From an uncultured Alphaproteobacteria bacterium (GTDB lineage: Bacteria > Pseudomonadota > Alphaproteobacteria > HIMB59): a stretch of 64,000 bases of DNA. The translations under genes and the position numbers were made by a program. Positions 1 through 64,000 of this stretch are shown here, piece after piece. The stretch is from contig CACKFO010000008.1 in assembly GCA_902599405.1 (NCBI GenBank), positions 1 to 64,000 of the forward strand, written 5' to 3'. Every line of letters starts with the position of its first letter. The stretch's first letter is position 1. The notes below the pieces were generated by a model. It made no database searches, was not told where the DNA came from, and saw only the letters and a list, made by a program, of their open reading frames with translations.

Positions 1-560
1 ACAGACTATCTTTAAATTTATGTAAGTTATTAATGGATTACGCTTTGCCTACTAGGGAAAAAGGGAATTTTATGTTCAAAGACGCTCTAGATGATAATTC
101 TATGGGTTTAGTTTTTGAGTCATTTCTTAGAAATTTTTATCGTCAAGAACAAAACAAGTTTAGAGTAAGTAGTGATAGATTCCCGTGGAATGTTGAAGGA
201 GACGACAGTGATTTGTCATTACTTCAAGAAAATATAACCGACATTACACTAAGAAATACAGATAAAACATTAATAATCGATGCGAAGTTTTATAATGAAC
301 CTCTAATATCACGGTTTGGTAGATTAAGTATAAGAAATGACCATTTCAGGCAAATAGAGTCCTATTTACTTAATTTAGAGAGTAGAGAAGGACCTGACTC
401 AAAAGCAGATGGCATGTTAATTTATCCAAAAGTTAATCATCAAGAGCCTATCGATGCAGAATTTAATGTAAGGGGGCATAAGATATTTGTTAAAAGTTTA
501 GATTTAAATACTGATTGGAAAACCATACATAATCAATTGTTGGGATTTATCAATTATTAG
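1..560 (+). CDS. mcrC: McrC-like 5-methylcytosine restriction component, C-terminal part (cut by window start)
   Basis: The reading frame is open to the left edge of the window, so this is the C-terminal part of a longer protein; the first in-window ATG is at 33. The visible part shows the McrC nuclease domain: a conserved MGLVFESFLRNFYRQEQ stretch, then a PD-(D/E)xK-type core with Asp in ENITDITL and the DAK triad in LIIDAKFY, followed by an HFRQIESYLLN helix and a GMLIYP strand. In the family, McrC is the nuclease partner of the AAA+ GTPase McrB and cuts methylated foreign DNA. McrB would be expected upstream, outside the window. Its position next to a broken tRNA suggests an island, which is inference. 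The family call is confident; intactness cannot be judged. Confidence 0.82.
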   Translation, partial: RLSLNLCKLLMDYALPTREKGNFMFKDALDDNSMGLVFESFLRNFYRQEQNKFRVSSDRFPWNVEGDDSDLSLLQENITDITLRNTDKTLIIDAKFYNEPLISRFGRLSIRNDHFRQIESYLLNLESREGPDSKADGMLIYPKVNHQEPIDAEFNVRGHKIFVKSLDLNTDWKTIHNQLLGFINY

Positions 561-703
561 TATTTAAAATTAATTTCTTATGTGTTATAATGAATTTGTG
601 TTGATTTGAAATATTGCAGACACCCTAAATAAATAGCTAAAACTAACTAGAACGAACAAAGTTCTCCAATAACAATCAAAATTTCCAATGAAAGGAGAAT
701 AAT

Positions 704-952
704 ATGCGTGTACCTATAGACTTATTGCAAGCTAAAAAAGATAGAGAAATAAAAAGATTAAGAAAAAAATCTGGTTATTATGATGAAATGGAAAGACAAG
801 GAACTTTTGTTGCAAGACTTCCATATCCTATTGAAATAGGGGATATAATAAATCTTATTGAAAGAATGGGCATAAGGGAAGAGGGTAAAGTTCTACCAAA
901 ACTCTACTGCATCCAAAGAGACTTAGAGATTGACTTTGATAAAAACAATTAA
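704..952 (+). CDS. small unknown protein, 82 aa
   Basis: The ATG is preceded at ideal distance by a strong Shine-Dalgarno (AAAGGAGA), which supports a real gene. The protein is rich in Lys, Arg, Glu and Asp, has no signal peptide or membrane segment, and begins with a charged helical stretch (about residues 8-30). I do not recognise a family. It lies between the mcrC fragment and the tRNA-Ser remnant, so it probably belongs to the same accessory segment. A short inverted repeat follows the stop and could end its transcript. Confidence 0.6.
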   Translation: MRVPIDLLQAKKDREIKRLRKKSGYYDEMERQGTFVARLPYPIEIGDIINLIERMGIREEGKVLPKLYCIQRDLEIDFDKNN

Positions 953-953
953 T

Positions 954-990
954 TTCCGTCATATTTACGGAATACCAGAGTTTTTTTTTA
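954..990 (+). terminator. possible rho-independent terminator of the 82-aa gene
   Basis: Two bases after the stop there is a 6-bp inverted repeat (TTCCGT / ACGGAA, loop CATATTT at 960-966). A run of nine T follows, but only after an 8-base spacer, so the geometry is imperfect. Confidence 0.4.
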
Positions 991-1030
991 TTATTATTGT
1001 TAATAAATATGAGACTTACCGAGCTAAGTG

Positions 1031-1074
1031 GGTGGTTTCAAGACCGGTGCTTTCAACCGCTCAGCCATCCTTCC
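1031..1074 (-). pseudogene. 5' half of tRNA-Ser(UGA), broken in the anticodon loop
   Basis: Read on the minus strand from 1074, the sequence starts GGAAGGATGGCTGAGCGG and runs through the D arm to the anticodon loop (CTTGAAA). This is a good match to the 5' half of bacterial tRNA-Ser. Beyond the loop the expected anticodon-stem complement (ACCGG), long variable arm, T arm and CCA are absent: the 3' stem reads CCACC and no GTTCGAATC follows. It cannot fold as a working tRNA. The breakpoint in the anticodon loop is where tyrosine integrases commonly cross over, so this is probably a scar of element insertion or decay. Confidence 0.7.
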
Positions 1075-1179
1075 GATGTCATAAACGTCTAGAATGTATA
1101 TATTACGTTATTTTTAAATCAATCGTAATTTTATATTATTAGTTGATATATTCTTTTGCCACTCATGTTATGTTTTTAA

Positions 1180-1935
1180 GTGATTTTAAGTAATCTACCA
1201 ACATTAACTTTTTTTTATATTTTATTAGCATATTTTATTGGTGGCATTACCCAAGGTATACTTGGTGTTGGACTAATCACAGTTGTAATTTCTTTACTCT
1301 CATTTGTCGTGGATGTAAAAGAAACAATAGCTCTTGTGATAATACCAACAATTATTACTAGTTTTTTTCAGATGATAAATGGAAATAATTTGAGGAAAAT
1401 TTCTATTGATACAAAATTTTTTTTAATTTTTTCAACTCTAATCATCATTCCAGGAGTAATATTACTTAAAACACTACAATCGGATTTAATTTTAATATTT
1501 ATAGCGATTTTACTTTTTGTTAATTCTTCACTTTTTTTATCAAATAGAATTATTTCAATACCTAATCACAAAAGTTTAATAATTCAATCGATAACAGGAT
1601 CTTTTAATGGATTTATTATTGGTCTAACAAGTATTTATACCATGCCTTTTGTATTTTTATTACAATCACTAAAATATGAAAAAGAAAAAACTGTTCAATT
1701 TATGGGATTGGCTTTTTTACTTTATAGTTTAATGCAATTTTTTTCTTTTACATTTTTAAAGCTAATTGATATGAGCACAATTATTCCTTCATTAATTGTA
1801 TCCATACCAGTTGTAATAGGTTTTTTTTTAGGAAAAATAATTAGAGGATACGTTTCAGAAATACTATTTAAAAAGTTATTTTATATTATGTTATTATTGA
1901 TGAGTGGGGTAATTTTAATTAATGGTGTTTTGTAA
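1180..1935 (+). CDS. TSUP (TauE/SafE) family membrane permease
   Basis: 251-aa polytopic membrane protein with about eight hydrophobic segments. The N-terminal repeat carries the family's glycine-rich signature (FIGGITQGILGVG, about residues 20-32). TSUP proteins export or import small organic or sulfur anions such as sulfite, sulfoacetate or sulfolactate; the substrate here cannot be read from sequence. The start is GTG at 1180: the in-frame ATG at 1165 runs into a stop after four codons. It stands alone on the plus strand, convergent with the next gene. Family call good, substrate unknown. Confidence 0.75.
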   Translation: MILSNLPTLTFFYILLAYFIGGITQGILGVGLITVVISLLSFVVDVKETIALVIIPTIITSFFQMINGNNLRKISIDTKFFLIFSTLIIIPGVILLKTLQSDLILIFIAILLFVNSSLFLSNRIISIPNHKSLIIQSITGSFNGFIIGLTSIYTMPFVFLLQSLKYEKEKTVQFMGLAFLLYSLMQFFSFTFLKLIDMSTIIPSLIVSIPVVIGFFLGKIIRGYVSEILFKKLFYIMLLLMSGVILINGVL

Positions 1936-1945
1936 TTGAAACGAA

Positions 1946-2332
1946 TTAATTACCAGTGGTTCCGTCTATTCTATTAGTGCTGTAAATAGCACCTAACATA
2001 AATACAATAACTGAAGCGGGAAATAAAAGATAACCAATCGTGTATGTATCTGGATAATACTGCATACCTATGTACAGAATTATTGCTTGGAGTAGGCAAA
2101 GTAATAGAAATATGTAATTGGTTCCAATTCTACTTAAAAGTACAGCTAAGGGTTTCAATACAACTATGACTGCTGCACAAACAAAAATTATTGCTGGGAT
2201 AACATTTAACGATAAGCCCATTGACTCAGCATATGTGTAGTCCTCTAGGGACTCCCAAGGCAGGACCATGGATAGGAACATCATAATAATAGCCGAATAA
2301 ACAAACTTTTTGCCTGTATTAGTCAAAATCAT
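1946..2332 (-). CDS. small integral membrane protein, unknown function
   Basis: 128 aa with about four hydrophobic segments (roughly residues 9-25, 42-60, 72-92 and 98-118), a short basic N-terminus and a polar tail. I do not recognise the family. It is transcribed convergently with the TSUP permease (stop-to-stop distance about 10 bases) and divergently from the lldD-like gene, with about 40 bases between starts. No enzymatic motif is visible. Confidence 0.6.
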   Translation of the reverse strand: MILTNTGKKFVYSAIIMMFLSMVLPWESLEDYTYAESMGLSLNVIPAIIFVCAAVIVVLKPLAVLLSRIGTNYIFLLLCLLQAIILYIGMQYYPDTYTIGYLLFPASVIVFMLGAIYSTNRIDGTTGN

Positions 2333-2373
2333 ATGTTATTTATAACAAATACAGGCTTTTTAGCAAAATTATT

Positions 2374-3522
2374 ATGAGATTAGATAACTGCTTAAATTTT
2401 AAAGATTTCAGGAAGTTAGCCAATAAAAAACTTCCATCTCCCGTATTCCATTATATCGATGGTGCTGCAGATGATGAAGTAACATATAGAAGAAATACAT
2501 CGGCCTTTGATGATGTTGATTTAATACCAAACGTATTAAGAGGTGTAAAAGATGTTGATTTATCTACAACTATTTTTGGAAAAAAAATAGATTTACCTTT
2601 TTATTGTTCACCAACGGCTCTCCAGAGAATATTTCATTACGAAGGAGAAAGAGCAGTAGCTAAGGCAGCTCAAAAATTTAATACTATGTTTGGTGTGTCT
2701 TCTTTGGCTACAGTAAGTGTAGAGGAAATATCAAACCTCGTGGATACGCCAAAGATGTTTCAATTTTATTATCACAAAGATAAGGGATTAAACAATTCAA
2801 TTCTTCAAAGAGCAAAAGATGCTAATTTCGATGTTATGGCTTTGACTGTTGATACTATAACAGGCGGCAATAGAGAAAGAGACATAAGAACTGGTTTTAC
2901 ATCACCTCCTAAATTTACTTTATCAAGCATATTCAGCTATGTTACTAAGCCAACATGGGCAATTAATTATTTAACTAAAGGCAAATTTGAACTTCCACAT
3001 CTTCAAGAATATGTAAAAGAGGGAACTAATACAGCAATTTCAATTGGTAATTACTTTTCTACTATGCTCGATCAAGATATGAATTGGAAAGATGCTGAAA
3101 AATTATGTTCTGATTGGGGTGGCCATTTCGCATTAAAGGGAATACTAAGTGTAGAAGATGCAAAAAGAGCAGTGGATATTGGATGTACTGGAATTGTCGT
3201 ATCTAATCACGGAGGAAGGCAATTAGATGGTGCGAGATCACCTTTTGATCAGTTAGCTGATATAGTTGAGGCAGTAGGAGATAAAGTAGATGTAATTTGT
3301 GAAGGGGGTATCCAAAGAGGTACTCATATGCTTAAAGCTTTGTCATTGGGAGCTAAAGCTTGTGCTGGAGGAAGACTTTATTTATATGCATTGGCAGCTG
3401 CTGGACAAGTAGGTGTAGAAAAAGCTTTAAGTATTTATAAAACAGAGTTGGAACGAGATATGAAGTTGATGGGCTGTAAAAAAATATCTGACCTTTCTAC
3501 CAATAATATTAAATTTAAGTAA
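2374..3522 (+). CDS. lldD: FMN-dependent alpha-hydroxy-acid (L-lactate) dehydrogenase
   Basis: 382 aa, the usual family length. The family oxidises L-2-hydroxyacids such as lactate with FMN and passes electrons to quinone (dehydrogenases) or oxygen (oxidases). Visible features: the FxxxxxxKLPSPVFHYIDGAADDE N-terminus, the FMN-binding ALQRIFHYEGERAVAKAA region, and the catalytic VSNHGGRQLDG with His near residue 279, followed by the GGIQRG phosphate-binding loop (EGGIQRGTHMLKALSLGA). Lactate is the commonest substrate, but glycolate, mandelate and other hydroxyacids are used by close relatives. No lactate permease gene is adjacent. Confidence 0.85.
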   Translation: MRLDNCLNFKDFRKLANKKLPSPVFHYIDGAADDEVTYRRNTSAFDDVDLIPNVLRGVKDVDLSTTIFGKKIDLPFYCSPTALQRIFHYEGERAVAKAAQKFNTMFGVSSLATVSVEEISNLVDTPKMFQFYYHKDKGLNNSILQRAKDANFDVMALTVDTITGGNRERDIRTGFTSPPKFTLSSIFSYVTKPTWAINYLTKGKFELPHLQEYVKEGTNTAISIGNYFSTMLDQDMNWKDAEKLCSDWGGHFALKGILSVEDAKRAVDIGCTGIVVSNHGGRQLDGARSPFDQLADIVEAVGDKVDVICEGGIQRGTHMLKALSLGAKACAGGRLYLYALAAAGQVGVEKALSIYKTELERDMKLMGCKKISDLSTNNIKFK

Positions 3523-3593
3523 ATTAAATTATAGTTGCTGTCGTTGTCACTAATCTTAAAGATTTTATAATATAAACTGTTTAATAGAATCTT

Positions 3594-4649
3594 ATGTTCA
3601 TCAAATTATTATTAAAATCAGTATTTATATATTTATTTACTCTAAATTTGCATGCACATGACCCAAAAAATTGTGACGTGCTTCAAAACTATGATTTTTC
3701 TGGTTTTGAAAGCTGGAAAATTGAAGTTGTAAATAGATCGAACGAATTTGGGCTAGATGAGGATTTTGTATCAAAATTAATTGCACCATATGAGGTAAAT
3801 AAAAGAGTTATTGAAAATGATAAGTGCCAGCCAGAATTTACTTTAACTTTTTCAGAATATATTGAAAAAAGAAATTCAGATACAAGAATTCAAAATGGAA
3901 TTAATAATAAAAGTAAATACAGTAATTTATTAGATAAAATTGATAACTATTATAATGTTCAATCAAGATTTATTTTATCTATATGGGGTTTAGAAACTGC
4001 TTACGGAAAAATTACAGGCAATTATCCTGTATTAGAAAGCCTTTTAACCATGTCATATGACGAAAGAAGAAGAAGATATTTCACTAAAGAATTATATAAC
4101 GCTCTTAAAATTCTCGAGCAAGGACACATTAATGTAATTGATTTCAAGGGCTCTTGGGCAGGAGCTATGGGTCAAAATCAATTTATGCCTTCAAGTTTTT
4201 TAAACTACGCTCAAGATTTTAATAATGATGGCAAGAAGGATATTTGGACTGACACAGAGGACTCACTCGCTTCTATTGCAAGATATTTACAAGGGGTAGG
4301 GTCAAATAAATGGGATCCAAATTACACTTGGGGTAGAGAAGTTATCCCCCCAGAAAATGTTAAATCTTTAGAGCCTAAGTTGTTTGTAAAAAGAGAAAAA
4401 GGTTGTTTAGCAGTAAAAAAATTATCAAAAAAATTACCTTTAAATGAATTTAGACTAATGAATTTTAAAAAGATGAATGGTAATTCTCTAGATAATTTAG
4501 ATATTAATAGCTATTTATTAAGGATGGGTAGGGAAGAGGGTGATTACAGGTATTTTATTGTTTATGATAATTATTTAAATATTCTCTCTTACAACTGTTC
4601 TAATTATTATGGTCTTTCAGTTGGATTGTTAAGTGATAAATTTAAATAA
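3594..4649 (+). CDS. mltB: MltB-type lytic murein transglycosylase
   Basis: 351-aa secreted protein with a hydrophobic signal segment (about residues 3-19, ending near LHAHD). The SLT_2/MltB catalytic core has the active-site Glu in WGLETAYGK (about residue 134) and the downstream GSWAGAMGQNQFMPSSF and DLxDSLASIARYL-type motifs. It cleaves peptidoglycan glycan strands to 1,6-anhydroMurNAc ends in the periplasm. The C-terminus is longer than the core domain and lacks an obvious PG_binding_1 repeat. The next gene starts 17 bases before its stop, and dacC follows, making a three-gene cell-wall set typical of alphaproteobacteria. Confidence 0.85.
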   Translation: MFIKLLLKSVFIYLFTLNLHAHDPKNCDVLQNYDFSGFESWKIEVVNRSNEFGLDEDFVSKLIAPYEVNKRVIENDKCQPEFTLTFSEYIEKRNSDTRIQNGINNKSKYSNLLDKIDNYYNVQSRFILSIWGLETAYGKITGNYPVLESLLTMSYDERRRRYFTKELYNALKILEQGHINVIDFKGSWAGAMGQNQFMPSSFLNYAQDFNNDGKKDIWTDTEDSLASIARYLQGVGSNKWDPNYTWGREVIPPENVKSLEPKLFVKREKGCLAVKKLSKKLPLNEFRLMNFKKMNGNSLDNLDINSYLLRMGREEGDYRYFIVYDNYLNILSYNCSNYYGLSVGLLSDKFK

Positions 4650-5406
4650 TATTAATAAAATACTGTTTTTACTGTTTTTATCATCATGTACAATTACTTC
4701 TATTGAAACTGTCGATGATAAAAAAATAGATGAAGAGGTCGCAACTCAAGAATACTTTAAAAAATCAGAAGTTATTATATCACCACTTGATGACTACAAT
4801 ATTGAGCTAAGTGTTATGGAAAAGTTTGTTATAGATGAAAGAATTAAAGGCAATAATATCCATCATTCTAATTTGCCTATACCAAGTGTGGTAAAACTGT
4901 CAGATCCCAGCAACCTAGATAACAATATTATTGTTAGAAACATTAAGTTAGATACTGAAAATAGACTTTCATTAAGTCAAGAAATTATTGATAAAATATC
5001 ACTAAATACAAAAGTATATTTAGAATATTTAAAAGATGAATCAATAATTCTAAGAAATGTTGTTGACTCAAAAGAAGAGAGTAAGATAAAGATGGATGAT
5101 ACAGAAATTTCATTTGAACAGTTAGATCAAGATCAAACTGAAATTAGTGAAAAACTTGATTATGAGAAAATTAAAACTCTAGATATTAAAAATTCTAAGA
5201 AACAAAACACTATATTAGTTGAAATTTATAAAGATATAAAAATAGCAAAGCTTAAAACTAATAAAATCAAGAATTTAGGATTGTTTTATGAAGAAAATGA
5301 AGAGGGAGTTAAGGTTTTTGCTGGCCCATTTCTAAAGAGTGATATAAATCTTAAGTTAGATTTTCTGATTAAAAATGGATATTTGAATGCAAAAAAAACC
5401 CCTTAA
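4633..5406 (+). CDS. RlpA-like lipoprotein with a degenerate DPBB region and C-terminal SPOR-like end
   Basis: 257 aa, GTG start overlapping mltB by 17 bases. The N-terminus is a lipoprotein signal (FLLFLSSC, lipidated Cys near residue 19). The middle resembles RlpA's double-psi beta-barrel: HHSNLPIPSVVKL parallels the AHxTLPLPSxVRV motif, and a RLSLSQEIIDKI stretch parallels RIIDLS. The family's ASYYG and NDRGP residues are missing, so glycan-cleaving activity is doubtful. The last 35 residues (EGVKVFAGPF...LIKNGYLNAK) look like a SPOR domain, which binds denuded septal peptidoglycan. Position between mltB and dacC supports the RlpA assignment. Sequence support is moderate; synteny support is stronger. 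Confidence 0.62.
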   Translation: MINLNNINKILFLLFLSSCTITSIETVDDKKIDEEVATQEYFKKSEVIISPLDDYNIELSVMEKFVIDERIKGNNIHHSNLPIPSVVKLSDPSNLDNNIIVRNIKLDTENRLSLSQEIIDKISLNTKVYLEYLKDESIILRNVVDSKEESKIKMDDTEISFEQLDQDQTEISEKLDYEKIKTLDIKNSKKQNTILVEIYKDIKIAKLKTNKIKNLGLFYEENEEGVKVFAGPFLKSDINLKLDFLIKNGYLNAKKTP

Positions 5407-6514
5407 TTTATTATTTATAGCAATTATTATTCTATTTCCTAAACAATCTCTTACTATTGAAAGTTTGGCAAAAACGGCCCTTGTAATCGATTTATCAACA
5501 AACGAAGTTCTTTTAGAAAAAAACTCTAAAGCCAAAACATATCCATCAAGTATGACCAAGATGATGACCGCTCTTGTAGCCTTTGAAAAAATCAAAAATG
5601 GTACTTTATCATTAGATCAAGAGTTTTTAGTAAGTAAAAAGGCATGGAAAATGGGCGGTTCGAAAATGTTCATAGAGGTAGACAAAAGAGTCAAAGTTTA
5701 TGATTTGTTACTAGGAATTATCGTTCAGAGCGGAAATGATGCCTCGATTGCTTTAGCAGAGGGTATATCTGGCTCTGAGGAAATTTTTGCTGTTGAGATG
5801 AATAATTTAGGTAAAAAAATAGGACTCACAGAGACTAATTTTACAAATAGTAGTGGCTGGCCTGATGACAATCATTACACAACAGCTGAAGATCTTGCAA
5901 AAATAGCTGAGTACACGATTAAAAATCATTATGAATTATATCAAATGTACAAATTAAGTGATTTTACATATAGCGGGATCAAACAAGATAACAGAAATCC
6001 ACTCCTATATACATTTGAGGGGTCTGATGGCTTTAAAACAGGTTATACAGAAGCAGCTGGCTACGGTTTGGTTGGATCTGCAGAAAGAGGGGATAGGCGC
6101 CTGATTATTGTTCTAAATGGACTAGACTCTTCCAAATCAAGGGCCCAGGAGTCACTAAGATTAATGGATTGGGGTTTCAACAATTTTCAATTAGTAGATT
6201 TTTTTAAAAAAAATGAGGTTATTCAAGAAGCTGATACTTGGCTAGGTAAAGACAACAAAGTAGACCTAGTTGCTTTAAACGATATAAGTGTGAGCATTCC
6301 AAAAGCACAACTATCTTCTGCTAAAGTTAATGTGATAGTTGAGGAGCCTATTGCAACTCCTATTCAAAAAGGCGACCAAATAGCCAAACTTCAAATATCG
6401 TTTGCTGATAAGAATACTGAATTTCCTTTATTTTCAGGTGAGGACATAGAGCAAAAGAATTTCTTTTCAAGAATATTTTCAGCTATTTATTATATCATTC
6501 TTGGATCTAACTAA
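5387..6514 (+). CDS. dacC: D-alanyl-D-alanine carboxypeptidase (PBP5/6 family)
   Basis: 375 aa, normal length. It removes the terminal D-Ala of peptidoglycan pentapeptides at the inner-membrane surface. All three penicillin-binding motifs are present: SMTK (Ser about residue 55), SGN (about 115-117) and KTG (about 217-219). A PBP5 C-terminal beta domain follows, and the last about 17 residues (FFSRIFSAIYYIIL) form a likely amphipathic membrane-anchoring helix. The signal segment is about residues 7-22. It overlaps the RlpA-like gene by 20 bases and is followed 15 bases later by tmk, so the six-gene run to metG is probably one operon. Confidence 0.92.
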   Translation: MQKKPLNLLFIAIIILFPKQSLTIESLAKTALVIDLSTNEVLLEKNSKAKTYPSSMTKMMTALVAFEKIKNGTLSLDQEFLVSKKAWKMGGSKMFIEVDKRVKVYDLLLGIIVQSGNDASIALAEGISGSEEIFAVEMNNLGKKIGLTETNFTNSSGWPDDNHYTTAEDLAKIAEYTIKNHYELYQMYKLSDFTYSGIKQDNRNPLLYTFEGSDGFKTGYTEAAGYGLVGSAERGDRRLIIVLNGLDSSKSRAQESLRLMDWGFNNFQLVDFFKKNEVIQEADTWLGKDNKVDLVALNDISVSIPKAQLSSAKVNVIVEEPIATPIQKGDQIAKLQISFADKNTEFPLFSGEDIEQKNFFSRIFSAIYYIILGSN

Positions 6515-6529
6515 ATAATATCATATAGA

Positions 6530-7129
6530 ATGAAAGTAATCAGTTTTGAAGGTTTCGAATATTCTGGAAAATCGACACAGATAAAACTTTTAAAGAAATA
6601 TTTTATAAAAAATAATATCAAATCTACTTTTACTAGAGAGCCTGGAGGTAATAAAGATCTAGAAAAGATAAGAAATGTGATTTTAAAGTCTAATTTCAAT
6701 AATTTAAGTTTAATAATGTTTTTCTTTGCATCTAGATTTACATTAATATCTTCAATTAAAAAGAATGATTTCATTGTATTTGATAGATTTTTTGACTCTA
6801 CTTATGCTTATCAAAAATATAATTCTAAAGAAAAAAAACTTATTATCAGTTTAATTAAGTTAATTGATAAGAATTTTATCCCAAAGATAACTTTTTATTT
6901 GAAGTTAGATAAAAAAAATTTAATAAGAAGGAAAGATAAAAGATTATATTCAAATAAATTTGATAAAAAATATTTTGGACAATTCTCAAGAATTCAAAAA
7001 AATTATGAAGAAATATCTAAAATAAAAATAGGTGAACGTAAGTTTGTTGCTATTGATGCATCACTATCTGCTAATGAAGTACATGACAAAATCATATTAA
7101 ATCTAAAAAAATGCAAATTGATAAAGTAG
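6530..7129 (+). CDS. tmk: thymidylate kinase
   Basis: 199 aa. It phosphorylates dTMP to dTDP for DNA synthesis. The P-loop reads EGFEYSGKST (about residues 7-16), slightly unusual where most enzymes have EGxDGAGKST. FTREPGG (about 34-40) and the dTMP-contacting DR motif in VFDRFFDSTYAYQ (D85, R86) are present, and a basic lid segment (RRKDKRLY) follows. The ATG is 15 bases after dacC. The 3' end overlaps holB by 19 bases, the same tmk-holB coupling seen in many alphaproteobacteria. Confidence 0.9.
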   Translation: MKVISFEGFEYSGKSTQIKLLKKYFIKNNIKSTFTREPGGNKDLEKIRNVILKSNFNNLSLIMFFFASRFTLISSIKKNDFIVFDRFFDSTYAYQKYNSKEKKLIISLIKLIDKNFIPKITFYLKLDKKNLIRRKDKRLYSNKFDKKYFGQFSRIQKNYEEISKIKIGERKFVAIDASLSANEVHDKIILNLKKCKLIK

Positions 7130-7899
7130 TAAATACTATAAAATCTGAGAGTAGTGGCTTTTATTTATTAGAGACTACTAATAGTGAGAGTATTTCATAT
7201 TTAGAGGAACAAATTTTAAATAGTTTCTATGAGAAACAATATGAAATAGACTCAAGTTTTATTGTTCTAGAGCCCGAAGAAAAATCAAAATTTATAACAA
7301 TTGACCAAGTAAGAAAAATGAAAAAAGAGTTTCTACATACAAACGTATTAAACCTTAGCAAAGTAATATTTGTCAGAGAGGTAAATTATTTAAATATTAA
7401 TGCTTTAAATGGACTTTTAAAAATCATCGAAGAAATACCATCAAAAACCTATTTTATTTTTTGTTCTAAAAACCTAATAAGCTTACCTGAAACGATAATT
7501 TCAAGGGCCAGAGTTATCAGAGATTTGAATTCAAAGATAAATTTGAGTGATTTAAATTCAATGAAAGAAGACATAGTAAGGCAAAATCAAAATATTTCAG
7601 AGGAATTAATACACTCTCTTATTAACCCCTTCATTGATCTAAAAAGCACTGATTTTTTTGAAAAGATTAAACTATTTAATAAAGATCAAATAAGCATATG
7701 TTCATTAATATTTTTAAAAATACTCAAATACTATTTAAGAAGTAATTTAAATAATAAAAAACTATACAAGTACCTATTAAAACTTCATTCAGATTATTTA
7801 ACTGATGTAGATGAAAGTTTAAAATTCAATACATTAACAAATGACCTAATTTCAATCTATTTTACAAGATTAAATTCTAATCTTATTAAGCATGTCTAA
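7111..7899 (+). CDS. holB: DNA polymerase III delta' subunit-like clamp-loader protein
   Basis: 262 aa, shorter than the roughly 330-aa E. coli protein. The delta' subunit is the rigid stator of the clamp loader and does not hydrolyse ATP; consistent with this, no Walker A is present. Recognisable features are ITIDQVRKMKKEF, then the conserved NALNGLLKIIEEIPSKTYFIFCSKN helix-strand and the following SRARVIRD, which correspond to the sensor region ending in an SRC-like turn. A DnaX-type zinc module is not apparent. Position between tmk and metG supports the call. It overlaps metG by 8 bases. Confidence 0.82.
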   Translation: MQIDKVVNTIKSESSGFYLLETTNSESISYLEEQILNSFYEKQYEIDSSFIVLEPEEKSKFITIDQVRKMKKEFLHTNVLNLSKVIFVREVNYLNINALNGLLKIIEEIPSKTYFIFCSKNLISLPETIISRARVIRDLNSKINLSDLNSMKEDIVRQNQNISEELIHSLINPFIDLKSTDFFEKIKLFNKDQISICSLIFLKILKYYLRSNLNNKKLYKYLLKLHSDYLTDVDESLKFNTLTNDLISIYFTRLNSNLIKHV

Positions 7900-9412
7900 T
7901 AATTATTTTACAACTCCGATTTATTATGTGAACGATAAACCCCATATTGGACATGCTTACACCTCAATTGCTGTTGATATATTAAAAAGATTTTATGATT
8001 GTAGAGGCCTCAATTCTTATTTTCTAACAGGAACAGACGAGCATGGACAAAAAGTTGAAAGAGCTGCTCAAGAAAAAAATATTGATCCTCAAAAATTTAC
8101 GGATATGGTTTCAGAAAATTTTAAAGATTTAAGTAATTTATTAAATTTATCTAATGATGATTTTATTAGAACAACAGAAGAAAGACATAAAAAGTCTGTT
8201 CAAAATCTATGGAGAGTTCTGTTGGAAAAAGATGAAATTTATTTGTCCAAATATAGCGGATGGTATTCTGTAAGAGATGAAGCTTTTGTAGCTGATAATG
8301 AAATAGTTGAAAAAAATGGAAAAAAATATAACAGTTTTGGATCTGAATTATCTTGGGTTGAAGAAGAGTCATATTTTTTTAGACTTTCTAAATGGCAAGA
8401 CAAACTGTTAAATTTTTATAAAAATAATCCAAATTTTATAGTCCCAAAATCAAGATCTAATGAAGTTATTAAATTTGTTGAGTCAGGGTTGAAAGATCTA
8501 TCCGTTTCTAGAACAACATTTAAATGGGGAATTGATGTCCCTACAGATGAAAAACATATTGTTTATGTTTGGTTAGATGCACTAACTAACTATATTTCAG
8601 CTTTAGATTATCCAAATATAAATTCTGATTTATATAAAAAATATTGGCCTGGGATACATGTAGTAGGGAAGGATATAATAAGATTTCATGCTATTTTCTG
8701 GCCTGCTTTTTTAATGGCTGCAGAGTTAGATCCACCAAAGCAGATCGTAGCGCATGGTTGGTGGACAAATGAGGGTCAAAAAATTAGTAAAAGTCTTGGT
8801 AATGTAATTGACCCTAAAGAATTGATTGATGAATACGGCCTAGACTCAGTAAGATATTTTCTTTTCAGAGAGGTCCCATTTGGCAATGACGGTGATTTTT
8901 CAAAGGTGGCTATCAAAAACAGAATTAATGGTGAATTGGCGAATAACTATGGAAATTTAATACAAAGAATACTTAGTTTCATTTGTAAAAATTTAGAACA
9001 AAATATTGATTTAACTGAAGATAATTTCAATTTTGAAATTTTAAAACAAATTAATGACTCTGAAAAAGAGTTGTTTGACTATATGGAAAATTATAAATAT
9101 GACGAATACCTAAAAAAATTATTCTTATTTATGAATGATTTAAATAATTATGTCGATAAATCTGCTCCCTGGGTATTAAAAAAAACAGATCCTGAACAAA
9201 TGAAAAAAGTTTTGGCTAATATTTGCCTATGCATTATCAGGGTTAGTCAATATTTAGTTCCTTTTATGCCTTCAAAAACCTCAGAAGTATTCAATTTATT
9301 CGAAAATACGAATAATATTAAATTAGATATTTTTGATAATTTTAAGGAGGTAATTAACTTAAAATTTCTAAAAATACGACAACCTGAACCTTTATTTACT
9401 AAAATTGAGTAA
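7892..9412 (+). CDS. metG: methionyl-tRNA synthetase
   Basis: 506 aa, the short form lacking the C-terminal tRNA-binding (Arc1p-like) domain. It charges tRNA-Met. Class I signatures are clear: HIGH (residues 18-21, in NDKPHIGHAYTS), TGTDEHGQKVERAA, the WLDALTNYISAL and VVGKDIIRFHAIFWPAFL segments, and KISKS (residues 297-301, in GQKISKSLGNVIDP). The connective domain lacks a four-Cys zinc knuckle, as in the zinc-free MetRS subgroup. It overlaps both neighbours (holB and tatD) by 8 bases. Confidence 0.95.
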   Translation: MSNNYFTTPIYYVNDKPHIGHAYTSIAVDILKRFYDCRGLNSYFLTGTDEHGQKVERAAQEKNIDPQKFTDMVSENFKDLSNLLNLSNDDFIRTTEERHKKSVQNLWRVLLEKDEIYLSKYSGWYSVRDEAFVADNEIVEKNGKKYNSFGSELSWVEEESYFFRLSKWQDKLLNFYKNNPNFIVPKSRSNEVIKFVESGLKDLSVSRTTFKWGIDVPTDEKHIVYVWLDALTNYISALDYPNINSDLYKKYWPGIHVVGKDIIRFHAIFWPAFLMAAELDPPKQIVAHGWWTNEGQKISKSLGNVIDPKELIDEYGLDSVRYFLFREVPFGNDGDFSKVAIKNRINGELANNYGNLIQRILSFICKNLEQNIDLTEDNFNFEILKQINDSEKELFDYMENYKYDEYLKKLFLFMNDLNNYVDKSAPWVLKKTDPEQMKKVLANICLCIIRVSQYLVPFMPSKTSEVFNLFENTNNIKLDIFDNFKEVINLKFLKIRQPEPLFTKIE

Positions 9413-10187
9413 TTTAATAGACAGTCATGTAAATTTTGGTCATGAATTACTTAAAAATTCAGTATCAGATATCTGTAAAGATGCTCTAGAAAATAACATA
9501 GAGCGAATTTTAAGTATAAATTCTAATATACACGAGTTTCAAAAAGATATTAATTTAATTAAAGGTTTTAATTTTGTCGATATCACTTTAGGTCATCACC
9601 CAAATAATACTCTTGATATCAAACCTGAGGAAATAAAGACTCTTTTAAATGAAAATATTAAAAAATTTAAAGATAGAATTGTTGGAATAGGGGAAACAGG
9701 CTTGGATTATCATTATGATATTCCTAAAAATAAGCAAATAGAGAGCTTAGAGATACATTTAGATGCAGCTAGTGTTTATAATTTACCGTGTATAATTCAT
9801 ATGAGAGATGCTGAAGAGGATATGATTAAAATTTTAACTAAATACTCAAAAAAAATAGATGATATTCTTATACATTGTTTCACTGGAAGTGAAGAATTTG
9901 CAAAAAAATGTATTGATTTAGGTTGTTTTTTTTCTTTGTCAGGCATTATTACGTTCAAAAATGCAAATAAATTAAGAGATACAATTAAAATACTACCAAT
10001 TAAAAAAATTATTTTTGAAACTGATAGTCCTTATCTTACGCCAGACCCTTTAAGAGGTAAAAGTAACAAACCAAGCTACTTAAAAATTATAGTTGAAAAA
10101 TATTGTGAAATTACTGGAAACGACTACATTAATACATGCGAAATTAGTACTTATAATTACAAAAAGCTTTTTAAAATTAATGACTGA
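9405..10187 (+). CDS. tatD: TatD-family metal-dependent hydrolase with an altered HxH motif
   Basis: 260 aa; TTG start at 9405, chosen because it restores the conserved LIDSH N-terminus. TatD enzymes are TIM-barrel DNA exonucleases with a two-metal centre. Present ligands: Glu in GIGETGLDYHYD, His in IIHMRDA, His in IHCFTGS and Asp in FETDSPYLTP. The first motif, normally DSHxHLD, reads DSHVNF, so the second His is Asn and one metal site may be weakened. GHHPN replaces the usual GVHPH. It follows metG with an 8-base overlap, the standard alphaproteobacterial order, and overlaps the MBL gene by 8 bases. Confidence 0.85.
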   Translation: MSNLIDSHVNFGHELLKNSVSDICKDALENNIERILSINSNIHEFQKDINLIKGFNFVDITLGHHPNNTLDIKPEEIKTLLNENIKKFKDRIVGIGETGLDYHYDIPKNKQIESLEIHLDAASVYNLPCIIHMRDAEEDMIKILTKYSKKIDDILIHCFTGSEEFAKKCIDLGCFFSLSGIITFKNANKLRDTIKILPIKKIIFETDSPYLTPDPLRGKSNKPSYLKIIVEKYCEITGNDYINTCEISTYNYKKLFKIND

Positions 10188-10962
10188 AAAAACTGAAATA
10201 AATGTATTAGGGTGTGGATCAAGTTTTGGAGTCCCTTTATCTCATGACATATGGGGTAATTGTGATAAATCAAATCCTAAAAACCAAAGAACACGGCCTT
10301 CAATACTTTTAAAAAAAGCAGGTAAATCAATACTAATAGACACAAGTCCTGATTTAAGAAAACAGCTAATTGATAATAAAATTGATAATATTGACTCTGT
10401 TATATACACACATTCTCATGCCGATCATATACATGGAATTAATGATTTAAGAGCAATTTCACTAATAAACAAAAAAAAAATACCAATATACTCCGATGAA
10501 ATAACTTTAAATATTTTAAAAAATAGTTTTTCTTATCTATTTACTAAAGATGTAAAGCACGGATATGAACCTATTCTTAATTCGAATAAAATTGAGACTA
10601 AATTCTTTGAAATAAATGGTTTTAAAGTTGAAGCTATCCAACAAAATCATGGAAATATTGACTCTTTAGGTTTCATTTTTGACGAAAAAATAGCATACAA
10701 TTTAGATGTAAAGTTTTTCTATGATAAGAACTATTTTGATAGAATAAAAGGTATTGAATGCTGGTTTGTTGGTTGTTTGAGATATGACGAACATCCATCG
10801 CATGCATCCTATCAAGAAGTTATCGATTGGACTCAATTAGTTAATGCAAATCAGACGTTTTTAAGTCATATGACTGCCCATATAGATTATGAAACTGAAT
10901 ATAAAAAACTGTCTAATAATCGTGTATATCCAGCTTACGACGGATTAAAAATAACAATCTAG
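10180..10962 (+). CDS. metallo-beta-lactamase-fold hydrolase (PhnP-like)
   Basis: 260 aa from the ATG at 10180, which overlaps the tatD stop. A longer in-frame start at 10093 would bury the N-terminus inside tatD and is unlikely. The N-terminus INVLGCGSSFGVP and the zinc motif THSHADHIHG (H78, H80, D82, H83) are typical of the PhnP/RNase Z branch. QQNHGNIDSLGF and the late HMTAHIDYE supply further ligands. Members hydrolyse phosphodiesters, for example cyclic ribose phosphate in phosphonate use. No phosphonate genes are nearby, so the physiological substrate is unknown. The tatD-MBL pairing is a common alphaproteobacterial arrangement. Confidence 0.8.
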   Translation: MTEKTEINVLGCGSSFGVPLSHDIWGNCDKSNPKNQRTRPSILLKKAGKSILIDTSPDLRKQLIDNKIDNIDSVIYTHSHADHIHGINDLRAISLINKKKIPIYSDEITLNILKNSFSYLFTKDVKHGYEPILNSNKIETKFFEINGFKVEAIQQNHGNIDSLGFIFDEKIAYNLDVKFFYDKNYFDRIKGIECWFVGCLRYDEHPSHASYQEVIDWTQLVNANQTFLSHMTAHIDYETEYKKLSNNRVYPAYDGLKITI

Positions 10963-11001
10963 ATTCTTATAATATATATTATGCAACAAATAGATGTATA
11001 A

Positions 11002-11460
11002 ATGTCAATAAATTCAGTCAAAGAACATCTTAGAATTATAGCCCCTGACCTAGAGATATTGGAATTTAAAGAGTCTATAGCAACTGTTGAACAAGCTGCA
11101 AATGCTCATAATGTTGAGAAAGGACAAATAGTTAAAACTATTGCTTTAATTATAGAAAAACCAATTTTGTTAATGACTTCTGGAGATGTAAAAATCGATA
11201 ATAAAAAATATAAGAATTTCTTCAAAAAAAAGGCAAAAATGCTGACTGCCAATGAGACATTGCAAATCACCTCACACCCTATTGGCGGAGTTTGTCCTTT
11301 TGGATTACCAAATAAACTAGATATATATTACGATAAGTCCTTAAATAACTTTGATATCGTTATACCAGCAGCAGGATCTACCAATAGTTCTGTGAAAATT
11401 CAAACAAAAAGGCTTATAGAATTAACTAGTGCTTTTAAAGTTGATGTATGTAAAAAGTAA
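11002..11460 (+). CDS. YbaK/EbsC-type aminoacyl-tRNA deacylase
   Basis: 152 aa covering a single YbaK domain. These free-standing editing domains hydrolyse mischarged tRNAs such as Cys- or Ala-tRNA-Pro. Visible family features are TVEQAANAHNVEKGQIVKTIAL, with the Lys used in catalysis by family members, the GDVKIDNKK segment, and the HPIGGVCPFGL loop, whose GxxPFG is diagnostic. A second, more ProX-like paralogue lies at 19655-20173. It is monocistronic or ends the preceding plus-strand run, with about 40 bases between them. Confidence 0.85.
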   Translation: MSINSVKEHLRIIAPDLEILEFKESIATVEQAANAHNVEKGQIVKTIALIIEKPILLMTSGDVKIDNKKYKNFFKKKAKMLTANETLQITSHPIGGVCPFGLPNKLDIYYDKSLNNFDIVIPAAGSTNSSVKIQTKRLIELTSAFKVDVCKK

Positions 11461-11474
11461 GTAAAAACAGTATA

Positions 11475-11747
11475 TTATTTACTTTTATTATACTTAGATT
11501 TTACAATTTTTGGAGCAGTTGCAAAAGTAGCCGCTGTCATAAAAGTTCCAAAAATAAGAAGAAAATGTGCGCTAGCTGTGATTCCAAAAATCAAAAAAGA
11601 GCCAAAATATAGTGAAAAAATTATACACCACATCCATGCTAAAAGTTGCATAATTAGGTGTCTAAGGGCCACACTAGGTATTTTTCTTAGAGGATTCCAG
11701 TCAGCGTCCATGACTCCACTGTAAATTTGCATAAACATGTTTTTCAT
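11475..11747 (-). CDS. small membrane protein, unknown function
   Basis: 90 aa with two hydrophobic segments (about residues 30-55 and 57-78) flanked by a WNPLRKIPS motif and a Lys-rich C-terminus. The family is not recognised, although conserved hypothetical proteins of this size and shape are common in marine alphaproteobacteria. It is convergent with the YbaK gene, ending 14 bases after its stop, and divergent from the DsbA-like gene. No catalytic motif is visible. Confidence 0.6.
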   Translation of the reverse strand: MKNMFMQIYSGVMDADWNPLRKIPSVALRHLIMQLLAWMWCIIFSLYFGSFLIFGITASAHFLLIFGTFMTAATFATAPKIVKSKYNKSK

Positions 11748-11828
11748 GGCCTTTTATACATGCGACAGATGTGACCAGATCACTTATTTTTAATAATAAT
11801 TTCAATTATTTCAGTTAAGGTAGAACCT

Positions 11829-12422
11829 ATGAGAAAAATCGAATTCTGGTACTCAATTGGAAGTACATATACTTACCTTTCCACGCAAAGATTAGCGCAG
11901 ATAGAGACAGAAAATGAAGTTGTATTTGAATGGTGTCCTTTCAGTGTGAGATCAAGAATGATTGAAATGGAGAATGTCCCTTTTATGGCTGAAAAAAAAA
12001 GAGATAAGATTGATTATATGTGGCGGGATGTTCAGAGAAGAGCTAACTTCTATGGATTTGATGCAAAAGTACCTGCTCCCTACCCACTTAAAGAGTTCGA
12101 TTTAGCTAACAAAGTTGCAATTTTGGGAAAAGATCAAGGGTGGATCAAAGAATATACTATTTTAACATATAAAAAGTGGTTTTTAGACCATTTAGAGCCT
12201 GGATCAGAGCCAAATCTGAGTTCTACTCTCAAAGAAATTGGACTTGATTCAGATAATGTAATAAAACAAGCTCAAACAGACGAAATTGAACAAAAATATT
12301 TAAAAAACACAGAAATGGCTAAAAATAAAGGTATTTTTGGGAGTCCCACATTTATCGTTGAAAATGAGGTTTTTTGGGGTGATGACAGATGTGAAGATGC
12401 CATAAAATGGCTTTCAAAATAA
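11829..12422 (+). CDS. 2-hydroxychromene-2-carboxylate isomerase-like (DsbA/kappa-GST fold)
   Basis: 197 aa. The N-terminus IEFWYSIGSTYTYLSTQRL carries the S-xx-Y/S active-site pattern of the kappa-class GST/NahD family in place of the DsbA CxxC. FEWCPFSVR, the middle AxxYPLKEFDLANKVAI, and the late IFGSPTFIVENEVFWGDDR are the conserved cis-Pro (SPTF) and GxDR parts. Family members use glutathione in isomerisation or transfer reactions, such as naphthalene degradation. No aromatic pathway genes sit beside it, so the real substrate is unknown. It has its own upstream gap of about 80 bases. Confidence 0.8.
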   Translation: MRKIEFWYSIGSTYTYLSTQRLAQIETENEVVFEWCPFSVRSRMIEMENVPFMAEKKRDKIDYMWRDVQRRANFYGFDAKVPAPYPLKEFDLANKVAILGKDQGWIKEYTILTYKKWFLDHLEPGSEPNLSSTLKEIGLDSDNVIKQAQTDEIEQKYLKNTEMAKNKGIFGSPTFIVENEVFWGDDRCEDAIKWLSK

Positions 12423-12943
12423 TGTCTATTTTCAATTTTTTTGCGTTTTTAGGTATATTGAAATTTTATTAAGTATAAATCCTTAGGTAATTTTATGAAT
12501 TTGACTATTGATTTACTAAAAAAAATATTGATAATCTTTCAGCTCAAAATCCAAATATTTCCTAAATTTTGCTAGTGTCGCAATTTACATAAGGTTTTTA
12601 AGCTAAAAATGTCCGATTTTAATGTTTTTTAATAGTTTTTTTGAAATCATAGATTTGAATAACTGTCTTGATAGTTTTATTAGCAAGTAATAATAACTAT
12701 CACTTAATTTAGTGCTCTAATTTCTATTTAATCAGATAAAAATGTGTGAATACTAGTTTAATTCCTCCAAAATTTAATTAATTCTAAATATTTATGCTTA
12801 ATATCTCATTTTATGTTTATTTTATTTTTGATTTAGTCAGATTATTTGTTTTTTTCTTTATAAATAGAATAAAGAATAAATTAAAATATAAATAGTAAAT
12901 ACAATATTTTATTATAAATATTTAATGTAAATTATAATAAAGT
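12423..12943. other. 521-bp AT-rich non-coding gap
   Basis: No credible coding sequence, tRNA or repeat array is visible on either strand, although most gaps in this window are under 100 bases. It separates a plus-strand gene from the stop of typA. The right half is almost pure A/T. The only strong structure is the stem-loop at 12670-12701. I saw no cluster of DnaA boxes. Confidence 0.7.
12670..12701. other. long stem-loop in non-coding gap
   Basis: GATAGTTTTATTA (12670-12682) pairs with the segment 12688-12701 (TAATAA, one bulged T, AACTATC), giving a 13-bp stem with a GCAAG loop. No T-run follows on either side, so it is not a standard terminator. It could be part of a small RNA or a protein-binding palindrome. 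Confidence 0.5.
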
Positions 12944-14761
12944 TTATAAATTTCCAACTTTAGAAAATTTTTTTCTCTCGTTTGGATCAAGATACCTTTT
13001 TCTTAATCTTAAATTTTTAGGCGTAACCTCCAATAATTCATCAGAATTGATATAAGTCATCATTTCCTCAAGTGACATCATCCTAGGAGCGGTTAAATTT
13101 ACGGCCTCATCAGACCCAGATGCTCTGACGTTTGTTAATTGTTTACCTTTTAGAACATTTATCTCTAAATCGTTATCTCTGGTATGCTCACCGATTACCA
13201 TACCTTGATAAACAGGTGTTTGGTGTTTAACAAACATTACACCTCTATCTTGAAGCTTCCAAATGGCATAAGCTATTGCTTTACCGTTTCCTGTTGAAAT
13301 TAACGCTCCTGCCCTTCTTTCTGTAATCTCCCCTTTAAATGGTTTATACGAGTGAAACACTCTGTTTAATACACCAGTTCCTCTTGTGTCCGTTAAAAAC
13401 TTGCTTTGATAACCAATTAGTCCCCTAGAAGGCGCAATAAATAATAACCTAGTTTTATCAATTCCAGATTTTCTCATGTCTAACATATCAGCTTTTCTTT
13501 GATTCATGTTATCAATAACAATACTAGAAAACTCTTCATCTACATCTATTGTTACTTCTTCATAGGGTTCACATTTTGTCCCCTCTATATCTTTGTAAAC
13601 TACTTTAGGTCTAGAAAGAGATAATTCAAAACCCTCTCGTCTCATCGTTTCTATTAAAACACCTAATTGCAATTCACCTCTCCCTCCAATTTCAAATGAA
13701 TCTTTATTCTGATTTTCTGAGAAGGTAATAGCAACGTTTGTCTCAGCCTCAGCTATTAATCTATTTCTTATTAAAGTTGATGTTACTTTTTTCCCTTCAG
13801 TCCCAGCTAATGGAGAGTCATTAACCATAATGTTTATTGACATAGTAGGAGGATCAATTGGTGTTGATTTTATTGGTGTTTCTATATCAGTTGAACAAAT
13901 GGTGTCTGATACTGATGTGATTGACAAACCTGCTATGCAAACTATATCTCCAGTGTTAACTGAGTTAACGGTTATTTTTTTAGTTCCCTCAAATTTTAAA
14001 AGTTTAGTAAGTCTTCCAGTTTCAATGATTTTACCTGATAAGTTTAAAGCATGAACGCTGTCGTTTATTTTTGCAGATCCCTGCTCTACTCTTCCAATTA
14101 GGCATCTTCCTAAGTATGGATCATAGTCTAAAAGTGTTGATAACATTGCAAAAGGTCTAGTATTATCAACATCTGGTGATGGTACATGACTAATAATTTT
14201 ATTTAACAGAGGTGTTAGGCTGGATCTATCATCTGACAAATCATTAACACACCATCCACTTCTACCTGATGCGTATAAAACTGGAAAGTCTAATTGTTGA
14301 GTATTTGCATCAAGAGAGACAAATAAATCAAAAACTTCGTTTAACACATCGTCTGGTCTTGAGTCAGATTTATCGATTTTGTTGATTACCACTATAGGCT
14401 TAAGTCCTTGTTTTAAAGCCTTTCCTAAAACAAATTTAGTCTGAGGCATCGGACCTTCTGAAGAGTCAATAAGTAAGATAACACCATCAACCATTGATAA
14501 GACACGTTCTACTTCTCCACCAAAATCTGCATGTCCAGGTGTATCGATTATATTTATTCGAATATCTTGAAAAATTATAGAGGTAGGCTTTGCTAAAATA
14601 GTTATGCCTCTCTCTTTTTCTAAATCATTAGAGTCCATAATTCTTTCTGAAATTTCTTGATTATCTCTAAAAATTCCACATTGCTTCAATAAATTGTCAA
14701 TAAGAGTGGTTTTCCCATGATCAACATGAGCAATGATTGCAAGATTCTTAATATCGTTCAT
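12944..14761 (-). CDS. typA: translational GTPase TypA/BipA
   Basis: 605 aa, the normal length. This ribosome-associated GTPase is related to EF-G and works in stress and low-temperature growth and 50S assembly. The G1 P-loop is AHVDHGKTT (residues 11-19), then RGITI (G2), [12 protein letters not shown] (G3), NKIDKSD (G4) and ASGR (G5). EF-G-like domains follow, with the conserved [21 protein letters not shown] and the TypA-specific C-terminal block ([19 protein letters not shown] and [13 protein letters not shown]). It stands apart from its operon neighbour, 26 bases from the DnaJ-like gene start-side stop, and has a long non-coding gap on its 3' side. Confidence 0.96.
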
Positions 14762-14787
14762 TGAGATAGATGTCTTATAGATTAAAA

Positions 14788-15447
14788 TTAACTATTTAAA
14801 AGCTTATTTTTTGCTTCAGTTATTAAATTAGATAAATAATTATTACCATCTTTATCAGGATGGAACTTCTTCATTAAGTCATAATATGATTTTTTTATAT
14901 CATCATCAGAAGCTCCTTTTTTAAGACCCAAAACTGATAGTGCTTCCTCCTCTGTCATTTGTGATTTGTCTGAAGAGGATGTAGATTGTTTATTTTGACT
15001 AATAATTACATTTAAAATATTAAACCCACGTGGATCATTTGTTTTTAGTTCCTCTAAAAGCTTCGATACCTCATTTTGAGATAGAGAGGAAAAAGAACGG
15101 CCTTTAAAAACTCCCTCTATAATATAAATTGTAGCTTGACGTGATTGTAACACAATTTCAATTTGTAAATACTTCGTATTAATTTTTGGTTTGAACTTAC
15201 TCCCAAAAGAAGATCGCGAAAACAAGTTTAATATAGTCAATAATGAAGAGATCCTTCGAAAAAAAAGTAAAGCAGGAGCTAAGGCAACAGGTAAAAAATT
15301 TAATTTTCCTGAAAAAATTAAAAAACATCCTAGAATTATTATTAATGAAATAATTAAATATTTTTTATAACGAGACGATAATTGATTACCAAAGAAAACA
15401 AAGATACATATAGCTATAATTGAAAATAATAATAAGAGTTTAATCAT
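14788..15447 (-). CDS. membrane-anchored DnaJ-domain protein
   Basis: 219 aa. Two hydrophobic segments at the N-terminus (about residues 3-20 and 29-60) anchor it, and the cytoplasmic C-terminus ends in a J domain (ALSVLGLKKGASDDDIKKSYYDLMKKF) with the HPD triad at about 196-198. J proteins stimulate the DnaK ATPase and deliver clients; this layout resembles small membrane DnaJ/Tim14-like proteins of alphaproteobacteria. The start ATG overlaps the msrA stop by four bases (ATGA), so translation is probably coupled. Its client is unknown. Confidence 0.8.
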   Translation of the reverse strand: MIKLLLLFSIIAICIFVFFGNQLSSRYKKYLIISLIIILGCFLIFSGKLNFLPVALAPALLFFRRISSLLTILNLFSRSSFGSKFKPKINTKYLQIEIVLQSRQATIYIIEGVFKGRSFSSLSQNEVSKLLEELKTNDPRGFNILNVIISQNKQSTSSSDKSQMTEEEALSVLGLKKGASDDDIKKSYYDLMKKFHPDKDGNNYLSNLITEAKNKLLNS

Positions 15448-16019
15448 CCTAAATTAATTTTTAATTGTTTAATCCTCTGCTCTCTTCCGCAACTGTACTT
15501 GTAATATGTATATCTTATTGGATTTTTTTTGTAATAATCCTGATGATACTCCTCTGCAACATAAAAATTTTTAAAAGGTAAGATCAATGTTTCGACATTC
15601 TGTTTGTGATTTTCCTGAATTTTATCTATGTAAAAGTTAAATTTATCTATAACAATTTGGTCATTGCTGAAAAGAGCACTTTTATAAGAATAACCTTTAT
15701 CACAAAATTGACCAGTACCATCAAAAGGATCAATATTTACAAAAAAAACCCTAATGATCTTATCTAAACTAACAATATCTGAGTCAAAAATAATTTCAGC
15801 CACCTCTATATGGCCTGTATCACCCTTTACTACTTCTTGATAAGTTGGATTTTCTAAATGACCTCCTGAATAGCCAGATCGAACGTCAATAACACCTTTT
15901 AATTTTTCATAAACCTCCTCAACACACCAGAAACAACCACCAGCTAAGTAAATTGTATTAATTTTTGCATAAGCTGTAATAGGAAACAAAAATAAGAAAA
16001 GAAAAAGTCTGAAGATCAT
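15444..16019 (-). CDS. msrA: peptide methionine sulfoxide reductase MsrA (exported)
   Basis: 191 aa. It reduces methionine-S-sulfoxide in damaged proteins. The nucleophile is in GGCFWCVEE (Cys29), with RSGYSGG, GHIEVAEIIFD and EEYHQDYYKKNP as further family signatures; a recycling Cys lies in YKYSCGRE. A hydrophobic N-terminus (about residues 3-18, ending TAYAK) predicts export to the periplasm, unlike the cytosolic E. coli enzyme. It overlaps the transaminase upstream and the DnaJ-like gene downstream through ATGA, forming a tight three-gene operon. Confidence 0.93.
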   Translation of the reverse strand: MIFRLFLFLFLFPITAYAKINTIYLAGGCFWCVEEVYEKLKGVIDVRSGYSGGHLENPTYQEVVKGDTGHIEVAEIIFDSDIVSLDKIIRVFFVNIDPFDGTGQFCDKGYSYKSALFSNDQIVIDKFNFYIDKIQENHKQNVETLILPFKNFYVAEEYHQDYYKKNPIRYTYYKYSCGREQRIKQLKINLG

Positions 16020-16858
16020 ATTGCGTTGATAAATAAACTACGAAACTTCAATGTATTTAGACCGGGCTTACCGTTTGAAATAGTAAATTTATCAACTTTA
16101 ACTATGGGCATTACAAAATTAGTAGCACTTGTCATGAATGCTTCATCTGCATCAAGAAGGGATTTAATGGAAAATTTTTTTTCCTCAAATTTAAATTTAT
16201 TTTTTTTTAATATTGATATTAATTTATGCCTTGTACAACCCTTTAAAATTCTAAAGTTAAGTGGGTGTGTAATACATTTATTTTTTTTAATAATCCAAAT
16301 ACTTGAGGAATTGCCCTCAGTAATCATATTTCTATTATCAAATAATACTGCTTCATGTGATTTATTCTCTTTTGCATGATTTGCAGCTAAAACATTACCT
16401 AATAGAGAAATACTTTTAATATCTGACCTATGCCACCTTATATCTGGATAAAGAGATGTTTTTACACCTTTTAGTGCTAACTTATTTAAATATTCAAAGT
16501 TTTTATTAATTGAATAAATAATAATATTAGGCTTAAGTTTATCAGGGTATTTATGTTCCCTTGGGTTTTGATCCCCTCTTGTAATTTGGATGTAAATTAT
16601 ACCCATTTTTAATTTATTTAATTTTTTGATTTTATTGGTGATATTAATTATTTGATTTCTATTGAATTTAGTTTTCATGTTCATTTTTTTTAAAGAAACA
16701 AACAATCTGTTTATATGAAGATTTAAATCTACTAATTCACCTTTAAATACAGAAATAACCTCATAAACCCCATCAGAGAATTGAAAACCTCTGTCTGTTA
16801 CACTGACATACGATTGATTTAGAGGTTTATATTTTCCATTAATATAACAGGTTGTCAT
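16016..16858 (-). CDS. class IV aminotransferase, D-amino-acid (D-alanine) transaminase-like
   Basis: 280 aa. Fold-type IV PLP enzyme of the Dat/IlvE/PabC group. Motifs: SVTDRGFQFSDGVYEV near the N-terminus (with the family Arg/Phe pattern of Dat), HINRLFVSLKKM, the PLP Lys in DIKSISLLGNVLA (K148), and EAVLFDNRNMITEGNSSSIWI. Dat makes D-Glu or D-Ala for the cell wall, whereas IlvE or PabC would act on branched-chain amino acids or aminodeoxychorismate; the GFQFSDGVYEV form favours Dat. First gene of a transaminase-msrA-DnaJ operon, divergent from the M48 gene with about 29 bases between starts. Confidence 0.8.
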   Translation of the reverse strand: MTTCYINGKYKPLNQSYVSVTDRGFQFSDGVYEVISVFKGELVDLNLHINRLFVSLKKMNMKTKFNRNQIINITNKIKKLNKLKMGIIYIQITRGDQNPREHKYPDKLKPNIIIYSINKNFEYLNKLALKGVKTSLYPDIRWHRSDIKSISLLGNVLAANHAKENKSHEAVLFDNRNMITEGNSSSIWIIKKNKCITHPLNFRILKGCTRHKLISILKKNKFKFEEKKFSIKSLLDADEAFMTSATNFVMPIVKVDKFTISNGKPGLNTLKFRSLFINAI

Positions 16859-16887
16859 AAGAATATCTTTTTGATTATATTAATACC

Positions 16888-17691
16888 ATGAATCTTAAAA
16901 GACGAGATTTTATTAAAAAATTATCATGTGCGTGTTGTGCACCTTTATTTCTACCTTCTTGTACTGAGGTAGCTATCACAAATCGTAAACAACTCTCTAT
17001 TATTTCAGATGAAAGTATCAACAAACAAGCTCTTCAAGCTTACGAACAAGTAAAAAAACAAGAAAATTTAATAGAGTCTGGGCAAAATTTTAGAGCTGTA
17101 AGAGAGGTTGGTTTAAGAGTTACAGAATCTGTGGAAGAGTATTTTTTAAAAATGGGTCAATCAGACTCGATAAAAAACTATAATTGGGAATTCATATTAA
17201 TTGATGACAAGGAAACACTTAATGCTTGGTGTATGCCTGGTGGTAAAATAGCTTTTTACACAGGGATCTTAGATGTTGCCGCTAATAATGATGGTTTGGC
17301 TTCAATAATGGGTCATGAAATAGCACATGCGGTTGCTCGCCATAGTGTTGAAAGGGCCAGCCAAGCATTAGCAATAAATGTTGGCACTACTATCTTGGAT
17401 ATTGCTTTAGAGGGTGCCCTATCGAGTACCTCAGCTGATGATTATTTAGTAAATTTAGGTTTATCTTTACCTTTTAACAGATTACAAGAATCTGAGGCTG
17501 ATTATTTAGGCTTGGCCTTTATGACTATGGCCAAATACGACAATCATGAGTCATATAAAGTCTGGCAGCGAATGGCTGAAGCACAAAAAGGGAACGCACC
17601 ACCAGAGTTTCTATCAACGCACCCTTCCCCAAAAAATCGTATTGAAAAGCTTAAAAACTGGATACCTGAAGTTGATTTAAGATTTACCTAA
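16888..17691 (+). CDS. M48-family metalloprotease, lipoprotein with Tat-like signal
   Basis: 267 aa. The N-terminus has a twin-arginine motif (KRRDFIKK) and a lipobox (LPSC, Cys about residue 25), suggesting folded export and lipid anchoring. The zinc site is MGHEIAHAVARHS (H143, E144, H147), with the third ligand Glu in LQESEADYLG (about residue 203). STHPSPKNRIEKL is typical of the periplasmic Ycal/LoiP/BepA-type M48 peptidases that survey outer-membrane proteins. Its specific substrates are unknown. Spacing to the divergent transaminase is very short, so the two share a promoter region. Confidence 0.88.
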   Translation: MNLKRRDFIKKLSCACCAPLFLPSCTEVAITNRKQLSIISDESINKQALQAYEQVKKQENLIESGQNFRAVREVGLRVTESVEEYFLKMGQSDSIKNYNWEFILIDDKETLNAWCMPGGKIAFYTGILDVAANNDGLASIMGHEIAHAVARHSVERASQALAINVGTTILDIALEGALSSTSADDYLVNLGLSLPFNRLQESEADYLGLAFMTMAKYDNHESYKVWQRMAEAQKGNAPPEFLSTHPSPKNRIEKLKNWIPEVDLRFT

Positions 17692-17743
17692 AGCGTTGTT
17701 TTGTCATACTTCAAACAGATCAGAAATTTAATATATTTTATTT

Positions 17744-17962
17744 ATGAATAAAGTTATTAAGTTAAAAAAGCAGTCTAAAACAAGCGACTCCGATAGCATA
17801 AAACAGCTAAACAGTAAGCTAAACAAACTTGATAAGAAAATCGATAACCTCTATGAAAGATTAGACGGTCATATCAACAAAATAGATAAAGTTTATTCTA
17901 GACTAGAGGAACATTTTTCTGGTATCGAAAAGCTTTTATCCTTCTTTAAATTTAGAAAATAA
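17744..17962 (+). CDS. small coiled-coil protein, unknown
   Basis: 72 aa. Most of the protein (about residues 20-65) has heptad-like spacing of Leu/Ile with charged residues (LNSKLNKLDKKIDNLYERL and similar), predicting a parallel coiled coil. No signal or membrane segment is visible. The family is not recognised. It ends exactly where the convergent SRAP gene ends (adjacent bases 17962/17963). The coding call rests on length, start context and regular hydrophobic pattern. Confidence 0.55.
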   Translation: MNKVIKLKKQSKTSDSDSIKQLNSKLNKLDKKIDNLYERLDGHINKIDKVYSRLEEHFSGIEKLLSFFKFRK

Positions 17963-18532
17963 CTATTTCGATAACTCATAATTTATGACATCTGAAGATC
18001 TTAGTAGTTCTTCATAACTGTCCGAAAACCATTTTTTTACATTACTTTTGTTAATAATGACTGGATTTCTATTGTGAATAAATTCTATATTTTCCAAAGA
18101 GGATTTAGTTAAAATTGAATAATAAACAGTATCTTCTATTAATTTATATACACCTGCAAAAAAACTGACAGGAGTTTTGGTAAATAGTTTATATTTTTTT
18201 TTCAATTCTTGGGTTTTCAACCATTCAAAATAACTACTAAAAGGTACCAAACAGCGATTATTTGCAATGAGGCTATTACTAAAAGATTTCTCGTGTACTG
18301 TCTCTGATCGAATATTGAAAAGTGTTTTTCCTTTCGGAAGCCAATCAAATGACAAACCCCAACTTGATTGTTTAAATACAAATTTAGAGTTTAGATTAAA
18401 GACAATAGGCGCTTTATTGGTAGGGCAAATATCTTCATTTTTATAATCAAATATTGATTTGAAGTTATTTATAGTTTCCTTCTTAAAAGAGGAGTGATTA
18501 TCTTTAAGATTTAGCGAATATCTTCCGCACAC
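17963..18532 (-). CDS. SOS-response-associated peptidase (SRAP/HMCES/YedK) protein
   Basis: 189 aa. The family shields abasic sites in single-stranded DNA by forming a covalent link through Cys2. The protein starts MCGRYSLN, so Cys2 is available after Met removal. NIRSETV, CLVPFSSYFEWLK (with the catalytic Glu) and the FIHNRNPVII segment (normally HxRMPVIL; the Met is Asn here) complete the pattern. It starts two bases downstream of the TRAP binding-protein stop, an odd partner, so co-transcription may reflect compaction rather than function. Confidence 0.85.
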   Translation of the reverse strand: MCGRYSLNLKDNHSSFKKETINNFKSIFDYKNEDICPTNKAPIVFNLNSKFVFKQSSWGLSFDWLPKGKTLFNIRSETVHEKSFSNSLIANNRCLVPFSSYFEWLKTQELKKKYKLFTKTPVSFFAGVYKLIEDTVYYSILTKSSLENIEFIHNRNPVIINKSNVKKWFSDSYEELLRSSDVINYELSK

Positions 18533-18534
18533 TA

Positions 18535-19617
18535 TTAAATTTTTCTAAAATTCAAGTAGTTAGAAATATCAAAGTCCTTATATGAAGTTCTTAAACCTAA
18601 AAATTGAAAATAATCATCTCTAATTTTTTTCCCAAGAGAGGTATCAGTATAATTATCTAAAACACCATTGATATTTTTTTTGGCTTCAATGACAATATCG
18701 TTAGGTAGTTGCCTGAATTCTACACCAAGTGACCTCAATTTTTCTATAGCCACAACCTCTTTATACATGAAATCAGACAACATTTCTTGATTTTCTGACT
18801 GACAAGCATACTCGATGATGCTCTTAGCTTCATTATCAAAAGAGTTCCATTTATCTAAATTCATTCCTAATGAAATAGAAACTGTAGGTTTTTTAAAATC
18901 TGGATAATAACAGTAATTTGTTACTTTATAAAAACCAAAAGCTAAATCCATAACTGGATTAGACCAATCTGCTGCGTCTATAGCCCCACTTGCTAAAGAC
19001 TGAAGAATTTCACCTCCTGGTATATTTATAGAAGTTGCCCCCATAGTCTTTAATAGATCTCCTCCCATACCAGGGCTTCTTATTTTAAGTTTAGAAACAT
19101 CCTCGAGACTATTTAATTCGTTTTTGAACCAACCAAATAATGTAGATCCAGTATTACCAACTAAAAAATGTTTAATGTTAAAATTAGAACCTAATTCATC
19201 CCATAATAATTGACCATTGCCAGAATATATCCATGAATTAAATTCCTCGGCAGTCATTCCAAAAGGAACAGCAGCAAAAAAAGGATAGGCTTTGTTCTTT
19301 CCTCCCCAATAAAACTCTGCTGAGTGATATAAATCAGCTGTTCCAGATGACACGGCATCAAACACTCCAAACGGTGGGACTAGTTCACCAGCTGAATAAA
19401 CATTAACTTTTATTCTTTTATTAGATAAGTTCTCAATTCGCTGAGCCAACCTGTTTGCACCTAAACCTATACCAGGAAAATTCTCTGGCCATGATGTAAC
19501 CATATTTAACTCTGTTATGGTGCTTGCGTGTACATTAAAACTAGAGAGTGCAGCTGCACCGAGTACAGGAATTGAGGCTTTTTTAATAAAATTTCTTCTG
19601 TTAATTTTCTTTTTCAT
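18535..19617 (-). CDS. TRAP-transporter substrate-binding protein (DctP type) with Tat signal
   Basis: 360 aa from the ATG at 19617. A longer in-frame start exists but would run through the divergent deacylase gene, so it is rejected. The N-terminus (KKKINRRNFIKKAS...) is a twin-arginine signal with cleavage near VHAS. The mature part has the DctP-family pattern (ELNMVTSWPENFPGIG, the ligand-carboxylate region KLKIRSPGMGGDLLKTMG, and SGAIDAADWSNPVMD). Tat-exported members bind 2-oxoacids or other carboxylates in known cases. No DctQ or DctM membrane subunits are encoded nearby, so this is an orphan P subunit. Confidence 0.88.
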   Translation of the reverse strand: MKKKINRRNFIKKASIPVLGAAALSSFNVHASTITELNMVTSWPENFPGIGLGANRLAQRIENLSNKRIKVNVYSAGELVPPFGVFDAVSSGTADLYHSAEFYWGGKNKAYPFFAAVPFGMTAEEFNSWIYSGNGQLLWDELGSNFNIKHFLVGNTGSTLFGWFKNELNSLEDVSKLKIRSPGMGGDLLKTMGATSINIPGGEILQSLASGAIDAADWSNPVMDLAFGFYKVTNYCYYPDFKKPTVSISLGMNLDKWNSFDNEAKSIIEYACQSENQEMLSDFMYKEVVAIEKLRSLGVEFRQLPNDIVIEAKKNINGVLDNYTDTSLGKKIRDDYFQFLGLRTSYKDFDISNYLNFRKI

Positions 19618-19654
19618 ATTTTTATATAAATAAGATAACACTTTATAAATAAAA

Positions 19655-20173
19655 ATGAAATTAGAAGCAAAAAGTTTATTAGCCGCACTTAATGAACAAA
19701 AAGTTGAATATAAACTTTTTGAACACGAGGCTTTTTTTACTGTCGAGGAGTCTAGCAAATTAAAATCAGATTTGAATATGCAAGGTGCGCATACAAAAAA
19801 TCTTTTTTTAAGGGACAAAAAGAGAAATTTTTACTTACTCTCATGCTTAGATAGCACTGAAGTAGACCTAAAAATTATTAAAAACACTATACAGTGCCAA
19901 GGAAATCTCTCTTTTGGAAGTGCAGAATATTTATATGATAAACTTGGAGTCAAACCAGGCTCAGTTAGTCCCTACTCTTTAATCAATAATGTAGATAAGG
20001 ATGTAAGTTTTTACTTAGATAAAAAAATAAATGATTATGAATTATGCAATTTTCACCCACTAGACAACACTAAAACAATTCAAGTAAAAACACAGGATTG
20101 TATTAAATTTCTAAAAACAATTACGACTGTGCGATTAATTGATTTTACGACTATGGAAGTAATTAATCTCTGA
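19655..20173 (+). CDS. ProX/PrdX-type prolyl-tRNA deacylase
   Basis: 172-aa YbaK-domain protein closest to the free-standing ProX branch: EYKLFEHEAFFTVEESSKL, GAHTKNLFLRDKKRNFYLLSCL, the SFGSAEYLYDKLGVKPGSVSPYSLIN block and FHPLDNTKT. ProX removes alanine from mischarged Ala-tRNA-Pro. It is distinct from the YbaK/EbsC-type paralogue at 11002-11460. Divergent from the TRAP gene (38 bases between starts). Its 3' end overlaps the convergent YajQ gene by 11 bases, with the two stops inside each other's coding sequence. Confidence 0.88.
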   Translation: MKLEAKSLLAALNEQKVEYKLFEHEAFFTVEESSKLKSDLNMQGAHTKNLFLRDKKRNFYLLSCLDSTEVDLKIIKNTIQCQGNLSFGSAEYLYDKLGVKPGSVSPYSLINNVDKDVSFYLDKKINDYELCNFHPLDNTKTIQVKTQDCIKFLKTITTVRLIDFTTMEVINL

Positions 20174-20648
20174 AATTTTGAAACTGTAAAGGAATTTTAA
20201 TATCACTTGATTTTAATAATTCGATCATTGATTGTAGATCGTCTCTTTTCTTTCCAGTTATTCTTACTTCATCTCCATTAATTGAAGCTTGAACCTTTGC
20301 TTTCGATGATTTAACAAGATTTGTTATTTTTTTTGAGTCCTCTTTTGATATTCCATTCAAAATATCAATAAATTGTCTTACTCTATTTCCGGAAGCTGTT
20401 TCAGTTGATTTTAGGTGAATAAATTTTGGATCTATTTTTCTTCTTACAATATTATTTTTTAAAATATCATTAAATTGAGTTAATTTAGTATTGTCGGTTG
20501 TCTCTATTGTAATAGAAAAATCGTTTCGTTCGATTGTTGAATTAGTGTTCTTAAAGTCAAATCTATTATCAACTTCTCTTTTTGTATTATTGATGGCATT
20601 ATCAATTTCTTGAATATCTGGTGACGAGACAACATCAAAAGAAGGCAT
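20163..20648 (-). CDS. yajQ: YajQ-family nucleotide-binding protein
   Basis: 161 aa from the ATG at 20648, which gives the conserved MPSFDVVSSPDIQEIDNAI N-terminus. Two ferredoxin-like RNP-type repeats are typical: EVDNRFDFKNTNSTIE, then KIKASxxxxxVRITGKKRDDLQ-like sequence (SKAKVQASINGDEVRITGKKRDDL). Characterised members bind cyclic di-GMP or nucleic acid, but the role here is unknown. Its start lies only two bases from the divergent permease start, so one of the two probably has a leaderless message or uses a promoter inside the other gene. Confidence 0.92.
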   Translation of the reverse strand: MPSFDVVSSPDIQEIDNAINNTKREVDNRFDFKNTNSTIERNDFSITIETTDNTKLTQFNDILKNNIVRRKIDPKFIHLKSTETASGNRVRQFIDILNGISKEDSKKITNLVKSSKAKVQASINGDEVRITGKKRDDLQSMIELLKSSDIKIPLQFQNFRD

Positions 20649-20650
20649 AA

Positions 20651-21523
20651 TTGAACAATACAATATTTTTATTTATTTCAACACTAATAGTTTGGGGACC
20701 AACCTGGTATATAATTAAATTTCAACTAGGCATTGTCGATCCAATGACATCGGTTTTTTATCGCTTTTTCTTATCTTCGATCATTATTTTAGTATTTTGT
20801 GTATTAAAAAAAATAAATCTGAGATTTTCATTAAAAGAGCATTTCTTTATAGCTGCTCTAGGAGTCTCTTTATTCAATATAAATTATGTACTGTTTTATC
20901 TATCTACAGTTCATTTAATAAGTGGATTTGTTGCTTTATGTTTTTCTTCAATATTATTTTTAAATGTAATTAATAATATTATTTTTAAAGGTAAATTTCC
21001 AAAAATTATGACTTTGGTTGGAGGTTTTATTGGAACGTTAGGATTACTTTTCATATTTTATGATGAAATAATCAATTTTGAATTTTCAAAAGGAACTAGT
21101 ATTGGAATTTTACTTGGTGTAATGGCGACATATTTTGCATCTATTGGTAACTTAATTTCAGAGTATACCTCTAAAATTAAATTGAATGTTATTGCTGTTA
21201 CAGGATATGGGATGTTGTATGGCTCAATAACACTGTTAATTTATCTTTTAGTAACTGGTATTGAACTTAATTTTGATTTCAGTTACAGATACGTCTTTTC
21301 ATTATTGTATTTGGCTATTTTTGGGAGTGTATTTGGTTTCATTCTTTATTTATCAGTAATTAAAAATATTGGCGCAAATGATGCCGCATACATTGCTATA
21401 ATTATGCCTCTTATTGCTCTAATTATTTCTACGATATTTGAAGGTTTGGAGTGGGACTTAAATTTGTATGTCGGTGCAATTCTTGTATTGTTTGGAAATA
21501 TATTAATATTAAAAAGAAATTAA
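20651..21523 (+). CDS. EamA/DMT-superfamily transporter
   Basis: 290 aa with about ten membrane segments in two EamA repeats. The first helix carries the family-typical STLIVWGPTWYIIKFQLG, and FLYLSTVHLISGFVALCFSS matches the second conserved region. The TTG start at 20651 is chosen because later ATG codons would remove the first helix. DMT proteins export amino acids, nucleobases or other metabolites; the substrate is not readable. Convergent with the MFS gene, the two stops overlapping by four bases. Confidence 0.82.
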   Translation: MNNTIFLFISTLIVWGPTWYIIKFQLGIVDPMTSVFYRFFLSSIIILVFCVLKKINLRFSLKEHFFIAALGVSLFNINYVLFYLSTVHLISGFVALCFSSILFLNVINNIIFKGKFPKIMTLVGGFIGTLGLLFIFYDEIINFEFSKGTSIGILLGVMATYFASIGNLISEYTSKIKLNVIAVTGYGMLYGSITLLIYLLVTGIELNFDFSYRYVFSLLYLAIFGSVFGFILYLSVIKNIGANDAAYIAIIMPLIALIISTIFEGLEWDLNLYVGAILVLFGNILILKRN

Positions 21524-22668
21524 TTCTTAAACAACTTTTGTTGAGAAGTTACTATTATGCTCGATATTATAAAAAGTATTAACATCGGAATATAGACGAA
21601 TTCAATACCGAAGATATCAGCAACATAACCTAAAGCTGGTGGTGCAATCATAAAGACCCCATAAACACCTATTGTAATTATAGTTATCCCTACCGTAGCA
21701 TTAACATTTTTAATAGAAGACCCAAAGGTATAACAAATAGGAATAATTGAAGAAACACTAAAACCAGCAATAATAAAACCAATTATTGCTAATGATAGAG
21801 AACTACTTAAAACTATAATTAATGAACCCAGTAATGAACCTATCACTGAGTAAACAAGAAAATTATAAATACCGAATATTTCTTTTAACTTATCTCCAAT
21901 TAATCTACCAATAACCATACTCCCATTAAATGCTATAGCAGCAAGTCCAATATTAAAACCATCTGCATTAATGTAGTCTCTCATATATAAAGAACCCCAA
22001 GAGTCAGTACCGCCCTCCAAAAATACTGCTGTAATTGATAAAATAAATAAGATTACAAGAAATAAGGGCCAATTGAAAAATATAGACAAAATAGATAAAG
22101 AGTCTGATTTATTTTGTTTTATAGTTAAACTACTTAGAAATATTAATGGTGATAAGATTATTACAAATATAATTGAATTTATTATAAAGCTTATTTTAAA
22201 TTCCAGAAATAAACTAGTTAACAAAGATCCAGATAATAATCCAATACTCCAAAAGGCATGAAATCCTGACATCATAGGTTTTTTAAATTTTTTTTCTAAA
22301 GATGTAGCTTGAACATTAAGAATAACCTCAAATAGTCCGTAACAAATACCGAAAATAAAACTCAATATTGCCATAATTATAAAAGATTGAGCAAACGGAA
22401 TTAAAAGCCAAAGAATGCTTATAGCTAGACCTGATAACAGTGAGATTTGTTTTGAGGGATATATTTGTGTTATTTTTGGTGTAACTATCATAGTTAAAAC
22501 AGAGCCAATTGAAAAAATTACAAACAAATATCCCATACCTGTATAATCGACATTAATTTGATCTTTTATATCTGGTATCCTTACTGCCCAAAGTCCAACA
22601 AAAAAAGAAATTGAGAAAAATAACGCTTTGCACGCATTAGCCTCTGAAAAATTACTCTTTAATTTCAA
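21520..22668 (-). CDS. MFS transporter (YbjJ/FucP-like branch)
   Basis: 382 aa, about twelve membrane segments. FFVGLWAVRIPDIKDQINVDYTGMGYLFVIFSIGS at the N-terminus resembles the sugar-type MFS of the YbjJ branch, and GGTDSWGSLYMRDYI in helix 7 is also typical of that branch. The substrate is unknown. It lies 18 bases downstream of the thioesterase gene on the same strand, so the two are probably co-transcribed. Confidence 0.8.
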   Translation of the reverse strand: MKLKSNFSEANACKALFFSISFFVGLWAVRIPDIKDQINVDYTGMGYLFVIFSIGSVLTMIVTPKITQIYPSKQISLLSGLAISILWLLIPFAQSFIIMAILSFIFGICYGLFEVILNVQATSLEKKFKKPMMSGFHAFWSIGLLSGSLLTSLFLEFKISFIINSIIFVIILSPLIFLSSLTIKQNKSDSLSILSIFFNWPLFLVILFILSITAVFLEGGTDSWGSLYMRDYINADGFNIGLAAIAFNGSMVIGRLIGDKLKEIFGIYNFLVYSVIGSLLGSLIIVLSSSLSLAIIGFIIAGFSVSSIIPICYTFGSSIKNVNATVGITIITIGVYGVFMIAPPALGYVADIFGIEFVYIPMLILFIISSIIVTSQQKLFKN

Positions 22669-22686
22669 AATAGATAAATTAAATAG

Positions 22687-23124
22687 CTACCAACCACCAT
22701 CATCATCTACTTTTTTGTCTTTAACAGATTTAATAGATGAAGTTTTAACTAATTTCCATATACCACTTCCAGAAACAATAATTTCATTTTTTGAAAAGAC
22801 TTTACAATTAACAAAACAAAGTGTTTTAGTCATTCTTTCTATAATTGGTAAGCCTATTAGTTCATCTCCTTTTTGGGCTGAAAGTGTAAAGTGAGTGTTC
22901 ATGGATATAGTAACACAAGGTTTATTACCAAAAGACTTATAAGCAGCATTGCCCATAACATTATCTAAAAAAGACATTAAGAAACCTCCATGTGCAAATT
23001 TTCCTGAATTAAGATGTTTTTCAGAAACAAACATTCGATATTTATCCTGATTATTTTCTGATTTTGTCTCTAATTGACCAAGTAATTGTGTAAATGAAGA
23101 TTTTGATATTAACTTCCAGGTCAT
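22687..23124 (-). CDS. PaaI/YdiI-type hotdog thioesterase
   Basis: 145 aa, single hotdog domain. The family hydrolyses acyl- or aryl-CoA thioesters. The key segment is NSGKFAHGGFLMSFLDNVMGNAAYKSF, with the HGG turn and the Asp used for catalysis by PaaI members, followed by PCVTISMNTHFTLSAQKGDEL. The N-terminal TWKLISKSSFTQLLGQ is family-typical. It is upstream of an MFS permease on the same strand and divergent from ggt. Substrate unknown. Confidence 0.82.
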   Translation of the reverse strand: MTWKLISKSSFTQLLGQLETKSENNQDKYRMFVSEKHLNSGKFAHGGFLMSFLDNVMGNAAYKSFGNKPCVTISMNTHFTLSAQKGDELIGLPIIERMTKTLCFVNCKVFSKNEIIVSGSGIWKLVKTSSIKSVKDKKVDDDGGW

Positions 23125-23218
23125 ATATAACTTTATAATGCAATCTTTAAAAAAAGAAATATTTTATGAAATTTCATAAACTATTTAACTTAGTTATTAA
23201 TACTAAACTTTATGCGTA

Positions 23219-24970
23219 ATGAGTAGATCTTATAGAATTGAAGATAATAACTCTAATAGTTTTATACCTAGTTACTCTGGTACTAACGGTGCAGTAGCAA
23301 CACATTCAAATTTATCCTCAATGACAGCCTATAATATTTTAAATCAAGACAAAGGTAATGCTTTTGATGCTGCTGCTGGAGCAATGTTAGTTGAAGGTCT
23401 TGTAAATCCTCAAATGTTTGGAATGGGTGGTGAAGGTGTGATGATATTAAAACCCAGAAACCAAAACCCTGTTGTCTTAAATGGAAATACTTTATCGCCA
23501 AGAAAATTTAATTTTTTAAATTTAGTTACCAGGGGTTTCACAGAAGTTCCAGATGAAGGAGTATTATGTGCTGGAGTTCCAGCAGCATTTTCTAGTATTT
23601 TTAGAATGTTACAATTATATGGAACATTAGATTTTAGGACCATTTCTAAATATGCAAAAGAATACGCAAAAGAGGGATATCCTTTACACACAGGAATAAT
23701 AAACCAAAATAAATTTGGTTTAAAAAGTCTAAAAGGTAAATTTATAAGAGAGTGGAAAAATTCTGCTAAATTATATTTAAAAAATAATAAAATTCCAAAA
23801 GTAGGAAGTTTATTCAGAAATTCGGCTTACGCAAACTTAATAGATTATCTTGGTAATTACGAGAAAAAGATTACAGGATCTCGTAATAATAAATTTAATA
23901 AATTGCATGATGCTTTTTATAAAGGTGATGTTGCAAACTTAATTTTAAAATATTCTCAAAAAAATGAAGGGCTACTTTCAAAAGAAGATTTTGAAAATTT
24001 TAATGTGAAATTTGAAAAAACAATTTCAGAAAAATATGGTGATTACCAAGTTCATAAAACTAATTTCTGGGGACAAGGATTAACTAGTTTAATGATGTTG
24101 AAAATGCTTAACAAACAAAAAATTAAATCACTTAATTCAGCTGGTGATATTCATAAATTTACAGAAATTTTAAAATTAACTTTTGCTGACAGAGAGATGT
24201 ATTTCACTGGGAAGTACAATTCAAAAGTCAAAGCAAATCACCTATTAGATGACTCTTACCTTAATAAAAGAATGCAATTAATTAAAGATAAGGCAATTGA
24301 CTCTATAATTCCAGGAAACCCCCTATCCAAGAAATCATTACTCCCAATTGAAAATGATATTAAACCATGGGGTGCTGGCACAGTTCATATAAGTATTATA
24401 GATAAAAATAATAATGCTATTTCGTGTACACCAAGTGGTGGATGGATCAGATCTAATGAAGTAATCAATGAATTAGGATTTCCCCTAGGAAATAGATTAA
24501 TGACGTTTTATTTATCAAAACCAGGTCACGTAAATTTTATAGCACCTGTACAACAACCAAGGACAACATTGAGCCCTACTTTGATTATCAATCAAAAAAA
24601 GAGAGAAATTTTAAGTTGTGGGACTATGGGCGGTGACGCTCAAGATCAATGGCAAGCACAATTTTTAATGAATTATATATTTTCAAATATGCCTATTGAC
24701 AAAGCTTTAAATGAACCCAGAGTTTCATCAGAGCATTTACCTGCTTTTTTTCACCCTCATGATCCAAATTTGAAACAATTATTATTAGAAGAGCGTCTTT
24801 CATCCTTTATTTCTCAATTAAATAAAAAAGGACATAAATGCCTTAAAACTACAGACTGGAGCGAAGGTTTTATTTTATGCGCTAGAAAACAAGATAAAAT
24901 TTATGATGCATATGCAGATATTAGAAGTTATAAGAGTCAAATATTTCAAGCACAGGCATTAGCATGGTAA
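23219..24970 (+). CDS. ggt: gamma-glutamyltransferase
   Basis: 583 aa. Ntn-hydrolase precursor that self-cleaves before a Thr to give large and small subunits and then attacks gamma-glutamyl bonds in glutathione-like compounds. The N-terminal GNAFDAAAGAMLVEGLVNPQMFGMGGEG region and the cleavage site WGAGTVHISIID (Thr about residue 388) are clear, as are QQPRTTLSPTLI and GTMGGDAQDQWQ near the C-terminus. No signal peptide is visible, so the enzyme is predicted cytosolic, as in the YwrD/gamma-glutamyltransferase-like bacterial branch; some of these are acylases. The stop overlaps the mazG start by 7 bases. Confidence 0.88.
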   Translation: MSRSYRIEDNNSNSFIPSYSGTNGAVATHSNLSSMTAYNILNQDKGNAFDAAAGAMLVEGLVNPQMFGMGGEGVMILKPRNQNPVVLNGNTLSPRKFNFLNLVTRGFTEVPDEGVLCAGVPAAFSSIFRMLQLYGTLDFRTISKYAKEYAKEGYPLHTGIINQNKFGLKSLKGKFIREWKNSAKLYLKNNKIPKVGSLFRNSAYANLIDYLGNYEKKITGSRNNKFNKLHDAFYKGDVANLILKYSQKNEGLLSKEDFENFNVKFEKTISEKYGDYQVHKTNFWGQGLTSLMMLKMLNKQKIKSLNSAGDIHKFTEILKLTFADREMYFTGKYNSKVKANHLLDDSYLNKRMQLIKDKAIDSIIPGNPLSKKSLLPIENDIKPWGAGTVHISIIDKNNNAISCTPSGGWIRSNEVINELGFPLGNRLMTFYLSKPGHVNFIAPVQQPRTTLSPTLIINQKKREILSCGTMGGDAQDQWQAQFLMNYIFSNMPIDKALNEPRVSSEHLPAFFHPHDPNLKQLLLEERLSSFISQLNKKGHKCLKTTDWSEGFILCARKQDKIYDAYADIRSYKSQIFQAQALAW

Positions 24971-25737
24971 AAAAAAAGAACAAATTAAATGATTTAATTG
25001 ATGTAGTTAAGAGACTAAGAAATCCAAAAAATGGATGTCCATGGGATTTACAACAAACTTCCAAATCATTAGCAAAGTATACTTTAGAGGAAGCTTATGA
25101 AGTTATCGAAGCAATTGAGTCAAATAATAATAAAGAGCTTGAAGGAGAGCTTGGTGATTTATTACTACAAGTTATTTATCACTCAGTTATTGCTGCTGAA
25201 AAAAAGAAATTTTCAATTGATGATGTCATTGATACAAGTGTAAAAAAAATGAAATCTCGTCATCCACATATTTTTATGCGCGATGAGTCAATCAAAACTG
25301 TTCAAGATGTTAATGATTTTTGGGAAACACAAAAAAAATTTGAAAGAAAAAAGAAAGGTGCTAAATCTGTTTTAGATGGTGTAAGTGTAAACCTACCTGC
25401 TGTTACTCGTTCACTTAAACTTCAAAAAAGAGCCGCAAAAGAGGGATTTGATTGGAAAAATGCAAATGGGACCTTGAAGAAGGTAAAAGAGGAATTAAAT
25501 GAGCTATCAAATGAAATGAATATTAATAATAAGAGAAAAATCAAAGAGGAATTAGGAGATTTATTGTTTTCTTGTATTAATTTATCTAGAAAATTAGGCC
25601 TAGATACTGAAACAGTTATTAGGGACTCTAATAGGAAATTTGAGAAAAGATTTAAAAAAATGGAAAAAACAATGAATAAAAAAAAATTGAAATGGAATTT
25701 GAATAATTTGGAGAGAGAATGGCAAAAATCAAAATAA
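24964..25737 (+). CDS. mazG: nucleoside triphosphate pyrophosphohydrolase MazG
   Basis: 257 aa with two tandem MazG domains. It hydrolyses NTPs to NMP and PPi and removes aberrant nucleotides. The first domain has NPKNGCPWDLQQTSKSLAKYTLEEAYEVIEAI and the metal-binding ELGDLLLQVIYHS; the second repeats KEELGDLLFSCINLSRKL. HPHIFMRDE joins them, as in E. coli MazG. It overlaps ggt by 7 bases and the tolC-like gene by 19, so it lies inside a tight four-gene run ending in a LysR regulator. Confidence 0.92.
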   Translation: MVKKKNKLNDLIDVVKRLRNPKNGCPWDLQQTSKSLAKYTLEEAYEVIEAIESNNNKELEGELGDLLLQVIYHSVIAAEKKKFSIDDVIDTSVKKMKSRHPHIFMRDESIKTVQDVNDFWETQKKFERKKKGAKSVLDGVSVNLPAVTRSLKLQKRAAKEGFDWKNANGTLKKVKEELNELSNEMNINNKRKIKEELGDLLFSCINLSRKLGLDTETVIRDSNRKFEKRFKKMEKTMNKKKLKWNLNNLEREWQKSK

Positions 25738-26993
25738 TTTTTTTAAGCACATTCTTTCTATTTTTTTCAAAGGGTATCTTATCCTATGAAATAACTGATT
25801 TAATAAAAATTCTTGTCGAAAAAAATGAAACAAATTCTAAATTTAAGTATGATAATCTAATTGACGAAAAAAATTTAGAATTAGCTGATACACTCTACAT
25901 ACCAGAAATTGATTATTCATTTAATGTTTCTAACAGTACTACTAGTACCAATACTACTTCTACACTTAACTCAAATACTCATACGTTAAGCGCCACAGTC
26001 AACCTCTATAACGGTGGGTTTAGCCAGTTAAATTTAATTACTACGCAAACTAGAAATCAAGCGTATGACTATCTTAGAGAGTATCAAAAAGAGTTATTAA
26101 TCAAAGAACTTCTAAACGGTTATAGTAATTTACAAACATTGATCTTTAAAAAGAAAAATCAACAACTGAATTTAGAATTTTATAGAAAAAAAGTTTTAGA
26201 GGCTGAAATATTATTTAAGGCAAACAGAGTTACAAAAACAGAAGTACTAGATTTGGAAAATGAGCTATTAGAAGCACAATCTGTGTCTTTAGATTATGAT
26301 AGAAAAATAGATAATTTAATGCTTCAAGTTAGTAAGTTACTTGATCTAGAAATTTATGATGAAGATGTAAATTTTGATTATGTGATAGACGTATCTAACT
26401 CACAAATTAGTAAGAAATTATTTTCGGAATTGATGAATTCCTCTTATGGTCAATATCTTTCTTTTATTGAAAATACATATTTACCTGAATTAGAAATGAG
26501 CAAAAAGGATTTGAGACCTTCTGTTGACCTTACATATTCCCTAAGCGAGAGTGATAATTATTCTGCAGCAATTGATCATAGAAGATCCTCATCATTGTCA
26601 CTATCTCTTAGCGTTCCTATTTATGACGGCTATAAAGATGAAAATAATTTTAATATTGAGGAATATAATTATCAGAAAAAATTATTAGAACATAAAGACT
26701 TAAAGAGAGACTTACTTAATACTTACTTAGAGTCTTGGAACAATTATGATTTTTATTTAAATAAAATAAACAACCAAGAAAAAATTATTGATAGCTTAGA
26801 ATTAAAATTACAAGGAAACGAAATTTTATATAAAGCCCAAAAAATAGATATTACACAACTTATTGAAAGTAAGAATGAATTAAATGATGCACACAACATT
26901 TTATTGGATTTGAAATCCTCAAAAAAATATTATTTAATAGACATTCTGATATTAAACGGGGATTTGAATACAATTATTAATGGATTGGGATAG
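25719..26993 (+). CDS. TolC-family outer-membrane channel protein
   Basis: 424 aa. The signal peptide is about residues 1-23 (ending ILSYE). The body shows the duplicated TolC architecture: a beta-strand region (DYSFNVSNSTTSTNTT...), long alpha-helices, a second strand region (SVDLTYSLSES) and helices, with VTKTEVLDLENELLEAQS and DITQLIESKNELNDA as the paired helix repeats. It probably forms the outer-membrane end of a type I secretion or efflux system, but no inner-membrane partner is adjacent. It overlaps mazG and lysR by 19 and 14 bases. Confidence 0.85.
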   Translation: MAKIKIIFLSTFFLFFSKGILSYEITDLIKILVEKNETNSKFKYDNLIDEKNLELADTLYIPEIDYSFNVSNSTTSTNTTSTLNSNTHTLSATVNLYNGGFSQLNLITTQTRNQAYDYLREYQKELLIKELLNGYSNLQTLIFKKKNQQLNLEFYRKKVLEAEILFKANRVTKTEVLDLENELLEAQSVSLDYDRKIDNLMLQVSKLLDLEIYDEDVNFDYVIDVSNSQISKKLFSELMNSSYGQYLSFIENTYLPELEMSKKDLRPSVDLTYSLSESDNYSAAIDHRRSSSLSLSLSVPIYDGYKDENNFNIEEYNYQKKLLEHKDLKRDLLNTYLESWNNYDFYLNKINNQEKIIDSLELKLQGNEILYKAQKIDITQLIESKNELNDAHNILLDLKSSKKYYLIDILILNGDLNTIINGLG

Positions 26994-27873
26994 ACTTAAA
27001 ACATTTTATCACGTAGCTACAGCTGGTAGCATCTCTAGAGCTATGGATACTATTCACCTCAGTCAGTCTGCAATTACTAGACAAATTCAATCTCTTGAGC
27101 ATAGTTTAAAAACCAAACTATTTAAAAGACACACAAAAGGTATAACTCTCACAGAGCAAGGTTCTTATCTTTTTGAAGAAACTGAAAAAATTTTTGCCGA
27201 TTTAAATTCTATTGAAAAAAAGATAGTTGAATATAAGTCAGTTCCCACTGGTAACCTCTCCATTAATACTACAGTTGCTTTTGGATCGATGTGGCTTAGC
27301 CCAAGAATCAATGAATTTATTCATGAATACCCTGAAATTAATCTTAAACTAAACTATTCTGAGGATGAGCAAGATATGCTTCGCCAAGATTATGATATTG
27401 GTTTATGGATGAGAAAACCAAGACATTTAGATTTAGTTTCAAAGCACATAGCAACAATCAAATACCATATTTATGGATCAGCGAATTACATAAATGAAAT
27501 GGGTATGCCTTTGAGAAGATCAGAGCTTAATAGCCATAGATTAATTACATATGGAATAGGAAAACCATCCCCACTTTCTGACACCAATTGGATACTGAAA
27601 ACTGGTGTTAAAAAAAACCAAAAAAATAGAAGACCTCATATTACAATCAATAATCTATATGGTTTATTAGTAGCTGTTGAAACTGGTGCAGGATTAGCTG
27701 CATTACCTGACTATATGGCTCAACATAAAGCCCATCTTGTTAAAGTATTACCAGATATAGAAGGACCAAGTTACGATGTTCATATGGTTTATCATGAAAA
27801 TCTAAAAGGGAGTTTAAAACTTATAGCTTTTAGAGATTTTCTTATGAATAAAATAAGCCAATGGAGATTTTGA
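26980..27873 (+). CDS. LysR-family transcriptional regulator
   Basis: 297 aa. The N-terminal winged helix-turn-helix reads DWDRLKTFYHVATAGSISRAMDTIHLSQSAITRQI (about residues 2-36), followed by the LysR substrate-binding domain (from about residue 90). It is the last gene of the ggt-mazG-tolC run and overlaps tolC by 14 bases. LysR proteins usually regulate a nearby or divergent gene, but no divergent partner exists here, so the target is unknown. argD starts about 45 bases downstream. Confidence 0.9.
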   Translation: MDWDRLKTFYHVATAGSISRAMDTIHLSQSAITRQIQSLEHSLKTKLFKRHTKGITLTEQGSYLFEETEKIFADLNSIEKKIVEYKSVPTGNLSINTTVAFGSMWLSPRINEFIHEYPEINLKLNYSEDEQDMLRQDYDIGLWMRKPRHLDLVSKHIATIKYHIYGSANYINEMGMPLRRSELNSHRLITYGIGKPSPLSDTNWILKTGVKKNQKNRRPHITINNLYGLLVAVETGAGLAALPDYMAQHKAHLVKVLPDIEGPSYDVHMVYHENLKGSLKLIAFRDFLMNKISQWRF

Positions 27874-27918
27874 CTATCAAAATTTTCTTTTTTTATTAAA
27901 AATATACATAAAAAAAAC

Positions 27919-29073
27919 ATGAATAATTTATTAAAAACATATAAATTTAGTAATTTTAGAGTGGTAAAGGGTAATGGATGTTATTTATACACCTCTGATA
28001 AAAGAAAATTATTAGATTTCTCAGCAGGGGTTGCTGTAAATTCTCTTGGATATAATCATCCAGTAATTAAAAATAGCCTTAAAGCTCAACTTAAAACAGG
28101 AATTACTCATCTGTCAGGATCACAAATACATGAATTTAAAACTAAATTATCTAAGTTACTATCTGATAATTCCAATAAAGGGGATGTATTCTTTTCTAAC
28201 TCTGGTGCCGAGAGTATTGAGGCTGCTCTAAAAATTGCGAGAAATTACGGTAGTAAAAATGGTAAAGATGAGATTATAGCAATGACCTCCTCTTTTCATG
28301 GGAGAACAATTGGGGCTTTATCCGTCGGTAGTAATAAAAAATATAAATCGAATATTGGTCCTGTTCCTGGGAAAGTAAAATTTTGCAAGTTTAATGATGT
28401 CTCTCATCTCAAAAAATTAGTAAATAAAAAAACGGTAGCAATCATAATTGAATTTGTTCAGGGAGACGGAGGTATAAATATTTGCAGTAAGAATTTTGCA
28501 AAAGCTATAAAAGGGATATGTAAAAATAAGAAAATTTTGCTTATTGGGGATGAAATACAAGGTGGTATAGGTCGAACTGGTAAAATATTTGCTTACAAAC
28601 ATTACGGTGTCAATCCAGATATCATAACCTCTGCAAAAGGCCTAGGTTCAGGCATCCCCATAGGTGCTACAATAGTAAAAAAATATATATCCAAAATTAT
28701 TTCTACTGGTTTTCATGGCTCAACTTTTGGAGGTGGTATGCTTCAAACAAGAGTTTCATATAATGTATTTAAAACTATAAATACTATAAGATTTTTAAAT
28801 AAAGTACTGATTAATGGTAATTTACTATCTAGTCTAATTAAGAAAATGCACCACCTACATAAAGATAAAATAGTTGATACAAGATGTTTGGGTCTTATGG
28901 CTGGTGTTGAGTTTAAAAATAATCAAATCGCATTAAAAACATATGAAAAAATGTCAAAAAACGGCCTTATTTCAACTCTAATTCAAGGAAACATAATCCG
29001 TCTTACACCACCTTTAATTGTTTCAAGTGGAGAAATAAGAAAGGCAATAAAGATAATAACTCAATCGTTGTAA
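27919..29073 (+). CDS. argD: acetylornithine aminotransferase
   Basis: 384 aa class III PLP aminotransferase. It converts N-acetylglutamate semialdehyde to N-acetylornithine (and can serve in lysine synthesis). SGAESIEAALKIARNYG, SSFHGRTIGALSVG, IGDEIQGGIGRTGKIFAYKHYGVNPDI and the PLP Lys in TSAKGLGSGIPIGA (about residue 240) are intact. It ends two bases from the convergent argB stop, so argD and argB-argC form a convergent arginine locus. Confidence 0.9.
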   Translation: MNNLLKTYKFSNFRVVKGNGCYLYTSDKRKLLDFSAGVAVNSLGYNHPVIKNSLKAQLKTGITHLSGSQIHEFKTKLSKLLSDNSNKGDVFFSNSGAESIEAALKIARNYGSKNGKDEIIAMTSSFHGRTIGALSVGSNKKYKSNIGPVPGKVKFCKFNDVSHLKKLVNKKTVAIIIEFVQGDGGINICSKNFAKAIKGICKNKKILLIGDEIQGGIGRTGKIFAYKHYGVNPDIITSAKGLGSGIPIGATIVKKYISKIISTGFHGSTFGGGMLQTRVSYNVFKTINTIRFLNKVLINGNLLSSLIKKMHHLHKDKIVDTRCLGLMAGVEFKNNQIALKTYEKMSKNGLISTLIQGNIIRLTPPLIVSSGEIRKAIKIITQSL

Positions 29074-29075
29074 TT

Positions 29076-29924
29076 TCAATAATCTAAAGATTGTTTTTGA
29101 AATACAGTGCCAATACCCTCTTCTGTCTCTAACTCATTTATAAGAGCATTTTTTATTTCGCCACTTATAATATGAATTTTTTGAACACCTTGATTTAGAG
29201 CTTTTAATGAGTTCTCGACTTTTACAATCATCCCATTAGAGATGATTTTCTCATCAAATAGTTTTCTTGCCACATTTTCATCAACTGCAGAAATTCTTTC
29301 TCCTTGTGTATCTTTGATAAAAGGGACATCAGAGATAAAAATTAGCTTACTAGCTGAGAGGTTTATTGCTAATTCAGTAGCAATGGTGTCAGCATTAACA
29401 TTTAATACTTCAGATGTATTTTTATCTAAAACTAAACTTGGCATAATTATCATATCATGTTCTTTAAATAAGTTTTTAATTTGTAAAGCATCAACTGAAA
29501 CGACGTCCCCTACTTGACCATAATCAATGTCATCAACTACATCTCTTCTTTTTGCTGCAATAAAGTCTTTCTTTGAAATAGGAATTGGAAAATTTCTGAT
29601 ATTATATCGTGAGCTCAAGCTAAAAATATCTATTAAAATTTGACCAGATATTTTTTTGGCTGCCTCTATGTCTGTAGGAGATGTTACTCTTCTACCATTT
29701 ATTTTTTTTGGCTCAATACCATGTACGTTGATCATATAGTTATCTAGCTGTCGTCCAAATCCAAAGACTAAAACAACTTTTAACTTTGAAATAGAATTCA
29801 ATAATTCTTTTATGTCGCTAATAACATTATCTATACTACCTTCATTATCACAAATTTTACCACTAACTTTTATGACAAGAATGGAATTTTGTAATATTGA
29901 TTGGTAAAAACTTTGATTTTTCAT
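29076..29924 (-). CDS. argB: acetylglutamate kinase-like protein (divergent ArgB)
   Basis: 282 aa amino-acid-kinase fold. ArgB phosphorylates N-acetylglutamate. KVSGK, NGRRVTSPTDIEAAKKISGQI, NVNADTIATELAINLSASKLIFISDV and the closing EEGIGT are recognisable. However, the glycine loop that is HGGGxQ in canonical ArgB reads FGFGRQ (VLVFGFGRQLDNYM), and several substrate residues differ. The argC gene lies immediately upstream (argC stop and argB start share one base). The assignment rests on fold plus operon partner; a kinase for a related N-acyl amino acid cannot be excluded. Confidence 0.75.
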   Translation of the reverse strand: MKNQSFYQSILQNSILVIKVSGKICDNEGSIDNVISDIKELLNSISKLKVVLVFGFGRQLDNYMINVHGIEPKKINGRRVTSPTDIEAAKKISGQILIDIFSLSSRYNIRNFPIPISKKDFIAAKRRDVVDDIDYGQVGDVVSVDALQIKNLFKEHDMIIMPSLVLDKNTSEVLNVNADTIATELAINLSASKLIFISDVPFIKDTQGERISAVDENVARKLFDEKIISNGMIVKVENSLKALNQGVQKIHIISGEIKNALINELETEEGIGTVFQKQSLDY

Positions 29925-30916
29925 TATAGATATAAAGGTATCATTTGTTTTAATCCTAAAGTTTGATCAAGATCAAAGATTATATTCATACATTCAACAG
30001 CGTTACCTGAAGCACCCTTTACTAAGTTATCTAAACAAGCCTCTACAACGAAGTGCCTCTGATCTTTGAAAGATACTGATATATCACAATAGTTTGACCC
30101 TACTACATTAGAGAGTTTAGTATTATTTTGTATTCTTATAAAAGGAGAAGATTTAAAACAATCAACTAAGCTTAAATTTAAAGACTCATGAGTTGTATCT
30201 TCAAATGTTTCTATGTGACTTGTTAGATATATACCTCTAGAGAAAGGCCCCGACAGTGGAACAAATGATAGAGTTTCCTTTAAATTAGGAAAAGATTGAT
30301 AAATTTCTCCTAAATGTCGATGTGAATTTATATTGTATGAAAAAATATCTTTAGATCTTGTCGAATGATGATTTTTATTTGAGGGATTTTTACCACCACC
30401 ACTTGATCCAGTAATAGCAGTAATAGATGCTTTCTTAATTATATATTGAAATGGTAATAAAGATAGTTGAGCCGTTAGTGCAAAACAACCAGGATTTGAG
30501 ATGTTAGAAGATTTTTTTATATCATCAATTGAATTTTCAATAAATCCATATTGAAACTTGCTTTGAATGTCAGTATCAAAATTTGTTTTGTAATATTTGT
30601 TATAATCCTCTTGATTAGAAATCCTAAAATCAGAACTTAAGTCTATGATTTTAACTTTTGATAATAATTCTTTGACATATTCATGGGCTGAACCATGAGG
30701 TAATGATAAAAAAACACAATCGAGATTTTTAAATTCATCAAGATTAGATGTCTGTAAATATTTCAGATTTAATGACTGTAAATGTGGAAATTCCTCATCT
30801 ATTTCCATTTCTCTTTGAAATATTTTTGATAATTTAACTTCAGGATGCGCAGAGAGAATTCTTATTAACTCGATACCTAAATAACCATTTGCTCCAATTA
30901 TTCCTACTTTAATCAT
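29924..30916 (-). CDS. argC: N-acetyl-gamma-glutamyl-phosphate reductase
   Basis: 330 aa. It reduces N-acetylglutamyl phosphate to the semialdehyde with NADPH. The Rossmann N-terminus VGIIGANGYLGIELIRIL, FLSLPHGSA, the catalytic Cys in SNPGCFALTAQL (C144), TGSSGGGKNPS and VPLSGPFSRGIY are all present. It overlaps the upstream P-loop gene by 8 bases and abuts argB, forming a P-loop gene-argC-argB operon on the minus strand. Confidence 0.92.
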   Translation of the reverse strand: MIKVGIIGANGYLGIELIRILSAHPEVKLSKIFQREMEIDEEFPHLQSLNLKYLQTSNLDEFKNLDCVFLSLPHGSAHEYVKELLSKVKIIDLSSDFRISNQEDYNKYYKTNFDTDIQSKFQYGFIENSIDDIKKSSNISNPGCFALTAQLSLLPFQYIIKKASITAITGSSGGGKNPSNKNHHSTRSKDIFSYNINSHRHLGEIYQSFPNLKETLSFVPLSGPFSRGIYLTSHIETFEDTTHESLNLSLVDCFKSSPFIRIQNNTKLSNVVGSNYCDISVSFKDQRHFVVEACLDNLVKGASGNAVECMNIIFDLDQTLGLKQMIPLYL

Positions 30917-31955
30917 TATTAATCCTATTAATTATCTTAGCGAAAACATTGACATGGTTAGTTGAATTATAAATATTTAAAAAATCTGAATTAGGTATAG
31001 AAAACTTATCAATTGATTGCTTATAAGCAGATACATTATTAGTTACAGGGCCACTTATTATCAGTAATTTGCTGTCTAAATTATTTGATTTTAAATTTTC
31101 TATAATATTTACTGCTCCTGATACGTCATAAGCGCAAATTACAATTACTTCAATTGACTCTGTAATATCAGTATTTTGAATTATTTCTTTAGTTCCATAA
31201 TCGCCATGATAACCATCACCTAATTCCATTAGAATTATCTCAGCGTCCTCAGACATATTGCTAATAATTGATGCTGAACAACTTTGTATGGTTTTTTTAT
31301 CATTCATACAGGTACTCGGCAGACCGTAATCTACAAAATCTGATGTTTTATAAGCACCATTATCCTCATAAGAATATAAATCTTTTTGTGAAGCGGTACC
31401 TGCTAGTTTACATGCATTAATTTTCTTAAAATAATTACTAAGAGTTTTGATTATAAAGGATGTAACAGTAGTTTTACCAGAGTCAATACCTGTTCCTATG
31501 ACTGCAATAGATGGGACTTTATTTTTAATTTTCATTTCTTTAATTTTTGAATAATCAACTAGATTCAATTGTTTGTTACTATTATCTACAACCGATCCAA
31601 GGACTTCACATTCTGTAGCTGGTCCCAGAAGAATATTAAAATCTTTACAATTACCAATTACTCCTCCTAAATTTAAAATGTGAATTTTATCGTGTTTATT
31701 TAATTCAGTTGGAACAGAACCTGTCATTCCTGAAGAAGCAATTCTATTACCCAATGCACCAACAATAACATCTCCCTCAGTTAATTCAGTAATTCTTCCA
31801 GAGACTAACTCCAATTTATTATAATTAGGATTGACTGAAATTACTTTAACAGCAATTAATTGACCTTGATTACAATCAATTACATCTGAAATACTCAATT
31901 CATCAATATTATTGATGTTTTTGAGAACAGAACCTATTTTTTTTGTGTTAATCAT
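30909..31955 (-). CDS. P-loop protein of the arginine operon (DUF1611/BioD-like), function unknown
   Basis: 348 aa. The first about 125 residues are beta-rich with an MTGSVP and LGGVIGNC pattern. A Walker A follows at 154-163 (GTGIDSGKTT), then a dethiobiotin-synthetase/CobQ-like layout: ACKLAGTASQKD, KTSDFVDYGLPST, the acidic strand IILMELGDGYHGD and the late strand LLIISGPVTNN. This resembles DUF1611 (DgcN) proteins, but the match is by eye only. It is the first gene of the argC-argB operon with an 8-base overlap, so a role in acetyl-group or glutamate supply for arginine synthesis is a reasonable inference. Confidence 0.65.
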   Translation of the reverse strand: MINTKKIGSVLKNINNIDELSISDVIDCNQGQLIAVKVISVNPNYNKLELVSGRITELTEGDVIVGALGNRIASSGMTGSVPTELNKHDKIHILNLGGVIGNCKDFNILLGPATECEVLGSVVDNSNKQLNLVDYSKIKEMKIKNKVPSIAVIGTGIDSGKTTVTSFIIKTLSNYFKKINACKLAGTASQKDLYSYEDNGAYKTSDFVDYGLPSTCMNDKKTIQSCSASIISNMSEDAEIILMELGDGYHGDYGTKEIIQNTDITESIEVIVICAYDVSGAVNIIENLKSNNLDSKLLIISGPVTNNVSAYKQSIDKFSIPNSDFLNIYNSTNHVNVFAKIINRINND

Positions 31956-32031
31956 CTTAAGGTTGGTTTTATATAATTATCAAGAATATAAGCAATATTT
32001 TATTTGATTTAAAATATGAGTAAAAATAATA

Positions 32032-33219
32032 CTAAAGCTTTAGATTACGTACATTTTTAGCTGCCTGACGAATTCTTTGCTCGTTTTCAACCAGTCCTAT
32101 CCGAACAAAACCCTCGCCATATTCACCAAAAGCAATGCCAGGAGAAACAGCTACATCAGCTTTAATCATTAAATCTTTTGCAAATTTTAGAGATCCTTTT
32201 TTTTGGTACTTTTTGGGGATTGGCGCCCATGCAAACATACTAGCTGAAGGACTAGGTATATCCCACCCAGACCTTGACATAGACTCAACTAAAACATCTC
32301 GCCTACTCCTATAAGTTGCTCGAATACTTGAGACACACGTTTGAGGACCATTAAGTGCTGTTGCTGCTGCAACTTGTACTGGTGTATAAGCACCATAGTC
32401 TAAGTAAGATTTAATTTTTGTTAAGGCTTCAATTAGTTTTTTATTTCCAACGGCAAAACCTATTCTCCAACCAGCCATAGCATAAGTTTTTGACATAGAA
32501 GTAAATTCAACAGCAATTTCTTTAGCTCTATTTACTTGGAGAATTGACGGAGGTGGTTTCTTATCAAAGTATATCTCAGCATAAGCAAGATCTGATAAAA
32601 CATAAACATTATACTTCAAAGCCATCTTAACTATTTCTTTATAAAAATTTAAGTCAACTACTTGAGCTGTTGGATTAGATGGAAACGATACAATTAGAGC
32701 TACTGGAGATGGAGTGCTATTTCGTATAGATCGATCTAATCTTTCAAGATAAGTTTCAGGATCGAAAACTCCATCTTTCATTGTCTGTAAATGTCTCAAA
32801 GAAGCTCCTGCTATAATAAAACCATAAGGATGTATGGGATATGATGGATTGGGAGAAATAATAATGTCTCCAGGTGTAGAAATAGCTTGCGCTAGATTAG
32901 CTAAACCCTCCTTAGAACCCAATGTTACTATAACTTCACTATCAGGGTTTAAATTTACACCAAATCTCTTCTTATAATACTTTGCTTGAGCTTTTCTTAA
33001 TCCAGGTATGCCTTTACTGACTGAATATCTCCCTGTACCAGGTTTGTCTGTAACCTCTTTTAATTTATCCCTAATATGTTTTGGTGTTGGCATATCTGGG
33101 TTACCCATACCAAAATCAATTATATCTTTGCCATTCTTTCTTAATTTGGCTTTTAGTTTATTAATCTCACCAAATATATAGGGTGGTAAGCGATCTATTC
33201 TATTAAATTCATCTTTCAC
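32032..33219 (-). CDS. class I/II aminotransferase, AlaC-like
   Basis: 395 aa fold-type I PLP enzyme. The N-terminus RLPPYIFGEINKLKAKLRKNGKDIIDFGMGNPD, TGRYSVSKGIPGLRKAQAKYYKKRFG, SFPSNPTAQ and the PLP Lys in TSMSKTYAMAGWRIGF (K244) match the alanine-synthesising AlaC branch, which uses pyruvate and glutamate. Alternatives are an aspartate or LL-diaminopimelate aminotransferase. It is monocistronic, with 76 bases to the P-loop gene and 46 to the sulfotransferase. Confidence 0.82.
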   Translation of the reverse strand: MKDEFNRIDRLPPYIFGEINKLKAKLRKNGKDIIDFGMGNPDMPTPKHIRDKLKEVTDKPGTGRYSVSKGIPGLRKAQAKYYKKRFGVNLNPDSEVIVTLGSKEGLANLAQAISTPGDIIISPNPSYPIHPYGFIIAGASLRHLQTMKDGVFDPETYLERLDRSIRNSTPSPVALIVSFPSNPTAQVVDLNFYKEIVKMALKYNVYVLSDLAYAEIYFDKKPPPSILQVNRAKEIAVEFTSMSKTYAMAGWRIGFAVGNKKLIEALTKIKSYLDYGAYTPVQVAAATALNGPQTCVSSIRATYRSRRDVLVESMSRSGWDIPSPSASMFAWAPIPKKYQKKGSLKFAKDLMIKADVAVSPGIAFGEYGEGFVRIGLVENEQRIRQAAKNVRNLKL

Positions 33220-33265
33220 AGTTTTAAAATAGTTATTTTTGATTATTTCTGAAGAAAAAAGTTAA

Positions 33266-34813
33266 TTAATTTATATTATCTAGGAGACCATTTAAAAATG
33301 GTTTATATTTGTGCCAGTCATTTGAGCTATATTTATAAATTTTTTTTCTTATCTGTAAATTAGAGGCTGTAGATACAATTCGATCATTATATTGAGGTTT
33401 CAAACAACTATCCTCCCATTTTAAATCTAGGAATTTAATCAATTTATAAGTTTCTTTTTCCTGATTTATAGTAAGTTTATCATAATCTAGGTTGTAAATT
33501 TTATCTTTAAATATGCCATTCCAAAAATTCAATAGGTCTGAGTACAAAGACAAGTATATTTTAATATCTTCAATATTATAGCTATACCCAAGATTTTTTG
33601 AGAGAAAAAATTGTTTGTAATTAGCCCAGCATAATGCTGCTGGATTTCTATTTACATTTACTATTTTTGCCTCTGGAAGAGAGCATAAAATCAGACCGAT
33701 ATAAAAAAAATTTAAAGGCGCTTTATCAGTAACCATATAATTACCTTTGGATAACCTTTTTATGTTATTTAAATAATAATTTCTAAAGTCTATTAATTTT
33801 TGTGAATTTATTAAATCAATTCCACGAGCAATAGATGCTCCAAATTTTGCAGCAAATGATAATTCTCCGCCTCCTGTGACACTTGAGTGTGATGAGATAA
33901 TTTGTTCAATGAGAGAAGTACCCGATCGAGGCATACCAACAATGAATATTGGAACTATACTTATATTATTAGAGATATTTAAGGTAAATTCTTTAATTTT
34001 TGAATAATTAGATTTTATTTGTTTAAAAATTAATTGATCATTTTCTATATTGTAATTTATTTGTTTACTTTTAAGCATATTACCTTCGGTATAATGAAAA
34101 AAAGCACTTTTGTAATCCTTTAGGTCTTCATAAATTTTAGCTAAAGTAAAATTAATGTGACAAAGCTCCTCTTTAGATGTTTTATTATCTTTATAAATTT
34201 GGATAATTTTTGAAAACTGCTCATCTTTTTTATAGAAAACTTTAATTGATGCCAAGTGTCTGTGAGCTTCGACAAAGTTTGGATTAAAAGTGATAGCATT
34301 TTCATAATTTTTTTTTGCATCATCTAATTTACCTAACTCTTGAAAGACGGTAGCTAAATTGTAGTAGGCTTTTGCATAATCAGGTTTAATTGATATGGCC
34401 TTTTGGTAACTTTTTATAGCTTCATCAAGAATTTCTAGTTCTTTATAAGTATTAGCAAGATTGAAAAAGGCTTGAAAATAATTTGATTTTAGAGAAATTG
34501 ATTTTTTATAACAATTTACTGCATCACTTAAATTTCCAATTTCTTTATAAATATTTGCAAGATTATAATGTACTTCAAAATCATTAGGGGATAATTCAAC
34601 TGATTTTAAAGTTGCAGCTAAAGACTCATTAATTTTGCCATTTAATTTTAATACTGAACCAAGAATTTTCCATCCGAAAGAATAATTTGGATAATCTTTA
34701 GTGATTAATATCGCCTGACTCTCTACGTAATTAAACTCCTTATTATTATAATTCTTTAAAAGACTATCTAATATATTTTTTGATGGGTAATTGGGATTTT
34801 TTGTTTTATTCAT
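33266..34813 (-). CDS. TPR-repeat sulfotransferase
   Basis: 515 aa fusion. The N-terminal half (about residues 45-225) holds about five tetratricopeptide repeats (for example FEVHYNLANIYKEIGNLSDAVNCYKKSISL), a protein-binding scaffold. The C-terminal half is a sulfotransferase: the PAPS 5'-phosphosulfate loop VGMPRSGTSLIEQIISSH (about 293-310), then VTDKAPLNFFYIGLIL and the 3'-phosphate-binding VNRNPAALCWANYKQF. The enzyme transfers sulfate from PAPS to an unknown acceptor, possibly a glycan, peptide or protein. TPR-sulfotransferases are frequent in marine alphaproteobacteria. No PAPS synthesis genes are nearby. Confidence 0.85.
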   Translation of the reverse strand: MNKTKNPNYPSKNILDSLLKNYNNKEFNYVESQAILITKDYPNYSFGWKILGSVLKLNGKINESLAATLKSVELSPNDFEVHYNLANIYKEIGNLSDAVNCYKKSISLKSNYFQAFFNLANTYKELEILDEAIKSYQKAISIKPDYAKAYYNLATVFQELGKLDDAKKNYENAITFNPNFVEAHRHLASIKVFYKKDEQFSKIIQIYKDNKTSKEELCHINFTLAKIYEDLKDYKSAFFHYTEGNMLKSKQINYNIENDQLIFKQIKSNYSKIKEFTLNISNNISIVPIFIVGMPRSGTSLIEQIISSHSSVTGGGELSFAAKFGASIARGIDLINSQKLIDFRNYYLNNIKRLSKGNYMVTDKAPLNFFYIGLILCSLPEAKIVNVNRNPAALCWANYKQFFLSKNLGYSYNIEDIKIYLSLYSDLLNFWNGIFKDKIYNLDYDKLTINQEKETYKLIKFLDLKWEDSCLKPQYNDRIVSTASNLQIRKKIYKYSSNDWHKYKPFLNGLLDNIN

Positions 34814-34825
34814 ATATTCATTAAT

Positions 34826-35131
34826 TTAGAATATTATTTTATTTTTTTCATTATCCACTATTACTGGACTTTCATAATATGTAATTTCTGGTTCAGAGTA
34901 ACGTTCTGTAATCCACTTAATTCTATCTTCACTAAACCATGTTTTAGCATTTTCTATTTTTAAAAAAGTGTAGACTCCTCCAGCAAATCCATTTTCAATA
35001 TCTGCAATATAATTTTTTCTCAGAAGTCCCTCTACATCGATATATATTTCAGAAGTTTCAATAAATTTTTCTTTAAGAGTTTTTAAATTAAGATCATCAG
35101 ATATTTTAAATTTAACTAGAACTGTAATCAT
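34826..35131 (-). CDS. YdhR-like ABM-fold putative monooxygenase
   Basis: 101 aa from the ATG at 35131; a TTG four codons upstream is a weaker choice. The sequence ITVLVKFKI...ETSEIYIDVEGLLRKNYIADIENGFAGGVYTFLKIENAKTWF follows the YdhR/ABM pattern, a small ferredoxin-like dimer with proposed aromatic-compound monooxygenase activity. No biochemical role is established for most members. It lies 12 bases upstream of the TPR-sulfotransferase and 53 bases from guaA on the same strand. Confidence 0.68.
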   Translation of the reverse strand: MITVLVKFKISDDLNLKTLKEKFIETSEIYIDVEGLLRKNYIADIENGFAGGVYTFLKIENAKTWFSEDRIKWITERYSEPEITYYESPVIVDNEKNKIIF

Positions 35132-35184
35132 AGTTTCCAACAATACTAAAAATTAAATATTTAATTACAATATTTCTTTTTTTT

Positions 35185-38207
<3,023 letters not shown>

Positions 38208-38229
38208 TTATATTAAAATCAAGATCTGA

Positions 38230-38574
38230 CTAAGATAGTTTTCTACCGTCATTGAGATCAGCTTCATAGTCTAATGGGTCCAAATCATCTAAGCACCCTA
38301 GATTAATACCCATACCGTTTGGATCAGTTCTTCTATTGTGGTGAGTGTATATCCCGCAATGCTTGCAAAAAAAATGTTCAGCTAAATTTAGATTAAATTG
38401 ATATAGAGATAGATCTTCTTTTCCCTTTAAAAGTTTAAAATTAGATTTAGGAACCATTATCATTTTTGCATTTTTTCTAATACAAATGGAGCAATTGCAT
38501 TGCATTATTTTTTCAAGATCAGAATCAATTTCAAACTCAATAGCTTTACAGTGACACGAACCTTTATGAAGCAC
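38230..38574 (-). CDS. GFA/CENP-V domain zinc protein
   Basis: 114 aa, GTG start. The GFA (glutathione-dependent formaldehyde-activating-like) domain has two zinc-type Cys clusters: SCHCKAIEFEI and QCNCSICIRK, plus the late HFFCKHCGIYTHH. Members bind zinc and some act on glutathione-adduct aldehydes, but most are uncharacterised. It overlaps the alpha/beta hydrolase stop by 11 bases, so it is the last gene of the metY operon. Confidence 0.8.
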   Translation of the reverse strand: MLHKGSCHCKAIEFEIDSDLEKIMQCNCSICIRKNAKMIMVPKSNFKLLKGKEDLSLYQFNLNLAEHFFCKHCGIYTHHNRRTDPNGMGINLGCLDDLDPLDYEADLNDGRKLS

Positions 38575-39373
38575 GGCTATTTTCTTTAAAGAAATTTTTT
38601 AAAATATTTTTAGTTTCACTCGCCGTTTCTAAAATTGACATATGACCAGACTCTTCTAAAACGACTGTTTTTGACCCCTCTATATTTGAAGCTAATTCTA
38701 GACCCACTTTTTTAGGAGTCATTTTATCATGTTTGCCTACAATACATAAAGTTGGGTGTTTAATACTTTTAGCAGCAGCTTCACCATTAGTGTATTTATC
38801 ACAAGCATTGAAGTCTGCACCAAGAGTTCCGTCATTATTTGAAGATACTAGCTGACCACCCATACCTAAATGGCTTAATCCTGGAACAGGATGGCCACCT
38901 TTATGGCCTAAAGGTCCATGCACCCAATCCATCATAAGATCAACTGCTTTTTGATCTTTATTTAATGCTAAGTCTAAAAGTTCAGTGTTCATCTTCATTG
39001 ACATAGATCCATTGATTAGTGCAAGTAAATCTAATTTCTCAGGATGTCTTTGTGCAAATTCTAATCCCACCAAACATCCCTGTGAATGACCAACGTACGA
39101 GGTTTTATCAATACCCAAAGATGTTAATAGGTCTGCAACCCAATCAGCCATCTCCTCTATAGTTTTTAATGGTGGTCCTTCTGAGTCACCATGGCCGGGT
39201 AGATCTACTGCAATTGTATTGTAACCATGAAATGCAAAGTATCTTGTTTGAAGCACCCATGTGACATGGCTCAGACCACTACCATGAACAAATACAATCG
39301 AGGGTTGATTTTTATCTATTTCTCTTCCACTAGATGTGTAATATGCCTCTTTTCCGTTAACTTTAAGCTTCAT
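38564..39373 (-). CDS. alpha/beta hydrolase
   Basis: 269 aa. The oxyanion region VHGSGLSHVTW, the DLPGHGDSEGP turn, the nucleophile elbow VGHSQGCLVGLEFA (Ser about residue 97), the acidic position in IVGKHDKMTP and the catalytic His in ESGHMSILE are visible, so the triad looks complete. The substrate is unknown; the family includes esterases, lactonases and haloperoxidase-like enzymes. It overlaps metY by 4 bases (ATGA) and GFA by 11, suggesting a shared role in sulfur or aldehyde metabolism, which is inference. Confidence 0.83.
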   Translation of the reverse strand: MKLKVNGKEAYYTSSGREIDKNQPSIVFVHGSGLSHVTWVLQTRYFAFHGYNTIAVDLPGHGDSEGPPLKTIEEMADWVADLLTSLGIDKTSYVGHSQGCLVGLEFAQRHPEKLDLLALINGSMSMKMNTELLDLALNKDQKAVDLMMDWVHGPLGHKGGHPVPGLSHLGMGGQLVSSNNDGTLGADFNACDKYTNGEAAAKSIKHPTLCIVGKHDKMTPKKVGLELASNIEGSKTVVLEESGHMSILETASETKNILKNFFKENSRAS

Positions 39374-40683
39374 TTAGAAGCTACAAGTCTTGGCTTTTGA
39401 GATGCTCTGAAACCATTTTCAAAGTCATTAATAATGTCATCCATATCTTCCAAGCCAACAGAAAAACGTATCATATCTTCAGTTAAACCTGCCAACTCTA
39501 ATGATTTTTTATCCATTTGAGAGTGAGTTGCAGATGCTGGGTGAATAACTAGTGATTTTGCGTCGCCAACGTTAGCTAAATGTGATGTTAGTTTTAGAGA
39601 GTTTATAAATGCGTGACCAGCTTCTTTGCCCCCCTTAATTCCAAACGCTATCATTGAGCCAGCGCCCTTGGGCATTAATTTTGCAGCAACTTTATGGTCA
39701 GGGTGATCCGGTAAGCTTGGATGATTTACCCAAGAAACACTTGGGTTGTTACTTAAATAATCAACCATTATTTTAGTATTGGATAAATGCTTTTCCATTC
39801 TCACTGAAAGAGTTTCTATTCCTATTAAAATATTAAATGCGTTTGTTGGACTCATACATGGACCAAAGTCTCTCATGCCCTCTGCCCTTGCTCTCATAGT
39901 AAATGCTGCTGGACCAAATTCTTCTGCAAAAGAAAGACCGTGATAACCATCATATGGTTCAGTCATCGTTGGAAACTTATCTCCCTTAGTCCAATCAAAG
40001 TCACCCTTTTCAACAATGATACCACCCATAGAAGTGCCATGACCTGCCATCCATTTTGTTAGAGAGTGTGTGATTATATCTGCACCTAATTCAAAGAGAT
40101 TACACAAATATGGTGTATTGAATGTTCCATCGACCATTAAAGGAATACCAGCGTCTTTAGCTATTTTGGAAATTTCAGGTAAATCCATAATTTCTATTCC
40201 AGGATTACCAATCAACTCACCCCATATACATTTTGTATTTGGTTGAATTGCTTTTTTAAAACCCTCAGTGTCTCTAGGCTTAACAAAAGTTGTTTCAATG
40301 CCAAATCTTTTTAAAGTTAGTCTCAGTAAGTTAAAAGATCCACCATACAATTGCGATGAGGAAACAATATGATCTCCTGCGCTACAAATATTTAAAAGAG
40401 CTAGCATCATTGCACTCATACCAGAGGCAGTAGCTAAAGCAGCAGAGCCACCCTCTAAAGCTGCAACTCTTTCTTCAAGAACAGATATAGTTGGGTTAGA
40501 TATTCTGCTATAGATATGTCCACCCTCCTCTAGATTAAATAAAGCAGCTGCGTGATCTGCGTCTTGGAACAAGTATGATGTTGTTTGATAAATTGGAACG
40601 GCACGGGAGCCAAAATTTTTATCTGGCTGATGCCCACTATGTAAGGTTTTAGTGTTAAATTTGTATGTTTTTGGATCGGTCAT
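39370..40683 (-). CDS. metY: O-acetylhomoserine/O-succinylhomoserine sulfhydrylase-type Cys/Met PLP enzyme
   Basis: 437 aa from the ATG at 40683; an in-frame ATG at 40698 would add five residues. It condenses an acylated homoserine with sulfide (or another thiol) to homocysteine or a related product. TLHSGHQPD, SRAVPIYQTTSYLF, YSRISNPT, ALEGGSAALATASGMSA, and the PLP Lys in HSLTKWMAGHG are family signatures. The length of about 430 aa fits the MetY branch more than MetB/MetC. First gene of metY-hydrolase-GFA; a hairpin precedes it. Confidence 0.86.
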   Translation of the reverse strand: MTDPKTYKFNTKTLHSGHQPDKNFGSRAVPIYQTTSYLFQDADHAAALFNLEEGGHIYSRISNPTISVLEERVAALEGGSAALATASGMSAMMLALLNICSAGDHIVSSSQLYGGSFNLLRLTLKRFGIETTFVKPRDTEGFKKAIQPNTKCIWGELIGNPGIEIMDLPEISKIAKDAGIPLMVDGTFNTPYLCNLFELGADIITHSLTKWMAGHGTSMGGIIVEKGDFDWTKGDKFPTMTEPYDGYHGLSFAEEFGPAAFTMRARAEGMRDFGPCMSPTNAFNILIGIETLSVRMEKHLSNTKIMVDYLSNNPSVSWVNHPSLPDHPDHKVAAKLMPKGAGSMIAFGIKGGKEAGHAFINSLKLTSHLANVGDAKSLVIHPASATHSQMDKKSLELAGLTEDMIRFSVGLEDMDDIINDFENGFRASQKPRLVASK

Positions 40684-40744
40684 ATCAAAATATAACATAG
40701 ATTTTTTAATGAAAGTAATAGAAAAAAAGTCTCAGTTTTAAGGT

Positions 40745-40763
40745 TTATGTCGAAAAGACATAA
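40745..40763 (-). promoter_or_regulatory. hairpin between the phosphorylase stop and metY
   Basis: A perfect 7-bp stem (TTATGTC / GACATAA) with a 5-base loop lies eight bases after the GH13 gene stop and 62 bases before the metY start codon. On the minus strand a T-run follows only after about 20 bases. It may be a weak terminator or part of the metY leader. I could not match it to a known SAM riboswitch. Confidence 0.4.
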
Positions 40764-40770
40764 TCTTTAA

Positions 40771-42525
40771 TTAGTAATTTGTAATCCACATAGTTTGATA
40801 GGCCTTTAGAGTAATTGTTGATTTGATATCAATAATTATCTCATTAGAGATTAAATCCCACCATTCATTTGATGCTATTAGATTTAATTCTGACAAATCT
40901 AAATATTGAAACACATTAGTTACATTGCTTACACAAAAAATTGATTGCCTTTTGTCATGACTTTGTCTCCAAAAACCAAAAAAGTTCTTACCTAAATTAA
41001 ATGTAAATTGTGTAGCATTTGGATGAAATGCAGATTGGTTTTTTCTAATTTCAATTATTTTTGATAATTGATTATATATTTTTGAATTGAAACTATCAGT
41101 ATTTGCAAGTAACCCATCAATTTCATCATACTTCCAAGTTCTTCTATTTATAGATCTATGATTTTTTGTTTGCTCTAGCTTTTCATAGTCATTTGTAGAG
41201 CCCAAAATACTATGTATGTAAAATGCTGGTATGCCCTCAAGTCCTAGCATTATTGCATGGCAACAAATAAATCTTTCAATTTGCAAATGATCGCTTCCTT
41301 GAAATGTTCCTTTCATAGCATCAATGAGTGAGATATTTATTTCATAAACAGTCTCGGTGTTATCTGTTTTTCTTCTTTTGGTAGTTTTTGCTCCAAAATC
41401 GGTCATGATATCTACTAAGTTATTTCTTTCTTTTTCTGTTAAAATTCCCTCTGTCGGTCTCAGGCCAATACCATCATGAGAGGCTATGAAATTGAAATAA
41501 GATGTATGATCTTTTGCAGGAGGCATGCCCATAGACCATTTACGAAGAGCTGTGCTATCTCCCATCACAAGAGTCCACAGTAGCAAGGGTGGTAGAGCAA
41601 AGTTGTATACAGCATTTGCTTCATCGTTTTCACCGAAATAACTTAGATTTTCTAAATTAGGTAAATTTGTTTCAGTTATAAGTAAAGTATTTTTACTAAA
41701 AGCATTGAGAAGTGTTCTCATTAATTTCACAACTTCATGAGTCTGTGGTAAATTTAGACAGTTGGTGTCATGTTCTTTCCAAAGGAATGCAATGGCATCT
41801 AACCTGAATACTCTAACACCATTTTTAAGATATAAATGAATTAACTTTATGAAGAAAAATAAAACCTCAGGATTTTTAAAATTAAAGTCAACTTGATCGT
41901 GGCTAAAAGTACACCATAAATAATAAATTTCTTTATTAATTTCAAATTCTTTAAAAAGATCTGAGCTTCTAGGCCGAACAACTTGGTCATAACCTTGTTT
42001 ATTTTTAAGTTTTATAAAAAAATTTTGTGTTTCAGCTTTATTCTCAATAAAAGATTTAAAATATTTACTTTCTACAGATGCATGATTGATAACTATGTCG
42101 CTCATTATCCTAAAATTATTTGATAGTGATTTAATATCTTTCCAATCACCTAAATCAGACCTTACTTCTTCATAATCAATTATAGAAAATCCATCATCTG
42201 AACTGTATGGAAAAAAAGGTAGAATGTGTAAATTGTTGAATTGTTTTTTACAATACTTGTCTAAGAACTTACTTAAAGTTTTTAATTTATTATTTTTTTC
42301 TTCATATATTGAGTCACCATACGTAATTAAGAAAACATCTTTTTGAGACCAATTAGGCTCAGAAATACCTAGGTCTTTATTTTGAAATAAATCAAGAACT
42401 CTATTAATTAATTTCAAAATTTCATTTTGATCTAATATATCCTTATAAATTATTTGAAAATGTATGTTTAGATTATTTTTTAATTCTTCTTGCACTTTAG
42501 GTGTTATCTTCCATGACAGCATCAT
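40771..42525 (-). CDS. GH13 sucrose-phosphorylase-like enzyme, probable glucosylglycerate phosphorylase
   Basis: 584 aa. GH13_18-type phosphorylase: catalytic nucleophile Asp in VFRLDAIAFLWKE (D243), acid/base Glu in LLITETNLPN (E285) and transition-state Asp in ASHDGIGLRP (D351). Relatives split sucrose, glucosylglycerol or glucosylglycerate with phosphate to give glucose-1-phosphate. The adjacent synthase, phosphatase and glycerate kinase point to glucosylglycerate as the substrate, releasing glycerate. It overlaps gpgS by 29 bases, the last gene of the run. Sequence alone cannot rule out sucrose. Confidence 0.82.
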   Translation of the reverse strand: MMLSWKITPKVQEELKNNLNIHFQIIYKDILDQNEILKLINRVLDLFQNKDLGISEPNWSQKDVFLITYGDSIYEEKNNKLKTLSKFLDKYCKKQFNNLHILPFFPYSSDDGFSIIDYEEVRSDLGDWKDIKSLSNNFRIMSDIVINHASVESKYFKSFIENKAETQNFFIKLKNKQGYDQVVRPRSSDLFKEFEINKEIYYLWCTFSHDQVDFNFKNPEVLFFFIKLIHLYLKNGVRVFRLDAIAFLWKEHDTNCLNLPQTHEVVKLMRTLLNAFSKNTLLITETNLPNLENLSYFGENDEANAVYNFALPPLLLWTLVMGDSTALRKWSMGMPPAKDHTSYFNFIASHDGIGLRPTEGILTEKERNNLVDIMTDFGAKTTKRRKTDNTETVYEINISLIDAMKGTFQGSDHLQIERFICCHAIMLGLEGIPAFYIHSILGSTNDYEKLEQTKNHRSINRRTWKYDEIDGLLANTDSFNSKIYNQLSKIIEIRKNQSAFHPNATQFTFNLGKNFFGFWRQSHDKRQSIFCVSNVTNVFQYLDLSELNLIASNEWWDLISNEIIIDIKSTITLKAYQTMWITNY

Positions 42526-43708
42526 TAAAAGATTTTAAAATAGTTGGGTCAGCACTATCAACTCTTCTCCAAGTTGGTATATTTGGATTTTCACTTGGTG
42601 AGTCTAGAAATATTTTTCCTGCTTCGATAATATTTTGAGCAAAGAGCTCAACCATTTCCTCTTCTTTGTGGACATCGAAGTTTAATCCATTCATTTCTGC
42701 ATCTGTTTTATAAATCTGAACCATATCTAGCGCTAATCGATAGTATGTTGCTTTTAGTGTTCTAAACTTCTCATTAGAAAATACATGACCTTGTGTAGCT
42801 AATTTTCTAAATAAAGCTTTAGAAATATCTATGGTCATTTTAGATAAACCCTTTTGCCGATTATTTTTTGAGACCTCTTGATGTTTATGTTCATAGGTAT
42901 CTGCTATATCAACTTGGCAAATTTTATTATTAGCAAAGTTCCTATACATTTCAGATAGTATTCCTATCTCTAGGCCCCAATCATGTGGAATTCTTATGTC
43001 ATTCAATAAATTATATTTAAATGAAAATTCACCAGCCAGAGGATATTTGAATATATCTAAGAAATTTAAATATTCATTAAATCCAACCATTTTCTGTAAG
43101 GATTTAACTAAAGGTGTAACTAGTAACCTTGTCACTCTTCCATTCATAGATTTTTGAGCAACCCTAGGATAAAAACCCTTACAAAAATCAAATGAAAATT
43201 TTGGATTAGCAACAGGGTAAAATAGTTTTGCTACTAAATTTTTATCATAGGTGACTATATCACAATCATGCATTGCAACAGATCCCGATTCTTTTAGAGA
43301 AATTACAAATCCCATGCAGTACCAAATATTTCTTCCTTTCCCCTTTTCAGCAGGAGCAAGGTCCATTTTAGATAAATTTTGATCTATTTTTTTTAATTTA
43401 GGTCCATCATTCCAAAGAATGTATTTTTTTTGAGGTAGTACTGAAAAAAATTTTTTAGCTTTTATAAAATCTTGTTTATTGGCTTGATCTAAACCAATAA
43501 CAATATTTTTTATGTATTTAACTTTTTTTAAAGTATTCACAATATATGTTAAAGCTGGCTTTTCTAATTCTGAATACAAAGAAGGAAGTATTAAAGTCAT
43601 GGGTGAGACTTTTGAAAATTCTAAAAGTTCTTTTTCTATTTCCTCTATAGGTTTCGAATTAAAATTATGAAGAGTAGCTATTACGCCATTTTGATGAAAG
43701 TCAGGCAT
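42497..43708 (-). CDS. gpgS: glucosyl-3-phosphoglycerate synthase (GT81)
   Basis: 403 aa, close to the length of characterised GpgS. It transfers glucose from NDP-glucose to 3-phosphoglycerate. The start ADFHQNG-like DFHQNGVIATLHNF, the nucleotide/metal-binding acidic motif in AMHDCDIVTYD (D148, D150), KGFYPRVA, and the PLAGEFSF and IPHDWGLEIGIL segments are characteristic of GpgS/MpgS GT81. First-step enzyme for glucosylglycerate synthesis. It lies two bases from the phosphatase and overlaps the phosphorylase. Confidence 0.86.
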   Translation of the reverse strand: MPDFHQNGVIATLHNFNSKPIEEIEKELLEFSKVSPMTLILPSLYSELEKPALTYIVNTLKKVKYIKNIVIGLDQANKQDFIKAKKFFSVLPQKKYILWNDGPKLKKIDQNLSKMDLAPAEKGKGRNIWYCMGFVISLKESGSVAMHDCDIVTYDKNLVAKLFYPVANPKFSFDFCKGFYPRVAQKSMNGRVTRLLVTPLVKSLQKMVGFNEYLNFLDIFKYPLAGEFSFKYNLLNDIRIPHDWGLEIGILSEMYRNFANNKICQVDIADTYEHKHQEVSKNNRQKGLSKMTIDISKALFRKLATQGHVFSNEKFRTLKATYYRLALDMVQIYKTDAEMNGLNFDVHKEEEMVELFAQNIIEAGKIFLDSPSENPNIPTWRRVDSADPTILKSFNDAVMEDNT

Positions 43709-43710
43709 GG

Positions 43711-44544
43711 TTAAAAAATCTTATTATCTAATGTTTTATTTAATTTATACAGAACTTGACTCCAACCGTCAGGTGCTAACTTAGATGATTTAAAAACATT
43801 TTTTTTATTAGAACGCAATTTTGGATATGCACCAGAAGAATTTTTAATTAGGCAGGAGTATTTGCAAGAATTTAACATGTCAATATCATTTCTACTATCA
43901 CCCAAAGCAATAGTATTCCTTGAGTATTTATCACGAAATTGAATATCATAAACATGAGATATTAGCTTTTTAGCTATTCTTTTGTTGCATATAGAAGAAA
44001 TTTGTATGAACCTACTACCTTTTATTAAAATTCCGTCTTTTTCAAATTTAAGCTCTTTTTTGAATAATTTTAAGTTTGTTAGATTATCGTCCCAAAGAAT
44101 AATTTGACTTGCCTCACGATCCAACATCATATTTGTATTACTCAAATTCGTGTATCTTTTTAAAATAATTGATGAAAGATCTTGAGCAATTAAAAAATTA
44201 TATTTTTTTTGTTTCTTTTTTAAAAATTGATGCCAAATCTTTGAAGATAATTTGGCAATTCTTACTTTCCAATATTTTTCAAAAGATGATGAGTTTTTAA
44301 TTTTATTAAATCTTATTTTAGGGAAATATATAACAGCACCATTTTCAGTACTAAAGGGCATATTTGATAATTTCAATTCTTTAAGTAATTTTTTACATTC
44401 ACTGTATGTTTTACTAGTATTAAAAATAATTTCATTTTTGTTATTGATAATTGTAGATATCGTTTTCTTATTAGCTCCAAAGGAATAATTTTCATGATCA
44501 AGTAAAGTTCCATCAAGATCAGTAAAAATAAGATATCTTTTCAT
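43711..44544 (-). CDS. glucosyl-/mannosyl-3-phosphoglycerate phosphatase (HAD-IIB)
   Basis: 277 aa HAD-superfamily type IIB phosphatase. The nucleophile motif is IFTDLDGTLLDHENY (D9, D11), with FNTSKTYSEC, PFSTENGAVIYFP and the closing LGDSRNDIDML. The MpgP/GpgP family dephosphorylates glucosyl- or mannosyl-3-phosphoglycerate to the free solute. Position between GpgS and glycerate kinase supports the glucosyl substrate. It overlaps the kinase stop by 4 bases (ATGA). Confidence 0.84.
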   Translation of the reverse strand: MKRYLIFTDLDGTLLDHENYSFGANKKTISTIINNKNEIIFNTSKTYSECKKLLKELKLSNMPFSTENGAVIYFPKIRFNKIKNSSSFEKYWKVRIAKLSSKIWHQFLKKKQKKYNFLIAQDLSSIILKRYTNLSNTNMMLDREASQIILWDDNLTNLKLFKKELKFEKDGILIKGSRFIQISSICNKRIAKKLISHVYDIQFRDKYSRNTIALGDSRNDIDMLNSCKYSCLIKNSSGAYPKLRSNKKNVFKSSKLAPDGWSQVLYKLNKTLDNKIF

Positions 44545-45395
44545 TTGTATGTAATTTTTTTAATTGATTGATTTTTATCTAAAGTTATTAAAACATTACA
44601 ATAACTTGGTGTTTTTAATGACATCCATTTAGATAATTTTTCATAATATTTGATAAATTGATGGAGTTTTTTTTTTAGATGAATACTACTCTTTAATGAT
44701 CGGAGATCTAATTCTTGTTTATATTTCCAATCAATTACAAATTCCCAATCTGGTAATTTAATAAATAAATAATAATTGAATTTTTTAAAAAGTTTTTGGT
44801 AATCAGTTAAGGCACTATTATAAGCAGTTCTCCAAATTAAATTTGAGTCATTCTTTTTTTCTAAATCATTAATGTTCATTTTTAAATATTTCAAGTCGAT
44901 TGGTTTTGAGCCAACACACCAACCCTCTAAAATTAGCAAATCTACTTTACTAATTTTTCTTTTATAATTTTTTTTGTTGTCAGTTACTTTATCAAATACA
45001 GGAACATAGACTGGAAATTCCTTTTTCATTAAATTATTTGTTACTTTATAGAGTAATTTTAAATTGTGAGTACCGGGTACACCTCTAGTTTCAAATAAAT
45101 CTGTGTTGAATTTTCTTGCCAATCGTTTTCTTTGAAAAGATGATAGATAAAAATCGTCAATACTTAATATAACAACATTCTTTGAGTAAAATTTCAGAAA
45201 AAATTTTTTAATTAGAACTGATAAAGTAGACTTGCCTGAACCCTGGGAACCTGCAATCATAAGTGTTTTCTTATGTTTTAAATGAGATAATAATTTAAGG
45301 TAATGATCTTTTATTTCCTTTTGACTAACTTTCTTACCTGTTAATCTTATCAGTGTATCTTGTGTAAATTTTAGTTTAGCTGTAATTTCTGACAT
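44541..45395 (-). CDS. D-glycerate 3-kinase (plant GLYK-like P-loop type)
   Basis: 284 aa. The P-loop AGSQGSGKST (about residues 48-57), VVILSIDDFYLSSFQRKRLA, and FETRGVPGTHNLKLL are the conserved core of the GLYK/YGGX kinase family, which makes 3-phosphoglycerate from D-glycerate. In this operon it would recycle glycerate freed by the phosphorylase. ATGA overlap with the phosphatase. Its start lies 102 bases downstream of the ABC permease stop, so it may have its own promoter. Confidence 0.86.
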   Translation of the reverse strand: MSEITAKLKFTQDTLIRLTGKKVSQKEIKDHYLKLLSHLKHKKTLMIAGSQGSGKSTLSVLIKKFFLKFYSKNVVILSIDDFYLSSFQRKRLARKFNTDLFETRGVPGTHNLKLLYKVTNNLMKKEFPVYVPVFDKVTDNKKNYKRKISKVDLLILEGWCVGSKPIDLKYLKMNINDLEKKNDSNLIWRTAYNSALTDYQKLFKKFNYYLFIKLPDWEFVIDWKYKQELDLRSLKSSIHLKKKLHQFIKYYEKLSKWMSLKTPSYCNVLITLDKNQSIKKITYK

Positions 45396-45497
45396 TTATA
45401 ATGGATATTATTTTAGAGGATTTTTTACTAAAATTACATGTATCAGATAAAGTAAAAATAATCTTATATTTCGTTTAAAAAATTTATGTAACTTTAA

Positions 45498-46379
45498 TTA
45501 ACCTTTTACAGCTCCAGCTGTTAGACCACTTATTAATTGTTTTTGAAAAAACCATATAATCATAAATAAAGGAGCTGTCGCAGAAACAACACTTGATACT
45601 GCCCACATATAATTTCCACCGTACTCTACTGTGCCGAGATAAGCATTAATTTTAGGCACCATCGTATAATTATGCTGATTAAGTAACAATGCGGTGACTG
45701 TAAAATCGTTATACGCCAACATCATACTAAATAAACCTGCGGTAACCACTCCAGGCCACATTACTGGCATAATAATATATCTGAATGCTTGAAAATATGA
45801 GCAACCATCAATCAAAGCACTTTCATCTAATTCTTTTGGTACAGTTTTAAAAAAAGAGTACAGCAACCAAAGAGTAAATGGTTGGTTTATGGCTACCAAA
45901 ACAATTATTGTAGTAGGAAGTATTCCCCATATATTTAATTGGAAAAAAGGAAATAAGTAGCCCGATACTAAAGTAATGTGTGGCATAGCTCTGAAAACCA
46001 AAGCTATAATTAGAATATAAAAAGTATATTTAAATGTTGATCTAGACAAAGCATAAGCACCTAAAGTTCCAAGAAATAATGAAATTGATACTACTGATAC
46101 AGTTACAATCATTGTATTCATAGTGGCTCTTCCAAATTCGCCTTCTGTCCATGACTCTAAATATGCTTTTATTGTTGTGGTGGCGCCTGTTTCAATCAAA
46201 GTATTAAAACCACTTAAAGCATATGTCCAATCAGCTCTCGAGAAAAAATCTGCTTTTACTTTAAAAGAACCCCAAAGTGTCCAAATAAAAGGAAAAATTG
46301 ATATAGTAAGCCAAAACAATATAAAGATACTATTTACAATTATTATCTGTTTCGAATATTTATTAATTGTTTGATTCAT
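45498..46379 (-). CDS. carbohydrate ABC transporter permease, MalG/AglG type
   Basis: 293 aa with six membrane segments. The EAA-type loop, which docks the ATPase, is the conserved ELDESALIDGCSYFQAFRYIIMPVMWP block. It is the second of two CUT1-family permeases and begins at the base after its partner's stop. Together they form the channel for the binding protein at 47479. The AglG/MalG branch handles alpha-glucosides or maltose-like sugars; which one is inference. Confidence 0.88.
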   Translation of the reverse strand: MNQTINKYSKQIIIVNSIFILFWLTISIFPFIWTLWGSFKVKADFFSRADWTYALSGFNTLIETGATTTIKAYLESWTEGEFGRATMNTMIVTVSVVSISLFLGTLGAYALSRSTFKYTFYILIIALVFRAMPHITLVSGYLFPFFQLNIWGILPTTIIVLVAINQPFTLWLLYSFFKTVPKELDESALIDGCSYFQAFRYIIMPVMWPGVVTAGLFSMMLAYNDFTVTALLLNQHNYTMVPKINAYLGTVEYGGNYMWAVSSVVSATAPLFMIIWFFQKQLISGLTAGAVKG

Positions 46380-47408
46380 TTATCTTTCAGTTTTGAATTC
46401 TTTCCAAGTTCTAATTAGTACTGGGGTTAGTAAAAAAGCTATCCCTAATATAGTTAACATTGACGTAGCACCAGCAGAACCAAAAAGCATTTTATTTTCA
46501 TTTCTTAAGTCTTGATAAATCATCCATGATAATGATTGAGCTACACCCTCAGCAGAAAAACCAATAATAGGTTCGAATACTCTAAAATTATCCATTAAAC
46601 AGATTAGCATTATGAAAGTAGCCACAGGGTATAGATGAGGAATAACAATAAAACGAACGCGTTCAAATCTTGTTGCGCCATCAATGTAGGCTGCTTCTAA
46701 AGGATCTTGTGGGACCGTCTGTAAGGCTGCATAAAAAACAACAAATGCAAATGGAGTATTATGCCATATTCCATAAATAATCAGGGTTATCCATGTTAAA
46801 TTACTCGAGGCTTTTAAAGACAGATTAGGGTCATCAAAAAGAATTTGGATGCTAGCTCCAATTATTCCTTGGGAGTCAATCATCCAAAACAATACTAAAG
46901 AACCAATTAAAGGTGTTACAATCATTGGTAAAATTGTACCAAATACAATTAGACCTTTTAGATTCTTTGCTAAAGTATTAACACTTAATGCTACTATAAA
47001 ACCTAATACTATCACTGGTGGAGTAACAGCAAAACAAAATGTTAGTGTAAATAATAATGCTTTATAAAAAGGAAGATTTAAAACAATATCTTTGAATTCA
47101 CCTATTGATGTCTTGTTATCCCATGCCTCTCTTATTTCATCAAAAGCTAAGTGATTTCTATCAGTATAAGTGCCAAAGCCATTAAATCTTCCTAATGGAT
47201 TTTCAGCCTCTATTTTTTCTGTAGCCTCTACATCTACTCTAACATTTGTAGTGCACCCAAATGGATCACAATTTTCCACCTCCATAAGAACCTGTTCATT
47301 TTCAATATGAAGGGATTGAAAGAAACTAGAAACAATTGGTAAACCTATAAACAAAATCATTGCCAGAGCTGTAGGTAAAATAAACCAAATGAAAGTTCTG
47401 TGAGGCAT
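46380..47408 (-). CDS. carbohydrate ABC transporter permease, MalF/AglF type
   Basis: 342 aa. Segment order: an N-terminal helix (about residues 10-28), a long extracytoplasmic insert of about 85 residues with two Cys (VENCDPFGCTTNV), then five helices. The ATPase-docking loop is DPLEAAYIDGATRFERVRFIVIPHLYP. The Cys pair in the insert may form a disulfide. It lies 70 bases downstream of the binding-protein gene and directly abuts the MalG-like partner. Confidence 0.87.
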   Translation of the reverse strand: MPHRTFIWFILPTALAMILFIGLPIVSSFFQSLHIENEQVLMEVENCDPFGCTTNVRVDVEATEKIEAENPLGRFNGFGTYTDRNHLAFDEIREAWDNKTSIGEFKDIVLNLPFYKALLFTLTFCFAVTPPVIVLGFIVALSVNTLAKNLKGLIVFGTILPMIVTPLIGSLVLFWMIDSQGIIGASIQILFDDPNLSLKASSNLTWITLIIYGIWHNTPFAFVVFYAALQTVPQDPLEAAYIDGATRFERVRFIVIPHLYPVATFIMLICLMDNFRVFEPIIGFSAEGVAQSLSWMIYQDLRNENKMLFGSAGATSMLTILGIAFLLTPVLIRTWKEFKTER

Positions 47409-47478
47409 TATATTTTTTTTGTAAGAAAGTGTGGAACTTTACTAAGATCCACACTTAATAGAATTTATTAGCTTTGGA

Positions 47479-48714
47479 TTATAAAAAACCTTGCTCAGTA
47501 GCCTTAGCTATGTAAGCAGCTTCAACATCAGCTAATGCTTTTTCGGCTGACTCATTACCTTGAAGAAATTCCACAAGTTCTGTGCTTAAAGCGCCGTGCA
47601 TTAAGCTCATGTGTGGAAAACTAGGGTAAGGTGTTGTGCCTCTACTTGCTGCGTCAACAACAGGCCCTGCTGTATCACCAGGTGTATAACCTTTAATCAA
47701 CCAAACAGTTGCATTTGGGTTGTTATTGGCTAAATCAGTTGATGAAGCGGCTCCAACTAAAGCTCTAAATGAGGCCTCTGCATTTTCATCAGATGTATTT
47801 GTAGCAATTGCAATTCCATCCCACCAAAGAGTGGTTGCAGGTTTACTACCACCGCCTACAGTTGGTGATGGGGCTAATCTTGTATCAGCTTTGATATTTT
47901 GATCACCTTCGTCATCAAGTAAAGAAGCTGCACCTGAGTTCCAAACATGCATTAATGCAACATTACCAGACTCCCATTCTTCTTTAACAGCATTTGTATC
48001 TTGTGTTAAAAAGTCAGGATTACTTAGTTCAGTTAATTTTTTAATAACATTAAGTGCTGCAACACCTTTTTCATTATTCACGTTAGGTTGTGCAGAACCT
48101 GATTTAAAAAACTCACCACCATGACCAAGATACATATTTACAAACTCTTGACCAAGATTCCATCCTGATTTGAAAGCTCCTGCATATGGATTTTCCATTA
48201 CTCCAGCTGCTTTAATTTTTTCAGCAGCAGCAATTACTTCTTCATATGTAGAGGGAACATCTATGCCTAAATCATTAAGAATACTCTCTCTGTACCAAAG
48301 ATGTTGTGCGTTAGCCATAAAAGCTACAGCATAAATCTTACCATCAATTGTAATCTTTTGGTTATCATTTAAGTTTGATCCATATTTTGCAACTAAGTCA
48401 TCTAGTGGGCGAATTAAACCATCATTCATTAAAGGTGTAATTGAACCGTTAGTAACTAATTTTGCAGAAAATTCAGCAGGGTTTGCTGATAAAGCAGCTA
48501 CTTGTAATTTATTATGGTCAACAGAGTGCGTGACATTAAAATCCGCATCTGGTCCAGCACAACTTTTTACTTCATCCATAAAAATTCTGTATGTAGTAAA
48601 TTCGTTAGCTAAAATATTTATTGAACCGCTTGTTACACCACAAGGTGAATGGCTGCCTGCAAAAACACTAGTAGATGCAAACGAAATCAATAAAGCTAAT
48701 ATTAGTTTTTTCAT
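47479..48714 (-). CDS. carbohydrate ABC transporter substrate-binding protein
   Basis: 411 aa. Signal peptide about residues 1-19 (cleavage after VFA). Family 1 (maltose-binding-like) pattern: SINILANEFTTYRIF, VAALSANPAEFSAKLV, PLDDLVAKYG, FMANAQHLWYRESILNDLGIDVPSTYEE and SGNVALMHVWNSG. An AGAGGAAA ribosome-binding site precedes the ATG. The sequence resembles Rhodobacterales alpha-glucoside-type (AglE-like) proteins by eye. First gene of the importer operon; a TATAAT-like box lies 41-46 bases upstream. Confidence 0.86.
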   Translation of the reverse strand: MKKLILALLISFASTSVFAGSHSPCGVTSGSINILANEFTTYRIFMDEVKSCAGPDADFNVTHSVDHNKLQVAALSANPAEFSAKLVTNGSITPLMNDGLIRPLDDLVAKYGSNLNDNQKITIDGKIYAVAFMANAQHLWYRESILNDLGIDVPSTYEEVIAAAEKIKAAGVMENPYAGAFKSGWNLGQEFVNMYLGHGGEFFKSGSAQPNVNNEKGVAALNVIKKLTELSNPDFLTQDTNAVKEEWESGNVALMHVWNSGAASLLDDEGDQNIKADTRLAPSPTVGGGSKPATTLWWDGIAIATNTSDENAEASFRALVGAASSTDLANNNPNATVWLIKGYTPGDTAGPVVDAASRGTTPYPSFPHMSLMHGALSTELVEFLQGNESAEKALADVEAAYIAKATEQGFL

Positions 48715-48754
48715 TTATTTCCTCTTCTGTTAATTAATAAAAAATATAAACCTA

Positions 48755-48760
48755 ATTATA
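48755..48760 (-). promoter_or_regulatory. possible -10 box of the ABC importer operon
   Basis: On the minus strand TATAAT (plus-strand 48755-48760) lies about 41 bases before the binding-protein ATG. No convincing -35 box is seen at 17 bases, only TTACAT at 20. Confidence 0.35.
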
Positions 48761-48821
48761 CCTAATAAACTAAAATTAAAATGTAAGAGAAATGGTCGCG
48801 GAAATTATGAGAATATTCTTT

Positions 48822-49241
48822 TTATTTAAAACTAAGACCCATTTGTTCAAAAACACCATGGTTATCGACCATTACATAATTATCCATAAATTTACCATTT
48901 TTAATTGTCCAAAAGTCAGAAAACTGCATTTTAATTGTCTTTCCAGTTGGTTTTACTCCCAGATAAGTACCACTATGAGTTCCAGTTAAATAACCTGTCG
49001 CACTTATCCATTCACCTTCAGCGACAACAATATCATTTTTTACATTATAGTCTGGAAATGCCTCATAAAAAGGTTTGAGAACCTTATATTTAAAATTTTC
49101 AATTCCGTGTATATCACCAAAACCCGGAGGTCCATGCCAAATCATATCATCGTTCCAATATTTATGCTGTGCCTCTAAATCTTGTGCATTCAAAGCATCG
49201 TACATATTTTGCAACAGTAATTTATTTTCATTTATATTCAT
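48822..49241 (-). CDS. single-domain SnoaL/NTF2-like protein
   Basis: 139 aa, one alpha+beta-barrel domain. The sequence reads HKYWNDDMIWHGPPGFG (about residues 27-42) then GIENFKYKVLKPFYEAFPDYNVKNDI, WISATGYLTGTHSGTYLGVKPTGKTIKMQF, the ester-cyclase/SnoaL pattern. Members bind hydrophobic or acidic small molecules in a conical pocket and catalyse isomerisation, cyclisation or hydration. It is the last gene of a two-gene minus-strand run, ATGA-coupled to the larger SnoaL protein upstream. The substrate is unknown. Confidence 0.8.
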   Translation of the reverse strand: MNINENKLLLQNMYDALNAQDLEAQHKYWNDDMIWHGPPGFGDIHGIENFKYKVLKPFYEAFPDYNVKNDIVVAEGEWISATGYLTGTHSGTYLGVKPTGKTIKMQFSDFWTIKNGKFMDNYVMVDNHGVFEQMGLSFK

Positions 49242-50377
49242 TTTTTTTCCCCTAAAATTTGTATTAAGATTGCCAATTCATTGAAACCAGTCCATTCTTT
49301 TACGATTTTATTATTTTTAATTTCCCATTGTGTAATACCCCAAAGATAGCATTCTTTATTAGATGGTTTACCATAAATTCCATTTCCTTTGTGAGTACCC
49401 ACAGCACCCCAACGAATTGATACTAAATAACCGTCTTTACTATTTCCCATCCAATATAGATCTTCAACACTCAGTGCAAGATCAGGAAATGATGCAATTA
49501 ATGAGATTATAAAATGTTTAAGCTTAGGTATTCCAATAAATTTTCGACTAGTTGATCCTTCAAATTTTATATTTTTTGTGTAAACGCTATCAATAGCAGA
49601 AAAATTTCTTCTATTCCAAATAGTATCAAAAACAGCATGAACAAATTCTCTAATGTTTGAAATTTTATCAGGTATAGCGAAACTTATAGGCTTTAACTTT
49701 TTAATATTTCTTTTGGGTTTTGAATTTCTGAAATCAGGAGCAAATGGACCAATATTTCCTTTATTAGCAATTTGTTTTGCTACTTCATTTAAGTCTAATC
49801 CTAATTGTTTAATTAAACCTGCAGTATCATAAACAACATTTTCGTAATATATTTCATTATTTTTTGCTACACAGTTTGCAATACAGAACAGCCTAACTGA
49901 CTTACCTGTTGGTTTGGCAAAATTACTATAACCAGTGTTAGTGCCTGTAATTATAGTTCTGTGTGAAGTATGAAAACTAGTTTTGTCATCTCCTGCCCAT
50001 ATAACCTCATCAGCATATAACCGAATATTCGGGAAGGCGTTATTAGTATGAACTGTATCAGAGACTATTTTTTCAGATCCAAATTGTAATCCAAGTTCAT
50101 CCCAAACACGACATTTTGGGCTATAAGTATCATATATATAACCAATATTTTTTTCTTCCCATATGCTGTGGGTAATTCTGACAATATAATCAATTATATT
50201 TTTATATTGTTTTTCAAAGCCCTGCATTGATTGAAATGGTAAATTTTTAGGGTTTGGATTTAAAGATTTAGCATTACCGCCACCGCCATAAGATTTAAGA
50301 GAGATATCAAAATTTTTAGGCATATGATGATCTTTTAAAGGAAATGGTTTTAAATCTTTAATTAAAGTTTTTTTCAT
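49238..50377 (-). CDS. double-domain SnoaL/NTF2-like protein, subfamily A
   Basis: 379 aa with two similar domains after a leader of about 60 residues. Domain 1 (about 65-200): ITHSIWEEKNIGYIYDTYSPKC, IRLYADEVIWAGDDKTSFHTSHRTII, FAKPTGKSVRLF. Domain 2 (about 235-375): VFDTIWNRRNFSAIDSVYTKNI, FPDLALSVEDLYWMGNSKDGYLVSIRW, GKPSNKECYLWGITQWEI. It is a close paralogue of the protein at 53311-54282. No catalytic residue can be named with certainty. First gene of its run, with a 95-base divergent gap to the plus-strand SnoaL gene. Confidence 0.78.
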   Translation of the reverse strand: MKKTLIKDLKPFPLKDHHMPKNFDISLKSYGGGGNAKSLNPNPKNLPFQSMQGFEKQYKNIIDYIVRITHSIWEEKNIGYIYDTYSPKCRVWDELGLQFGSEKIVSDTVHTNNAFPNIRLYADEVIWAGDDKTSFHTSHRTIITGTNTGYSNFAKPTGKSVRLFCIANCVAKNNEIYYENVVYDTAGLIKQLGLDLNEVAKQIANKGNIGPFAPDFRNSKPKRNIKKLKPISFAIPDKISNIREFVHAVFDTIWNRRNFSAIDSVYTKNIKFEGSTSRKFIGIPKLKHFIISLIASFPDLALSVEDLYWMGNSKDGYLVSIRWGAVGTHKGNGIYGKPSNKECYLWGITQWEIKNNKIVKEWTGFNELAILIQILGEKK

Positions 50378-50472
50378 AAATAAATTTACTAATACTATTA
50401 AATAAAATTCAAAGCAATAATTTTATATAAAATGAATATTATTATTTTTTCTTTTGTATTATAAATAAACTG
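50378..50472. promoter_or_regulatory. divergent promoter region between two SnoaL genes
   Basis: 95 AT-rich bases separate two divergent starts, so promoters for both must lie here or inside the genes. No confident -35/-10 pair or operator palindrome was recognised. Confidence 0.4.
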
Positions 50473-51477
50473 ATGTCTGATTTTCAGAAAGAAAAATCAT
50501 TAGTATTAGACTTTATAAATGAAATTGATAATGCTGGTGAAGATAACTTAATTGAAATAATTTCTAAGTACACATCTAATAATTTTAATATGAAATGTAC
50601 ACATCCTTTTAACGAGATAATAGGCATTGAAGAATTTGCAACGAAATTTTGGTTTCCTATAAAAAAATCATTTAAGCCTATCCAAAGAAGAATGGATATC
50701 TTTTATGCTGGCACAAATTTAGTTGACAATCATTCTTCAAAATGGGTTGTGAATATGGGACATTTGCTTGGAAGTTTTAATTTTCCTTTTTTTGACATTC
50801 AACCAAATTTTAAGACTGTAATGTTGTGGTATTGCGAGTTTTATAAAGTCGAGGATAACAAAATACAAGAAGGTGCTTTATTTTTAGACATTTTAAAATT
50901 TATGCAACATTTAAATTTATCAGTTGTCCCAGAGTCAACGGGGATGATTGGCTTTAATCCGGGACCTAAAACACATCAGGGTTTATGCTTTGAAAAACAA
51001 AGTGAAATAGAGGGAAAGAAAACTCTTGAACTAATAATGAGAATGGCAAATCGATTAATTGGTGAGGGGATGAGGACAACAATTCCTGATTTACAAAAAG
51101 ACTGGCATGAGGACATGATATGGTGGGGACCAGGGGGTATTGGTGCATCATATACCTATGATGGTTATTTAAAAGGTCACACGGGCCCCTTTGAGGATAA
51201 TTTAGAATTTATTGATTTCTCCGGGCATATACTTGAAAACTCAGAGGGAAATTATGGTGGATGGTTTGGTTGGCCAAATTTAAAAATGAAACCAAAAGGT
51301 AATTACATGGGATTCAAACAAGACACAAATCTTATTGGAGAGATGAGAGTTGTTGACCTTTATAGAAGAGATGGAGATAAAATAGCAGAAAATTGGATAT
51401 TAATTGATCATCTTCATTTTTTAAAATGTGTGGGTATTGATTTACTTGAGAGAAATAAAAATGAAAATTCTAGATAA
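50473..51477 (+). CDS. double-domain SnoaL/NTF2-like protein, subfamily B
   Basis: 334 aa. The N-terminal domain (about 1-160) is a divergent SnoaL module (EIISKYTSNNFNMKCTHPF, MGHLLGSFNFPFF). The C-terminal domain (about 185-330) has WHEDMIWWGPGGIGAS (from W211), GYLKGHTGPFEDNLEF and VVDLYRRDGDKIAENWILIDH. It is a paralogue of the protein at 55344-56453, and its motif also appears in the short protein at 48822. Its stop overlaps the convergent MetE-like gene by 8 bases. Confidence 0.77.
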   Translation: MSDFQKEKSLVLDFINEIDNAGEDNLIEIISKYTSNNFNMKCTHPFNEIIGIEEFATKFWFPIKKSFKPIQRRMDIFYAGTNLVDNHSSKWVVNMGHLLGSFNFPFFDIQPNFKTVMLWYCEFYKVEDNKIQEGALFLDILKFMQHLNLSVVPESTGMIGFNPGPKTHQGLCFEKQSEIEGKKTLELIMRMANRLIGEGMRTTIPDLQKDWHEDMIWWGPGGIGASYTYDGYLKGHTGPFEDNLEFIDFSGHILENSEGNYGGWFGWPNLKMKPKGNYMGFKQDTNLIGEMRVVDLYRRDGDKIAENWILIDHLHFLKCVGIDLLERNKNENSR

Positions 51478-52600
51478 ATTTTGAAGCGAGTTTAGTACCC
51501 TCTACTAATGCATTAAGTTTTTCATAACAAATATTTTCATCAATTTTTCCAAAGCCTGCAAAAGTACTAAAGCCACAATCAGTTCCTGCCATTAATTGTT
51601 CTTTAGGCACTACTGTTGAATACTTTATTAATCTTTCAGCTACTACTTCTGGGTGTTCTACAAAATTAGATGTAGAGTCAATTACACCAGGTACTAACAC
51701 TTTATCTTTTGGTAATTTTATTTCTTCAAAGACTTTCCACTCATGTGCGTGACGAGGATTGGATGACTCAATTAGAAAATATTTAATTTTTGATTTTAAA
51801 ATTATAGGTAATATTTTTTTTAGAGCTATATCATGAGTATGTGGCCCCTCATAATTACCCCAACAAATATGCATTCTAGTTTTTTCAATATCAACGTTTA
51901 TTAAAGCATGATTTAAACACTCAATTTGCATTTCAGCTTTTTTTAAAAAATCCTCCTCAGATAGATCTTTAAAATTCATATGCCTAGCTAGTGCTAAATC
52001 TGGACAATCTAATTGAACATGAATATTTGCATTAGTAATTTGTTCATACTCATTTGCCATAATACTAGAGAGTTTATTTAAATATTCATCATCGCTAGCA
52101 TAAAATTTATTTGGCATAAAAACATTGATAACACCCGGTGATGCTGCATTCATAAATGCTTTTGCATGACCATACTTTTTTAAGGCGTTGCTAAAATTTT
52201 CAATATCATTTAACAGAGAAAAATTATCTTTTGTTTTTAATTCATTGGTGCAACATGGTCTTGAATAGGTAGGTGTTCCACCACTAATAGCTAACTTTTC
52301 CTTATAATCTGGAAAATCATCTAAATCGGCAGGCGCTCTTCGTTCACTTTCTCCTGAAAAACCATCAATTCTATCCTTAATATAAGTAGCATAACTAATC
52401 TTGCTCATCTCACCGTCACTTATGAAATCTAACCCAACTTCAAGTTGTCTTTTTACAATTTGTTCAACATTTGAGCTTAAAATATTTCCAAATAATTTTT
52501 TGTTGTATTCCTCACCCTTATCCTTGGTAAAGAGATATTCTGATAGTTCTTTGGATCTTGGTAAGCTACCAACGTGTGTTGTCAAAATTTTAGATGCCAT
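51470..52600 (-). CDS. cobalamin-independent methionine-synthase-core-like methyltransferase
   Basis: 376 aa, corresponding to the C-terminal catalytic barrel of MetE without its N-terminal domain. Zinc ligands are intact: HICWGNYEGPHTHD (H244, C246), Glu near 278 (LIESSNPRHAHEW) and Cys342 in GTDCGFSTFAGFG. The N-terminus THVGSLPR and DFISDGEMSK are family typical. The stand-alone family includes core methionine synthases, alkyl-thiol transferases (such as epoxyalkane:CoM transferase) and many uncharacterised enzymes. In this cluster it may transfer an alkyl group from the pathway substrate to a thiol; that is inference. Confidence 0.83.
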   Translation of the reverse strand: MASKILTTHVGSLPRSKELSEYLFTKDKGEEYNKKLFGNILSSNVEQIVKRQLEVGLDFISDGEMSKISYATYIKDRIDGFSGESERRAPADLDDFPDYKEKLAISGGTPTYSRPCCTNELKTKDNFSLLNDIENFSNALKKYGHAKAFMNAASPGVINVFMPNKFYASDDEYLNKLSSIMANEYEQITNANIHVQLDCPDLALARHMNFKDLSEEDFLKKAEMQIECLNHALINVDIEKTRMHICWGNYEGPHTHDIALKKILPIILKSKIKYFLIESSNPRHAHEWKVFEEIKLPKDKVLVPGVIDSTSNFVEHPEVVAERLIKYSTVVPKEQLMAGTDCGFSTFAGFGKIDENICYEKLNALVEGTKLASKFI

Positions 52601-52605
52601 AATAA

Positions 52606-53307
52606 TTATGAATTGATAAATTTTTTATACTTATCTAAAAATTGTTTTTTCGAAAATTTTTTATTATTTCTAAAGAAATCAAAAATTATTTTTTCTTTTT
52701 TTATCATTTTTTTAATAGCCAATGGTAATTCAATTAAAAAGTCTCTTTTTATTATAACAGCACCGTGTAAGTCTGCGTGAATAAGGTCGTCAGGTTTTAC
52801 TTTCATATTAAAAATATCAACATTGCAATTGATTTTATGAATTTGATTGTATCCATGCCCTACTCTTATTTCACCACTTAATATTTGAAACTTTCTATTT
52901 ATCTCCTGTAAGTCCCTCATTGCTCCGTTTGTTATAGCTCCAACAAATCCAAAATTTAAATGTATAGATGCATTAAGTTCACCCCACCATGCACCAATTG
53001 TATTAGTCTTATCCTTATCCTCGATAACACAAATCTTTGGGTAGTTTCCTTCGAACATATACTCGTAATATTTATCTCTATTTTTAATTATATTTGTATT
53101 TTTCTTTTTTCTGGATGTAATAATCGCTGTTTTGGCAAAACCAATGATTGGTTTTAAACTTGGATTAATACAATGCATTGTTTTTTGTGTGTGTCCTTTT
53201 GATCGTAGAGTTGGATCTAATAATTCTAGTGAATTTGAGATAGTTGGAGTGTCATAATTTCTTATGTATTCAATAATTTTCTTTTCTCTTTTTGTTAGTA
53301 GTTTCAA
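52606..53307 (-). CDS. RraA-like (HMG/CHA aldolase-fold) protein
   Basis: 233 aa. The RraA/4-hydroxy-4-methyl-2-oxoglutarate aldolase signature is WGELNASIHLNFGFVGAITNGAMRDL: the substrate/metal residues R131 and D132 are present, and DLIHADLHGAVIIKRD follows. Catalytic members cleave 4-carboxy-4-hydroxy-2-oxo acids to pyruvate; RraA itself inhibits RNase E. With metabolic neighbours a lyase role is more likely. It lies six bases from the MetE-like start and three from the SnoaL stop, in one operon. Confidence 0.8.
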   Translation of the reverse strand: MKLLTKREKKIIEYIRNYDTPTISNSLELLDPTLRSKGHTQKTMHCINPSLKPIIGFAKTAIITSRKKKNTNIIKNRDKYYEYMFEGNYPKICVIEDKDKTNTIGAWWGELNASIHLNFGFVGAITNGAMRDLQEINRKFQILSGEIRVGHGYNQIHKINCNVDIFNMKVKPDDLIHADLHGAVIIKRDFLIELPLAIKKMIKKEKIIFDFFRNNKKFSKKQFLDKYKKFINS

Positions 53308-53310
53308 TTG

Positions 53311-54282
53311 TTATCCAGTTTTTAATAAAATTTGTTTCCAAATTGTTGTTTCATCAAATAGAACCCATTCATTTTTGATCCCTCTTGGACCAAATTCAGC
53401 CTGAGATATTCCCATTATATGAACATTTGCATTACTAGGATTAGAAAATAAACCAGGTCCTGAATGAATTCCCTCTAGTGACCATCTGATGGATGCCTTT
53501 TTATACTCATTTTTTTCCTCTAAATAGCTTACATGTTCAACTTTAAAAATTGAATCCGGAAACATAGATCTTATTGAAGACCAAAAACTCTTTACCTCAT
53601 CTACCCCTAATGCTTTCTTGCCTCCAGGCTGTTCTTGATTGACTGATCGATCATAAACTTTATCTATTATGTTAAAATTATTATTAAATATTTCCTTTAA
53701 AATGTTAGCATAATCTATTCCAGTATTATTTGTTGAGATCGGTATTTGTATATATTTTACTTCATGTGAGGTATCGTTATTAAAGGGAGCTGGGCATTTA
53801 TCTTTACCGCCTTGATTTTCAATTACATTTGCTGCATGTTTTTTAGGGTCAATATTTAACTGCCGAACAATAGCACCCTGGTCTCTTACAAGCCATTCAT
53901 CATAGACCTGGTTATTCTTGCAAGCACAATCAGCTATTACTCGATAATTGAGAGTTTTACCAGTAGCTTTTCCATAAATACCATCATTTAAATGCGTCGC
54001 CTTAGATAAAATTCTATGTGATGATAAATATCCATGTTCTTCATTACCAATCCAAATAACATCTTCGCCTAATAACTGTCGATCTGGAAATTCATTCAAA
54101 GTGGCATAAGTAGCCTTCACTACAGCATCAGGGCCATATATTACACCGTCTGGAGATCTAACTGGAATACCCTCAGCATAATAGTCTCTAATTGACTCAA
54201 CATCTTTATTTTCCCAAATTTGATAAGTTATTTTAAATATATAATCTGGTAGATCTAAAAATTTATTATCAAAACCTTTCAT
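53311..54282 (-). CDS. double-domain SnoaL/NTF2-like protein, subfamily A
   Basis: 323 aa, paralogue of the 49238-50377 protein without its long leader. Domain 1 (about 10-145): DYIFKITYQIWENKDVESI, VKATYATLNEFPDRQLLGEDVIWIGNEEHGYLSSHRIL, YGKATGKTLNYRV. Domain 2 (about 185-320): ILKEIFNNNFNIIDKVYDR, MFPDSIFKVEHVSYLEE, GIHSGPGLFSNPSNANVHIMGISQAEF. The start codon overlaps the cupin stop by one base (TAATG), so it is coupled to the bicupin gene. Confidence 0.78.
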   Translation of the reverse strand: MKGFDNKFLDLPDYIFKITYQIWENKDVESIRDYYAEGIPVRSPDGVIYGPDAVVKATYATLNEFPDRQLLGEDVIWIGNEEHGYLSSHRILSKATHLNDGIYGKATGKTLNYRVIADCACKNNQVYDEWLVRDQGAIVRQLNIDPKKHAANVIENQGGKDKCPAPFNNDTSHEVKYIQIPISTNNTGIDYANILKEIFNNNFNIIDKVYDRSVNQEQPGGKKALGVDEVKSFWSSIRSMFPDSIFKVEHVSYLEEKNEYKKASIRWSLEGIHSGPGLFSNPSNANVHIMGISQAEFGPRGIKNEWVLFDETTIWKQILLKTG

Positions 54283-55259
54283 TATTTGAGGTTTTTTTGT
54301 CGTATAATAAAGATACTTCCTTCTTGATTGCTAATATTTTTTAAACTTCTATTTGATCCTCTGGGAGACGAGAAAGAGTCGTTTGGTCCAATTATGGTTT
54401 TTTGATCATTGCAAGTTACTTCCCATTCACCATCTAAACATAAATAAACTTCAGACTCTTTTAATATGTACGGATGAATATGAGCATTATTACCTTTTAA
54501 CATCGTCAAACCAAAACCTGTGTTATGGTCTATGTTTGGCTCAAAATCTTTGTTATGAACATTAAAATGGTCAAGGTAATTTAAAATTGAATTAGAGTCA
54601 TAATGCTCATCATCTTTTAAATATTTATCCTTATTTTCATAACGTATTACATATTTTTCAATTTCTTCAGAAGTGTAATGATCGAAAGACTCTAGATCTT
54701 TTTCTTTAATAGGTTCAAGGGCAACTTTTCCATCTGGAATTTTATTCTTATCAAGATCAACTAAGGTATTATCATTTAATAAAACCATTCCAGACTCTTT
54801 TGCTTTTTCTAAAACTTTTGGTGTCCACGTTATCACACCCGGATCATTTTCTCCTAGAACAACAAATATTAATGCGTTTTCATCACTAACATTTTGAAAT
54901 CCTCGAAACATATTAGTAGGAAATGAAGCAACATCTCCTTTGTTTAAAACTACTTCGCCCTCTTTACCATCTGTGCCCCAATAAAAGCGCCAAGAGCCTG
55001 AAAATATCAAAAATACTTCTGCAGTAGTGTGGCTATGGAGTCCTGATCCGTTCATTGGAGCAGCACTTACTGCACCGATATTGAAACCATGTTCTTCAGC
55101 TATCTTAACGTTTTGCTTGGTATCCTCACTCACTCCAGGGCCAACTATAGAATAATTCAGTCTATCTTGATGCCCTTTAAGTTTCCCTTCTACAAACGGA
55201 ACTTTACTAGGAACAAGCTCATTAAACTTTACCAAACGATTGTTGATATCCTGCGTCAT
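54282..55259 (-). CDS. bicupin protein
   Basis: 325 aa with two cupin barrels. Cupin 1 (about 60-150): GSGLHSHTTAEVFLIFSG gives the HxH...E metal triad, but the fourth ligand His of the second motif is Arg (MFRGFQN). Cupin 2 (about 225-320): AHIHPYILKESEVYLCLDG and, again, Arg at the fourth position (SNRSLKN). The family includes ring-cleaving and sugar-modifying enzymes; activity here is unpredicted. First gene of a cupin-SnoaL-RraA-MetE-like operon, divergent from the plus-strand SnoaL gene across 84 bases. Confidence 0.8.
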   Translation of the reverse strand: MTQDINNRLVKFNELVPSKVPFVEGKLKGHQDRLNYSIVGPGVSEDTKQNVKIAEEHGFNIGAVSAAPMNGSGLHSHTTAEVFLIFSGSWRFYWGTDGKEGEVVLNKGDVASFPTNMFRGFQNVSDENALIFVVLGENDPGVITWTPKVLEKAKESGMVLLNDNTLVDLDKNKIPDGKVALEPIKEKDLESFDHYTSEEIEKYVIRYENKDKYLKDDEHYDSNSILNYLDHFNVHNKDFEPNIDHNTGFGLTMLKGNNAHIHPYILKESEVYLCLDGEWEVTCNDQKTIIGPNDSFSSPRGSNRSLKNISNQEGSIFIIRQKNLK

Positions 55260-55343
55260 TAATTAGATTTTAAATTTCCCCATTTGTTAAATATTATTTA
55301 AATTATAAAGTTAATCAAAGTAATATTTATTTATATTAGATAG
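55260..55343. promoter_or_regulatory. divergent promoter region, cupin / SnoaL-HisD operons
   Basis: 84 bases between the cupin ATG and the SnoaL GTG. The region is AT-rich and must serve two operons in opposite directions. No clear operator or consensus promoter was recognised. Confidence 0.4.
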
Positions 55344-56453
55344 GTGAGGCAATATAACTTGAGCGAAATTAAAAATTTTGATACCGGTATTCCAATTAAA
55401 AGTGGGGCAAAAATTATAAATTTGGACCCTAAAGAAAATATATTAAATAAAAAAAAAATTAAAAATCTTCTTAAAAAAATTTCTGAGTCCAAAGAAAGTG
55501 ATTTAAGTCAAAATATAAAGAATGCATATCATGAAAATGCTGAAATCTATGCATTCCACCCTGTAAATCATATAAAAGGCATTGATGAAATAATTAATAC
55601 CCTTTGGAAACCATTACTGAATTCTTTTCCAGATTTAGAGAGAAGAGATAATTTAATAATTGGAGGAAGTTTTCAAGATAGGGTTTATGTCTCAACTGTT
55701 GGTCATTTGACTGGCACTTTTGTCAATCCATGGTTAGGAGTTCCCTCCAATGGTAAAACAATTCATTTACGAATTTGTGAAGTTCATCAAATAGAAAATG
55801 AAAAAATAATCAATTCTCATGTGTTAATTGATATAATGGATTTCATAAGGCAAGCAGGTTTTTGGCCTATTAATTCATCTTTGGGTATAGAAGAAATGTG
55901 GCCAGGACCTATTACCGGAGACGGAACAACTTTTGAAAACCTAGACTCTGATTTATCAGCTAGAACTCTTGATCAGGGTCTTACGATGCAAAGAAGTTTA
56001 GATATAAAACCAGAAACTGAGACTGGAGCTACTAAAGATAGTGTTAGACAGAAATTAATTAATCATCCTCAAAAAGATTATTGGCATCCGAAAATGATGT
56101 GGTACGGACCCTGTGGTATAGGCACTGCTAGAGGTTTAAAAGGTTTTATTGAGCATCATCAGCTACCATTTAGATTAACATTTAAAGAAAGAAATTATTG
56201 GAAAATTGGTCATTACATTGAAATAGGTGATGGTAATTATTCAATGACAGGTGGTTGGCACAGTATTCAAGCAACACACGGTTCAAGTGATTGGCTAGGA
56301 TATGAACCTACTAATAAATTAGTTACTATGAGAGTAATGGATTTTTATTTACATAATGAGGGTCTTATTAGGGAAAATTGGGTACCAATAGATATTGTCC
56401 ATATTTTACTTCAATTAGGAATAGATGTTCTCAAATTAGTTCATAAGAAATAA
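55344..56453 (+). CDS. double-domain SnoaL/NTF2-like protein, subfamily B
   Basis: 369 aa, GTG start. Domain 1 (about 60-175): [44 protein letters not shown]. Domain 2 (about 230-360): [23 protein letters not shown] (from W247), [36 protein letters not shown]. Subfamily B with the protein at 50473; the shared W-H-x2-M-x-W-x-G-P-x-G-I-G motif is the best candidate active-site segment. Three bases separate it from the HisD-like gene, so they are in one operon. Confidence 0.78.
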
Positions 56454-56455
56454 AA

Positions 56456-57781
56456 ATGACAGTTGAATTTATAAAAAAAAGCTTAAATGAAAAACAAAGA
56501 GCTGAAGAAAATAATAAAGTTAAAGCAGTAGTTGAAAACACTTTAAAGGAAATTGAATTAAAGGGAGATAGTTATGTAAGAGAATTATCAGAGAAATTTG
56601 ATGAATACTCACCTAGTTCATTTAGATTATCTGAAGATGAAATAAGTAAATTAGTGGATGAAGTTTCTGATAATGACAAAGAGGATATTAAATTTGCACA
56701 AAAACAAGTTCGATCGTTTGCTGAGGCACAATTAAAAAGTTTAAGTGAAATTGAAGTGGAAACTCAACCAGGTGTAATTCTTGGACATAAAAATATACCT
56801 GTTCAATCTGTTGGCTGTTATGTTCCTGCTGGAAAATTTCCAATGGTGGCATCAGCACATATGTCTGTAGTCACCGCTTCAGTTGCTGGAGTTCCTAGAA
56901 TAATAGCAACAACACCACCCTATCAAGGAAAACCAAATGCTGCTGTAGTTACAGCTATGAAAATGGGAGGAGCTCATGAAATATACGTTTTAGGTGGAAT
57001 GCAAGGTGTTGGTGCTATGGCTATTGGAACTGAGACCATAGAACCAGTAGATATGATTGTTGGTCCTGGAAACGCATATGTTGCAGAAGCAAAAAGGCAA
57101 TTATTCGGTAAGGTTGGGATCGATTTATTTGCCGGTCCTACCGAAACAATGATTATTTGCGATGATACTGTAGACGCAGAAATATGTGCTACTGATCTTC
57201 TTGGTCAAGCAGAGCACGGTTATAATTCCCCTGCAATAATGATTACTAATTCAAGAGATTTAGCAACAGAAACAATAAAAGAAATAGATAGACTGCTCAA
57301 AATTTTACCAACAAGAGATACTGCTGGTGTTAGCTGGAAAGATTATGGTGAAATAATTTTATGTGAAAGTTATGATGAAATGTTAATGAAAGCTAATGAG
57401 ATAGCTTCAGAGCATGTTCAAGTAATGACAGATAGAGATGAATGGTTTTTAAAAAATATGACATCTTATGGAGCACTTTTTTTGGGTGCAAGAACAAATG
57501 TTGCGAATGGAGATAAAGTAATAGGAACGAACCATACATTACCGACAAAAAAAGCTGGAAGATACACTGGTGGTTTATGGGTTGGTAAATTCATAAAGAC
57601 TCATACCTATCAAAAAATTACAACCGATGAAGCAGCTACAAAAATTGCAGAATATGGATCAAGATTATCATATTTAGAGGGTTTTATTGGTCACGCAGAA
57701 CAATGTAATGTTCGTGCAAGAAGATTTGGTGGTGTAAATGTAGAGTATGGAAAACCAATATCTAAGTTAAAAGATCAATAA
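56456..57781 (+). CDS. histidinol-dehydrogenase-family NAD-dependent alcohol dehydrogenase (HpsN-like)
   Basis: 441 aa. Zinc-dependent oxidoreductase of the HisD fold: [36 protein letters not shown]251 and H254 in [11 protein letters not shown], the catalytic pair in ASEHVQVM (E318, H319), GTNHTLPT and a closing [12 protein letters not shown]. No histidine genes are nearby, and [20 protein letters not shown] fits the sulfopropanediol-dehydrogenase (HpsN)/HisD-like branch that oxidises other alcohols in catabolism. It probably performs a two-step oxidation of a primary alcohol to an acid in the cluster's pathway. Confidence 0.85.
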
Positions 57782-57811
57782 TATGTTTTAGAGTTTATTT
57801 GGATTAACAAA

Positions 57812-58870
57812 ATGGCTGAAATAGAATTACAATCAATAAATAAATATTATGGTAAAACTCATGTTATCAAAGATTTTTCTCTAAAAATTAAAGATCAGTC
57901 TTTTACAACACTCGTTGGTCCTTCTGGTTGTGGAAAATCAACACTCTTAAGAATGATAGCTGGTCTAGAGGAAATTAATTCAGGAAGCATTCTTATAAAT
58001 AATAAATCTGTTAATGACTTACCACCAAGAGATAGAGGAATAGCTATGGTTTTCCAATCTTACGCTCTGTATCCACATATGACTGTATTTGAAAATATGG
58101 CTTTTGGATTAAAAATAGAAAAGAAATCAAAGGATGAGATAAATAGCAGAGTTAAAGAGGCAGCTAAAATATTACAAATCGAAGAATTGTTAGATAGAAA
58201 ACCAAAACAATTATCAGGTGGGCAACGTCAACGTGTTGCAATAGGAAGAGCTATAACAAGAAAACCGAAAGTTTTTTTATTCGATGAACCTCTTTCGAAC
58301 TTAGATGCTGCTTTAAGAGTTCAAATGAGGGTTGAGTTGGCAAAATTACATGAACAACTTGATGCAACAATGATATATGTAACTCATGATCAAACTGAGG
58401 CTATGACACTATCAGACGAGATAGTCGTACTGGATGAGGGCAAGATTTCTCAATTAGGCAAACCTTTAGAATTATATAATAAACCAAATAACTTATTTGT
58501 TGCTGGTTTCATAGGTTCACCCAAAATGAATTTTATTCCAGCTAAATTTATTTCAAAAAACAAAAATGATATTGAAATAGAATTTTTAAATTCCAAATTT
58601 ATATTTAATTATGAAAATGATATAAATTTTAAAAAACAAGAACTCATTGTTGGTATAAGGCCTGAAAATATCCACGTAAGTTTTGACAATGATTACAACT
58701 GGCGTAGCAAAGCTTTTGTTGTTGAAAAACTTGGCTCAAGTACTTTTATCTACTTAGATAGTCATGTTGAACCTGTGGTGGTTGAATGCGACGGTGATAT
58801 TTCAGTTAAAACTGGTGATATTATAAATGTTAAATTTAACTTTGAAAAAATTATTCTTTTTAATAAATAA
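57812..58870 (+). CDS. ABC transporter ATPase, MalK/UgpC type
   Basis: 352 aa. Walker A GPSGCGKST (36-44), signature LSGGQRQRVAIGRA (134-147), Walker B VFLFDEPLSNLD (154-165), followed by the TOBE-type regulatory domain (from about 235). CUT1 importers need exactly such an ATPase, and the binding protein and permeases at 45498-48714 have none beside them, so this is most likely their partner across the SnoaL cluster. It sits 30 bases after the HisD-like gene in the same orientation. Confidence 0.9.
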   Translation: MAEIELQSINKYYGKTHVIKDFSLKIKDQSFTTLVGPSGCGKSTLLRMIAGLEEINSGSILINNKSVNDLPPRDRGIAMVFQSYALYPHMTVFENMAFGLKIEKKSKDEINSRVKEAAKILQIEELLDRKPKQLSGGQRQRVAIGRAITRKPKVFLFDEPLSNLDAALRVQMRVELAKLHEQLDATMIYVTHDQTEAMTLSDEIVVLDEGKISQLGKPLELYNKPNNLFVAGFIGSPKMNFIPAKFISKNKNDIEIEFLNSKFIFNYENDINFKKQELIVGIRPENIHVSFDNDYNWRSKAFVVEKLGSSTFIYLDSHVEPVVVECDGDISVKTGDIINVKFNFEKIILFNK

Positions 58871-58893
58871 AAATTATAATTGTAAATGTATAT

Positions 58894-59661
58894 ATGTATT
58901 TGAAAAATTTTAATTTAAAAAATAAAACAGCACTTGTAACTGGAGCTGGTAAAGGTATCGGAAAAGCATGTGCTATTGCTTTGGCACAAGCAGGTGCAGA
59001 TTTAATAATCATAAGTAGAACTAAAAAAGATTTATTGGGCGTGCAAAAAAAAATTATTTCATATAAAAGAAAATGTACATTTTTTGAATGTGATTTATTT
59101 AATATAGAGGAATTAAATGCTGTTTTTAAAAAAATTAGAAAAATTGATATTCTTGTCAACAATGCAGGAACAAATCGTCCAGCGCATTTTACTAAAATTA
59201 AAAGAGAAGATATGGATTACATGATAGATCTTAATTTAAAAATAGCTTTTCATGTTGCCCAATTATCAATCAAGAAAATGTTGACTAACAAAAATAGAAA
59301 ATCTATTGGGGGAAGCATAATTAATATGTCTTCTCAATTGGGAAAAGTTGGCGCGCCTAAAAGAAGCATCTATAATATGTCAAAATTTGGAATAGAAGGT
59401 TTAACAAAAGGTATGGCTTTAGATTTAGCTACAAAAAATATTCGTGTAAACTCTATTTGCCCAACCTTTGTAGAAACACCTATGGTTAAAAAATTTTTTA
59501 AAGATAAAAAATTTAAAGATATGGTATTAAAAAATATACCTCTTGGTCGACTAGCTAAAGAAAGTGATATTGCTACTGCAACAGTTTATTTAGCTTCTAA
59601 TGCATCTTCAATGATTACAGGGACATCTTTAGTGATTGACGGTGGTTGGACAGCACAATAA
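58894..59661 (+). CDS. short-chain dehydrogenase/reductase
   Basis: 255 aa classical SDR. The cofactor loop TGAGKGIGKA (about residues 16-25), NNAG (89-92), catalytic Ser in NMSS and Y160/K164 in SIYNMSKFG are all present, and the C-terminus GTSLVIDGGWTAQ is typical. NAD(H) or NADP(H) preference cannot be read reliably, although SRT after the second strand suggests NADP. It would oxidise or reduce a hydroxyl/keto group. 23 bases after the ATPase gene, so part of the same operon. Confidence 0.88.
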   Translation: MYLKNFNLKNKTALVTGAGKGIGKACAIALAQAGADLIIISRTKKDLLGVQKKIISYKRKCTFFECDLFNIEELNAVFKKIRKIDILVNNAGTNRPAHFTKIKREDMDYMIDLNLKIAFHVAQLSIKKMLTNKNRKSIGGSIINMSSQLGKVGAPKRSIYNMSKFGIEGLTKGMALDLATKNIRVNSICPTFVETPMVKKFFKDKKFKDMVLKNIPLGRLAKESDIATATVYLASNASSMITGTSLVIDGGWTAQ

Positions 59662-59694
59662 GAATTATTTTAAATAAATTTTATTAGTAATTTG

Positions 59695-60348
59695 ATGAAA
59701 GCAGTCATATTTGGTTCAATTGGGACCTTAGTTGAAACATCAGATATTCAAAGGCAATCTTTTAATAAAGCTTTCAAAACATTAGGTTTAGATTGGTATT
59801 GGAGTAAAGATAATTATAAGAATTTACTAAAAAAATCAGGTGGAGCTAACAGAGTCAATTACTTTTCTAATTTAAAGAAAAAATTTGTTGACTCAAAAAA
59901 AGTAAGAGAAATTAAAACTCTTTTTTTTAATAATTATTTAAAAAATAATTATATTAATCCTCGTGATGGAGTTTTAGAGGTAATTGAATACGCTAAGTTA
60001 CATAATATTAAAATTGGTCTAGCGTCAACAACTTCTATTGAAAATATTGATGCTATTTTTAAGACTCTTAATAAAAAAATAGAAAAGAAAGATTTTGATT
60101 TTATTGGAAACAATGAATTAATAAAAAAAGTAAAACCTGAACCAGATATTTATATTAAGGCTCTTAATGATTTAGGCGTAAACCGAGATGAATGTATCGC
60201 AATCGAAGATTCACTTGATAGTGCATTATCAGCTCTTAGGGCTAAAGTTGAATGTATTGCATTTCCAGGACTATTTCATGTGGACGATGATTTCAGTTAT
60301 TGTAAAAAATGTTTGAATAAATTAGATATTTCAATTTTTGAAAATTGA
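59695..60348 (+). CDS. HAD-superfamily protein lacking motif I aspartates
   Basis: 217 aa from the ATG at 59695 (a TTG directly upstream is also in frame). The HAD-IA fold is recognisable from GVLEVIEYAKLHNIKIGLASTTS, KVKPEPDIYIKAL and the acid loop CIAIEDSLDSALSAL. Motif I, which should read DxDGT, is IFGSIGTL: both catalytic aspartates are missing (Gly7, Ile9). It is therefore probably not an ordinary phosphatase and may be a binding protein or use another mechanism. Last gene of the cluster operon. Confidence 0.78.
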   Translation: MKAVIFGSIGTLVETSDIQRQSFNKAFKTLGLDWYWSKDNYKNLLKKSGGANRVNYFSNLKKKFVDSKKVREIKTLFFNNYLKNNYINPRDGVLEVIEYAKLHNIKIGLASTTSIENIDAIFKTLNKKIEKKDFDFIGNNELIKKVKPEPDIYIKALNDLGVNRDECIAIEDSLDSALSALRAKVECIAFPGLFHVDDDFSYCKKCLNKLDISIFEN

Positions 60349-60440
60349 TAAATAAAAATATATCTATATATGAGATATAAATTAATGCGATTTTATTTGA
60401 AAATAACTTTTTTTGGCACATGAGATACAATTATATCTTA

Positions 60441-60485
60441 TGGCGCGCTCTGCAGGATTCGAACCTGCGACCCTCTGCTTAGAAG
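60441..60485 (-). pseudogene. tRNA-Arg(UCU) 3' half, probable attachment site
   Basis: On the minus strand this reads CTTCTAAGCAGAGGG, then the T arm GCAGGTTCGAATCCTGC and a 3' acceptor ending GCGCGCCA. That is the 3' part of tRNA-Arg from the anticodon loop (anticodon TCT) through CCA, with the T stem-loop intact. The 5' half (acceptor strand, D arm and 5' anticodon stem) is absent: the sequence diverges at the start of the anticodon loop. This is the classical displaced-3'-half signature of tyrosine-integrase insertion into a tRNA. It places the element to the right of this point. Confidence 0.82.
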
Positions 60486-60679
60486 GAATAAGTGCTTATT
60501 TCAAAAGACAACATAACTCAACAACTATAGAGATGTACCCTATTCTGTTTACCTTATGTGTACCTTTCTTGTTATATAAATACTAAACTTAACTAACATT
60601 ACAATACATTTGGGTACACAGAATTGGTAAGTTATTCATTATACAAAAATGATATTATTATTAATTTTAATCATTCTTT

Positions 60680-60747
60680 TGTGAAATTTTCGCCGTAATT
60701 AATTTGAATTCATATTAGTTTTAATTAATTTCATAACATTTAGTTAA
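60680..60747. repeat. 68-bp imperfect direct repeat, copy 1
   Basis: Aligns without gaps to 61201-61268, offset 521 bases, with about 12 mismatches by eye. Shared cores are TTTCGCC, TAATTAAT, ATTCATAT and TTCATAACATTTAG. It lies immediately 3' of the stop of the gene at 60754. Confidence 0.75.
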
Positions 60748-60753
60748 ACACAA

Positions 60754-61062
60754 TTACCCCTCTATAGTCAAAGGCTCAGGGTAATTGGTAAAAGCAGTAT
60801 CAGAAATTGGAGTCATTACAGCTGAGTCAACATCTACAACCTGAGCTCTACGCTTGGTTAACTCTTCATCTGATTGAAATTTTTGTAAGTGCTCCTTAGA
60901 TTGAAAGTGCATAACAGTATTTAATATGGTGTTATCGTTTGCTTGAGTTCCAGCAAATATAAAAGTCATTCCATATTCTTTTAATTTATCACTATTTTCT
61001 TGAACCATTTTTTTCCATTCTTGAAAATCTTTAATCAACTTAATCTGTCCTAGTACTAACAT
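60754..61062 (-). CDS. small ABM/ferredoxin-fold-like protein, unknown
   Basis: 102 aa with a good RBS (AAGGAGAT) upstream of the ATG. The body (LVLGQIKLIKDFQEWKKMVQENSDKLKEYGMTFIFAGTQANDNTILNTVMHFQSKEHLQKF) has the beta-alpha-beta rhythm and FQS/EHLQKF of small dimeric ABM-like proteins. No function is established. It is bracketed by the two copies of a 68-bp direct repeat, suggesting it entered or was duplicated as a unit. First gene of the element next to the att site. Confidence 0.65.
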   Translation of the reverse strand: MLVLGQIKLIKDFQEWKKMVQENSDKLKEYGMTFIFAGTQANDNTILNTVMHFQSKEHLQKFQSDEELTKRRAQVVDVDSAVMTPISDTAFTNYPEPLTIEG

Positions 61063-61099
61063 TTATAATCTCCTTATTATCTAATTGATAAAATTAAAT

Positions 61100-61134
61100 A
61101 TCTCTTACGAGAGATCAATACAATAATTGTATTG
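61100..61134. promoter_or_regulatory. two adjacent palindromes upstream of the ABM-like gene
   Basis: ATCTCT-TACG-AGAGAT (61100-61115) is followed directly by CAATACAA-TAA-TTGTATTG (61116-61134). They lie 38-72 bases upstream of the minus-strand start at 61062 and may be an operator. Confidence 0.4.
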
Positions 61135-61200
61135 GAAAATAAAAAACCTAGGCAGTTCAATAATAACAACTAGATGAAATATTTAATTTAATGCTTTTTT

Positions 61201-61268
61201 TGTGAGAATTTCGCCATAATTAATACAGATTCATATAAATTTTGATTAAATTCATAACATTTAGATAA
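61201..61268. repeat. 68-bp imperfect direct repeat, copy 2
   Basis: Partner of 60680-60747. It begins 9 bases after the stop side of the DUF1376-like gene (which ends at 61278), so each copy trails a minus-strand gene. Confidence 0.75.
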
Positions 61269-61277
61269 TAGTTATTG

Positions 61278-62123
61278 TTAGTCAGTAATAGATCCGTACT
61301 TTCGTTCACACCTATTAATTCTTTCAGAACTGTAGACAGGCAACCAACGACCCATTCTTTTTGCAAATTCCCAATCTTTTTTATCTTGTTCTTCTTGGTA
61401 ATCAGCTTCACTCTGTTCTATAAGGTTTTGTTGAATGTTAAACGAAGTATCTTCTAACCACTTATAGTTACTGATCCACTTATCAAGGGAAGTTATATAT
61501 CTGGGTTGATCTGAATACTGTTTTTGATGTTCTTTGTAGAGGATAAATAGGTGTTCGATACTAGGTATCTCTAAGTTTGGGTCATCAATGATTGATAAAT
61601 AATTCTTTACCGCTTGAACCAAACTCCCTCTTTTGTATTGGAGTTGATCCCACTCCCCTTTAATAGAAGACATAGTTTTATTCCAAAGAGATTTATCGAA
61701 CCTTGTTTCATTTCCCTTATCTATTTGTTTTAATTCTAATTCTGGTTCTAATTCTGGTTCTAATTCCTTATCCATTTCTATTGCATTTGCATTACCATTA
61801 TTCCAACGAATGTTTGCATTATTACTGAGAACCTTAGACTTATTCAATGCATGATCCCATTTCTCTTTGTCAGAAATATGAAAAATTTTTCCATTTTCTT
61901 TCTCAAAAAGATAATCAAAATTAACTTTAGCGGATCTAAATTTTTTTGGAGTTGTATTACAAATCTTTGCTAAATAACTATCATCGTCTTTGAGAGGTAT
62001 GCTATTATTTTCCCAAAGTTGTAATCCAAGCTTCCAAACACAACCTACTTCATATGGAGTTAACAAGTGAGTGGAAGCGACTTCATCAGATGTCGCTAGG
62101 TGGAGAAAGGGAAGTTTCTTCAT
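61278..62123 (-). CDS. DUF1376-like phage/element protein
   Basis: 281 aa. The N-terminal part (LATSDEVASTHLLTPYEVGCVWKLGLQLWENNSIPLKDDDSYLAKI) matches the DUF1376 pattern of phage replication-region proteins. The middle has a run of ELEP repeats, and the C-terminal part (SLDKWISNYKWLEDTS) resembles the tail of phage replisome organisers. The ATG overlaps the stop of a 42-aa gene by one base. It probably replicates or regulates the mobile element; biochemical role unknown. Confidence 0.68.
   Translation of the reverse strand: MKKLPFLHLATSDEVASTHLLTPYEVGCVWKLGLQLWENNSIPLKDDDSYLAKICNTTPKKFRSAKVNFDYLFEKENGKIFHISDKEKWDHALNKSKVLSNNANIRWNNGNANAIEMDKELEPELEPELELKQIDKGNETRFDKSLWNKTMSSIKGEWDQLQYKRGSLVQAVKNYLSIIDDPNLEIPSIEHLFILYKEHQKQYSDQPRYITSLDKWISNYKWLEDTSFNIQQNLIEQSEADYQEEQDKKDWEFAKRMGRWLPVYSSERINRCERKYGSITD
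61734..61767. repeat. 12-bp tandem repeat coding for the ELEP tract
   Basis: TTCTAATTCTGG occurs twice in tandem, with a third partial copy, inside the DUF1376-like gene. It gives an acidic low-complexity linker that could vary in length by slippage. Confidence 0.7.
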
Positions 62124-62251
62124 TACTCACTCACTTGATTTCCTTTTGTTAGATTTTCGGAATAATTATTTTCATCTATTGCTTGAATATAACCAATAAG
62201 ATTATCTGAGAGCTCTCTGATCTTCTCTAGTTCTTTAAGGATTTCACTCAT
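62123..62251 (-). CDS. 42-aa coupled small protein
   Basis: Starts with ATG at 62251 overlapping the stop of the HTH gene (ATGA) and ends TAATG over the start of the DUF1376-like gene, so it is translationally coupled at both ends. The sequence begins MSEILKELEKIRELSDNL, an amphipathic helix, with a polar tail. The function is unknown; its placement is the main evidence that it is real. Confidence 0.6.
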   Translation of the reverse strand: MSEILKELEKIRELSDNLIGYIQAIDENNYSENLTKGNQVSE

Positions 62252-62493
62252 TGTTGAACCACCCTACTACTAGCCAGGGCATTCTCTATATCTTCTCTCT
62301 TGTAAAGAACCTTTCTTCCAATCTTATGAAAAGGAAATAAAGATCTATTAGTGGATCTGTAAAACCTAAGTGAATTTGATGTATATATTGGATATTCTTT
62401 TGCGACTTCCTTCTCAGTTAGATAATCATCTTTCTGTTTCTTAGAAGAAATGTCATCACCCTCAATGAGGGATTGATATAAGTCTGTTGTCAT
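62248..62493 (-). CDS. excisionase/AlpA-like helix-turn-helix protein
   Basis: 81 aa from the ATG at 62493; an upstream GTG at 62517 is possible. The C-terminal part DYLTEKEVAKEYPIYTSNSLRFYRSTNRSLFPFHKIGRKVLYKREDIENAL is the typical MerR/excisionase winged-helix pattern, with a recognition helix and a KxGRKVLY wing. Such proteins direct excision or regulate element genes. It is the first gene of a three-gene coupled operon. Support for an element is consistent with the adjacent tRNA fragment. Confidence 0.76.
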   Translation of the reverse strand: MTTDLYQSLIEGDDISSKKQKDDYLTEKEVAKEYPIYTSNSLRFYRSTNRSLFPFHKIGRKVLYKREDIENALASSRVVQQ

Positions 62494-62571
62494 AATTATA
62501 TTATGCAAATTATTCACAGAATAAATCCCCCCTATCTTGGAGGTAGTTTAGAACTTTGATAGATATAAATA

Positions 62572-62751
62572 ATGGGTTGGTGGAATGGTGAATTTGATGA
62601 GAAAGAGTTAAAACCACAACAAAGAAAATGTGAGAAATGTGGCGAAGCTTCTGATGTTTTAGAGAAATGGAAGCATATAGAAGTCCATATTTGCTTAGAT
62701 TGTAGAAGAGAAATCTATATTGAGAATATTGACTATGTTGGCTATCATTAA
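62572..62751 (+). CDS. 59-aa zinc-ribbon-like protein
   Basis: Plus-strand gene starting ATG GGT TGG TGG. Two CxxC pairs (C20/C23 and C41/C44) fit a small zinc ribbon: RKCEKCGEAS and HICLDCRRE. There is no strong ribosome-binding site, which lowers confidence. The opposite-strand frame covering it is longer but has no such motif. Small zinc ribbons are common in phage and defence loci. Confidence 0.55.
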   Translation: MGWWNGEFDEKELKPQQRKCEKCGEASDVLEKWKHIEVHICLDCRREIYIENIDYVGYH

Positions 62752-62782
62752 ATGCATAAGACATATTTAATGGTCATATAGA

Positions 62783-63259
62783 GTGATAACAGAAATTATA
62801 TTTTTAATTTTCTTTGGATTTTCTTTTCTTGTATCAATAAATATTACACACCGTAGTTTTGAAATACCATTTCTTCTTACATTATTTATTTTATTAAATG
62901 GTTTCGCAGATTTTATTCTAATTGCTGGTGTATTAATGTCATTTTGGGTATTTATATCACAGGTTATAAATTTGAAAATTGATGTTCTCAATCCCATTTC
63001 CCCTTTAATTGCAATCTTCAACAAACAAGGAATTGTTACTTTTCTTTCAGCTTCTTTTATGTATGCGAATGTGTACTTTTGGTTATTCTATGGTTTAGGT
63101 AAATTGAAATTCAATTCTATAAAAGATGAGTCCTTATCAAGAAAAGGTACAAAAAAAAGAGAGGCACAAATAGAAAGAAAAAAAAATGCTTATTTTTATA
63201 TAGTTGGTAATTTTATAATTGGTTTCATAATTATTTTATTTCTGAACGCAAAATATTAA
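62783..63259 (+). CDS. small polytopic membrane protein, unknown
   Basis: 158 aa, GTG start. About four hydrophobic segments (roughly residues 3-18, 28-62, 78-104 and 136-156) separated by a basic, charged loop (SRKGTKKREAQIERKKNA). No recognised family. It lies in the element region and is followed by more small unknown genes. Confidence 0.6.
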   Translation: MITEIIFLIFFGFSFLVSINITHRSFEIPFLLTLFILLNGFADFILIAGVLMSFWVFISQVINLKIDVLNPISPLIAIFNKQGIVTFLSASFMYANVYFWLFYGLGKLKFNSIKDESLSRKGTKKREAQIERKKNAYFYIVGNFIIGFIIILFLNAKY

Positions 63260-63303
63260 TGGATATTGAATTAATTAAAATAGAATAAAATGTTAAATCT
63301 ATT

Positions 63304-63591
63304 ATGAAATTTTTTAAAAATAAATCTGAAGATGAAGCAGTTAAGGAGTTTGTTTCAGTATTAATGAATGCAAAAACAATATTAAAAAATGCAAGATTTT
63401 ATGAGAAAGAAACATTTGCATATTATAAAAGACTTATAAATTCTATGAAAAAGTTAAATAAAGTGTCTGGTTTTGTATCAAGAGAAGACGCGAAAAAATG
63501 GAAAATAGAAATTGAAAAACTTGCTGATAAGGAGATGAATAAATTAAAGAAGTACCACGATAAGATGAAAGAATTAGCAGGGAAAATCTAA
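63304..63591 (+). CDS. small charged helical protein, unknown
   Basis: 95 aa, Lys- and Glu-rich, predicted all-helical with two helical stretches (about 10-45 and 60-95). No signal or membrane segment is visible. It stops one base before the next gene starts. The family is not recognised. Confidence 0.55.
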   Translation: MKFFKNKSEDEAVKEFVSVLMNAKTILKNARFYEKETFAYYKRLINSMKKLNKVSGFVSREDAKKWKIEIEKLADKEMNKLKKYHDKMKELAGKI

Positions 63592-63592
63592 A

Positions 63593-63964
63593 ATGAAAAC
63601 TCTCTTAGCTCTATTGTTATTAATCCCTAGTTTGAGTTGGGGCAAAGAGGTTGCCTTAAAGTGTGATAGAGCTGAAGAGTATTTATCTGAGTCTGGTATT
63701 AACGAAACCTATATTTTAAATTTAAAGAAAAAAACCGTTGAGAATATTTTATCTGACGGCTCTACAGTCAGAAATACTTCAATAATTGAAATTACAAACT
63801 CATTAATTAAATTTAAAAAAGAAGGTTATTCCAGTTATGGAATAGGTGGACTTAACAGGTATACATTAGAGTTAACTGTCAGCGATAGATATAATGATGA
63901 AGATGAATCAATTAACACCGATATTTATTATCAATGTGAAATATTGGGTGAGAAAAAATTATGA
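63593..63964 (+). CDS. small secreted protein, unknown
   Basis: 123 aa. The signal peptide is about residues 1-17 (LLALLLLIPSLSWG, cleavage near SWG-K). The mature part is beta-rich with two Cys (LKCDRAEEY near the start and YYQCEIL near the end) that could form a disulfide. The next gene starts with a very similar signal peptide, suggesting a tandem family. No function is assigned. Confidence 0.6.
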   Translation: MKTLLALLLLIPSLSWGKEVALKCDRAEEYLSESGINETYILNLKKKTVENILSDGSTVRNTSIIEITNSLIKFKKEGYSSYGIGGLNRYTLELTVSDRYNDEDESINTDIYYQCEILGEKKL

Positions 63965-64000
63965 AAACCCTCTTAGCCACTTTAGTTATTTTATTTAGTT
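63961..64000 (+). CDS. start of a secreted protein (cut by window end)
   Basis: ATG at 63961 overlaps the previous stop by 4 bases (ATGA) and encodes MKTLLATLVILFS, a signal peptide close to that of the preceding gene. Only 13 codons are visible, so nothing more can be said. Confidence 0.55.
   Translation, partial: MKTLLATLVILFS

Follow-up and report, generated by a model that had tools for sequence, protein, structure and literature searches.

A satellite-like integrative element at tRNA-Arg(UCU) and a shared signal-peptide cassette in a HIMB59-type marine alphaproteobacterium

Introduction

PICMI phage satellites of the Vibrionaceae are small, integrated elements that carry variable accessory genes and no structural or capsid-remodelling genes, and their integrase (int), alpA and an integrase-overlapping gene (iolg) are all needed for excision (PMC10803314). 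The reported overlaps between int and iolg are 1, 4 or 13 nt; in the PICMI model AlpA corresponds to PF12728 (HTH_17) and a primase is mandatory, and the insertion site lies next to fis with a repeat of 17 bp (PMC10803314). Transduced marine islands have been described as VEIMEs and tycheposons (PMC10803314), the latter in Methylophilaceae (PMC10872708). Additive flexible islands at tRNA-Lys in Methylopumilus have 20-bp repeats of the tRNA 3' end, which flank variable cargo of mostly unknown function (PMC10872708).

The stretch of DNA analysed here (the window, 64,000 nucleotides) comprises bases 1-64000 of contig C8 in a draft genome of 1.26 Mb, whose host is a HIMB59-type marine alphaproteobacterium, and the contig continues past 64000. 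The integrative element that begins in the window is, like PICMI, small, without structural or capsid-remodelling genes and equipped with variable accessory genes, and it likewise has an integrase and a gene overlapping the integrase stop (here by 8 nt, and likened by position), along with a candidate AlpA (a weak HTH_17 match). In contrast to PICMI, it sits at tRNA-Arg(UCU) with a repeat of 47 bp, has no recognisable primase and no known helper phage, and carries secreted proteins as cargo; because no primase was found, it is not filed as PICMI. With VEIMEs and tycheposons it has in common, as judged from their descriptions, the linkage to a tRNA gene, a tyrosine recombinase, flexible cargo and a small streamlined marine host, while the signal-peptide segment shared by its cargo sets it apart on the same descriptive basis. 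The Methylopumilus islands are similar in that repeated tRNA 3' ends flank variable cargo whose function is mostly unknown, but the repeat here is 47 bp of tRNA-Arg(UCU), an integrase is adjacent and an empty site has been identified. The element itself is of an ordinary, known kind (tRNA-integrated and satellite-like) in a little-studied host clade, with an unusual organisation of its cargo, and the part worth following is the cassette that encodes the shared signal peptide. In the literature covered on HIMB59 islands, tycheposons and shared signal peptides, a coverage outside of which most subscription papers and all bioRxiv preprints lie, neither the element nor the cassette is described.

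Results and discussion

Insertion at tRNA-Arg(UCU)

The original prediction had placed an integrated element at the 3' half of a tRNA-Arg(UCU), a fragment that extends from the anticodon loop to CCA and lacks the 5' half of the gene. Such a displaced tRNA part is indeed present on the minus strand (Table 1), and ARAGORN found no complete tRNA in the whole window. A shared core of 45 bases, a reconstituted tRNA-Arg and an integrase had been expected beyond 64000. The second copy of the core exists, 7,930 bp from the first, although the exact direct repeat turned out to be 47 bp long; it forms the 3' part of a complete tRNA-Arg(UCU), and the last substantial gene before this intact tRNA encodes a 424-aa tyrosine integrase, so that both anticipated features were recovered on the continuing contig. 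At up to 3 mismatches the core has just two copies in the whole host genome. Exact copies occur in 40 stretches of GTDB contigs from uncultured marine Alphaproteobacteria, one of them named HIMB59, and an Rfam scan of the element found the tRNA alone.

The comparison with an empty-site relative that had been proposed could be made with L010, which identical flanks identify with genome G014. Its left flank, up to the core and including it, shows 99.7% identity, its tRNA-Arg(UCU) is intact, the near right flank is 95% identical, and none of the genes of the element lie between the flanks. Neither an insert-free relative that keeps the half tRNA nor the lack of a second core copy, which had been named as counter-evidence, was observed. 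The left copy of the repeat is the copy of the attachment site that bounds the element on the left. The element brings a copy of the tRNA 3' part with it, which leaves a complete tRNA next to the integrase, and the 3' part that was displaced lies at the opposite end. The sequences show the insertion with its repeat and an empty site in a relative, the integrase, ends that are near-identical in four host genomes and a middle that has been exchanged, and on these grounds this is very probably a mobile 7.9-kb integrative element that was inserted into the anticodon loop of tRNA-Arg(UCU) by its own tyrosine integrase. A half tRNA arising by chance is excluded, as the 47-bp exact repeat ends at the tRNA 3' end, and an ordinary tRNA duplication is contradicted by the empty site in L010.

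Table 1 Features of the element and its attachment sites (C8 coordinates lie beyond the window)
Feature	Coordinates	Strand	Remarks
Left 3.6 kb of the 7.93-kb element	60441..64000		remainder C8:64001-68370, outside window
Left copy of 47-bp exact direct repeat	60440..60486
Displaced 3' part of tRNA-Arg(UCU)	60441..60486	-	anticodon loop through CCA
102-aa protein, weakly DUF3764/DUF1330-like	60754..61062	-	E 0.0023, below cut-off
281-aa DUF1376-like protein	61278..62123	-	Pfam E 1.3e-3, below cut-off
42-aa small protein	62123..62251	-	conserved in left module
89-aa HTH_17/AlpA-like putative excisionase-regulator	62248..62517	-
59-aa protein, paired cysteines	62572..62751	+	near-identical protein in G035 element
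158-aa hydrophobic protein, cargo	62783..63259	+
95-aa protein, cargo	63304..63591	+
123-aa secreted cargo protein	63593..63964	+	N-terminal shared signal-peptide cassette
50-nt signal-peptide cassette	63593..63642	+	encodes MKTLLALLLLIPSLSWG
83-aa gene	63961..64000	+	start in window, ends C8:64212
253-aa integrase-overlapping gene	C8:66029-66790	-	TTG start; outside window
424-aa tyrosine integrase	C8:66783-68057	-	outside window
Right copy of 47-bp exact direct repeat	C8:68370-68416
Complete tRNA-Arg(UCU)	C8:68371-68447	-

Gene content

The integrase has Arm-DNA-bind_3 (PF13356) and Phage_integrase (PF00589) domains, both above cut-off, and matches PHROG 1 (integrase) with an E value of 5e-31. 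The excisionase-like HTH gene and the DUF1376-like gene that had been predicted were both matched, but below the Pfam cut-offs and, in the case of DUF1376, weakly. The 89-aa HTH protein gave an HTH_17 match of E 2.3e-4 (21.8 bits versus a cut-off of 27) and a match to PHROG 66, 'excisionase and transcriptional regulator', of E 6.9e-4, and a relative of it is present in the tRNA-Asp elements described below. The 281-aa DUF1376-like protein, which is 92-95% identical in three other elements, has a putative replication function. The 102-aa protein is near-identical in the elements of G023 and G035, is replaced in that of G013, and has a relative adjoining tRNA-Ala in G010 (L135).

No phage structural genes were found among the ORFs of the element in Pfam, nor in PHROGs for the left part and the integrase, and relaxase or conjugation genes were likewise absent among its ORFs in Pfam. 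No primase was recognisable in the element with Pfam, and the DUF1376-like gene stands in its place. PADLOC gave a weak HTH match and nothing else on the element, NCBIfam nothing useful for the backbone proteins, and the predicted structures of the 253-aa and 281-aa proteins (mean pLDDT 39 and 41) were too poor for use. The small unknown genes that had been noted are present as well, and one of them, the 123-aa cargo gene, is now seen to have at its start a signal-peptide segment found again at many tRNA genes. In the adjoining 83-aa gene the first 18 nt are exactly those of the commonest cassette form and the sequence is divergent thereafter, which resembles the outcome of a joint within the cassette.

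Related elements in the genus

Among 52 genomes of the genus, the same element was found at the same tRNA in G013, G023 and G035, with att copies 7.9-9.8 kb apart. The integrase DNA is 96.5-98.7% identical across these genomes, and in the left module, taken from att to the HTH gene, most of the aligned parts share 96-99% identity. Just outside the left att of G035, the host flank is down to 78% identity next to a near-identical element, which indicates that the element has moved between hosts. The ends are conserved while the middles are unrelated to one another apart from the shared signal-peptide segment, and the elements can be described as a family with conserved ends and exchanged cargo. 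Other genomes hold partial insertions. A 1.45-kb remnant is present in G029. In G019 both the half tRNA and the integrase are missing, but the right end of the element and one cargo gene remain beside the intact tRNA, and the site is best read as a decayed insertion that left cargo behind. A search for the integrase in 385 genomes of the class gave two distant matches and no others.

At tRNA-Asp(GUC) in G023 and G004, a related integrase (45%) is accompanied by AlpA-like HTH, Toprim primase-like and AAA_25 helicase-like genes, and G023 also has a 45-bp copy of the tRNA 3' end at a distance of 5.8 kb. The gene set of this small element (L092, G023:C13, about 4314-10202; L093, G004:C3) is nearer to the PICMI type than that of the element in the window. 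A different element occupies tRNA-Arg(UCU) in G045 (L086, C2, 2020-10410), with its own integrase at the half-tRNA end, an O-like/DnaD-like replication initiator, an 836-aa T5orf172 and helicase-like protein and a methyltransferase-like protein; its cargo is possibly defence. In G023, locus L127 (C1:185000-202000) contains two identical full-length tRNA-Gly(GCC) genes at 3463-3537 and 9320-9394 (78-bp repeat), and the 5.86-kb block between them holds a replication-initiator-like gene and two cassette-headed genes, with no recognised integrase.

Mode of transfer

With an integrase, an overlapping gene and an HTH_17/AlpA-like protein, and without structural genes or a relaxase, the gene content appears phage-satellite-like. 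Excision would involve the integrase and the AlpA-like HTH protein, perhaps together with the 253-aa protein, for which an action like that of IOLG is proposed solely from gene position, and the DUF1376-like protein may take part in replication. Transfer would occur inside the particles of a helper phage, which is the most likely route, while for the satellite lifestyle as such the chances are about even. Neither the integrase nor the att core was found in IMG/VR, and no record of an excised circle or of the element in a viral particle was found.

If the element derived from a temperate phage by loss of the structural genes, with integrase, HTH and replication-like genes retained, the phage type of the DUF1376-like and HTH genes would be explained, and the sites in G019 and G029 show that insertions at tRNA-Arg(UCU) do decay. 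Such an origin is nevertheless highly improbable: as judged from ORFs and matches, the four insertions keep the same intact ends and a size of 7.9-9.8 kb and all lack structural genes, which makes independent decay to one form unlikely. In addition, the tRNA-Asp element is likewise small and without structural genes, and 50,697 phage records contained no relative of the integrase or of the DUF1376-like protein. Alternatively, the element could be an integrative mobilizable element that is moved by a conjugative helper instead of a phage, since the architecture class (integrase, HTH gene and cargo at a tRNA) is the same and the searches turned up no phage record of it. Among the ORFs of the element, however, Pfam recognised no relaxase, and mobilization by conjugation is considered improbable.

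A signal-peptide cassette near tRNA genes

Using a slightly degenerate pattern with up to 3 mismatches, the 50-nt cassette was found at 46 sites in 29 of the 52 genus genomes. The reversed pattern gave no sites in the same genomes, and the cassette pattern gave none in 110 genomes of the sister family. With slightly looser matches among the fetched loci, the cassette heads about 27 unrelated mature families, including a polysaccharide lyase, an alginate lyase, dienelactone-hydrolase-like and FG-GAP proteins and many small proteins. Identity drops to background beyond the cassette and nothing farther out is shared between unrelated genes; the boundaries at 0 and 50 were set by the search pattern. 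Where unrelated genes encode the same residue, the codon is identical in 81% of cases versus 35% expected from codon usage, a figure that is biased upward as the loci were fetched by DNA pattern. This codon identity indicates that the cassette is shared DNA, and it contradicts convergent signal peptides. Cassette DNA was not found in IMG/VR, nor was the cassette peptide or a cassette-headed lyase found in phage records.

For all but one of the 46 copies the nearest tRNA gene is at most 6.4 kb away, with a median of 1.2 kb, and the remaining copy is on a 6.7-kb contig without a tRNA gene. Of the positions in G001, a genome in one contig, 23% are as close to a tRNA as this and the median distance is 16.8 kb; this baseline was taken from genome positions in general. 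As copies at one tRNA are not independent, about ten sites were counted, which gives a chance of about 2e-9 for such proximity. About nine tRNAs are concerned, namely Arg(UCU), Arg(UCG), Arg(ACG), Ala(GGC), Gly(GCC), Thr(GGU), Asp(GUC), Phe(GAA) and Cys(GCA). A small contrast comes from four versions in G000, G001 and G044 that are more diverged and lie 18-26 kb from any tRNA. Many cassette genes are on the 5' side of their tRNA, where the integrase would not place them, so that homologous exchange in tRNA-linked islands must also act.

The cassette as a possible recombination joint

In the vsa/vsp systems of mycoplasmas and the sap system of Campylobacter fetus, one conserved signal or 5' segment is recombined onto alternative downstream sequences, which belong to one surface-protein family within one genome. 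The cassette differs in that the sequences it heads are enzymes and small proteins with no relation to one another, spread over species, mobile elements and about nine tRNA genes. The presence of the same cassette on unrelated tRNA-side genes suggests that it is a place of cargo swapping. Perhaps, the cassette serves as a common joint for the exchange of cargo among tRNA-targeting elements and tRNA-linked islands of the genus, a possibility that is put forward tentatively. Through the short homology of 50 nt, whole reading frames would be swapped between elements and islands, a newly captured frame would be exported at once, and neighbouring units would be gained or lost whole.

Several loci are of this form. 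One and the same 475-aa esterase-like gene occurs in three settings, the element of G035, the decayed site of G019 and tRNA-Asp of G041, and the DNA upstream of it is different in all three; the similarity between the cargo of G000 and that of G013 begins 2 nt before the cassette ATG. The locus at tRNA-Arg(UCG) contains one cassette-headed gene in G030 and two in G044; in the alignment of the two genomes one whole unit has been gained or lost, and the region around the cassette matches both copies. Orphan cassette stubs that stop after 19-23 codons, as in L128 (G040:C1) at 7832 and 8933 and in L138, L149 and L150, look like scars of lost cargo. A joint would account for the arrays, the stubs and the swaps, and it is proposed with some reserve, from pattern and not from observed recombination.

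It may be instead that the shared signal peptide is just an ancient N-terminus that selection on secretion has conserved, without any joint. At the peptide level, diverged versions occur in 48 of the 52 genomes, including long ORFs of recurring length that share LTFKDG, which points to deep roots in the genus, and an old N-terminus of a gene family may account for some of the pattern. As an explanation of the whole it is less likely than not, given the codon identity of 0.81 versus 0.35, the different Pfam families of the mature parts (polysaccharide lyase, alginate lyase, dienelactone-hydrolase-like and FG-GAP), the orphan stubs and the one locus that differs between genomes by a whole cassette-headed gene.

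The cassette supplies a DNA tag, scattered over the genomes, with which the mobile secreted proteins of a genus can be followed. In streamlined open-ocean bacteria, whose genomes measure about 1.3 Mb, secreted enzymes such as polysaccharide lyases and esterase-like proteins, as well as small secreted proteins, may be exchanged continually. Should the cassette be a recombination joint, it would be a coding counterpart of recombination-site gene cassettes, and the acquisition of exoenzymes by such bacteria would be directly testable with long reads.

At tRNA-Arg(UCG) in L131 (G044), each of the cassette genes in tandem (around C1:613167 and 614298) has a GGGACAAATATGGGACACTAAAGATATAA stretch in front of it, which lengthens the direct repeat between the units.
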